Notes under the pieces: model-generated
Seen by the model: only the letters and a program-made list of their open reading frames with translations
Databases searched by the model: none
Told to the model about the DNA's origin: nothing
In this document: positions 1 to 33,471 of the stretch, piece by piece
How positions within the stretch are numbered: the first letter of the stretch is position 1
Layout: each line of letters starts with the position of its first letter
Translations under genes and position numbers: made by a program
Source of the DNA: Planctomycetota bacterium
GTDB taxonomy: Bacteria > Planctomycetota > Phycisphaerae > Phycisphaerales > Phycisphaeraceae
Direction: 5' to 3'
Assembly (NCBI GenBank): GCA_024276075.1
Contig: JAJRXX010000026.1
Location: 1 to 33,471 of the forward strand
DNA length: 33,471 nucleotides

Positions 1-189
1 CATCACCACCGGCACGTGTGGCCGACCGCCTTGGCCCTGATCTTCGACAAATACGTTCGCCACCGAGTCAGCCAGCTGTTGCCACGGGATGTGTTGGTCG
101 CACTTCTCGAAAAACTCAACCGTCCGGGGACAGCCCAGGTCTAGCGTAGCCGCGTCGGCAAAAGTCGGGGGATTTGTGGGGCGTTCCAT
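1..189 (-). CDS. IS5-type transposase, N-terminal part (cut by window edge)
   Basis: The first 63 codons of a minus-strand gene start at the ATG at 187-189 and run off the left edge without a stop. The reading MERPTNPPTFADAATLDLG, followed by EFFEKCDQHIPWQQLADSV and RPHVPVVM, matches the layout of the N-terminal DUF772 domain of IS5/IS1182-type transposases, in which a short 'IPW..L' segment is followed by 'R.P..P...M'. The catalytic DDE domain would lie outside the window, so integrity cannot be judged. An AAGGAT ribosome-binding site sits about 8 bases before the start. The insertion sequence end should lie somewhere in 190-390, but I could not define its terminal repeat. Family assignment is from memory of motif layout and is moderately sure. 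Confidence 0.7.
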   Translation of the reverse strand, partial: MERPTNPPTFADAATLDLGCPRTVEFFEKCDQHIPWQQLADSVANVFVEDQGQGGRPHVPVVM

Positions 190-316
190 GATGGTATCCT
201 TAAATCAAAGGGGAAATTGGTTCACCACCATTTCAGCGCCATCACAACCTAATTGCAAGCAGGGTTTTTCAGAGGGCTCAATAGAATAAAGGCATACATA
301 TTGGCTTTTAAAGGTT

Positions 317-374
317 CCGCTCCGATGATAAGAGCCCTCGTGGCTCTCTCCCCAAAAGGGAGTAGTCGGAGCGG
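317..374. repeat. Compact three-way-junction inverted repeat (cruciform or structured RNA / terminator)
   Basis: A 9-bp outer stem (CCGCTCCGA at 317-325 with TCGGAGCGG at 366-374) encloses two perfect hairpins placed back to back: AGAGCC/GGCTCT (331-336 with 342-347) and CTCCC/GGGAG (348-352 with 358-362). A competing pairing exists between GAGGGCTC at 272-279 and GAGCCCTC at 332-339. It lies just after the stop of the DUF3800 gene and upstream of the IS5-type transposase. It could be a terminator, an insertion sequence end or a small RNA. There is no T-run on either side, so a simple intrinsic terminator is not well supported. Confidence 0.6.
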
Positions 375-390
375 TCACCATTTTATAGTT

Positions 391-1059
391 TCAATACCAC
401 TTTAGTTTGCCAAGACGAAAAATATCGAATTCACTTCTAATGGCAGAGCTAATGATTTGATAGCTGCGATGGTCGTCAGAATTCCATTTTCGATAGATGG
501 CCCAGTTTATTATGTAGTCAGCAACTTGGAGAAGGGCAGCGGATTTTGAGTCGTGATACAAGAGGCGGTATCTGATCCCTGAAGAAAGTATCTCTGACAT
601 CGTGAGTTTTACTGCTTTCTCAACTGCGTTTCGTTTTCGGTTAACCGGAATGCGGTCTGAGATGACAATCACCTCTGAATGCTTATCGGTGTCTAAACGG
701 TTTTTAAGAACGTATCTGAGTAGATAGCCGAGCATCTTGGGATAGAATTTTTCGATAGGACGCAGCGCAGGTCCAGTTTTACATTTTTCTATTACCAAGC
801 TATCGGCATGAAGATTGTTCAGGTCTTGGCGTATTAGAGCGAATACAGCATCTCGAACTACTTGCTTATTTTCGGACGCGTGAAAATATTCAAGATTATA
901 GCCTTGTTCAATCAGGTCGAATCGCAGTGATGCTATCTGATTGTTCAAAGGGAACGGTCTGGAAACAGCTATAGATGTGAACGTGAAGTAGTGAGTTCCC
1001 TTTACAGAAAAGTCAAAGTTTCCTCCTTCATCCAGAAAAATATATAGTGGCTGAGCCAT
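391..1059 (-). CDS. DUF3800 domain protein
   Basis: The protein has 222 residues from the ATG at 1057-1059, which has an AGGTGAG ribosome-binding site (1063-1069). An open frame continues upstream, but that extension is the antisense-frame shadow of purL and was left out. The N-terminus (LYIFLDEGGNFDFS) is the usual DUF3800 opening, and a late ADYIINWAIYR segment matches the conserved acidic C-terminal motif. DUF3800 proteins have an RNase H-like fold with conserved acidic residues and often occur near mobile or defence genes; their biochemical role is not settled. The gene begins 13 bases after the purL stop on the same strand, so it may be read from the purL transcript. Its base composition is visibly more AT-rich than purL, and an IS5-type transposase lies beyond it, which suggests recent acquisition. 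Confidence 0.85.
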   Translation of the reverse strand: MAQPLYIFLDEGGNFDFSVKGTHYFTFTSIAVSRPFPLNNQIASLRFDLIEQGYNLEYFHASENKQVVRDAVFALIRQDLNNLHADSLVIEKCKTGPALRPIEKFYPKMLGYLLRYVLKNRLDTDKHSEVIVISDRIPVNRKRNAVEKAVKLTMSEILSSGIRYRLLYHDSKSAALLQVADYIINWAIYRKWNSDDHRSYQIISSAIRSEFDIFRLGKLKWY

Positions 1060-1072
1060 TATCTCACCTATG

Positions 1073-4000
1073 TCACCAATCCAGCGGCGCCCGCCATGCA
1101 TCGCACAGCTTGTCGATGGGCTCGTCGAGCACCTGTCCGTGTTCGCCCAGCCTAACTGTGACGCGCTCGTGGTCAGCAAATGTACCGATCTTCGCAAACA
1201 GCACCCCCGCCTGGCGCAGCGCGTCCGCAGCAGCCTCGACCCGATCCGGTGCGACCTCCAGCAGGTACCGTGACGGCGTCTCGGCGAAGCACGCCGCCAC
1301 CGGGTCGAGTACCTCGTTGCCCTCCCTAGGCACCGCATTCAAGTCCAGGTCCAACCCCAGTCGTCCCGCAAACGCCATCTCCGCAGCACCCACCAGCAGC
1401 CCACCGTCGGAGCAATCGTGCGCCGAGGCGACCAGCCCATCGGCGATCAGCCCAGCCACAGCCACAGCGGTACGCGGGCCCAGGTCAAGGTCCACACGCG
1501 GAATGTCGGGCTCGATCGTGCGGTCGCGCGCGACCATCTGGTAATGCGAGCCCGCCAGTTTCGGCGTCGTCTGGCCCACGATCAGTAACACGTTGCCCGC
1601 CGACTTCGCGTCCATCGACACGCACTGGTTTGTGTCTGCCACGATTGCCAGCGCCGAGATCAGCAGCGTCGGGGGGATCGTGATCAACTCGCCCGACTCG
1701 GTGGTGAATTGGTTGTTGAGCGAATCCTTACCCGAGATAAACGGCGTACGGTACGCAATCGCGCCATCGTAGCACGCTTGCGCAGCACGAACCAACTTGC
1801 CGAGTTGACTCGGGTCGTCGCAGCCCGGCCAGCAGAAGTTGTCCAATATCGCGATACGCTCCGGGTCCCCACCCACGCACACGCAGTTGCGCACCGCTTC
1901 GTCTATCGCCGCCAACGCCATCCAATACGAGTCGCCTTGGCCCGGTACCACCGCATCCTCACCGAGCCCGGTTTGCAGGCCGCACGCGATCGCCACACCC
2001 CGGCTCGAATCGAGCTTCGGCCGGATTACCGCCGCGTCACCGGGGCCTTGCTGGTCGGGTCCCACCAGCGGCTTGAGCACCGACGAGCCCTGCACCTCGT
2101 GGTCGTATTGCTCGATGATCCAGTGCTTCGATGCGATGTTCGGGTGCCCCAGCAGTGCGTACAACGTCTCGGCAATCGTGTTCGACTGGCGTGCGGCGCG
2201 CGTTGTCGGGGGCCCGCTTGACGGTCTCGTCGTCGGCGACCACCGCGCCCGGCGCGTCGGTGTCGGCAGACCGTGGTGAAGCAAATCCATCGACAGACGA
2301 CCCACCTCGGTCCCCTTGTACATCAGGATCAATTCAGGCCCACCGCCACCATCAGCCGCGCCGAATTCGCCCAGATCGCACATGTCCACGTCTTCGGATT
2401 CGCACAATGCACGCAGCTTCGCCACCTGTTCCGATGGCACAGCCAGCACCATGCGCTCCTGTGCTTCAGATATCCAAATCTCGGTGTACGACAGCCCCTC
2501 GTACTTCAGCGGCGCGGTTTCGAGCGTCACGCGGGCGCCCACGGTTTCGCCCATCTCGCCCACAGCACTGGAAAATCCGCCCGCACCGCAGTCTGTGATC
2601 GCGCGGTACAGCGGTCCCTCCACGTGGTCGCGCGCCTGCAGGATCACGTCGAGCGTCTTCTTCTGTGTAATCGCGTTGCCGATCTGTACCGCATGGGCGA
2701 ACTCATCGGTGTGCGTATCCGTCAGCTCGGCTGAGGAAAACGTCGCGCCGTGGATGCCGTCGCGACCCGTTCGCCCACCGAGCACGATGATACGGTCGCC
2801 CGGCTCGGCGTTGCCGAAGCACTTGTCCAGTGGCATCACGCCCACGCACCCGGCAAACACCAACGGGTTCGCCAGATAGTCTTCGTGGAACCACACCGCG
2901 CCGTTGATCGTGGGGATACCCATCCGGTTGCCGTAGTCGCGCACACCCGCCACGACTTGGCCCAGCACACGCCGGGGGTGCAACACACCTTCGGGGACCT
3001 CCGCCGCGTCCCGGCCAGGCGGCGCCACGCAGAACGTATCGGTATTCGCAATCGGCCTCGCCGCCAGACCCGTACCCATGATGTCGCGGATGCAACCGCC
3101 GATCCCCGTCGCCGCGCCGCCGTAAGGCTCGATCGCCGATGGGTGGTTGTGCGTCTCGACCTTGATACACACCGCGTCGTGGTCGTCGAATTGGACGATC
3201 CCCGCGTTGTCTTCAAACACACTCACGCACCACCGCCGACCCTGCGAAGCGTCCTCCTCCATGAGCCTGCGCGTCGCGGCTGCGATGGTCGATTTGAGCA
3301 GGTTCTCGATGGTGACCGAGCCGTCTGCGTTGAGCGTGTGCCCGGGCCGATCGGCCCAATCACTGGGCCCGGGCGTCGTGCTGGCGCCGGTCTGACCAGC
3401 CTGCGTGTACCGGATCGTCGCCTTGAGCGTCTTGTGCACGCAGTGCTCGCTCCAGGTCTGTGCAAGCGTCTCAAGCTCCGCGTCCGTTGGGTCCCGGTCG
3501 AGTTGGCGGTAGTGATCTTGGATAGCACACATCTCGTCGGGGTTCAGGAACAGGTGCCCGTCGCGTGACAACCTAGCCAAACCATCCTCGTCGAGCTCTC
3601 GGATCGGCACGTGCACGACGCGCAACGCATACGCCCCTCCCTGGGGGAATCGTTTTGGCCAATACGCACCGAGGTGGATGTCGTGGATCACCGGGTTCGC
3701 CAGCGCCGCTTCAGCAAAACCGCGCAGCACCTCGTCGCCAGCCGCCGTGCCCGATGAGAACGTCAGATCGTATCGCTGACCCGTGCGGACGGAGACTTGC
3801 GACCCCTCGACACCCGGCAGCATCTCGACGATCGCGTCCTGTGTCGATTGTGCCACCGGGTCCATCACGCCCGGCTGATAGTGCACCTCGATCGTCGCGT
3901 CACCCGTCGGCGAGGCGGCACTACCAACGATCACTTCCTGCGTGACCGGATCAGCCAATAACTCGCCTGCGATTCGGTCTAGGTCATCGGGTCCAAGCGG

Positions 4001-4192
4001 CGCCTCGATCAGGTAAACGCGCGCCGTGCGCACCGCCTGACAGCTTCCCAGCCCCGAAAATCGGCGCGCTTGTGTGCCTATCGACGTGGCCAACGGATCG
4101 GATTGGTCATTGCTAGTACGCACCTCGACGCGGTGGACGGTGGTGTTCGTGACGGTGGGTGGGGTGTTTGTGGTGGCGGGGTGGGGGCGCAT
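1073..4192 (-). CDS. purL: Phosphoribosylformylglycinamidine synthase, PurL with N-terminal PurS-like domain
   Basis: This ATP-dependent enzyme of de novo purine synthesis converts FGAR and ammonia or glutamine to FGAM. The 1039-residue protein has a PurS-like region at about residues 40-190, a linker with WSEHC near residue 248, and the first AIR-synthase-type ATP domain with ETHNHPSAIEPYGGAATG near 345-360. A second synthase-like half begins around residue 670 with ASKHWIIEQYDHEVQGSS. There is no C-terminal glutaminase domain, so a separate PurQ is expected elsewhere. The start codon (ATG 4190-4192) is the only reasonable one upstream of the PurS-like part, though the first 30 residues look like a disordered extension. 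Oddity: residues about 643-668 (2186-2262) read as basic, atypical sequence, while the neighbouring frame has normal codon usage; see findings. Confidence 0.95.
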   Translation of the reverse strand: MRPHPATTNTPPTVTNTTVHRVEVRTSNDQSDPLATSIGTQARRFSGLGSCQAVRTARVYLIEAPLGPDDLDRIAGELLADPVTQEVIVGSAASPTGDATIEVHYQPGVMDPVAQSTQDAIVEMLPGVEGSQVSVRTGQRYDLTFSSGTAAGDEVLRGFAEAALANPVIHDIHLGAYWPKRFPQGGAYALRVVHVPIRELDEDGLARLSRDGHLFLNPDEMCAIQDHYRQLDRDPTDAELETLAQTWSEHCVHKTLKATIRYTQAGQTGASTTPGPSDWADRPGHTLNADGSVTIENLLKSTIAAATRRLMEEDASQGRRWCVSVFEDNAGIVQFDDHDAVCIKVETHNHPSAIEPYGGAATGIGGCIRDIMGTGLAARPIANTDTFCVAPPGRDAAEVPEGVLHPRRVLGQVVAGVRDYGNRMGIPTINGAVWFHEDYLANPLVFAGCVGVMPLDKCFGNAEPGDRIIVLGGRTGRDGIHGATFSSAELTDTHTDEFAHAVQIGNAITQKKTLDVILQARDHVEGPLYRAITDCGAGGFSSAVGEMGETVGARVTLETAPLKYEGLSYTEIWISEAQERMVLAVPSEQVAKLRALCESEDVDMCDLGEFGAADGGGGPELILMYKGTEVGRLSMDLLHHGLPTPTRRARWSPTTRPSSGPPTTRAARQSNTIAETLYALLGHPNIASKHWIIEQYDHEVQGSSVLKPLVGPDQQGPGDAAVIRPKLDSSRGVAIACGLQTGLGEDAVVPGQGDSYWMALAAIDEAVRNCVCVGGDPERIAILDNFCWPGCDDPSQLGKLVRAAQACYDGAIAYRTPFISGKDSLNNQFTTESGELITIPPTLLISALAIVADTNQCVSMDAKSAGNVLLIVGQTTPKLAGSHYQMVARDRTIEPDIPRVDLDLGPRTAVAVAGLIADGLVASAHDCSDGGLLVGAAEMAFAGRLGLDLDLNAVPREGNEVLDPVAACFAETPSRYLLEVAPDRVEAAADALRQAGVLFAKIGTFADHERVTVRLGEHGQVLDEPIDKLCDAWRAPLDW

Positions 4193-4235
4193 TACACCAT
4201 CTTAATGGATCGTTCCGCCACAGTCTGGCAAGGGT

Positions 4236-4841
4236 TTAATTCTGCTGCCGACCCTCGATCGCACACAGCAGGATTGCCGCCGCGATACCCAGCCTGCGGT
4301 CGAGCAGGCGCTCCGTATCAGGCGTGAAGTCTAAGCTCATCTGTAGCACAAACGGATTGAAGTGCTGTTTAAACCCGAACACCGGCGCCCCGCCGACCGT
4401 GCCGTTGTAGCTCTGAGGCAGCAGCAGGTTCATCAGCGGCACGTTTCGCCTCGCTAGCGCCTTGATCGTGCTGTCTTCCTGCACCACGCCCAAATCCTCA
4501 TCGTTTGGGTCCAGCAGTATCCACTCGTCGCGCACCAAGCTCGATTTCCAGCCCTTACGCCGAAGCGCTCCGATTTTCTCACCGTCAGCCGAATCGACCA
4601 CGTCGTACGCAGCCCCGAAGTCGATGATGCTCCGCGCCTGGATCGACAAAACCTCGTTTGTCATCGCCTCGTCGCTGAAGATGCGGATGTCTTCCTTGAG
4701 CTTAAATGCCTTGAGCTTGCAATACAGAGCCAGCCCCCCTTGCGGGTCGAATACACGAAAGACGCCGCCGAACAGTTTGAACGCCTGCCGCCGGACCGTG
4801 TACGTGTCGTGTTCGAATGTCCCGTTCGTGTTCATAGCCAT
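4236..4841 (-). CDS. LURP-one-related / tubby-like fold protein
   Basis: The 201-residue protein has no signal peptide or clear membrane segment. The pattern of short beta strands (YTVRRQAFKLFGGVFRVFD, LALYCKLKAFKLKEDIRIFSD, then a run that includes RSIIDFGAAYDVVDS, IGALRRKGW and EWILLD) is typical of LURP-one-related proteins, which share a fold with phospholipid scramblases and tubby proteins. A C-terminal segment (DRRLGIAAAILLCAIEG) closes the barrel in this family as the hydrophobic central helix. Function in bacteria is unknown; membrane-lipid binding is only a guess. The start is the first ATG at 4839-4841; the next at 4833-4835 is nearly as good, with only a weak ribosome-binding site before either. 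It lies 43 bases upstream of purL on the same strand. Confidence 0.75.
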   Translation of the reverse strand: MAMNTNGTFEHDTYTVRRQAFKLFGGVFRVFDPQGGLALYCKLKAFKLKEDIRIFSDEAMTNEVLSIQARSIIDFGAAYDVVDSADGEKIGALRRKGWKSSLVRDEWILLDPNDEDLGVVQEDSTIKALARRNVPLMNLLLPQSYNGTVGGAPVFGFKQHFNPFVLQMSLDFTPDTERLLDRRLGIAAAILLCAIEGRQQN

Positions 4842-5100
4842 GACTCGCTTAGAGCGGTTTTATTTTGATCGCGACAGACCCACGCAACGAGCCCCGACCG
4901 TGAGGGAGGGGTTTCCTGCACAATGTAGCAACCAAATATAAAAAACGCTCGAACGGGTTTGTGTTTGGCGTTTTCTTCGACGCCTCGGTATATCAGCATC
5001 ACGGCGAGCGTGGCCCCCGATCATTTTGGATCGGCCAAGTGAAGAACACCACTTAGCTGTAAACCAGTCCACGGACTCTGCTGCGGGCCACCCGGTCCGT

Positions 5101-5763
5101 CTAACGGTCACAGATGATACCCAGAGCGGTTAAGTGCCGTGTGACCTGACCCGCGGGATTGGCATTCGGATCGACCCGGTGCGTGTGCCAGCCCTGCTGA
5201 GCAGCCGCAGCGAGGTTCGCCCCGTGATCGTCGAAAAACAGGATCGCCGACCCCGCGACGCCCACCTGCTGCTGCACGTGTTCATAGACAGCCGGATCGG
5301 GCTTGCGTTGGCCTATGAACGGGCTGCCGAACCGGTGATGTAGCCGGTCCAGCGGCAGTTGGCGGGGCCCGGGTGTCGTCATCGTCTGCCAGTGCCGACG
5401 GTTTGTGTTCGATAGACAAGCCGTCTGCACCGGCACGCCCTCGAGCCGATCCAGCAGCTCGTGAAACCCCGGGTTCGGCTCGATTAACCAAGCATCGACC
5501 ACCGCCAGCGTATCCGCAGCAGTCAGAGCCGTGTGTGCAGCGACCTGCGCCGCGAACTCGCCCTCGCTAATTTTGCCCATTTCAAACCGCAGGTACACGT
5601 CGTGGGGGACCGTGTCTTCATTAAACGTTTGAGCATCAGGCAACGGGTCGATACCCGCACATGCCAGCGCGTGTCGCCAGTCGTCGCAGATGCGGATCAT
5701 CACCCCGCCCAAGTCGAACACGATTAGACGGATGTCGGAGTTATTCGGGGAACCGTCAAGCAT
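5101..5763 (-). CDS. HAD superfamily (subclass IA) hydrolase
   Basis: A cytosolic phosphatase-type protein of 220 residues, the usual length for HAD-IA enzymes. All four motifs are visible: motif I VFDLGGV with nucleophile Asp17, motif II CLSNT with Ser118, motif III QRKPDPAVY with Lys154, and motif IV FFDDHGAN with Asp178/179. The second motif I aspartate of classical HAD phosphatases is Gly19 here. This DLG form is common in the YihX-like glucose-1-phosphatase/epoxide-hydrolase-N branch, so it is not necessarily inactive. The cap lies between residues 20 and 110. Substrate cannot be predicted. It is separated by about 260 bases from the LURP-one gene and looks like an independent unit. Confidence 0.88.
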   Translation of the reverse strand: MLDGSPNNSDIRLIVFDLGGVMIRICDDWRHALACAGIDPLPDAQTFNEDTVPHDVYLRFEMGKISEGEFAAQVAAHTALTAADTLAVVDAWLIEPNPGFHELLDRLEGVPVQTACLSNTNRRHWQTMTTPGPRQLPLDRLHHRFGSPFIGQRKPDPAVYEHVQQQVGVAGSAILFFDDHGANLAAAAQQGWHTHRVDPNANPAGQVTRHLTALGIICDR

Positions 5764-5881
5764 GTAAATAAGCCTAGATTATGACAGCTTATATGCGAAG
5801 AAGATGAGGAGATCGGACAGATTGCTTGAGATGAGTTGGCAAGCAAATTACTAAAACAGACCTTTGGTAAGGTGTAGGGGC

Positions 5882-5921
5882 TATCGGTCGGTCAAAATTG
5901 TTCTATTGTGAAGGACCGATA
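5882..5921. promoter_or_regulatory. Inverted repeat upstream of the small-ORF/DUF2335 pair (possible operator)
   Basis: TATCGGTC at 5882-5889 is perfectly inverted as GACCGATA at 5914-5921. Extra half-sites lie next to it: GGTC at 5890-5893 and GACC at 5924-5927. The spacer is 24 bases and AT-rich. The repeat ends about 23 bases before the ATG at 5944, a position fitting an operator or a 5'-leader hairpin. I see no confident -35/-10 pair. Confidence 0.4.
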
Positions 5922-5943
5922 ATGACCGTTACTTACACGATAG

Positions 5944-6207
5944 ATGGAAAACACCGATCAATCCGGTATGATTAAGTGGGTAACGAAAGCATTTGCTATG
6001 GTTAAAAAGATTGCAGAATGTGTACGGGGTGCTGGAAAAGTATTGGAAATTTCTCCGCCCCGACCATCAAAAGTGATTGGTCAGAATGTTATTGTAGAAA
6101 AAAGCACACATAAGGCCCTTCGCTCTGATTGGGTTAAGCTGGGCCAGGATATGCAGGCCGCGATTGATCAAACGGCTGCGGAGATTAATCAACGTGGGCA
6201 GTCGTAG
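5944..6207 (+). CDS. Small protein of unknown function, upstream partner of DUF2335
   Basis: An 87-residue ORF that I do not recognise. It is soluble, with basic (KWVTKAFAMVKKIAECVRG) and amphipathic segments, a central short beta-like stretch (KVIGQNVIVEKS), and an acidic or polar C-terminal helix (LGQDMQAAIDQTAAEINQRG). No signal peptide or membrane segment is seen. No clear Shine-Dalgarno precedes the ATG at 5944; starts at 5968 or 5998 are alternatives. Its end overlaps the start of the DUF2335 gene by 14 or 44 bases depending on that start, which argues that the two are translated together. The region is more AT-rich than its neighbours, so it may have been acquired. Confidence 0.6.
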   Translation: MENTDQSGMIKWVTKAFAMVKKIAECVRGAGKVLEISPPRPSKVIGQNVIVEKSTHKALRSDWVKLGQDMQAAIDQTAAEINQRGQS

Positions 6208-6646
6208 CAGTAAGAGGCACAGTAAGAGCCAGGTACAGAACGCGCAGCCAAACCCGCCATCCGACTCACCTCAAAGGCAGGTTCTTCAAGTCCAGCAATG
6301 GGAAGGTCCGTTGCCTTCTCCCGATACTCTGAATCGTTTTAATGAGATTCTGCCCGGAGCGGCGGAAAGAATTATCGTTCAATTCGAACAACAGACTTCA
6401 CATCGCCAGGAGCTAGAAAGACGAACGCTACAAGCTCAGATTGAAGATGCAAAAGACGATCGTAGTGAGCGTCGTCGCGGCCAGAATTATGCTTTTCTTA
6501 TCGGTATGGCCGCTATCATAGGTGGATGCGTGACAGCAATACTTCATGCGGAATGGGCTGGAGGGGGTATAAGTATGACTGGCATAGCGGCTTTAGTAGG
6601 GGCGTTTATTTATGGTAGACGAGGGGAACAGCAAGAAAAAAGATAA
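6194..6646 (+). CDS. DUF2335 predicted membrane protein
   Basis: This matches the DUF2335 family: the segment QWEGPLPSPDTLNRFNEILPGAAERII, followed by a charged helix (QELERRTLQAQIEDAKDD) and two membrane segments (YAFLIGMAAIIGGCVTAI and ISMTGIAALVGAFIYGR), is the standard architecture. The product is about 150 residues. I prefer the GTG at 6194, which has GGAG 11 bases upstream; an in-frame ATG at 6164 would add ten basic residues and is equally open. The family has no established function; it is often found in phage-like or accessory regions. It overlaps the preceding small ORF and converges on proA, with 50 bases between stops and no obvious terminator. Confidence 0.8.
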   Translation: MGSRSSKRHSKSQVQNAQPNPPSDSPQRQVLQVQQWEGPLPSPDTLNRFNEILPGAAERIIVQFEQQTSHRQELERRTLQAQIEDAKDDRSERRRGQNYAFLIGMAAIIGGCVTAILHAEWAGGGISMTGIAALVGAFIYGRRGEQQEKR

Positions 6647-6696
6647 CACATCAATGGCAGGAATAACATTTCTGCGATCACTGTTTTTGTATTGCA

Positions 6697-7977
6697 TCAC
6701 CCCCGCACCTGCCCATCGCCCCGCACGACCCACTTGTACGTGGTCAGGTCCGCAGCGCCCATTGGCCCTCGTGCGTGTAGCTTGTCCGTGCTGATGCCGA
6801 TCTCAGCCCCCAGCCCGTATTGGCCACCGTCACTGAACCGTGTCGAGCAGTTGACCATGACGTTTGCCGAGTCCACGCCACCGACGAACCGTTGAGCAGC
6901 GCCGATATCGCTCGTGACGATCGCGTCGGTGTGCTTCGATCCGTACCGGTTAATGTGATCCACAGCCTGGTCGAGTGAGTCGACCACACCCACTGCTATG
7001 GTCAGATCGAGGTACTCTGTCCGCCAGTCGTCTTCGGTAGCCGCCGCCACAGCCGGGAACAGCCTGCGCGTACGCTCGTCGCCGCGGACCTGGACACCCG
7101 CAATCGCCAGCTCGTCGCACACGCGCGTCAGCAGACCCCGATCAGCAGCCGCCTGGTGGAACAGGATCGTCTCCGCCGCGTTACACACGCCCGGCCGCTG
7201 CGTCTTCGCGTTCATGCAAATGTCCAATGCCATCTGGTCATTAGCACCCGCGTCGACGTACACGTGGCAGTTGCCCGTGTAGTGTTTGATTACTGGGATG
7301 TGCGCCTGTTTGACCACCGCCCGGATCAGCGACTCACCGCCACGCGGGATGGCTAGGTCGATCTTGCCTTCGAGCTTGAGCAGGTGTCCCACCGCCGCCC
7401 GGTCGGTTGTCTCGACGAGTTGCACGCAATTCGGATCGAGGCCAGCCTCGGTCAGCCCATCCCGTACGCACGCTGCGATCGCGGCGTTGGAGTACACCGC
7501 CTCTTTTCCGCCACGCAGGATCACCGCGTTACCGCTCTTGATACACAGCGCCGCCGCGTCGCACGTTACGTTTGGCCGACTTTCAAAAATAATCAGCACC
7601 ACGCCGATCGGCACGCGTACCTTTTCGATGCGCAACCCGTTGGGCCGGGTGTGCCCCTCGATGATTTGCCCTACAGGATCGGTCTGCCCAGCGATCTGCC
7701 CCACAGTTTCGGCCATCGCACGCACACGTTTCTCGTCGAGCGTGAGCCGATCCACCAGCGCGTCCGACAGCCCCGCCGCCCGTGCCGCAGCCAGGTCTTT
7801 AGCGTTTGCGTCGATGATGGCCTGCGACCGGGTCAGCAGGTGCTCAGCAATTCTCCGTAGCGCAGCAGTACGTTTTTCACCGGTTGTGCCGGCGAGTTGT
7901 CGAGTCGCAGCCTGGGCACGGTCGGCTAATTCTTGACAGTAGCGGGCCAGGTCAGTGGTTGTGTCGGTTTTGCTCAT
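6697..7977 (-). CDS. proA: Gamma-glutamyl phosphate reductase (glutamate-5-semialdehyde dehydrogenase)
   Basis: This is the second step of proline synthesis: NADPH-dependent reduction of gamma-glutamyl phosphate to glutamate-5-semialdehyde in the cytosol. The 426-residue length is standard. The aldehyde-dehydrogenase fold shows VPIGVVLIIFESRPNVT (123-138), the cofactor-loop KSGNAVILRGGKEA (147-160), PRGGESLI (211-218), and the catalytic Cys265 in QRPGVCNAAETIL. The C-terminal HARGPMGAADLTTYKW motif is complete. The ATG at 7975-7977 fits family length. No proB or proC lies next to it. It starts back to back with the TetR gene, with 276 bases between the two start codons. Confidence 0.97.
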   Translation of the reverse strand: MSKTDTTTDLARYCQELADRAQAATRQLAGTTGEKRTAALRRIAEHLLTRSQAIIDANAKDLAAARAAGLSDALVDRLTLDEKRVRAMAETVGQIAGQTDPVGQIIEGHTRPNGLRIEKVRVPIGVVLIIFESRPNVTCDAAALCIKSGNAVILRGGKEAVYSNAAIAACVRDGLTEAGLDPNCVQLVETTDRAAVGHLLKLEGKIDLAIPRGGESLIRAVVKQAHIPVIKHYTGNCHVYVDAGANDQMALDICMNAKTQRPGVCNAAETILFHQAAADRGLLTRVCDELAIAGVQVRGDERTRRLFPAVAAATEDDWRTEYLDLTIAVGVVDSLDQAVDHINRYGSKHTDAIVTSDIGAAQRFVGGVDSANVMVNCSTRFSDGGQYGLGAEIGISTDKLHARGPMGAADLTTYKWVVRGDGQVRG

Positions 7978-8165
7978 AAGACACGCATTCTACTCATTTG
8001 ATACGCATTGCGTCTGTTTACAACGCGACAGGGTAATCGTAAGTCGTTGTATATCAACGCCCACGATCGAATAATCTGGCTGTGGATTTCTCCTATTGGC
8101 ATGATACCCCGATCGACCAAAGGCATGTTGTGACTGAAGCACACTCGGGTCGTGTCCATTTCCTC

Positions 8166-8194
8166 TTGACAAATACGATACAAACAGATATACT
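8166..8194 (+). promoter_or_regulatory. Sigma-70 promoter of the TetR gene
   Basis: A perfect TTGACA (-35) lies at 8166-8171 and TATACT (-10) at 8189-8194 with a 17-base spacer. The likely start of transcription is near 8201, which gives a leader of about 50 bases before the ATG at 8254. It is the best canonical promoter in the window. Confidence 0.85.
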
Positions 8195-8197
8195 AAC

Positions 8198-8217
8198 AAG
8201 TAAGTGACCATTTACTT
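8198..8217. promoter_or_regulatory. Palindromic operator, probably bound by the adjacent TetR regulator
   Basis: AAGTAA at 8198-8203 is inverted as TTACTT at 8212-8217, with further inner pairing (TG at 8205-8206 with CA at 8209-8210). It covers the predicted start of transcription, so a bound regulator would block the promoter. The AGTAAGT/ACTTACT half-site style resembles AcrR-type TetR operators. Autorepression is inferred, not shown. Confidence 0.65.
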
Positions 8218-8253
8218 ATTCACGAAATCAGCATTGAAAACAATTTAAAACTC

Positions 8254-8862
8254 ATGGTAGCTCGAAGAGGCAATACGAAAAGCAGGTTGATTGACGCCAC
8301 TGTAAAGCTCGGGGCGGCAGGGGGTATGGGTGCGGCAACGATCCAGGCCATCGCGCGGGAGGTGGGCATCACCGAGGGCGCCATCTATCGCCACTACGCC
8401 AGCAAGGAAGAGCTTCGGTGGGCGGCGTATGAGCAGGTTGTCGAGCAGATGATCGAGGAAAAGCAACACCTCATGTCAACCGACCTGTCGGTGCGGGAGA
8501 AAATCCACGAATGGGTCCGTTTGACGTACGCCTACTTCGATCGCGACTCCGCTGCTTTTACGTTTGTACTGTTGACCGCGCACCCCAAGCCCGAGTCCCA
8601 GGCTCATCTGCAGGTGACGACAGCCCAGGGGCGATTGTTTATGGAAATGATCGAGCAGGCCCAAGCGGCGGACGAGGTTCGGCAGATGTCGACGGCGGTG
8701 GCCCTGAGCCACTTCACGGGCTTAATGCTAAACGTGCCTCGGCTAATCAATGATGGGCAACTGGAAATGCCTGCCATGAAGTATGCCAGCGAGGTGTATG
8801 AAGCGGTGTGGCGCGTGTTCCGACCGGAAGGTTTTTCAGATACAGCGATCAGGGAGTTGTAA
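8254..8862 (+). CDS. TetR/AcrR-family transcriptional regulator
   Basis: A 202-residue one-component repressor. The N-terminal domain starts with SRLIDATVKLGAAGGMGAATIQ and contains the helix-turn-helix AIAREVGITEGAIYRHYASKEEL (about residues 31-53), the strongest TetR signature. The C-terminal ligand-binding helices (55-195) include DSAAFTFVLLTAHPK and are not diagnostic for a ligand. No Shine-Dalgarno is visible before the ATG at 8254, although the leader is about 50 bases. The gene has its own promoter with an operator over the start site, implying autoregulation. No efflux pump lies next to it; the divergent neighbour is proA and the next plus-strand gene encodes a PEP-CTERM protein, either of which could be a target. 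Confidence 0.92.
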   Translation: MVARRGNTKSRLIDATVKLGAAGGMGAATIQAIAREVGITEGAIYRHYASKEELRWAAYEQVVEQMIEEKQHLMSTDLSVREKIHEWVRLTYAYFDRDSAAFTFVLLTAHPKPESQAHLQVTTAQGRLFMEMIEQAQAADEVRQMSTAVALSHFTGLMLNVPRLINDGQLEMPAMKYASEVYEAVWRVFRPEGFSDTAIREL

Positions 8863-8970
8863 CAATAATTCAACGACGGAAAAACGTGTCTTTTAATTTT
8901 GTGGCGCCGTTGTGTTGATGGCGTGCTAATGATTCAGTTTGGTTAAGAAGCCGAATAAGGAGACAAGCGA

Positions 8971-9816
8971 ATGAATGTAAAACACAAATCATGGCTGCCC
9001 GTAGGTGCGGCAGTGGCCGTAGCGATAACGCTGGGGATCATGCCCGTGCCACACGCCCAGGCGGCGGAGGTGCAGATCACAGTCGAGAACCTAGCCCCAT
9101 CAGGGGGCCTGTTTCTTACGCCTCTTTGGTTTGGAATCCACGACGGAACGTTCGATACGTTCACGGTGGGACAGACCGCGACGGCTGTAAACGCAAACAT
9201 CATCCCACTAGCCGAGGGGGGGGATACCGGGCCGCTGTCGACGTCATTCGCCGCTAACGGAGGTGTCGATGGCGTGATCGCGCCGGGGTCGCCGTTCGGG
9301 CCTGTGGGTAGTGCATTTGCTGGCTCGGCCAGCTCGATCGTGTCAGTCGCCGACCCGGTTAGTTACCGATATTTCAGCTTCGCCTCGATGGTTATTCCGT
9401 CAAACGATGCTTTTATTGGCAACGACAACCCCACCGCTTATGAACTATTCGACGCGGCTGGCAACTTCACCGGGCCTCTCACGATTACCGTCTTTGGCTC
9501 ACAGATATGGGACGCGGGTTCCGAGGTCAACGACATCAACGGCGGCGCAGCCTTCTCCGCTCTCGGCGGCACAAGCGTCGACGAGGACCTCCCGGTCGTG
9601 TCGCACCTCAACGGCGCGGTCAACCCCGGTCTGGACGCGTTCCTCGGTACCGGATTCGGTCCGGCGCCGGTAGCGGGCGAAACCCTAACCGCAGCGTTCG
9701 GATCGTTCACCCCGATCGCAAGGATTACCATCACCCCCGAACCCACCAGTGGGTTGCTGTTTGCGGCTGTGGCGGGCTTATGGGGCTTGCGTAGACGCCG
9801 AATAATGCGCGCTTAA
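8971..9816 (+). CDS. Spondin-domain-like PEP-CTERM exported protein
   Basis: A 281-residue secreted protein. A signal peptide (hydrophobic AVAVAITLGIMPVPHAQA, residues about 12-31) is followed by a domain beginning VQITVENLAPSGGLFLTPLWFGIHDG, the form of Spondin_N domains, with later FASMVIPSNDAFIGNDNP. The C-terminus is TPEPTSGLLFAAVAGLWGLRRRR, a classical PEP-CTERM tail (PEP motif, membrane segment, arginine cluster) that is cut and anchored by an exosortase. No exosortase gene is in the window. AAGGAG at 8957-8962, eight bases before the ATG, decides the start. It is followed by a strong terminator, so it is monocistronic or the last gene of a unit with the TetR gene. Confidence 0.88.
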   Translation: MNVKHKSWLPVGAAVAVAITLGIMPVPHAQAAEVQITVENLAPSGGLFLTPLWFGIHDGTFDTFTVGQTATAVNANIIPLAEGGDTGPLSTSFAANGGVDGVIAPGSPFGPVGSAFAGSASSIVSVADPVSYRYFSFASMVIPSNDAFIGNDNPTAYELFDAAGNFTGPLTITVFGSQIWDAGSEVNDINGGAAFSALGGTSVDEDLPVVSHLNGAVNPGLDAFLGTGFGPAPVAGETLTAAFGSFTPIARITITPEPTSGLLFAAVAGLWGLRRRRIMRA

Positions 9817-9876
9817 CCGTTCAAAATTAGGATTACCCCTCGTGAGGGCAGCGGTCCTTAAGAGGTGAACAAAGCA

Positions 9877-9914
9877 AACGGCTATCGTTGTCAAAATGGT
9901 AGCCGTTTTTTTTT
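9877..9914 (+). terminator. Rho-independent terminator after the spondin-like gene
   Basis: AACGGCTA (9877-9884) pairs with TAGCCGTT (9900-9907), extended by a T-G and a C-G pair to a 10-bp stem, and followed by nine T residues (9906-9914). It ends the plus-strand transcript of the spondin-like PEP-CTERM gene. Confidence 0.9.
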
Positions 9915-10223
9915 GCTGTTGTGATACGTTTTCTGATTAATCCTTGTGCGACCACAACGAGCCGGTCAGGGAGCGGGCAATTTGTTGTAACCAAACGCTA
10001 TAGATGTGTAGGACCCGTTGTGCGGACCATCCGGTTGGTCTTGTCTTAGCGCGTCACGACTGTGTGGATGCAATTCCTACCAATTATACGCATCCCGATT
10101 AATTCGCGGTCGATTTGGTAGGATGGGTCGGTAGCCTGACTAAGGATAGTTGGGCGGATTGGGCTTTTGGCAAGGAGGCTAGAGCACCTTGCATAAATAA
10201 TCGCCATGTCAGTTCTGGAGTAG

Positions 10224-10242
10224 GGCAGGTCATTGACCTGCC
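10224..10242. repeat. Perfect hairpin inside the MITE-like element
   Basis: GGCAGGTC (10224-10231) pairs with GACCTGCC (10235-10242) over a three-base ATT loop and is followed by TTCTTCTT on the plus strand. It may act as a terminator or protect against read-through into the element. Confidence 0.5.
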
Positions 10243-10260
10243 TTCTTCTTGGGGAGATGG

Positions 10261-10407
10261 AGAATAATTACGCCAGTTGCTCTAGCCAACCGCGTATTCG
10301 AAGACTACGACGACCTGTTCGACGCCAGTCGAGATGCCTGGAACGCCCTGGCCGAAGCCGACCTCCACTCCATCTGCAACACCTCATGGATGCCGACCGC
10401 GAATTAA
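10261..10407 (+). pseudogene. IS630-family transposase, C-terminal fragment
   Basis: In one frame the sequence reads ANRVFEDYDDLFDASRDAWN (10285-10344), followed by ALAEADLHSICNTSW and a TAA stop at 10405-10407. This resembles the last part of IS630-type transposases ('NRVF.DYD.L..A...AWN.L....I.SIC...W'). No start codon, DDE residues or upstream domain are present, so this is a remnant. The frame of the 119-residue ORF starting at 10233 is a different, unrelated reading of the same DNA. Confidence 0.7.
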
Positions 10408-10490
10408 TCGGGATGCGTATTAGAGCTCAAAAACCGCTTGCTGACGCGCGCGGCTCGCCGAGAATCCCGCATGCGAAATCAGAAAACGCT

Positions 10491-11072
10491 CTAATGCAAG
10501 CATCCACGGCGACGGGGGAAAACAAACGCTGTCACCGCAAAACAAGACATAATCACCGCTGTCGTTGGCTCAGGGACAACATTATAGGCTAGGCCTCCAG
10601 CGGCAGTCGGAAAAACAGGCGCGGCTTGCCCGACAAACTCCGCAGACAAAGATCCACTATCCAACACGATAACTCCTGATCCATGCCCCAATACCTTCAC
10701 GGAAAAGGAGTAAAACACCCCATTTGAGACGATCCCATTTGGACCTGCACTCATGAAAAATGCGCCATCCGCTATACCTACGCTAATTACCGGTATGAAG
10801 TCGCTAGCATTTGGGATGATCGGGCCTGCAACTGGTGGGTTTGGTTTTGCGAAAATGCTCGGAACGAGGCTTGTTGTTGCTGTAAGGGAATCGAGTTCCT
10901 CTCCTGCGTTAAGACCAGTAAGACTTGCCTCTATCGTGATCGTATCGCCTACACGTAGACTCGATAAGCCGTTCGGCGAAGATAGGCTCAACACCAGCGC
11001 AGCATGACTCACTGAATTAAATGTTAAAATCAAGAACGCCACAATGGCGCAATCAAACGCTTTTCGTACCAT
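10491..11072 (-). CDS. PEP-CTERM exported protein, paralogue of the next gene
   Basis: A 193-residue secreted protein. From the ATG at 11070-11072 it has a signal peptide (FDCAIVAFLILTFNSVSHA), a beta-rich domain with LSSLRVGDTITIEASLTGLN near residue 40, and a tail VVPEPTTAVIMSCF...RRRG. A GTG 57 bases upstream (11129) would add 19 residues in front of the signal peptide and is less likely. No strong ribosome-binding site is seen. The domain layout (GDTI..., GLxAGEELD, GIADGAFF, NGVFYSFSVKV) is shared with the product of 11175-11774, so the two arose by tandem duplication. It resembles cohesin-like beta sandwiches of PEP-CTERM proteins; function unknown, probably matrix or cell surface. Confidence 0.82.
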   Translation of the reverse strand: MVRKAFDCAIVAFLILTFNSVSHAALVLSLSSPNGLSSLRVGDTITIEASLTGLNAGEELDSLTATTSLVPSIFAKPNPPVAGPIIPNASDFIPVISVGIADGAFFMSAGPNGIVSNGVFYSFSVKVLGHGSGVIVLDSGSLSAEFVGQAAPVFPTAAGGLAYNVVPEPTTAVIMSCFAVTAFVFPRRRGCLH

Positions 11073-11174
11073 GGCTGCTTTAATCCAAACATATCCGCGA
11101 ACAGATTCTAGTTCGCCCTCCCCACCCACCGCGGGCTGTACAAAGCATTTTGCGTCAGAAGCAGTCGCAAGATT

Positions 11175-11774
11175 CTAATTGTGTTGCAATTGATAGTGGC
11201 TACGATGACGAAGTAGATGACCGCCAACCAGCAGCGCCATCAGCACACCACCCGAGATCACCTGGTTCGGCAGGGGCACAACGGTAAACCGTAGCGCCGG
11301 CCCCGTGGTGACGCCGGGACTAGTAAAGTCAGAGCGTAGAGCATCGGCGAAGCTAAACCCGATCTGCCCCGAGCCCACAGACACAGCCTGGATGTCGAAC
11401 GAGAAAAAGGTGCCATTGGTTGTGATCCGATCGATACCGCTAAGTGTGAAGAACGCGTCAAACGACCCGTCGGCGATTCCGGGCGTGTCGAAACCGACAA
11501 AACCTGCCGGATCGGGGACAATAGTCCCCGGCGTAAAATTCGTGGCTGTACCCAGCGGTGGTGCATCGAAACCAACCGTAACGCCGAGGAACTCCAGTTC
11601 GTCGCCAGCCGCCAGACCGTTTAGCACCACGTCGATGCTGATCGTGTCTCCGATTTGCAAAGCGCTTAGGTCTGCTGGCGCCGGGACTAACGTCACAGAC
11701 GCAGCCTGGCAAAAACCCGTAGCCCAGAACAGGGCCACAATAGTGACAACTAAAGAACGAGATGCTTGCCTCAT
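11175..11774 (-). CDS. Exported protein with VPLP variant of the PEP-CTERM tail
   Basis: A 199-residue secreted protein with a strong GAGGAGG Shine-Dalgarno eight bases before the ATG at 11772-11774. The signal peptide is SLVVTIVALFWATGFCQA. The central domain repeats the pattern of the downstream paralogue: LSALQIGDTISIDVVLNGL, AAGDELEFLGV, GIADGSFDAFF, NGTFFSFDIQAV, then a sorting tail VVPLPNQVISGGVLMALLVGGHLLRHRSH. The motif is VPLP rather than PEP, a known variant in exosortase systems, with HLLRHRS as the basic end. The two genes share strand and lie about 100 bases apart, so they may form a unit with 10491-11072. Confidence 0.82.
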   Translation of the reverse strand: MRQASRSLVVTIVALFWATGFCQAASVTLVPAPADLSALQIGDTISIDVVLNGLAAGDELEFLGVTVGFDAPPLGTATNFTPGTIVPDPAGFVGFDTPGIADGSFDAFFTLSGIDRITTNGTFFSFDIQAVSVGSGQIGFSFADALRSDFTSPGVTTGPALRFTVVPLPNQVISGGVLMALLVGGHLLRHRSHYQLQHN

Positions 11775-12104
11775 CTATTCAACCTCCTCAAAAAAGACAT
11801 GAACTTGCAAATATTGTACGTGATTTGCAGTTAATTTCAAGTACCTTTCCCCAATGCCTTCTTTCTCGAACCACTTACTTATAGGAACAAAGTTGAGTTG
11901 AATAGATTGATCGCGGACTATTTCCCGTTAATTATGCCCTTCAAAATTTAACAATTCATTTCCAATCGTAGTTAAGCCCTCAGAAAAACCTTGGCGATTC
12001 CACCGCTTCGGGGTAAACTATGCTTTGTCTGTTATTCTATTTTGGCGTAAATACTTCACCCATTGCAGGATGCGGGTATACCGCCACCGAGGCAGGAGAT
12101 TGGC
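11775..12104. other. Intergenic region between divergent PEP-CTERM genes
   Basis: This 330-base AT-rich stretch separates the starts of the VPLP protein (minus) and the metalloprotease (plus). It must contain both promoters, but I see no convincing -35/-10 pair and no strong repeat. Confidence 0.6.
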
Positions 12105-13115
12105 ATGACGCGGAAGGCGACCCCCCTTTTTCAATACGCAATCATTAAACCGAGGCTCGCTAGTTCCACACTGAGCACCCTGCTCTTAGCTGGCTTGGTT
12201 TCTATCGCCATGACCACCACAGCCAACGCGGTGGTTATGTTCAATTTTAACTACCTCGACACCGGCACCGGCGCAGGGTTTGACGACCCTACCCTAGGTG
12301 CCGCGCGGCGGCAGGCACTCGAGCAAACCGCCACAGCCATCGGGGGCCTGCTCAATCACACCGCCACGCTCGACATCGACGTAGCCATCTCACAATCAGA
12401 CGGGGGCGGCTTCGTCGGGTTGGCCAGTACATTCTCCTCTCAGATCGCGGTCGGGAGCCAAGGTTTTCGCTACCGCAACGCCGCTGAGAAAATACTCAAC
12501 GGCAACGACCGCAACGGCGCCACCGCCGACGCCACCATCACCTGGGACTTTGGATTTAATATCCACACAGACACCACCGCCCCCGGCTTCAACCAGATCG
12601 ATATGCGATCCGTCGCGCTGCACGAACTGACACACCTACTGGACTTTGCCACGGGGATAAACGCCGACGGCAGCGGGTTCAACACGACCCAACCGCCAGG
12701 CAGTCCGACTCTCATCTACAACACATTCGACTCGTTCCTGGTCAACGGTTCGAGCACGCCGCTGATCGACCCCGCCACAATCGCGTTCAACACCGCTGCT
12801 TCCGTCTCCGACCTGACCACCGGCATGGTTTTCTTCGACGGCACCAACGCCCGCGCCGCCAACGGTGGCAACCCCATCGAGTTGACAACACCCGACCCGT
12901 TCGCACCGGGCACCAGCCTCAGCCACATCGATAGCAGTCTAAACGCCGTCATGAACGCCGCCATCATCACCGGCGTAGCCCAGCGGCAGTGGTCGCCCTT
13001 GGACGTCGCCATCCTCCGCGACCTGGGTTACAGCATCATCCCCGAGCCAAACGCAGCAGCAGTGCTCATCTTTGTCGGCACGCTCATCGCCGCACGACGA
13101 CGCCAACCCATCTAA
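12105..13115 (+). CDS. PEP-CTERM metalloprotease-like protein (HExxH)
   Basis: The 336-residue exported protein starts at the ATG at 12105, with AGGAG at 12094-12098 six bases upstream; an in-frame TTG at 12063 is an unlikely alternative. The signal peptide has a long n-region, followed by STLSTLLLAGLVSIAMTTTA and a cut near NA-VVMF. Zinc-protease motif HELTHLLDF begins at His173, where Asp after HExxH+2 suggests a metzincin-type third ligand. The downstream FDSFLVNG and SHID segments are typical of the NF038122-type PEP-CTERM metalloprotease group as I remember it. The tail IIPEPNAAAVLIFVGTLIAARRRQ is a PEP-CTERM anchor. It probably acts outside the cell; substrate unknown. Confidence 0.85.
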   Translation: MTRKATPLFQYAIIKPRLASSTLSTLLLAGLVSIAMTTTANAVVMFNFNYLDTGTGAGFDDPTLGAARRQALEQTATAIGGLLNHTATLDIDVAISQSDGGGFVGLASTFSSQIAVGSQGFRYRNAAEKILNGNDRNGATADATITWDFGFNIHTDTTAPGFNQIDMRSVALHELTHLLDFATGINADGSGFNTTQPPGSPTLIYNTFDSFLVNGSSTPLIDPATIAFNTAASVSDLTTGMVFFDGTNARAANGGNPIELTTPDPFAPGTSLSHIDSSLNAVMNAAIITGVAQRQWSPLDVAILRDLGYSIIPEPNAAAVLIFVGTLIAARRRQPI

Positions 13116-13361
13116 GAAAACCGTCGCACGCAAAAGCAGGGCACCCGCAGCACGTCTTCAACTTATCGACACCACGCAATCCTCAAATTTTACTGGATTT
13201 TCGCCGTTTTTAGCACTAAAATAATGCACGATATTCGAGGGGAAAACAGCCACTGCAATGGTGTAGCACTCATGCCCGCACCCGCACCGTTTCCTCCTCG
13301 CTAGATCATGTGATGACGTAAATTCAATCGTTCAGCGCCACCAGCACGGAGTAAGCCCACC

Positions 13362-16300
13362 ATGCCACGATTCACACTCGCACTCGCCGTTTTTGCCTTG
13401 CTATCGACAAGCTTTGCACTCGCCGACGTTGTTGTAGACCCCAATTCCACTGGCGCCACTGACATCACCGACAACTTAGGCAACCCGACCGACCCGACGA
13501 CAACGACTATCGCCGACCCCCTCTCCATCGGCTTCAACGCCACCGGCGAATTGCTCATCGACACAAACACCAATGTCAACAGCATAATCAAGGTACTCAA
13601 CAGCTTCGGCACCATCGGCTTCAACGCCGGCTCCACAGGCACCGCCACCGTCACAGGCATCGGTACCGCATGGACCAATTCCGGTGTGCTCAATGTCGGC
13701 GGGCTCGGCACCGGCACACTCAACGTCACCAACGGCGGGGCCGTCACCAATACCGAAGGCACCATCGCGGGGGGAATCAACTCCACCGGCATCGCAACCG
13801 TCAACGGCGCCAACTCCACTTGGACCAATTCCAGCACGCTCAATGTCGGGAATTTCGGCGACGGCACACTCAACATCCAAGCCGGCGGGGCCGTCAGTAA
13901 TGCCCTCGGCGTGATCGCAAACACCACCAACTCCACCGGCACCGCCACCGTCACAGGCGCCAATTCAACCTGGAATAATTCCTCCACGCTCAATGTTGGC
14001 AGTTCCGGCAACGGCACGCTCAACATTGAAGTCGGCGGGGCCGTAAGCAGCGCCTTCGGCGTGATCGCAAACTCCACCAGCTCCACCGGCACCGCCACCA
14101 TCACAGGCGCCAACTCCACATGGACCAACAGCAGCGCCCTCTTTGTCGGCGAAGATGGATCCGGCACACTCAACATTGAAGCCGGCGGGGCCGTAAGCAA
14201 TACCGACGGCTTCATCGGATTCGGCAGCACCTCCACCGGCACCGCCACCGTCACAGGCGCCAATTCAACCTGGAATAATTCCTCCACGCTCAATGTTGGC
14301 AGTTCCGGCAACGGCACGCTCAACATTGAAGCCAGCGGGGCCGTAAGCAATACCAACGGCTTCATCGGATTCGGCAGCGCCTCCACCAGCTCCGCCAACG
14401 TCACAGGCCCCAACTCCACATGGACCAACAACGGCACCCTCTTTGTCGGCAACATCGGCGACGGCACGCTCAACATCACCAACGGCGCCGCCGTCACCAA
14501 TATCTCCGGCTTCATCGGATTCAGCAGCGGCTCCACGGGCACCGCAACCGTCAATGGCGCAAACTCCACATGGACCAACAGCAGCAGCCTCACGGTCGGT
14601 AACGCCGGCAACGGCACACTCAACATCCAAGCTGGCGGGGCTGTCAGCAATGACTTCGGCGTGATCGCTAATTTCACCAGTTCCACCGCCACCGCCACCG
14701 TCTCAGGTGCCAATTCAAAATGGACCAACACCTTGAATCTTCGCGTCGGCTCTGTCGGCGACGGCACGCTCAACATCACCAACGGCGCCGCCGTCACCAA
14801 TATCTCCGGCTTCATCGGATTCAGCAGCGGCTCCACAGGCACCGCCAACGTCAACGGCGCAAACTCCACATGGAACAACAGTGGTAACCTCACTGTCGGC
14901 AACGCCGGCAACGGCACGCTCAACATCGCCAACGACGGGGTCGTCACCAACACCGACGGCTTCATCGGATTCAGCAGCAGCTCCACAGGCACCGTCTCCG
15001 TCAACGGCGCCAACTCCACATGGAACAACAACGGCAGCCTCACGGTCGGCAACTCCGGCAACGGCACGCTCAACATCACCAACGGCGGGGCCGTCAGCAA
15101 TCCCCTCGGCTTCATCGGATTCAGCAGCGGCTCCACAGGCACCGCCACCGTCTCAGGCCTCGGGTCCAGATGGTCCAACAACAATCTCTACGTCGGTGGC
15201 TCAACGATTGCGGCCGGGGGCGCCGGTACGCTCAACGTCGGCACCGGGGCGCTCGTCTCGGTCGCCAACACACTCAAAGTCTGGAACACCGGCACCGTGA
15301 ACATGATCGGAGGTGCACTCGTCGCATCAGACATCACATTTGACACCACCGCCTCGATCAACTTCGTGGCAGGGACGATACACCTCACACAGGACAAGCT
15401 ATTCACACCCGCCAACGTCGCTGCAATGGGCATCGGCACGTTGTCAGCAGGCAAAACATTGCGCGTCGACGGCACGGCACTGCTCGGTGCGCCCATCACG
15501 CTCAACGGCGGCAAAATCTCCGCGGACTCGGGGCTCGGGTTCGACCTGATCGACTTTCAAGCCGGAACCCTCGAGATCACCAGCAACGACCTGACCGTCA
15601 CCACAGCGCTCTACCTGACCCCGGGCAAGCACTTGGCCATCACCAACAACACCACCGTCGACGCCAACGGCCTGATCCACCTCACCGGCGGGTCGTTCTC
15701 CGCTGCCAACACAACCAACAACGGACAAATACAACTCGGTGCGATCGCGGCATTACTCGACGGCTCCACCGTCGTGAACAACGCATTTATCGCGGGCACC
15801 GGGCGGGTCAGCGCCACCCTAAACAACACCGCAACTGGCCAAGTCAACGCGGTGAACGGCGAAATTATCTCTTTCCTCGGCACCGCCAACACCAACGCCG
15901 GCGCCATCAACGCCACCAACGCCACCGTGCAGTTCAGCGGGGACCTGACCAACACCAACCAGATCAACCTGATCAACGCCACCTTCTCCGCAGGCGCCGC
16001 GGTCACCAACACCGCATCGGGTTCGATCACAGCCCGCGACGCCATCCTCCGATTCAACGGGGGCCTGACCAACAGCGGCTCGGTCGGACTGAGCTTCGGA
16101 AACACCGATGTGTTCGGCGATATCACCAACACCAGCACCGGAGCCGTCGTCGTTACCGGGGCAAGCAACGCCACCTTTCAGGGTGACGTGGTCAACAACG
16201 GCGACTTCCGCGTCAGCGCAGGCTCCACAGCCATCTTCTTCGGAGACGTCAGCGGCGGCGGATCATTCCCAGGCAGCGGGACCATCTTCTTCGAAGCAGC

Positions 16301-16691
16301 ATTCTCACCAGGAAACAGCCCCGGAGACGTCGCCTTCGGCGGCGACCTGGTCCTCGGTTCAGCCACAGGCCTAACCATCGAGCTCGCGGGCACCACCCTC
16401 GGCGCCGACTACGACCACCTCACCATCGCCGGCAACCTCGCACTCAACGGAACCCTGGACGTGCGCCTGCTCGACGGGTTCAGGCCCCGGTATGGTTACA
16501 CCTTTGACGTGCTGGACTTTGCGTCGCTCACGGGTAACTTTACGGATGTGATCTTCCCCACCCTCGGCCATGGCCTATCTTTTGACAACTCATCACTGCT
16601 GACCACGGGGACCATCTCTATCGTGCCCGAGCCGACGACCGCGATGCTCGTAAGCTTCTTGAGTCTGATTGCTCTGCGTCGCCAGCGATGA
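13362..16691 (+). CDS. Large repeat-rich PEP-CTERM protein (50-residue repeats, beta-helix type)
   Basis: A 1109-residue exported protein. The signal peptide is FTLALAVFALLSTSFALA. Residues about 105-610 hold ten full repeats of 50 residues and a divergent eleventh, each built as NSTWTNSSTLNVGN then GxGTLNIxxGGAVSN then xGFIGxxSxSTGTATVxGA. This is the PEP-CTERM-associated repeat seen in autotransporter-like proteins and predicts a right-handed beta-helix. Residues 610-1080 form a second, less regular helix-like part (NTNAGAINATNATVQFSGDL and similar). The tail IVPEPTTAMLVSFLSLIALRRQR is a PEP-CTERM sorting signal. GGAG about ten bases before the ATG at 13362 supports the start. Likely a surface adhesin or matrix protein. 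No outer-membrane barrel domain is present. Confidence 0.9.
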   Translation: MPRFTLALAVFALLSTSFALADVVVDPNSTGATDITDNLGNPTDPTTTTIADPLSIGFNATGELLIDTNTNVNSIIKVLNSFGTIGFNAGSTGTATVTGIGTAWTNSGVLNVGGLGTGTLNVTNGGAVTNTEGTIAGGINSTGIATVNGANSTWTNSSTLNVGNFGDGTLNIQAGGAVSNALGVIANTTNSTGTATVTGANSTWNNSSTLNVGSSGNGTLNIEVGGAVSSAFGVIANSTSSTGTATITGANSTWTNSSALFVGEDGSGTLNIEAGGAVSNTDGFIGFGSTSTGTATVTGANSTWNNSSTLNVGSSGNGTLNIEASGAVSNTNGFIGFGSASTSSANVTGPNSTWTNNGTLFVGNIGDGTLNITNGAAVTNISGFIGFSSGSTGTATVNGANSTWTNSSSLTVGNAGNGTLNIQAGGAVSNDFGVIANFTSSTATATVSGANSKWTNTLNLRVGSVGDGTLNITNGAAVTNISGFIGFSSGSTGTANVNGANSTWNNSGNLTVGNAGNGTLNIANDGVVTNTDGFIGFSSSSTGTVSVNGANSTWNNNGSLTVGNSGNGTLNITNGGAVSNPLGFIGFSSGSTGTATVSGLGSRWSNNNLYVGGSTIAAGGAGTLNVGTGALVSVANTLKVWNTGTVNMIGGALVASDITFDTTASINFVAGTIHLTQDKLFTPANVAAMGIGTLSAGKTLRVDGTALLGAPITLNGGKISADSGLGFDLIDFQAGTLEITSNDLTVTTALYLTPGKHLAITNNTTVDANGLIHLTGGSFSAANTTNNGQIQLGAIAALLDGSTVVNNAFIAGTGRVSATLNNTATGQVNAVNGEIISFLGTANTNAGAINATNATVQFSGDLTNTNQINLINATFSAGAAVTNTASGSITARDAILRFNGGLTNSGSVGLSFGNTDVFGDITNTSTGAVVVTGASNATFQGDVVNNGDFRVSAGSTAIFFGDVSGGGSFPGSGTIFFEAAFSPGNSPGDVAFGGDLVLGSATGLTIELAGTTLGADYDHLTIAGNLALNGTLDVRLLDGFRPRYGYTFDVLDFASLTGNFTDVIFPTLGHGLSFDNSSLLTTGTISIVPEPTTAMLVSFLSLIALRRQR
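13676..15230 (+). repeat. Tandem 150-bp repeat array within the large PEP-CTERM gene
   Basis: Ten tandem units of 150 bases, plus a divergent partial unit, encode the 50-residue repeats. Identity between non-adjacent units is high: 13931-14031 is identical to 14231-14331 (101 bases), and 14455-14536 is identical to 14755-14836 (82 bases). Both pairs are offset by 300 bases, which is exactly two units. Confidence 0.9.
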
Positions 16692-16746
16692 CGCCCCGCG
16701 CCACAACCATATCGCCAAGATTTCGTAGACTTAACTCGTCGCCCGG

Positions 16747-17958
16747 CTACCGGTCGACTTGGCCCATGACCACGTCGATCGACCCGACAATCGCAGGCAC
16801 GTCGGCCAACAAGACGTCGCGGCACATCTCGTTGAGCACTGATAGGTTGCAGAACGTCGCCGCACGAGCCTTGCACCGGTATGGCATCGGACCGCCCTGC
16901 GACTCGAGGTAAAAGCCCAACACGCCACGCGGGTTTTCCGTCTCTACATACACCTCGCCGACATCGGGCTTAAAGTTCCGCGGCAGCTTCACACGGTACG
17001 ATCCCTCGCCGTCGCCGGCAGGCGGGATCATCTCGATGCACTGCTTGATGATCTTGCAGCTCTCGACCATCTCCTTCATACGCACCATGTATCGGTCCCA
17101 ACAATCGCCAAGCTCGCCCACCTCACCGTCACCCACGATCACGTCGAAGTCCAGCTCCGGGTACAAGCTGTACGGGTTGTCTCGCCGCAGGTCGTACGGA
17201 ATGCCGCTGCCTCGGATCACCGGGCCCGTCAGCGCGTAGCGTATCGCCATCTCCTTCGGGATCACGCCCACGTTGGCGGTGCGCTTGATAAATATCTGGT
17301 TGTAGGTCAGCAGGTCGTTGTATTCTGCAATCTTTGGCTCGAAGTAATCGAGGAACTCCGTCACCTTATCCAGGTACCCGTCGGGCAGATCGTGCGTGGT
17401 ACCACCGATGGTCAGGTACGAATACGTGAGCCTCGCACCGCACACCATTTCGAACAGGTCGAGGATGTACTCTCGCTCACGGAAGGCGTATAGGAACGGC
17501 GTAAACGCGCCGATGTCCAAGCCATACGTCCCGAACGACACCAGGTGCGACGCGATCCGGTTCAATTCACAAATAATGATCCGGATAAACTCCGCCCGAC
17601 GCGGCAACTCAATACCACCTAGCCGCTCGGCAGCGAGGCAAAACGTCCAGTTCTCGTTCATGCCCGCGAGGTAGTCCATCCGGTCCGTATAAGGGATGTA
17701 CTGATAGTAGGCAACGTTCTCGCCGATCTTCTCAGCGCAGCGGTGCAGGTACCCGATGTGAGGCACCGCTTCGAGGACCATCTCCCCATCGGTGCGTAGG
17801 ACGACGCGTAGCACGCCGTGCGTCGACGGGTGCTGCGGGCCCATGTTGACGAGCATCTCCTCGGTCTGCACGTCGACCTGATCGGTCGTGCCGGGCTCGG
17901 GGCCTTCGGGTCGTTCGATGATGTACGCTTGCTCGGTGTGGGTGTCGGTGGTGGTCAT
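16747..17958 (-). CDS. nuoD: NADH-quinone oxidoreductase subunit D (complex I 49-kDa subunit)
   Basis: This is the membrane-facing quinone-site subunit of respiratory complex I. From the ATG at 17956-17958 the protein has 403 residues, close to the usual 390-420. Diagnostic stretches are VNMGPQHPSTHGVLRVV, PHIGYLHRCAEKIGENVAYYQ, RAEFIRIIICELNRIASHLV, GSGIPYDLRRDNPYS, and the C-terminal PAIVGSIDVVMGQVDR. An in-frame TTG at 17994 would add 12 residues and is unlikely; no Shine-Dalgarno precedes either. No other nuo gene is present on either side, so the complex I genes are scattered in this genome or at least nuoD is detached. It converges on the large repeat-protein gene. Confidence 0.97.
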   Translation of the reverse strand: MTTTDTHTEQAYIIERPEGPEPGTTDQVDVQTEEMLVNMGPQHPSTHGVLRVVLRTDGEMVLEAVPHIGYLHRCAEKIGENVAYYQYIPYTDRMDYLAGMNENWTFCLAAERLGGIELPRRAEFIRIIICELNRIASHLVSFGTYGLDIGAFTPFLYAFREREYILDLFEMVCGARLTYSYLTIGGTTHDLPDGYLDKVTEFLDYFEPKIAEYNDLLTYNQIFIKRTANVGVIPKEMAIRYALTGPVIRGSGIPYDLRRDNPYSLYPELDFDVIVGDGEVGELGDCWDRYMVRMKEMVESCKIIKQCIEMIPPAGDGEGSYRVKLPRNFKPDVGEVYVETENPRGVLGFYLESQGGPMPYRCKARAATFCNLSVLNEMCRDVLLADVPAIVGSIDVVMGQVDR

Positions 17959-18202
17959 GGGAGGGTATTCTAAACCACCATCCGCTACGGGCAAACACGA
18001 ACCGATACACAGGGTATTCGCCTCTTATGCCTAACCCGAAAATCTCCCCATAACTACATTAAAGCATTTTGTATCAATACTCGCCATGTCTATTTACATG
18101 TCGGGCGCCACTGGCTGCTTGTCCGCCAGTGCGAAACACCTGCAACACCTTGTTTGCATTGGCGAGAAATAGTACATGTTGCTCTAAAATAAGAGGTGCC
18201 GC

Positions 18203-18919
18203 CTATCCTCGATCTCGTTTCACCCTTTCGTACAGCTCAAATTCTTCAGCCAAATATTCGCAAAGGGATCGCCGTAGGTCGCCCGGCAACTCTGCGGTAT
18301 ATTTACTCCTTATGGGATGCCGCCAACCAATTCGATTCCGTACGTATCTTGTTAGTGCCACGGCTTTTTTTAAATAGCCCGAATCGTGTCGCCCGCTCGG
18401 CGAAATGTTTGTGGCTCGCAGCACCAAACGTTCACCGATCTTGCCGCCCATATACAACACAAACTGATCAATCATTTCGTACCGAAAAATCGTATCAACG
18501 CCGATTTGGCCGGTTTCATCCGTTACAAAGTCGATTTGCGATCCGAGCCTCGCGTACGCGGGTGGGTCTTCGGACATATAGGCCTCTATAAACTCGGTAA
18601 AGCTGACACCGGCTGTGCTGTTCTGGTGATTGGGGTGTTCCAGGTTCTTCAATTCGTCTCGCGCACGGAATCGATACCAACTATCAAGCCACGACACAGG
18701 CTCCCGCATCAGACATACTGTTTCAAAGCGGCTCCTGCTGCTTTTCTCCTTTAAGTAAGGCTTAAAATACCTCTGATACTCTCGAAAATTCGTATGCCGA
18801 AAGGCCGACGTCTCAAGCAACGAGATGCTGCTATAAGGCGCCAGCATCGTTTCGATTGCAACGGATGCACACTTGGGCATCGACAGAAAAACAAAGCCGT
18901 AGGTTTCACTAATCAGCAT
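18203..18919 (-). CDS. Sulfotransferase family protein
   Basis: A 238-residue cytosolic enzyme expected to transfer sulfate from PAPS to a carbohydrate or other acceptor. The 5'-phosphosulfate loop is near the N-terminus as FVFLSMPKCASVAIETML (residues 9-26). The 3'-phosphate motif is VCLMREPVSWLDSWYRFR (about 66-83), and a conserved RYEMIDQF segment lies near the middle. The ATG at 18917-18919 places the first motif at the usual distance from the N-terminus; an open frame to a GTG at 19003 adds 28 unlike residues. No clear ribosome-binding site. Base composition is lower in GC than the neighbours, hinting at transfer. The adjacent glycosyltransferases suggest it decorates a surface glycan. 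Confidence 0.8.
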   Translation of the reverse strand: MLISETYGFVFLSMPKCASVAIETMLAPYSSISLLETSAFRHTNFREYQRYFKPYLKEKSSRSRFETVCLMREPVSWLDSWYRFRARDELKNLEHPNHQNSTAGVSFTEFIEAYMSEDPPAYARLGSQIDFVTDETGQIGVDTIFRYEMIDQFVLYMGGKIGERLVLRATNISPSGRHDSGYLKKAVALTRYVRNRIGWRHPIRSKYTAELPGDLRRSLCEYLAEEFELYERVKRDRG

Positions 18920-19388
18920 AAAATAATAGCCGCATTGATCCCCTGCAATACCAGAACAATCGTGCACATCCGTTGCTGAAAACCTCCATACAGAAACCGG
19001 CACCTAAATATCCACCAAGACGCCTGCCGTCGACGCAATCTCCAATCTGATACCAATCAAGATTAATACTTGCGCGACATCTGCGAACGCGAAGGCAAAA
19101 CAGACAATAACTTACATCCTTTACAACGCGCTAGAACTATACGCAATGCGTATGACAACCCGTTAGTAATCAAATCATTATTGCATAACAACTCGATGAA
19201 ACCAGTCTCGCACTAAGCCGAAATACCTATTTGGAATTGTCGCTTCGCATTTCCGGTCCGCGATAAAACCACTTGCTAGAAAAGATTTGGAAATACCACA
19301 AAAGACCCTAGGCTTTCCATAGTTTACCTGTACAATAAAATTTCATTTCATGCTATTACGCCAACATCCCGGCAAGAGGATGACGTCG
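18920..19388. other. AT-richer intergenic region upstream of the glycosyltransferase pair
   Basis: This 470-base stretch separates divergent sulfotransferase and glycosyltransferase starts. The only structure I see is a 15-base near-perfect palindrome at 19139-19153 (ATACGCA then TGCGTAT around a central A). A TACAAT at 19331-19336 could be a -10 box, but I find no matching -35. Confidence 0.5.
19139..19153. promoter_or_regulatory. 15-base palindrome, possible operator
   Basis: ATACGCA (19139-19145) and TGCGTAT (19147-19153) are inverted around one base, in the intergenic space between divergent surface-polysaccharide genes. It could bind a dimeric regulator. A related half-site pattern (ATACGCA-T-TGCGT) occurs at 8001-8012 upstream of proA. 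Confidence 0.35.
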
Positions 19389-20702
19389 ATGTCGATTCTA
19401 TTAGCACAAAAGCACATGACAATTCATGACTCCGATACCTCGATCGAATCACCGGTCAACGAAAGTGAACCGCTGCGCATTGCCTATCTCGTCAATCAAT
19501 ACCCAAAGCTCAGTCACTCATTCATTCGCAGGGAAATACGTGCGCTCGAGTCGCTCGGCGCCCACATTGTCCGTATCGCAATACGTGCCCCAAAAGAATC
19601 CTGTGTAAACGACGCCGACCTTGAGGAGCGATCCCGTACACGTGTCGTGTTGGAAATGGGATGGACCCGATTACTGGTTACGGTGCTATGCACTTTTGCT
19701 GTACACCCTATTACTGCGACATACGCTCTGAGTCTGGCGATCGCAATGGGGTGGAAATCCGACCGCAGCATCTTGCGACATCTGGCCTATCTCGCAGAAG
19801 CCTGCGTCATGATGCAATGGCTACGAGATACAAAACTAAAACTGATACACGTCCACTTCGGGACGAACGCTGCGACAGTGGCACTACTATGTAAACAGCT
19901 CGGTGGGCCGCCATTCAGCTTCACCGCCCACGGCCCCGAAGAATTCGACAAACCCGACGCTCTCTCGTTGCCTCGCAAGATACGCGAAGCCGCCTTTGTA
20001 ATTGCGATCAGTGAATTTTGCCGTGGTCAACTCTGCCGATGGGTCGAATACGAGCAGTGGGGGAAAATCCATGTTGTACGCTGCGGACTAGATCGCTCGG
20101 AATGGAGCCATACAAATGAACCCGTGCCCGCAGCGAAACGGCTCATCTGTGTGGGGCGCCTCTGTGAGCAAAAAGGACAACCGCTCCTAATCGAAGCGGC
20201 AGCGAAACTGGCGCAGCAAGGGGTGGACTTTCAGCTAACGATCGTCGGCGACGGCCCTTTAAAACACGCCATAGAACGACAGATCGAACAACTCGGTCTA
20301 AGCAAATTCGTCCACCTCACGGGACCACTTCCCGAAAAGAAAGTTCGAGATCATCTATTACACTCCCGCGCACTCGTGTTGCCCAGCTTTGCCGAAGGGC
20401 TGCCAGTGGTGATCATGGAAGCCTTTGCACTTGGACGACCAGTGATCAGCACCTGGGTCGCGGGTATCCCGGAACTCGTGGAACCGGGTGTAAACGGATG
20501 GTTGGTATCACCTAGTTCCGTAGACGCTCTGGTGCAGGCGATGTCTCAGGCACTAACTCTGTCGCCCAAAACGCTTCGTGACATGGGACAGCAAGGTGCC
20601 ACACGTGTCGCCCAACTGCACGACATCGAACAAACAGCCAGACACCTGACAGACCTCTTCCATGAGGTAGCTCGATCTGGTGCACGAAGGGCGGTCGCAT
20701 GA
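19389..20702 (+). CDS. Glycosyltransferase family 4 (GT-B fold)
   Basis: Cytosolic enzyme of about 437 residues, likely adding a sugar to an exopolysaccharide or lipid-linked intermediate. The N-domain opens with PLRIAYLVNQYPKLSHSFIRREIRALE, a common GT4 start, then FHVHFGTNAATVALL-like and FSFTAHGPEEFDKP stretches. The C-domain has RLICVGRLCEQKGQPLLIEA and the E-x7-E donor-binding motif SFAEGLPVVIMEAFALG (near residues 335-351). The ATG at 19389 follows AAGAGG (19374-19379) at good spacing; ATGs at 19350 and 19380 are in frame. Its stop overlaps the next ATG in ATGA, so translation is coupled to the GT2 gene. Sugar and acceptor cannot be told. Confidence 0.85.
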   Translation: MSILLAQKHMTIHDSDTSIESPVNESEPLRIAYLVNQYPKLSHSFIRREIRALESLGAHIVRIAIRAPKESCVNDADLEERSRTRVVLEMGWTRLLVTVLCTFAVHPITATYALSLAIAMGWKSDRSILRHLAYLAEACVMMQWLRDTKLKLIHVHFGTNAATVALLCKQLGGPPFSFTAHGPEEFDKPDALSLPRKIREAAFVIAISEFCRGQLCRWVEYEQWGKIHVVRCGLDRSEWSHTNEPVPAAKRLICVGRLCEQKGQPLLIEAAAKLAQQGVDFQLTIVGDGPLKHAIERQIEQLGLSKFVHLTGPLPEKKVRDHLLHSRALVLPSFAEGLPVVIMEAFALGRPVISTWVAGIPELVEPGVNGWLVSPSSVDALVQAMSQALTLSPKTLRDMGQQGATRVAQLHDIEQTARHLTDLFHEVARSGARRAVA

Positions 20703-21880
20703 ACGGTGCCCTCTATGTAATACTCCTCGTCTGTGCGATACTCTCACTGATACCTGCCATAGTACTCTCAGCAGCAGTCGTTGCTGCGATGCTGCCGCAG
20801 CGGCGACGCACAGCAATCGGATCTCATCGCCGTCCCCGTATTACTGTGATCGTACCCGCGCGTGATGAAGCATCTGGGATCGAACATACCTTGTATTCAC
20901 TGCTCGACCAGACGCAGCCGGGCGACCGCATCGTGATTGTTGCTGATAATTGCTCAGACGAAACCGCTGCGATTGCACGTCAGCATGACGTCGAAGTCAT
21001 CGAGCGTAACGACCCTTTACACGTCGGCAAAGGATACGCGCTGGCTTACGCAATCAAATACCTCGCCGCCGATCCACCGGAGATTGTGGTCTTTGTAGAT
21101 GCCGACTGTGTGTTCGAGCCGGGATCGCTCGATATCCTGACGCACACAGCAAATGTATCTGGACGACCGACGCAGGGATGGTACTTGCCCGTGGACCCCG
21201 GCGGCGCCAATGCGGCGGGATCAATTAATTATCTAGCTATACTGGTCAAAAACGGCGTACGACCGGAGGGGCTTCGACGTATGGGACTTCCGTGTCTGTT
21301 GACTGGCTCGGGCATGGCGATCCCATGGAAATTATTTGCAAAAGTGCCTATCGACAACACCCACATTGTCGAAGACATGCAGCTGGGAATCGAGTTAACC
21401 ATCGCGGGCGCCCCACCTACCTTCACTTCCCAAGCACGCATTGCTGGCGGCGGCACCCGTTCTACATCTGCTTCGATGACACAACGGAGACGTTGGGAGT
21501 ACGGCCACTTGCACACAATCAAAAATCAAGGGCCTCGTCTGTTGGCAGCCGCACTAAAAGGAGGTCGGCTCGACTGCTTAGCCCTGGCGGGCGAGTTGTG
21601 CGTCCCCCCCCTATCCTTATTAGTAATGATCCAAGGGCTACTTGTATCGATCTGTATCACCGCCATGATTGCTGGCGTCGAATGGCTGCCCACAGGAATC
21701 AGCAGCGCGGGGTTAATACTCGTCGGCGTAAGCGTTGTTTTGGCGTGGCTAAAATTTGGACGCGGACAAATTCCGGCAACCTCACTTCTACGCATCCCTT
21801 TGTACGCGCTTCGAAAAATACCCCTTTACGCATCATTCCTCACACGACCAGAAACACAATGGGTCAGAACCCCACGTTAG
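20699..21880 (+). CDS. Glycosyltransferase family 2, membrane-bound
   Basis: A 393-residue membrane enzyme. Membrane segments: one N-terminal (about residues 5-31) and two C-terminal (about 300-355). The GT-A domain has PRITVIVPARDEASGIEHTL (46-65), the metal-binding DAD at 134-136 in VVFVDADCVFEPGS, the acceptor IVEDMQLG motif near 224, and a QRRRW motif near 267. This D,D,D,QRRRW set is typical of processive or cellulose-synthase-like GT2 enzymes. It overlaps the GT4 stop by four bases (ATGA). The pair, with the sulfotransferase, suggests synthesis of a surface polysaccharide. No polymerase, flippase or export gene is visible nearby. Confidence 0.88.
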   Translation: MNGALYVILLVCAILSLIPAIVLSAAVVAAMLPQRRRTAIGSHRRPRITVIVPARDEASGIEHTLYSLLDQTQPGDRIVIVADNCSDETAAIARQHDVEVIERNDPLHVGKGYALAYAIKYLAADPPEIVVFVDADCVFEPGSLDILTHTANVSGRPTQGWYLPVDPGGANAAGSINYLAILVKNGVRPEGLRRMGLPCLLTGSGMAIPWKLFAKVPIDNTHIVEDMQLGIELTIAGAPPTFTSQARIAGGGTRSTSASMTQRRRWEYGHLHTIKNQGPRLLAAALKGGRLDCLALAGELCVPPLSLLVMIQGLLVSICITAMIAGVEWLPTGISSAGLILVGVSVVLAWLKFGRGQIPATSLLRIPLYALRKIPLYASFLTRPETQWVRTPR

Positions 21881-22001
21881 TTTAAACGAATAATCGATAC
21901 GAAGGGACTTGCGATTAAACACATACTCCGATCGTTTCAATAATTATTGCGTGGTGATTTCTTCGACTTTCTATACCAAGAATAGGTGTTCAGGAACACA
22001 A

Positions 22002-22361
22002 TTACGCAGCGGCTTTCATGGCAAACCGCACGCCGATCAGGTAGCCCTTGTCACGGCGATCGCACCGGACGACGTATCCGAACCGGTCGAACCCCTGCTC
22101 GGGCCCGTGGGCGGGAAACATGACCGAGATTGAGCTGCCCAGTTCGATCTGCTGCCCCGCCAGCGCGCCCAAGCCGGTGTCGGAGATGTCCAGCAGCTCA
22201 AGAGAGTCTATCTTGTTGATGGGTGAAGCGGAGTCGCCGTACTTCTGCACGGAAGTGACTCGGCCCCGGAGATTGCGACGCCGAGCGGATCGTCGCTCAA
22301 ACGGGAGCACGTCACGATCAACCGGGTCGGTTGCGACAAGTTTTAGAGAGGCGTGGGACAT
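22002..22361 (-). CDS. PilZ-domain protein (c-di-GMP binding)
   Basis: A 119-residue single-domain receptor. The RxxxR motif (ERRSARRR, residues 22-29) and the D/NxSxxG motif (DISDTG, 58-63) are both complete, so binding of cyclic-di-GMP is expected. The start at 22359-22361 is preferred over the longer frame (22406) because GGGAG lies eight bases upstream. Convergent with the GT2 gene and adjacent to it, so it may control the polysaccharide genes at the protein level; this is inferred from position only. The siroheme gene starts divergently about 75 bases away. Confidence 0.82.
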   Translation of the reverse strand: MSHASLKLVATDPVDRDVLPFERRSARRRNLRGRVTSVQKYGDSASPINKIDSLELLDISDTGLGALAGQQIELGSSISVMFPAHGPEQGFDRFGYVVRCDRRDKGYLIGVRFAMKAAA

Positions 22362-22436
22362 GATTTTGCTCCCTTTAGTACGTTGCCTTGCTGACATTAG
22401 AAACATCGGCCGGATAATCGCTAAGGTTTACTCATC

Positions 22437-23990
22437 TTGACATTCACAGCTAATCAAAGTGACGCGGTGGTTTATCTGGTGGGCGCGGGGCCTGGCGATC
22501 CGGGTCTGATCACCGCGCGTGGGCTAAGCCTGCTGCGCCGTGCCGACGTCGTCGTCTACGACGCTTTGGCAAATCCCGTGTTACTGGACGAAGCACCGCC
22601 GGGCGCGGAACGTATCTATGTCGGTAAACGATCGCAACAGCACGCTTTGCCGCAAGACCAACTCAATCAATTGTTAGTCGACAAAGCTCGCGGACACAGC
22701 ATCGTCGTCCGTCTCAAGGGCGGCGACCCCTATTTATTCGGACGCGGAGCGGAGGAGGCCACCTATCTGGCGCAGCACGGGTTGCGGTGTGAGATTGTGC
22801 CAGGCGTCACAGCGGGGATCGCAGCGCCAGCGGCGGCGGGCGTACCCGTGACCCACCGCAACCACGCGAGCACCGTGACGTTTGTTACCGGGCACGAGGA
22901 CCCGACGAAAGGGCAATCCTCGATCGACTACCGTGCCCTGGCGGGGCTGATCCGGTCCGGCGGGACCGCGTGTTTTTACATGGGCGTCGGGCGACTGGGT
23001 GTGATCGCGGACGAGTTGGAGCGCTTCGGCTTGACGGGCTCCACGCCGGTGGCGGTGATCCAGTGGGGCACACTGCCCAAGCAGCGCAGCGTGCGGTCCA
23101 CGCTCGCGGCTGTGTCGGGCGACGTGACGGCTACAGGGCTGGGTGCACCGGCGATTATCGTCGTCGGGTCCGTCGCGGGGATCGACGAGACCGGGTTGGA
23201 TTACTTCACACGTCGGCCCTTGTTCGGCCAACGGGTTGTGATCACGCGCACACGTCAGCAGGCGTCTGAGCTGCGGGGGCGACTCGACGAGCTAGGGGCT
23301 TTAACACTCGAAGCACCCACGATCGAGCTGGTCGAACCCGATGATTGGTCGCCTGTGGACGACGCTATTGGGCATATCGATCAATACGATTGGCTGGTGC
23401 TCACAAGCGTCAACGGCGTGGCGGCGCTGGCGCAACGGCTCGAATACCTGCGCCTCGATGCTCGACACCTAGCAACGGTCAAGGTAGCCGTGATCGGCGA
23501 TGTGACGGGTACTGCGCTACGCACACAATTAGGCGTGGTGGCCGACCTGATGCCTGAACGATTCGTCGCTGAGTCGCTGGCGCAGCAGTTGATCGATCAG
23601 CACAGCGTCACGGGCAAGCGGTGCCTGCTGCTACGGGCGGACATCGCGCGTCCCGCATTACCAAAGCTGCTATCGCAGGCCGACGCGGACGTGACCGAGC
23701 TAACGGTGTATCAGACCAAGCGTGCTAATGAGCTGCCCGATGACGTGCTCGACGCGCTGCGTAAGAGCGAGATCGATTGGGTAACGTTTACCAGTTCGTC
23801 CACCGCGCAGAACATGGCCACGATGCTAGGCGATGAGCGGGCGTTGCTTGATCGTGTCAAGATCGCTTCGATTGGGCCGATTACCAGCGATGCACTGCGT
23901 GGCTTGGGCTTGACGCCGACCCTCGAGGCGGCCACGTCGAATATCCCCGGTCTCGTAGACGCACTGGTCAAAGCTGTAGCCTCGCAGTAA
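22437..23990 (+). CDS. Uroporphyrinogen-III C-methyltransferase / uroporphyrinogen-III synthase fusion
   Basis: A 517-residue bifunctional protein. Residues 1-255 are the SUMT (CobA) domain: VYLVGAGPGDPGLITARGL (13-31), LKGGDPYLFGRG near 90-101, and PGVTAGIAAPAAAGVPVTHR. It methylates uroporphyrinogen III with S-adenosylmethionine to precorrin-2. Residues 262-517 are a HemD-type synthase (GQRVVITRTRQQASELRGRL, DWLVLTSVNGVAAL, VTFTSSSTAQNM), which forms uroporphyrinogen III. Such CobA-HemD fusions are known in several bacterial groups. The start is a TTG at 22437 with AAGG ten bases upstream; the next good start would cut into the SUMT glycine-rich loop. It links heme and siroheme/cobalamin branches at one branch point. 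Confidence 0.93.
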   Translation: MTFTANQSDAVVYLVGAGPGDPGLITARGLSLLRRADVVVYDALANPVLLDEAPPGAERIYVGKRSQQHALPQDQLNQLLVDKARGHSIVVRLKGGDPYLFGRGAEEATYLAQHGLRCEIVPGVTAGIAAPAAAGVPVTHRNHASTVTFVTGHEDPTKGQSSIDYRALAGLIRSGGTACFYMGVGRLGVIADELERFGLTGSTPVAVIQWGTLPKQRSVRSTLAAVSGDVTATGLGAPAIIVVGSVAGIDETGLDYFTRRPLFGQRVVITRTRQQASELRGRLDELGALTLEAPTIELVEPDDWSPVDDAIGHIDQYDWLVLTSVNGVAALAQRLEYLRLDARHLATVKVAVIGDVTGTALRTQLGVVADLMPERFVAESLAQQLIDQHSVTGKRCLLLRADIARPALPKLLSQADADVTELTVYQTKRANELPDDVLDALRKSEIDWVTFTSSSTAQNMATMLGDERALLDRVKIASIGPITSDALRGLGLTPTLEAATSNIPGLVDALVKAVASQ

Positions 23991-24069
23991 CGCACAAACT
24001 ATCTCGCCCGGTGGCATCCCCACTGCGGCGACCAACCTAGACGGACGCCTTCCGCTACCATGTCCCACT

Positions 24070-24621
24070 ATGCCCGCCCCACGTCTTTATCCCGGTCGGA
24101 CTGCTGTGCTGGTCGTAGACATGCAGGAAAAGCTGCTGCCGCACATGCACAACGCTCAGCCGTTGGAGCAACAGGTTAGTCGGCTGCTCGACGGCACGGC
24201 TGTCCTGGGGCTGCCGGTGTTGGCAGCGCAACACTACCCCAAGGGTCTGGGGCAGACAGTGCCCGGGATTGCGAGTCGGCTGGCCGACGCTGTGTGTCGG
24301 TGCGACAAGCTCAAATTCTCCGCCTGTATCAAGCCGGTGCGTGAGGCGTTGGTCCGCTGCCAAGCACGCTGTGTGCTTGTGTGCGGGGTCGAGGCACACG
24401 TGTGCGTTCTGCAGACCTGCCTGGACCTGATCGACGCAGGATACGTGACAGCAATGGCCCTGGACGCGATCGGTTCACGACGACTTACCGATCAGCAAGC
24501 CGCGGTTTCGCGTCTGACCCAAGCGGGTGTGATCCCCACCACCGTGGAGTCGGCGCTGCTGGAGTGGGTACACGAAGCAGGAACGAACCGATTCAAACAG
24601 ATGTTGCCACTAATCAAGTAG
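24070..24621 (+). CDS. Isochorismatase-family cysteine hydrolase
   Basis: A 183-residue cytosolic hydrolase. The triad is visible: Asp17 in VLVVDMQEKLL, Lys80 in CDKLKFSAC and Cys112 in LVCGVEAHVCVLQT, with the cis-peptide GVEAHVCV motif. It resembles the YcaC/SseB-type members that act on small amides or unknown substrates, and lacks the extra domain of true isochorismatases. The start at 24070 is the only one consistent with family length. It lies 79 bases after the CobA-HemD fusion on the same strand, but no functional link is evident. A small hairpin, GTCTAT/ATAGAC at 24630-24646, follows; it has no T-tail. Confidence 0.88.
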   Translation: MPAPRLYPGRTAVLVVDMQEKLLPHMHNAQPLEQQVSRLLDGTAVLGLPVLAAQHYPKGLGQTVPGIASRLADAVCRCDKLKFSACIKPVREALVRCQARCVLVCGVEAHVCVLQTCLDLIDAGYVTAMALDAIGSRRLTDQQAAVSRLTQAGVIPTTVESALLEWVHEAGTNRFKQMLPLIK

Positions 24622-24768
24622 CCACCCGTGTCTATGAGGTATAGACGAAGCCTTGGGCGTGCCGGGATGGCGCTTTTGCCTCGACGATCCATCAAAGCTA
24701 CGCTATTCGGCTCGGAGAAATGACCCTTCGATTTAAAGAACACCGTTTCAAGGTAGGAGCGATACCTC

Positions 24769-24954
24769 ATGCTGGAAACCTATGAACAGCTCAAGACGCT
24801 GATCGACTCGATGGAAGACGACGTTCGCAAGGCCGCAGGCGGGAACAAAGCCGCTGGTACACGCGTACGCAAACTGATGCAGGACGTCAAAAACGGCGCA
24901 CAAACACTGCGGGTAAAGGTCCTCGAAGGCCGCGACACCCCCGTCGCTTCATAG
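24769..24954 (+). CDS. Histone H1-like (Hc1-type) DNA-binding protein, short form
   Basis: The 61-residue protein matches the N-terminal region of Hc1-type histone H1-like proteins: YEQLKTLIDSMEDDVRKA then GGNKAAGTRVRKLMQDVKN, AQTLRVKVLE. The GNKAAGTRVRK signature is diagnostic. In chlamydiae the protein continues with a lysine/alanine-rich tail; here that tail is missing, as in small planctomycete versions. A likely role is DNA compaction or nucleoid binding, but DNA binding without the tail is uncertain. AGGAG at 24755-24759, nine bases before the ATG, supports the start. Two short hairpins follow (24973-24995 and 25000-25019), without a T-run. Confidence 0.8.
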   Translation: MLETYEQLKTLIDSMEDDVRKAAGGNKAAGTRVRKLMQDVKNGAQTLRVKVLEGRDTPVAS

Positions 24955-25062
24955 CCCACGTCGTCGACCCAAACGGGGTGTACGGATTGCCCCGTCAACC
25001 TGCTTTCCTGTTAAAGCAGCCGCGCATACACGATCCGTAAAATAATTGAGGCAGTTCCATCC

Positions 25063-25545
25063 ATGGTCCCGCCCCTAATCTTCGATCTTTCCGCCATTAA
25101 CCTGGACGCCGTCCAGTACGACGCGCAAAGTATCGAGCGGATCAACCCCCAACGGGGTGCGATGCGCATGCTCGATGGCATCATCTACGCCAAAGACGAC
25201 TTCATGGAAGCCGTGGCGTACAAGGACGTGCGTGCCGACGAGTTCTGGGTGCCGGGTCACATCCCCGGTCGGCCGTTGTTCCCGGGCGTCTTGATGATCG
25301 AGGCCGCGGCTCAGTTAGCCAGCTTCCTGACAATGCACCACCTGCCCGACAAAGGTAGGGACCAGTTCGTCGGGTTTGTCGGTGCCGACGCCGTGAAGTT
25401 CCGAGGCCAAGTCGAGCCGGGCGATCGGCTGATCATGATGAGCAAGGTGCGCGTGCTGCGTCGCCGACGAACGACGTGCGAGAGTCAGGGCGTCGTGCGC
25501 GGGGCACTCGTTTTCGAGGCCACCATCACCGGCATGACGATCTGA
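25063..25545 (+). CDS. FabZ-like 3-hydroxyacyl-ACP dehydratase
   Basis: A 160-residue hot-dog-fold enzyme. The active-site helix reads VPGHIPGRPLFPGVLMIEAAAQ with His66 and Glu80, exactly the FabZ catalytic pair, preceded by IERINPQRGAMRMLDGI. This type dehydrates 3-hydroxyacyl-ACP in fatty acid elongation. Planctomycete genomes often have several FabZ-like paralogues, some in outer-membrane lipid or aryl-polyene pathways, so the exact acyl chain is open. The ATG at 25063 gives a slightly longer N-terminus than canonical FabZ. No fab cluster is nearby; the downstream genes converge on it from the opposite strand. Confidence 0.88.
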   Translation: MVPPLIFDLSAINLDAVQYDAQSIERINPQRGAMRMLDGIIYAKDDFMEAVAYKDVRADEFWVPGHIPGRPLFPGVLMIEAAAQLASFLTMHHLPDKGRDQFVGFVGADAVKFRGQVEPGDRLIMMSKVRVLRRRRTTCESQGVVRGALVFEATITGMTI

Positions 25546-25589
25546 GAGGGCGTACGGCACTCATTGTGGCCGAGGCTACCGCGTTACCG

Positions 25590-26339
25590 TTACAGGCTCA
25601 GCCGCTTGAAGATCATCTCGGGGATCGACTTGATGATCAGCATGATCCAGCGCCAGAACCAGAGCGTGTATATCACGTCCTTCTTTTTCTCGATCGCCTT
25701 GGCTATATCCCTGGCCACTTGGTCTGGGCTGGCCATCACGGGTGAGTCTGCTTTCACCAGCCCCCACGTCATGGCGGTGTCGACGAACCCGGGCTTGACC
25801 GTCAACACAGGAACGCCCGCTTTGGCTAACCGATTTCGCAGGCCCTGGAGGTAGGCATTCAGGCCCGCCTTCGCGGAGCCGTAGATGTAGTTGCTGCCCC
25901 TGCCCCGATCACCCGCAACGGACGAGACCGCGCACAGCCAACCCGAGCGTTTCTGCTCAAAATAGTTCGACGCCAGGTTCAGCACCGACACCGCGGACGT
26001 GTAGTTCACGTCGATCATGAGTCGGGTCTTCTCGAAGTCCTCCTGTGCCTCGACCTGATCGGTCATGGCACCATGGCACAGGATCACGCCAGCTAGTTCA
26101 CCCTCGGCACGCTTTACGCATGCCTCGAAAAACGCCTCGTGCCGATCAAACGCCAGCGCATCGAACCGTTCCACACACGACTGGCTTTCGTAGCGCACGA
26201 GCAGGTCTTGCGAGAGGCTTTGCAGCGCTGCCTCGTCCCGGCCCGCTAGGATCAACCCGACCCCGCGCGACGCGAACACGCGTGCCAATGCACTACCAAT
26301 GCCCGACGTCGCGCCCACGATGACGATGCTGTTCTTCAT
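25590..26339 (-). CDS. DprE2-like short-chain reductase (polyprenylphosphoryl-2-keto-ribose reductase)
   Basis: A 249-residue SDR enzyme. The ATG at 26337-26339 overlaps the preceding stop by one base (TGATG), which indicates translational coupling. The Rossmann motif is VGATSGIGSALA, the active site is IYGSAKAGLNAYLQGLR (Tyr-x3-Lys), with a CHGAM loop and Ser in VSSVAG. The C-terminus ends with two aromatic-rich hydrophobic segments (IYTLWFWRWIMLIIKSIPEM) that suggest membrane association. Members with this tail include mycobacterial DprE2, which reduces the 2-keto intermediate made by DprE1 to polyprenyl-phospho-arabinose. The pairing with a DprE1-like oxidase right upstream makes this assignment likely. 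Confidence 0.82.
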   Translation of the reverse strand: MKNSIVIVGATSGIGSALARVFASRGVGLILAGRDEAALQSLSQDLLVRYESQSCVERFDALAFDRHEAFFEACVKRAEGELAGVILCHGAMTDQVEAQEDFEKTRLMIDVNYTSAVSVLNLASNYFEQKRSGWLCAVSSVAGDRGRGSNYIYGSAKAGLNAYLQGLRNRLAKAGVPVLTVKPGFVDTAMTWGLVKADSPVMASPDQVARDIAKAIEKKKDVIYTLWFWRWIMLIIKSIPEMIFKRLSL

Positions 26340-27703
26340 CAGATATCCACGATCCCCACGCGCCTCGCCTGCGACGATGAAAATCGGCACTGCGGATCGA
26401 TCCGCGATTTAACTTCTTTAAACTCCGCCAGACGAGGGTACATAGCCGCGAACGTGTCGGCTGTCATGGCCGCGTCCTTCGCCAGATACAGGCGCCCGTC
26501 GTACTTCAGAACGATCTCATCGAGGCGGCGCAACAGGTCCGTGAGTCTTTGGCCGGTGTTAGGCAGGTCCAATGCCAAGGTGTACCCCTCTTTGGGAAAC
26601 GATAGCATCCCATCGCCTTGGGGTCCCGTGCGTTTGAGCACCGCCAAGAACGACGACTGACGCGATTGTGATACCGCTTCGATCACCTCCACCAGCCCAC
26701 GCCTGGCGTTGTCGAGGCCAAACAACGCCTGGTACTGCACAAAGCCTCGCTTGCCATACATCCGATTCCAGTGCGTTACGCCGTCGAGCGGGTAAAAGTA
26801 GCTGTCCAAATCCACCACACGCCTGCCCTGTGGCGCGCGCTTGTAGTAGAACGTGTTGAACGCCTGCACCGTATACGGATTAAGCACAAAATTCGGAAAA
26901 TGGATTGGCATCGACTTCTTACGCCGTGGCCTGAGCACCAGCGGCCGGCTCAACGATTCGCTACGCAGGTCGCTCACGTCGGCGTGGTTGCCCCGCATCA
27001 GGACGGACCGCCCCAAATCTCCGTTCGTCGCCAGGCAATCGATCCACGCCACCGAGTATCGGTACCGTTCGTCATCGCCGCTGAACATCTCCAGCGCCTG
27101 GTCGAGGTTCCTCGCTTTTCCGTAGTCCACGTTGATGTACGCGGTCTCGATTGGCATAAGACGCAGACGCACCGACAAAATAATACCTGTTAGCCCCATA
27201 CCGCCGATCGTCGCCCAGAACACGTCCGCGTTTTGCTGGGGTGAGCACGTAAGCACCTCGCCTTGGGCTGTCAGCAGGTCTAAGGACTGCACAAAGCGCC
27301 CGATGGTGCCGTCGCAGTGATGATTTTTGCCGTGCACGTCCGCTGCCAACGCGCCACCTAGCGTCACGAACTTTGTCCCCGGTGTCACGGGCAGAAAATA
27401 CCCGCGCCTTACAAATGCCTCGATGATCTCTTCGAGCGACACGCCCGCTTCGCACTCAAGCACGCCGTGGGCCGGGTCAAACCCTGTAAAACGGTTCAGC
27501 CGCTGCTGGAGCAGCACCCCGCCGTTGGCGTTTACTGCGGAGTCGCCATAGCTGCGGCCCAACCCACGGGCGATGTAGTTCGGCTGATCGCCGTTTTGCA
27601 CGGTTTCCACTAACTCGCGCCGGCGTTCCGGGCGGAACACGCTGCAGGTCTCTTGCTCGTATTGACCCCAACCACTCAGAGTTGCGTCTACGCCCTGCGC
27701 CAT
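26339..27703 (-). CDS. DprE1-like FAD-dependent oxidase (decaprenylphosphoryl-ribose oxidase-like)
   Basis: A 454-residue FAD-binding (PCMH-type) oxidoreductase. The ATG at 27701-27703 is chosen; a TTG at 27718 adds five residues. Family signatures: YIARGLGRSYGDSAVN (near 45-60), TLGGALAADVHGKNHH (near 120-135), SLDLLTAQGEV, and a substrate-domain run including YYKRAPQGRRVVDLDSYFYPLDG. These closely match mycobacterial DprE1, which oxidises the 2'-hydroxyl of polyprenyl-phospho-ribose. The gene is the middle one in a three-gene run with HAD-UbiA upstream and DprE2-like downstream. It is probably peripheral at the inner membrane. It could instead be a generic aldose oxidase, but the context argues against that. 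Confidence 0.85.
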   Translation of the reverse strand: MAQGVDATLSGWGQYEQETCSVFRPERRRELVETVQNGDQPNYIARGLGRSYGDSAVNANGGVLLQQRLNRFTGFDPAHGVLECEAGVSLEEIIEAFVRRGYFLPVTPGTKFVTLGGALAADVHGKNHHCDGTIGRFVQSLDLLTAQGEVLTCSPQQNADVFWATIGGMGLTGIILSVRLRLMPIETAYINVDYGKARNLDQALEMFSGDDERYRYSVAWIDCLATNGDLGRSVLMRGNHADVSDLRSESLSRPLVLRPRRKKSMPIHFPNFVLNPYTVQAFNTFYYKRAPQGRRVVDLDSYFYPLDGVTHWNRMYGKRGFVQYQALFGLDNARRGLVEVIEAVSQSRQSSFLAVLKRTGPQGDGMLSFPKEGYTLALDLPNTGQRLTDLLRRLDEIVLKYDGRLYLAKDAAMTADTFAAMYPRLAEFKEVKSRIDPQCRFSSSQARRVGIVDI

Positions 27704-27770
27704 TAACAGAATCCCCAATACCCCGATTTGCGACCCTGAACTCTCAAGAAAGCCCCCGCCACATCTTCCA

Positions 27771-29270
27771 CTACAACGCCGCCATAAGCACGATCACCCC
27801 CACCACACCCACCAATACCAAGCTCGCCACATCCTTCGTTACAAACACCACCGGATCGTACGACATCTCCCCTCGCTTGGCCAAGAACCACACTCGGCTG
27901 ATCCAGTACATCAGGATCGGCGGGACCAGCCATAGGTACTGCGGGTTTCCGTATAAATTTTGAGCCGTCGCACTGCTCACGTATAGGCACAGGATCATCA
28001 CGGACAAGTATCCACTGATGCAGCCGAAGGTCTCCACCAAACCGATGTCACCCGCTTGATACCCGCGGCCGTGCAGCGACGTCTGTGATTTCCCGATCGT
28101 CTCTGCCAGTTCACAGTACCGCTTCACAAAAGCCAGGCTTGTAAAGAAGAACACCGAAAACGCCAGCAGCCACTCCGACACCGCCACATCCACCGCCACC
28201 CCGCCCGCCAGTATCCGCAGCGTGTAAAACCCCGCCAACGCCAATACGTCCACAACCAGCTTGCGCTTCAAGTGGAATGAGTACACCGTGGTCAGCACCA
28301 TGTACGCCACCAGCAGCGCGACGAACCCCGCAGGCAGCAGGACCAATGACAGCCCAAATGCCCCCGCCAACAGTAGGCCCACCATCGCCACGCCCACACG
28401 CACGCTCAACTGACCACTGGCGAACGGTCGGTTGCACTTCACGCTGTGACGGCGATCCGACTCCAGGTCCAGAAGATCGTTCATCACGTACAGACCCGAT
28501 GCGCATAGGCTGTATGCGACAAACGCCACCACATTTAGCGGTATCTTCGATAGCTCACTCAAGTCGTGCTTCAACATGAACGGCAAGAACAACAGCAGGT
28601 TCTTTATCCACTGGTGCGCACGCAGCGCACGAAATACACCCACCCACCACCGCCCACCCGAGTCGAACACCCGGTCCACTTCACACGTACCACGCACACG
28701 CTGCGTCAAACGGGGGCCGGGCGACACCATGATCGCTCGCCCCGACGCCTCCCAGACCGGCATATCCGCCCAGCTATCACCGATGTAATCAAAGCCAGCC
28801 GATCCTAGAGACCGCCGGATCCATGCCAGCTTTGTCGCACCCGCCACGTTCGTCTGACCGTCGCTCGCCAACACGTCATCAAACAGCCCCAGGTGCGTCG
28901 CCACCCCCTGAGCGATGCTCTCGTCCGCTGCCGTCGCCAACACCAAACGACGACCCGATCGCTTCTGCTCTTCCAGATACGTCAATATTTCTTGCCGGTA
29001 CGGCAGCAACTCGGCACTGAGCTGAACACGCTCAGCGATACGACGCTTCATGTTCGCCTTGCCCCCTCGCAACAACCACACCACCGCCAACAGCAGTGCC
29101 CACGGCTGCGACCTGGCCAACATGCACAGCGACTCCCACAGCGTGTCCGTCGCCACGAGCGTGCCGTCCAAATCGACACAGAGCGCACGATCACTGCTGG
29201 GGGTGTCCCCATGTCGAGCGGCCTGCGCATCTGCCGATGCGCTATCAACGCTACTGATTGCCTGTTTCAT
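27771..29270 (-). CDS. HAD phosphatase-UbiA prenyltransferase fusion (decaprenyl-phosphate phosphoribosyltransferase-like)
   Basis: A fusion protein of about 499 residues. Residues 28-200 form a HAD domain with nucleophile motif CVDLDGTLV (Asp33/Asp35), LVLATAADES motif II and IGDSWADMPVWEASG motif IV. Residues 215-499 are a UbiA-type polyprenyl transferase with about eight or nine membrane segments, the first Asp-rich motif NDLLDLESDRRH near 262 and the YSFHLKRKLVVDVLALAG second motif. This UbiA subgroup includes decaprenyl-phosphate phosphoribose synthase (mycobacterial UbiA). It should move phosphoribose from PRPP to a polyprenyl phosphate. The HAD domain may then remove the 5-phosphate. 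The ATG at 29268-29270 is chosen; a GTG at 29333 is in frame. It precedes the DprE1-like gene by 67 bases. Confidence 0.85.
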   Translation of the reverse strand: MKQAISSVDSASADAQAARHGDTPSSDRALCVDLDGTLVATDTLWESLCMLARSQPWALLLAVVWLLRGGKANMKRRIAERVQLSAELLPYRQEILTYLEEQKRSGRRLVLATAADESIAQGVATHLGLFDDVLASDGQTNVAGATKLAWIRRSLGSAGFDYIGDSWADMPVWEASGRAIMVSPGPRLTQRVRGTCEVDRVFDSGGRWWVGVFRALRAHQWIKNLLLFLPFMLKHDLSELSKIPLNVVAFVAYSLCASGLYVMNDLLDLESDRRHSVKCNRPFASGQLSVRVGVAMVGLLLAGAFGLSLVLLPAGFVALLVAYMVLTTVYSFHLKRKLVVDVLALAGFYTLRILAGGVAVDVAVSEWLLAFSVFFFTSLAFVKRYCELAETIGKSQTSLHGRGYQAGDIGLVETFGCISGYLSVMILCLYVSSATAQNLYGNPQYLWLVPPILMYWISRVWFLAKRGEMSYDPVVFVTKDVASLVLVGVVGVIVLMAAL

Positions 29271-29505
29271 GGACGAACCCAACGCAGGATTGCCTTCTCC
29301 TACCCTTTTATCCCCATACACCAGCCGCACCACGGGACCGCGACGCCAACCGTATTGGATTTAATCCGATAACCACCAAATCCTTCATGCCTGATCCAGT
29401 GGCTGTATTCTTAAGGGCCTATCGGCCAAATTTTTCCCACACGTTGCAAATTACCCCCGTTTTGCTGGCCGCCACAGCGAAACGTGCCAAAAGCACCTGT
29501 CAGCA

Positions 29506-29514
29506 TGTTATAAT
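29506..29514 (+). promoter_or_regulatory. Extended -10 promoter element
   Basis: TGTTATAAT at 29506-29514 is an exact TGnTATAAT extended -10 box, 55 bases before the ATG at 29570. No good -35 lies 17 bases upstream, as is common for extended -10 promoters. Confidence 0.65.
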
Positions 29515-29569
29515 AACCTTCTTCTGCGAAGAAACCCGTCTACTCACAAAACATTATTGAGGTCGTCCT

Positions 29570-30139
29570 ATGATCCGCGTGTTAATCGCCGCCGTTGCCG
29601 GGGCTGTCGTTCTGTTCGTTTGGGGGACCGTCTCCTGGACGGTTCTGCCTTGGCACACAGCCACCCTGAACACCCTCCCAAATGAGCAGACTGTTGTGGG
29701 AGCGCTCAAGGCCCAGCTACCGCACACCGGGGTCTACTACTTCCCCGCATGCCCAGCCGACTACGATGATACCGAGGCTGTGGAACAGTGGACTGCTCGG
29801 CACAAGCAGGGCCCTATCGGACTGATGTTCTATCAAGCCCAGGGCGCCGAGCCTATGCCAGGCTCGATGTTCGGCGTCGGATTCGCGCTTGACCTGATCG
29901 CCACATTTGTCATGGCCTGGATCGTGTGCCTATCGTCTCACCACGCAAACACGTTCCTCAAGCGTCTGGGCGTCGCCACGATGCTAGGCATCCTCGTGGC
30001 GGTATTCGCCGACCTGATGCTGTGGAATTGGATGCGCGCTCCGGCTCACTACACACTAATCAACGCCGCCGACCACATCGTCGCCGCTACGCTAGCCGGA
30101 ATCCCCATCGCCGCGATTATCAAACCTTGCGCCAAATAA
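29570..30139 (+). CDS. Predicted membrane protein of unknown function
   Basis: A 189-residue protein that I do not recognise. An N-terminal membrane segment (VLIAAVAGAVVLFVWGTVSWTVL), an external loop of about 75 residues, then three membrane segments (FALDLIATFVMAWIVCLS, LGVATMLGILVAVFADLMLW, and AATLAGIPIAAII). The loop holds PHTGVYYFPACPADYDDTEAVE and the first loop includes LPWHTATLN. GAGG at 29559-29562, seven bases before the ATG, decides the start, and an extended -10 box sits at 29506-29514. It is divergently transcribed from the HAD-UbiA gene. Domains resemble uncharacterised proteobacterial and planctomycete inner-membrane proteins, from memory only. Confidence 0.8.
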   Translation: MIRVLIAAVAGAVVLFVWGTVSWTVLPWHTATLNTLPNEQTVVGALKAQLPHTGVYYFPACPADYDDTEAVEQWTARHKQGPIGLMFYQAQGAEPMPGSMFGVGFALDLIATFVMAWIVCLSSHHANTFLKRLGVATMLGILVAVFADLMLWNWMRAPAHYTLINAADHIVAATLAGIPIAAIIKPCAK

Positions 30140-30171
30140 TTCCTTCATGCATCATTACAACGCTGTAGATC

Positions 30172-30211
30172 AACTGAACCACTACCGGCTGAAGCCGGTA
30201 GTGGTTCAGTT
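30172..30211. terminator. 18-bp perfect hairpin with TGAA loop between convergent genes
   Basis: Positions 30172-30189 (AACTGAACCACTACCGGC) pair perfectly with 30194-30211 over the tetraloop TGAA. It stands between the stops of the membrane protein (plus) and GH62 gene (minus), so it may serve both as a transcript end. No T-run follows it on either strand. The inner ACCGGC/GCCGGT core is the kind found in dispersed palindromic repeats of planctomycete genomes, so a REP-like repeat is an alternative. Confidence 0.55.
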
Positions 30212-30304
30212 CTCCGACACGCCGCGACGGCGTTTGAGTATTTCACGCACCCGCTGGGCTAGCTTCTCGTCGTATGCCACACCAATTGCTCCGTGCAAAC
30301 CGTA

Positions 30305-31375
30305 TCAATCAAACACCGCTGTACTGTCCGCGGTCATCTCCAACATACCCAGACACCACGGAATCTCGCTATACACCGTGCCGAACCCTACGTTCCCCTT
30401 CGCGCCCTGGAACAGGAATCGCAACCCCGTCGGCTCGATTTCCAAACGCTGGTCGTGCCCAGCGCGGATCAACTCGCCGTGGCTAACCGAGTCCGTCCAC
30501 GCCTGATCTGGGAACGCGGTGTTGATCCGCCCGGCAAACGGGTCCGTCCTGCTCGCCGCCAGCGGCGCCCACGATCCGTCTAGCCGATCCGCCACGTAGG
30601 CTTTGTAGTATCGCCTACCCCAGCTCTTCGCCTCCACCACCGCCAGATACTTCTGCATCCCCTTGATCTTGTAGACATGCCCCGCCTCGTAGATGTCACC
30701 GAGCAGGACCACCTCCGGTCGGCTCCAGCCGTTTGGGAAGTCCGCCACCGGCGTCTGTGCTCGCCACATCCTGCCGTCCATGCTCGTGAAGAACAGATAC
30801 GCTGTCTCGTCGTCGCAGATCACCCAAAAGTCCAGCCAACCCGTGATATTCGTCGGGTGTTCGTCGAACATCATCCGTGGCCCCGTCCACGAAGCCGGGT
30901 CGCTGATATCCTCCGTCGTCGAATACGCAGGCCCGATGCGCAGCGCATCGCCCGGCGGCGCTACCGTCTGGTAGATCAGATACCACTTCCCCTGCGGCTG
31001 AAAATAGAACACCTGCGGCGCACAGTAGTACCCCTCTGTGATATTGAGCATCGTGCGATCGGCTTCATCGACACGCGACCAGTCCTCGAAGCTGAAATAC
31101 TCGATCTGGTGCGACCGTTTCCTGCCCCGCACCGTACAGAACAGGTGCCACCGCCCCTGGTACCACACCACCGTCGGGTCCTTTATCGAGATGTATTCAT
31201 CTTCCTGCGACTGCCTGGGCGTCACGATCGGTACGCCGCTGGCCACCCACCTGAACGCGGCACCCTGACGTGTTTCACTTCGCTCGCCACGGCCCTGCTG
31301 CATTGCGTAGCGGCCAAGAAGCACACACACGCCCGCCACCGCAAACACCATTAGCCATGCGAAGCGACTTTCCAC
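30305..31375 (-). CDS. Glycoside hydrolase family 62 alpha-L-arabinofuranosidase-like protein, membrane anchored
   Basis: A 356-residue enzyme. The N-terminus (FAWLMVFAVAGVCVLLGRYA, residues 5-24) is a membrane anchor or uncleaved signal, so the catalytic domain faces the periplasm or outside. Residues 40-356 match GH62: SIKDPTVVWYQGRWHLFC (Asp66 as base), GWLDFWVICDDE (Asp182, pKa modulator), GDIYEAGHVYKI (Glu230 as acid), and an IEYFSFEDWS stretch. GH62 enzymes release arabinofuranose side chains from arabinoxylan or arabinan. GAGG nine bases before a GTG start at 31373-31375 supports the start. GH62 is mainly known from fungi and actinobacteria, so presence here is unusual. It sits one gene away from the polyprenyl-P-arabinose operon. 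Confidence 0.88.
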   Translation of the reverse strand: MESRFAWLMVFAVAGVCVLLGRYAMQQGRGERSETRQGAAFRWVASGVPIVTPRQSQEDEYISIKDPTVVWYQGRWHLFCTVRGRKRSHQIEYFSFEDWSRVDEADRTMLNITEGYYCAPQVFYFQPQGKWYLIYQTVAPPGDALRIGPAYSTTEDISDPASWTGPRMMFDEHPTNITGWLDFWVICDDETAYLFFTSMDGRMWRAQTPVADFPNGWSRPEVVLLGDIYEAGHVYKIKGMQKYLAVVEAKSWGRRYYKAYVADRLDGSWAPLAASRTDPFAGRINTAFPDQAWTDSVSHGELIRAGHDQRLEIEPTGLRFLFQGAKGNVGFGTVYSEIPWCLGMLEMTADSTAVFD

Positions 31376-31473
31376 TACGGCGTCCTCGACAGTTGTATTT
31401 CGTACCCTTATTCACAGCCAAAACAGCCGGTCATTCTGTCATCGCATAGGCGTATTGGCCATTCTTTCTGTGC

Positions 31474-31510
31474 AAAAAAACACCCCCGAGAACCGAAGCT
31501 CACGGGGGTG
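31474..31510 (-). terminator. Rho-independent terminator after the RRM gene
   Basis: On the minus strand, CACCCCCG (31503-31510 complement) pairs with CGGGGGTG (31481-31488 complement). An inner GAGC/GTTC-type stem is closed by a TTCG tetraloop, with a single T-T mismatch between the two stems. Seven T residues follow (A at 31474-31480 on the plus strand). It is a textbook intrinsic terminator for the RRM gene. Confidence 0.93.
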
Positions 31511-31584
31511 AATATGGGTATGTCGCCGATTCGCAACTCCCCGTCTAGCGGTGAGTGTGTGATCGGCGAGCATTGTCGTTGGGA

Positions 31585-31893
31585 TTACCAACTGCCGCGG
31601 CGTGATCCGGCGTAGCCGCCACGACCACCACCGCCGCCACCACCGCTGCGGTTCTCGCGGGGCTTCGCTTCGTTGACGGTGATGTTCCGGCCTTCCAGGT
31701 CGGTGCCGTTCAACGCCTCGATCGCTTGACGGGCGCCGTTGTCCTCCATGGTGACAAAGGCGAAACCACGGGGACGACCGGTTTCACGGTCTGTGATCAC
31801 CGCAACTTCGGTGACCTCTCCGTAGTTGCTAAACAAGCCTTCCAGGGTCTCCTGGGTGGTGTTAAAGCTAAGGTTGCCAACATAAACTTTCAT
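31585..31893 (-). CDS. RNA-recognition-motif (RRM) RNA-binding protein
   Basis: A 102-residue single-RRM protein with a glycine-rich tail. RNP2 is VYVGNL (3-8) and RNP1 is RGFAFVTM (42-49), both with the aromatic residues needed for RNA binding. The tail (82-102) reads [20 protein letters not shown]. Such proteins are widespread in cyanobacteria and planctomycetes; they are often cold-inducible RNA chaperones. The ATG at 31891-31893 has GAGGAG eight bases upstream; the longer open frame to 31995 was rejected. A strong terminator follows, so it is a single-gene transcript. Confidence 0.93.
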
Positions 31894-32285
31894 AACAAAA
31901 CTCCTCGGTGTCTGTGAGGCACACGTTCGGCTTCCAAACAAAGGAGCTTCTCGGGCGTCTCGATACTCATCAATGGGACGACACATTCGTCCCACGCGCG
32001 GGCCAAAGCCGACGCTTTAATCATTCTATCACAATACCATCCCTGCGTTCTTCACACAATACGTGTAATTCTACCCCCCCCCGCCTCTAGGCCTCCTGGA
32101 CGGGCTGTCGAGCGGCACCCCCCTGCTATCGCCACCCAAAATGCTCTATGCAGAACGCCTCCCGTGCTTTACACTCTTATCCCTTATATCGCCGCCTGCT
32201 ACCCCCCCCCAAGGTCCCTCCCGCAGGGGCGACAGTGTTGCCTATTTCGTGTTCATAAAACCTTTACATCGAGGAGAATTTAATC
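31894..32285. other. Intergenic region between the RRM and bactofilin genes, with two C9 tracts
   Basis: Divergent genes are separated by about 390 bases. Two runs of nine C residues occur at 32074-32082 and 32202-32210. They read as G9 on the minus strand and could slip or form G-rich structures. I see no canonical promoter. Confidence 0.6.
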
Positions 32286-32699
32286 ATGGCAGAACCCACC
32301 GACCAAGTCACGGTCATCGCCGCTGACACGCACATCCGGGGCGAAATGACGTTCGACCGCACCGCGCGGGTGTACGGCAAGTTTGAGGGCAAAGTCACCG
32401 CCAAGGGCGAGTTGCAAATCGCAGAGGGCGCTTCTTGTCAAGCAGAGGTATCCGCTACAAAGATCACCGTCGACGGCGCGATCGAAGGCAACGTCACCGC
32501 GCAGGACTGCGTTCAGCTCAACAACAAATCTCAGCTCAAAGGCGATATCAAAGCCGCGAAGCTGGTCGTCGCTGAGGGCGCGTCTCTTTTTGGCCACTGC
32601 GCCGTCGGTCCCGATGCTGCCAAGATCGCTGCGACGCCCCAGATCAAAACGATCCCCCAGCAGCAGTCCAAGCCGGCCGCCGACACCACTCGCAAATAA
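32286..32699 (+). CDS. Bactofilin-family cytoskeletal protein
   Basis: A 137-residue polymer-forming protein. The core (residues 10-105) shows the bactofilin beta-helix pattern: IAADTHIRGEMTFDRTARVYG, FEGKVTAKGELQIAEGA, EVSATKITVDGAIEGNVTAQ, LKGDIKAAKLVVAEGASLFG. The ends are flexible. Bactofilins form nucleotide-independent filaments that position envelope-synthesis machinery. GAGGAG at 32271-32276 with nine-base spacing fixes the ATG at 32286. The next gene, 68 bases downstream on the same strand, encodes a second bactofilin-like protein, so the two probably form a unit. Confidence 0.92.
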   Translation: MAEPTDQVTVIAADTHIRGEMTFDRTARVYGKFEGKVTAKGELQIAEGASCQAEVSATKITVDGAIEGNVTAQDCVQLNNKSQLKGDIKAAKLVVAEGASLFGHCAVGPDAAKIAATPQIKTIPQQQSKPAADTTRK

Positions 32700-32767
32700 C
32701 TCAACCCATGCCAACCGCGCATTATCCCACAGCCTGACGATTCTCAGGCCAACGGTTGATATTTAGA

Positions 32768-33190
32768 ATGGCCCGCCAAACCGCCCAAAAGACGGTCCAG
32801 TGCTACCATTGCCGCCAACGGTTTAACGTTAGCAGCCGCGCGATGTCTACGTCCTGCCCGCACTGCCACAAACCGGTCATTGTGCAGGACGTCATCGTCA
32901 AAGGCCTCAAGACCACGCAAAAGCTGCAGACCTGTGGCCGCGTCATTATCAAATCGCGTGGGCGTGTGATGGCAGGAAAAATCGAGGCGCACGGCGGTAT
33001 TGAAGTCCTCGGCGCATTGAGCGGCAACGTGGTCAGTGGCGGGCCGGTCGTCATCGGACCCAAGGGCAGGTGGAAAGGCGATTGCCGTGCACCGACGCTG
33101 GAAGTCAAACTCGGCGCACGGATCGAAAGCGGGTTCTTTGAAATCCCAACCGATTGCCTGGGCGTGGGCGATCTGAACGACAACGGCTAG
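32768..33190 (+). CDS. Bactofilin-like protein with N-terminal zinc ribbon
   Basis: A 140-residue protein. A four-cysteine zinc ribbon (Cys12, Cys15, Cys30, Cys33, as CYHC and CPHC) opens it; then comes a bactofilin-type beta-helix (VIIKSRGRVMAGKIEAHGGIEVLGALSGNVVSGGPVVIGPKGRWKGDC...). The ATG at 32768 is chosen over an upstream TTG (32756); neither has a clear ribosome-binding site. The stop TAG (33188-33190) overlaps the stop of the convergent dipeptidase in the palindrome CTAG (33187-33190). The zinc ribbon could tie the filament to a partner protein or nucleic acid; that is a guess from the domain order. Confidence 0.82.
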   Translation: MARQTAQKTVQCYHCRQRFNVSSRAMSTSCPHCHKPVIVQDVIVKGLKTTQKLQTCGRVIIKSRGRVMAGKIEAHGGIEVLGALSGNVVSGGPVVIGPKGRWKGDCRAPTLEVKLGARIESGFFEIPTDCLGVGDLNDNG

Positions 33191-33471
33191 ACACGAGCGT
33201 TGGCACGGGCACTGACGCCTTGCGCGACCCGCGTCGGGTTGCCCGGGGGCAGCGCACGACGCAAGAACCGAAGCCAATTGCCGTGCATTACCGCCGCAAC
33301 ATCCTCCTCGCTGTAGCCCCGCGTGGTGAGTATCGGCCCCAGCTTGTTCAAATCCGAAATCGTGTCCAGGTCACACGGGCACCGCGTGGCGCCAAAACCG
33401 CCGTCCAGGTCGCTGCCAATCACCGCGTGACGAACGTTCCCAGCTAACTGACAGATGTGGTCGATGTGATC
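33187..33471 (-). CDS. Membrane dipeptidase (peptidase family M19), C-terminal part
   Basis: The gene runs off the right edge; 94 residues of the C-terminus are seen. DHIDHICQLAGNVRHAVIGSD, then DLDGGFGATRCPCDLDTISDL, LTTRGYSEEDVAAVMHGNWLRFLRR match the end of M19 renal-dipeptidase-type enzymes, including the GSDxDGGFG metal-site segment. M19 enzymes cut dipeptides with two zinc ions. Only the last portion is visible, so the other metal ligands cannot be checked. Its stop shares CTAG with the convergent bactofilin gene. Confidence 0.88.
   Translation of the reverse strand, partial: DHIDHICQLAGNVRHAVIGSDLDGGFGATRCPCDLDTISDLNKLGPILTTRGYSEEDVAAVMHGNWLRFLRRALPPGNPTRVAQGVSARANARV

What the first reader, a model, noticed from the sequence alone, without database searches (positions are those of the whole stretch)
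25590..29270. Apparent complete polyprenyl-phosphoryl-arabinose (DPA-type) operon outside Actinobacteria, with HAD phosphatase fused to UbiA
Three same-strand genes encode a UbiA-type phosphoribosyltransferase, a DprE1-like oxidase and a DprE2-like reductase; the last two overlap by one base. In mycobacteria these steps plus a separate phosphatase convert polyprenyl-P and PRPP to polyprenyl-P-arabinose, the only arabinose donor for cell-envelope arabinan. Here a HAD domain with an intact DLDGT nucleophile motif is fused in front of UbiA and could supply the missing 5-phosphate removal. This would make an all-in-one donor pathway in a planctomycete-like genome, which suggests arabinofuranosylated surface glycans.
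Basis: partly seen in the sequence, partly recalled or inferred. Interest (0 to 1): 0.8.

Follow-up and report, generated by a model that had tools for sequence, protein, structure and literature searches.

The report
Planctomycete operon making lipid-linked arabinose donor
A planctomycete genome carries a three-gene set that very probably makes the same kind of lipid-bound arabinose that tuberculosis bacteria use for their cell wall; this is real, but the same gene set occurs in many bacteria outside the mycobacteria and its fused first enzyme has already been characterised in a relative.

Summary
On the minus strand, 29270-25590, lie a HAD-UbiA fusion, a DprE1-like oxidase and a DprE2-like reductase; the last two share one base (TGATG). 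Family models, solved structures, 10 of 11 PRPP-contact residues and an AlphaFold model (UbiA half closest to Rv3806c, Z 29) agree on: PRPP + polyprenyl phosphate -> polyprenyl-P-ribose-5-P -> (HAD) polyprenyl-P-ribose -> (DprE1/DprE2) polyprenyl-P-arabinofuranose. It is not rare outside Actinobacteria. The fusion was proven biochemically in Citrobacter youngae ORF15 (PMC11127046), which also reports candidate arabinofuranose systems with DprE1/E2. So: a new member of a known kind, in a Phycisphaerales-like planctomycete. Added here is a candidate for the missing transferase: an unlinked 536-residue protein (G000:C74:65614-67221) whose relatives sit beside this operon, with an SMR transporter, in two other planctomycetes, and which aligns weakly with the catalytic Asp and Arg of mycobacterial AftB. 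Flippase, acceptor glycan and all activities are untested.

The parts
27771..29270 (-). HAD-UbiA fusion, predicted bifunctional polyprenyl-phosphate phosphoribosyltransferase / 5-phosphatase (499 aa from ATG 29270; GTG 29333 is an alternative start)
28656..29201 (-). HAD phosphatase domain (residues 24-205): DLDGT nucleophile, T113, K147, GDSxxD
   Evidence: 3fvv Z 17.4, SerB types about 14-15; D33, D35, D169 in 60 of 60
27774..28649 (-). UbiA-type phosphoribosyltransferase domain (residues 208-499) with NDxxDxxxD
   Evidence: (8j8j Z 29.1)
26339..27700 (-). DprE1-like FAD oxidase (453 aa from ATG 27700; TTG 27718 alternative)
25590..26339 (-). DprE2-like SDR reductase (249 aa from ATG 26339, one-base overlap with the oxidase stop)

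Best explanation
The operon makes polyprenyl-phosphoryl-beta-D-arabinofuranose. Step 1: the UbiA half of the fusion moves 5-phosphoribose from PRPP to polyprenyl phosphate. Step 2: the fused HAD half removes the 5-phosphate (shown for the relative Citrobacter ORF15, inferred here). Step 3: DprE1 oxidises C2 of the ribose with FAD. Step 4: DprE2 reduces the 2-keto sugar to arabinose with NAD(P)H. The lipid sugar is then flipped and used on the outer face by a GT-C transferase; the best candidate in this genome is the unlinked 536-aa protein at G000:C74:65614-67221 (minus strand). The lipid is probably undecaprenyl phosphate, as in other Gram-negatives. Steps 1 to 4 rest on homology and conserved residues; flipping, transfer and acceptor are inferred.
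For: Family models (window included in each count): 60 of 60 aligned fusions match PRK08238, 23 of 23 oxidases match DprE1, 20 of 20 reductases match PRK07102 and DprE2 (these 20 also match many other SDR models, more weakly by best E-value). Of 11 Rv3806c residues that bind PRPP or Mg (list from PMC10994848 section 10), 10 are identical in the window; 9 of these are invariant in 60 of 60 fusions and the tenth is Tyr or Phe. HAD D33, D35 and D169 in 60 of 60. AlphaFold model, mean pLDDT 93.8, best match 8j8j (Z 29.1, 2.7 A, 284 residues), HAD half like phosphoserine phosphatases. DprE1 H132, K134, Q334, Q336, Y415 and K418 equivalents in 23 of 23; DprE2 S-Y-K in 20 of 20. Same gene order in 38 of the 40 loci holding all three genes, out of 80 kept. 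GT-C plus SMR transporter beside the operon in G231 and G079; the G231 GT-C matches the own-genome candidate at 337 bits. In the phylum sample of 294 genomes the GT-C profile hits 13, of which 12 have DprE1, against 53 of the other 281 (Fisher p 6e-8; without the three founders 9 of 10, p 5e-6; counts compared by hand, test). Biochemistry of the fusion: PMC11127046.
Against: No enzyme was assayed. DprE1 and DprE2 score under the NCBIfam equivalog cut-offs. Rv3806c Q135 (ribose O3 contact) is Thr here and Thr or Ser in 58 of 60 fusions. Of 15 DprE1 positions compared, 5 differ (S228V, Y314F, G321T, N385T, C387A). No SMR flippase was found in the genome, which is 95.8 percent complete. The GT-C candidate is 1 of 13 PMT_2-type proteins (11 over the cut-off), is unlinked to the operon, its PDB match to AftB is weak (E 0.01) and is lost with a 10-row profile. 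The multi-helix protein beside the operon in a third planctomycete, G123, matches nothing in the own-genome stretches. The Fisher test ignores shared ancestry. The alternative GT-C-like family next to proteobacterial operons was not found in this genome, but that search had no positive control.
Confidence: 0.87

Rival explanations
1. The fusion makes polyprenyl-P-ribofuranose that is itself the main donor, and DprE1/DprE2 act only in part or make a different epimer, so that ribofuranose or another pentofuranose is what is transferred.
For: In the order sample 26 relatives with a hit were examined in 6-20 kb around it (22 with both halves there) and only 5 had DprE1 and DprE2 in that stretch, so the fusion often stands without them; Citrobacter O1 uses ribofuranose directly and its GT-C accepts ribose or xylose (PMC11127046).
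Against: Here DprE1 and DprE2 directly follow the fusion, as in 38 of 40 other loci, and DprE1/DprE2 are known only for C2 epimerisation of lipid-linked ribose (established for mycobacteria, recalled; restated in PMC11127046).
Confidence: 0.08
2. The HAD domain is not the phosphatase of this lipid; it has another role and a separate enzyme removes the phosphate.
For: In Citrobacter the D18A mutant of the HAD nucleophile still gave some dephosphorylated product (PMC11127046), so other phosphatases can act; mycobacteria use an unrelated protein.
Against: The same mutant gave the 5-phosphate product, with only a small amount of the dephosphorylated one; HAD motif residues D33, D35, T37, T113, K147 and D169 are kept in 57 to 60 of 60 fusions.
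Confidence: 0.05
3. The C74 protein is not the arabinosyltransferase; one of the other 12 PMT_2-type proteins, or a GT-C outside that family, uses the donor.
For: Thirteen PMT_2 hits exist in the genome; one at C31 sits next to a Wzx-type flippase gene, which would also supply a transporter. The linked multi-helix gene in G123 is unlike the C74 protein.
Against: Among the ORFs of the nine own-genome stretches fetched around all 13 PMT_2 hits, only the C74 protein matches the GT-Cs that lie beside the operon in G231 and G079; the C31 cluster has its own GT2 genes that could feed it.
Confidence: 0.4

Closest known systems
Citrobacter youngae O1 ORF15 (PRP-PPPRS fusion) and its three-component pentofuranose system (PMC11127046)
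   Same: N-terminal HAD phosphatase fused to a UbiA-type polyprenyl-P phosphoribosyltransferase; same order of domains and the same NDxxDxxxD motif as described in that paper (its sequence was not aligned here).
   Different: Citrobacter O1 stops at ribofuranose (O2 makes xylofuranose with an SDR epimerase) and links a MATE flippase and a GT136 transferase; the window adds DprE1 and DprE2 and has neither flippase nor transferase beside it.
Mycobacterial DPA pathway (Rv3806c, phosphatase, DprE1 Rv3790, DprE2 Rv3791)
   Same: Same four chemical steps; best solved-structure matches for all three proteins.
   Different: Phosphatase fused as a HAD domain rather than a separate unrelated protein; Cys387 of DprE1 is Ala in 23 of 23 proteins aligned, window included; no EmbC-type transferase.
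Pseudomonas paraeruginosa PSPA7_6245-6251 pilin D-arabinosylation (PMC12369383) and Azorhizobium noeCHOP Nod-factor arabinosylation (PMC2443382)
   Same: DPA-type donor genes outside Actinobacteria, already in print.
   Different: Per PMC11127046 the P. aeruginosa synthase has no fused HAD domain; acceptors there are pilin and Nod factor, here unknown.
NCBIfam PRK08238 / PRK07102
   Same: The window fusion and reductase score above these cut-offs; these are the generic names under which such enzymes sit in annotated genomes.
   Different: The family names (UbiA family prenyltransferase, SDR family oxidoreductase) do not state the arabinose function.

Membership tests
HAD-UbiA polyprenyl phosphoribofuranose synthase (ORF15 / PRK08238 type) | HAD phosphatase and UbiA phosphoribosyltransferase in one chain, above family cut-off | tested here: met
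   620 bits, cut-off 351; whole-length model
HAD-UbiA polyprenyl phosphoribofuranose synthase (ORF15 / PRK08238 type) | PRPP-binding residues of the phosphoribosyltransferase site | tested here: met
   10 of 11 Rv3806c contacts identical; Q135 is Thr
HAD-UbiA polyprenyl phosphoribofuranose synthase (ORF15 / PRK08238 type) | Makes polyprenyl-P-ribose from PRPP and polyprenyl-P | not testable with these tools
   needs an enzyme assay
DprE1 | NCBIfam equivalog cut-off | tested here: not met
   487 bits against a cut-off of 500; the window has the best E-value of the 23 scanned, so none of the 23 reaches it
DprE1 | Flavin and substrate residues of the M. tuberculosis enzyme (roles and positions recalled) | tested here: met
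   10 of 15 positions compared are identical, among them H132, K134, Q334, Q336, Y415, K418 (23 of 23 aligned); S228, Y314, G321, N385 and C387 differ
DprE2 | NCBIfam equivalog cut-off | tested here: not met
   185 bits against 250; PRK07102 is met, 305 against 267
DprE2 | Best solved-structure match is DprE2 and catalytic S-Y-K | tested here: met
   21gq_C 104.8 bits, next 61.5; S140, Y153, K157 in 20 of 20
Three-component pentofuranose glycosylation system | Flippase of MATE or SMR type beside the synthase | tested here: not met
   none seen among the window genes scanned; no SMR in the genome; SMR beside the operon in G231 and G079
Three-component pentofuranose glycosylation system | GT-C transferase beside the synthase | tested here: not met
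   no PMT_2 hit in the window contig; unlinked candidate at C74
EmbC-type arabinosyltransferases | PF04602 domain in the genome | tested here: not met
   0 matches at E<=1; control rang in C. glutamicum
AftB-like arabinosyltransferases | Sequence relation and catalytic D62 and R221 for the C74 candidate | tested here: inconclusive
   E 0.01; D62 and R221 align with the invariant D58 and R213; no match with the 10-row profile

The most novel reading that the evidence does not exclude
Planctomycetes of this group decorate a surface glycan or protein with D-arabinofuranose using a previously unnamed GT-C family (the C74 protein and its operon-linked relatives in G231 and G079), distantly related to AftB, which together with the HAD-UbiA, DprE1, DprE2 and SMR genes forms a complete, compact arabinosylation cassette parallel to the mycobacterial one.
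Probability: 0.4. Interest if true: 0.5.

Novelty: new member of a known kind. Interest (0 to 1): 0.32.

Why it matters
It shows that the arabinose-donor pathway targeted by tuberculosis drugs is a general bacterial tool, present in Proteobacteria, Acidobacteria, Planctomycetes and others, often with the phosphatase fused to the synthase. It gives a source of naturally fused enzymes and of DprE1 relatives with Ala in place of the Cys that reacts with benzothiazinones (that role recalled), and it points to a testable arabinosyltransferase in a phylum for which my searches found no paper on this pathway.

Tried and rejected
Unrelated UbiA family: rejected on scores and fold. Sugar-alcohol or lactone oxidase for the DprE1-like protein: rejected, 328 against 53 bits. 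Operon restricted to Actinobacteria plus this window: rejected. Dedicated EmbC-type transferase in the genome: none found. SMR flippase in the genome: none found (58 had a working control, 35 did not). The multi-helix family that follows DprE2 in proteobacterial operons as the transferase here: not found (no control). The AftB match was re-tested with a broader profile and was lost; the C74 protein alone matches no solved protein at E<=1. GH62 gene upstream as part of the operon: not supported, a gene on the other strand lies between, and no GH62 match lay in the 80 kept loci or the 59 genome stretches. No tree was built.

Literature: PMC11127046 seen in outline, passages and sections 7 and 12 (its supplement, with the candidate arabinose systems, was not seen); PMC10994848 passages and section 10; PMC12369383, PMC2443382 and PMC12041299 passages only; all other papers in search listings only. 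PMC3151058, the main pilin paper, is not held. Searches for planctomycetes with DprE1 gave one paper that looks off-topic (listing) and with arabinofuranose plus decaprenyl none; the library misses most subscription papers.
Full report
What is there. The finding is real at the stated place. Three minus-strand genes lie at 29270-27771 (HAD-UbiA), 27700-26339 (DprE1-like) and 26339-25590 (DprE2-like); the last two share the A of TGATG. The mechanical ORF list starts the fusion at a GTG (29333) and the reductase at a GTG (26390), but the ATG codons at 29270 and 26339 fit the homology better.

Identity of the three proteins. The fusion scores 620 bits with NCBIfam PRK08238 (cut-off 351), a model 482 positions long that covers both halves; its UbiA half scores 114 to 153 bits with three decaprenyl-phosphate phosphoribosyltransferase models (below their cut-offs) and at most 38 with other UbiA families. 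The only solved structures it matches by sequence are the two of the M. tuberculosis enzyme. The oxidase matches DprE1 at 487 bits (cut-off 500) and its PDB hits are DprE1 at 328 bits, then xylitol oxidase at 53. The reductase is below the mycobacterial DprE2 line (185 against 250) and above PRK07102 (305 against 267); its best solved relative is DprE2 (105 bits, next 62). Alignments were made of the window with 59 fusions, 22 oxidases and 19 reductases out of the 80 loci. All 60 fusions match PRK08238, all 23 oxidases match the DprE1 model, and all 20 reductases match PRK07102 and the DprE2 model, though these 20 also match many other SDR models. The window has the best DprE1 E-value of its 23, and the best DprE2 E-value of the 20 (3.1e-63) still falls, by my estimate, short of the cut-off, so the sub-cut-off scores look like a property of the group rather than of this window.

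Active sites. PMC10994848 section 10 names residues of Rv3806c that bind PRPP or Mg: R22, K28, Y70, N73, D77, K87, R90, Q135, Y138, K143, Y157. Mapped through the alignment, ten are identical in the window and Q135 is Thr. In 60 aligned fusions R22, K28, Y70, N73, D77, K87, R90, Y138 and K143 are invariant, Y157 is Tyr in 57 and Phe in 3, and the Q135 position is Thr in 54, Ser in 4, Asn in 1, Ala in 1. According to that paper the phosphoribose sites are not shared with the ordinary UbiA superfamily, so this is a fair test of function. In the HAD half D33, D35 and D169 are invariant in 60, T37 and K147 are in 59, T113 in 57 with Ser in the other 3; the GDS aspartate (D165) is Asp in 24, Asn in 35 and Ser in 1. 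The window has all of them. In DprE1, 10 of 15 positions compared with the M. tuberculosis enzyme are identical and 5 differ: S228V, Y314F, G321T, N385T, C387A. The equivalents of H132, K134, Q334, Q336, Y415 and K418 are conserved in 23 of 23, and Cys387 is Ala in 23 of 23. The roles of these DprE1 residues, and Cys387 as the covalent target of benzothiazinones, are recalled.

Structure. The AlphaFold model of the window fusion, on an alignment of 60 rows, has mean pLDDT 93.8 and pTM 0.90. The UbiA half fits 8j8j with Z 29.1, 2.7 A over 284 residues (8j8k, the same enzyme, 26.1), above archaeal UbiA enzymes at Z 21.3 or less; the HAD half fits 3fvv (Z 17.4, titled unknown function) and phosphoserine phosphatases (about 14 to 15).

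How widespread. All 80 have both halves, as expected from that choice; 45 have DprE1 and 40 have DprE1 and DprE2, and in 38 of these 40 the order and strand are those of the window, with gaps between the matched parts of at most 132 and 162 bases. By title, most are Proteobacteria; 9 are Planctomycetota, 2 of them with DprE1 and DprE2; others include Acidobacteria, KSB1, Ignavibacteria, Pedosphaera and Nitrospira. No title among the 80 names an actinobacterium, but the query favours fusions, so this says nothing of unfused actinobacterial genes. Several loci are short, so absence of a neighbour is often untested. In the phylum sample, 96 of 294 genomes have some UbiA match at 1e-10 and 13 of 294 (own included) a full-length fusion; 65 of 294 have a DprE1 match at 1e-30. 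Comparing the lists, 7 of the 13 with the fusion have DprE1, so 58 of the 65 with DprE1 lack a full-length fusion; three fetched stretches show DprE1, DprE2 and an unfused UbiA gene in a row (L156, L158, L162). The fused form is therefore one of two arrangements in this phylum, and not the commoner one. Within the order, 29 of 301 genomes match at 1e-40, some with one half only; of 26 relatives examined (22 with both halves), 5 have DprE1 and DprE2 nearby (two further matches on very short contigs were not examined). So the fusion often stands alone, as in the ribofuranose system of Citrobacter.

Host. The window is contig C18 of a 2.88 Mb draft genome, 95.8 percent complete. A named contig titled Phycisphaeraceae bacterium SP4387 (L212) is identical over 18.6 kb to a genome listed as same family, so the organism is a Phycisphaerales-like planctomycete; the title is the depositor's.

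The missing transferase and flippase. None was recognised in the window among the genes scanned. In G231 (same family) the operon is followed by an SMR-type transporter and a multi-helix protein; in G079 two such genes flank it. The G231 protein matches one own-genome protein, G000:C74:65614-67221, at 337 bits, and the G079 protein matches it at 40 bits; the multi-helix gene beside the operon in G123 matches none. The C74 protein carries a PMT_2 domain (32.5 bits, cut-off 26.1) and a sub-cut-off match to a putative glycosyltransferase family of NCBIfam (52.8 bits, cut-off 200). A profile of the three finds 13 of 294 phylum genomes, 12 of them with DprE1, against 53 of the other 281; leaving out the three founders, 9 of 10 (lists compared by hand; Fisher 6e-8 and 5e-6; shared ancestry not corrected). 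Only four of the 13 exceed 400 bits, and six further GT-C stretches that were fetched (L163-L168) show no DprE gene nearby. The only solved protein that the profile meets at E<=1 is the arabinosyltransferase AftB (E 0.01); there the residues at AftB 62 (catalytic Asp) and 221 (essential Arg; PMC12041299 passages) fall on the invariant D58 and R213 of the family (positions counted by eye from the printed alignment). With a profile of ten more diverse rows the match is lost, and the paper says that all GT-CA enzymes share such an Asp, so this is a lead only. A possible distant relative (43 bits to the ten-row profile, with a composition bias of 24; no match to the three-row profile) lies directly upstream of the operon in a Competibacteraceae genome, L192. 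In proteobacterial operons another multi-helix family often follows DprE2: of 40 loci with both genes, 13 have an ORF with three or more predicted helices starting within 120 bases, 10 of which belong to one family of 15 proteins; four members scanned have no significant Pfam match, and the family was not found in the own genome (no control). No SMR protein was found in the own genome (control rang in 11 of 14), so the flippase may be of MATE/Wzx type, as in Citrobacter; one such gene sits beside a PMT_2 protein at C31, without a link to this operon.

Comparison with the literature. PMC11127046 shows by NMR and mutants that the HAD-UbiA fusion of Citrobacter youngae makes farnesyl-P-ribofuranose from PRPP, the HAD nucleophile mutant giving the 5-phosphate with a little of the final product; it reports DprE1/E2 homologues in candidate arabinofuranose systems and calls the strategy widespread. 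Arabinosylated pilin of P. paraeruginosa and Nod factors of Azorhizobium are older examples. The window is therefore a new member of a known kind. The parts that I did not find in print, within the searches, are the planctomycete case and the GT-C candidate.

Noticed in passing
30305-31375 (-): A GH62 glycoside hydrolase gene (Pfam 3.6e-45, PDB 9e-72; known members are alpha-L-arabinofuranosidases) lies about 1 kb upstream on the same strand, separated by a gene on the other strand (29570-30139). Arabinofuranose-cleaving and arabinofuranose-making genes side by side may be chance; that GH62 acts on L-arabinose in known cases is from entry names and recall.
   Followed up: partly
19350-21880 (+): Two glycosyltransferase genes related to exopolysaccharide EpsE (229 bits) and EpsU (166 bits), both below NCBIfam cut-offs, about 4 kb from the operon; a possible acceptor pathway.
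   Followed up: no
L046:8615-10222 (G000:C74:65614-67221): 536-aa multi-helix protein, candidate arabinosyltransferase, with a C-terminal NLDGKVN motif; NLD is invariant in the ten relatives aligned.
   Followed up: partly
26339-27700 (-), residue 376 of the 453-aa oxidase: The DprE1 position of Cys387 is Ala in 23 of 23 non-actinobacterial proteins aligned, window included.
   Followed up: yes
L055, L056 (G258, G168): HAD-UbiA without DprE1 or DprE2 nearby but with a conserved 415-aa protein of about ten helices beside it; the L055 copy has no Pfam family; possibly a transferase for ribofuranose.
   Followed up: no
L156, L158, L162 (G056, G171, G132): DprE1, DprE2 and an unfused UbiA gene in a row on one strand: a second, unfused arrangement in the same phylum.
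   Followed up: no
22437-23990 (+): Fused tetrapyrrole methylase and uroporphyrinogen-III synthase HemD.
   Followed up: no
L183:12529-14304 and relatives: A multi-helix protein family without significant Pfam match directly downstream of DprE2 in many proteobacterial operons; perhaps the transferase there.
   Followed up: partly
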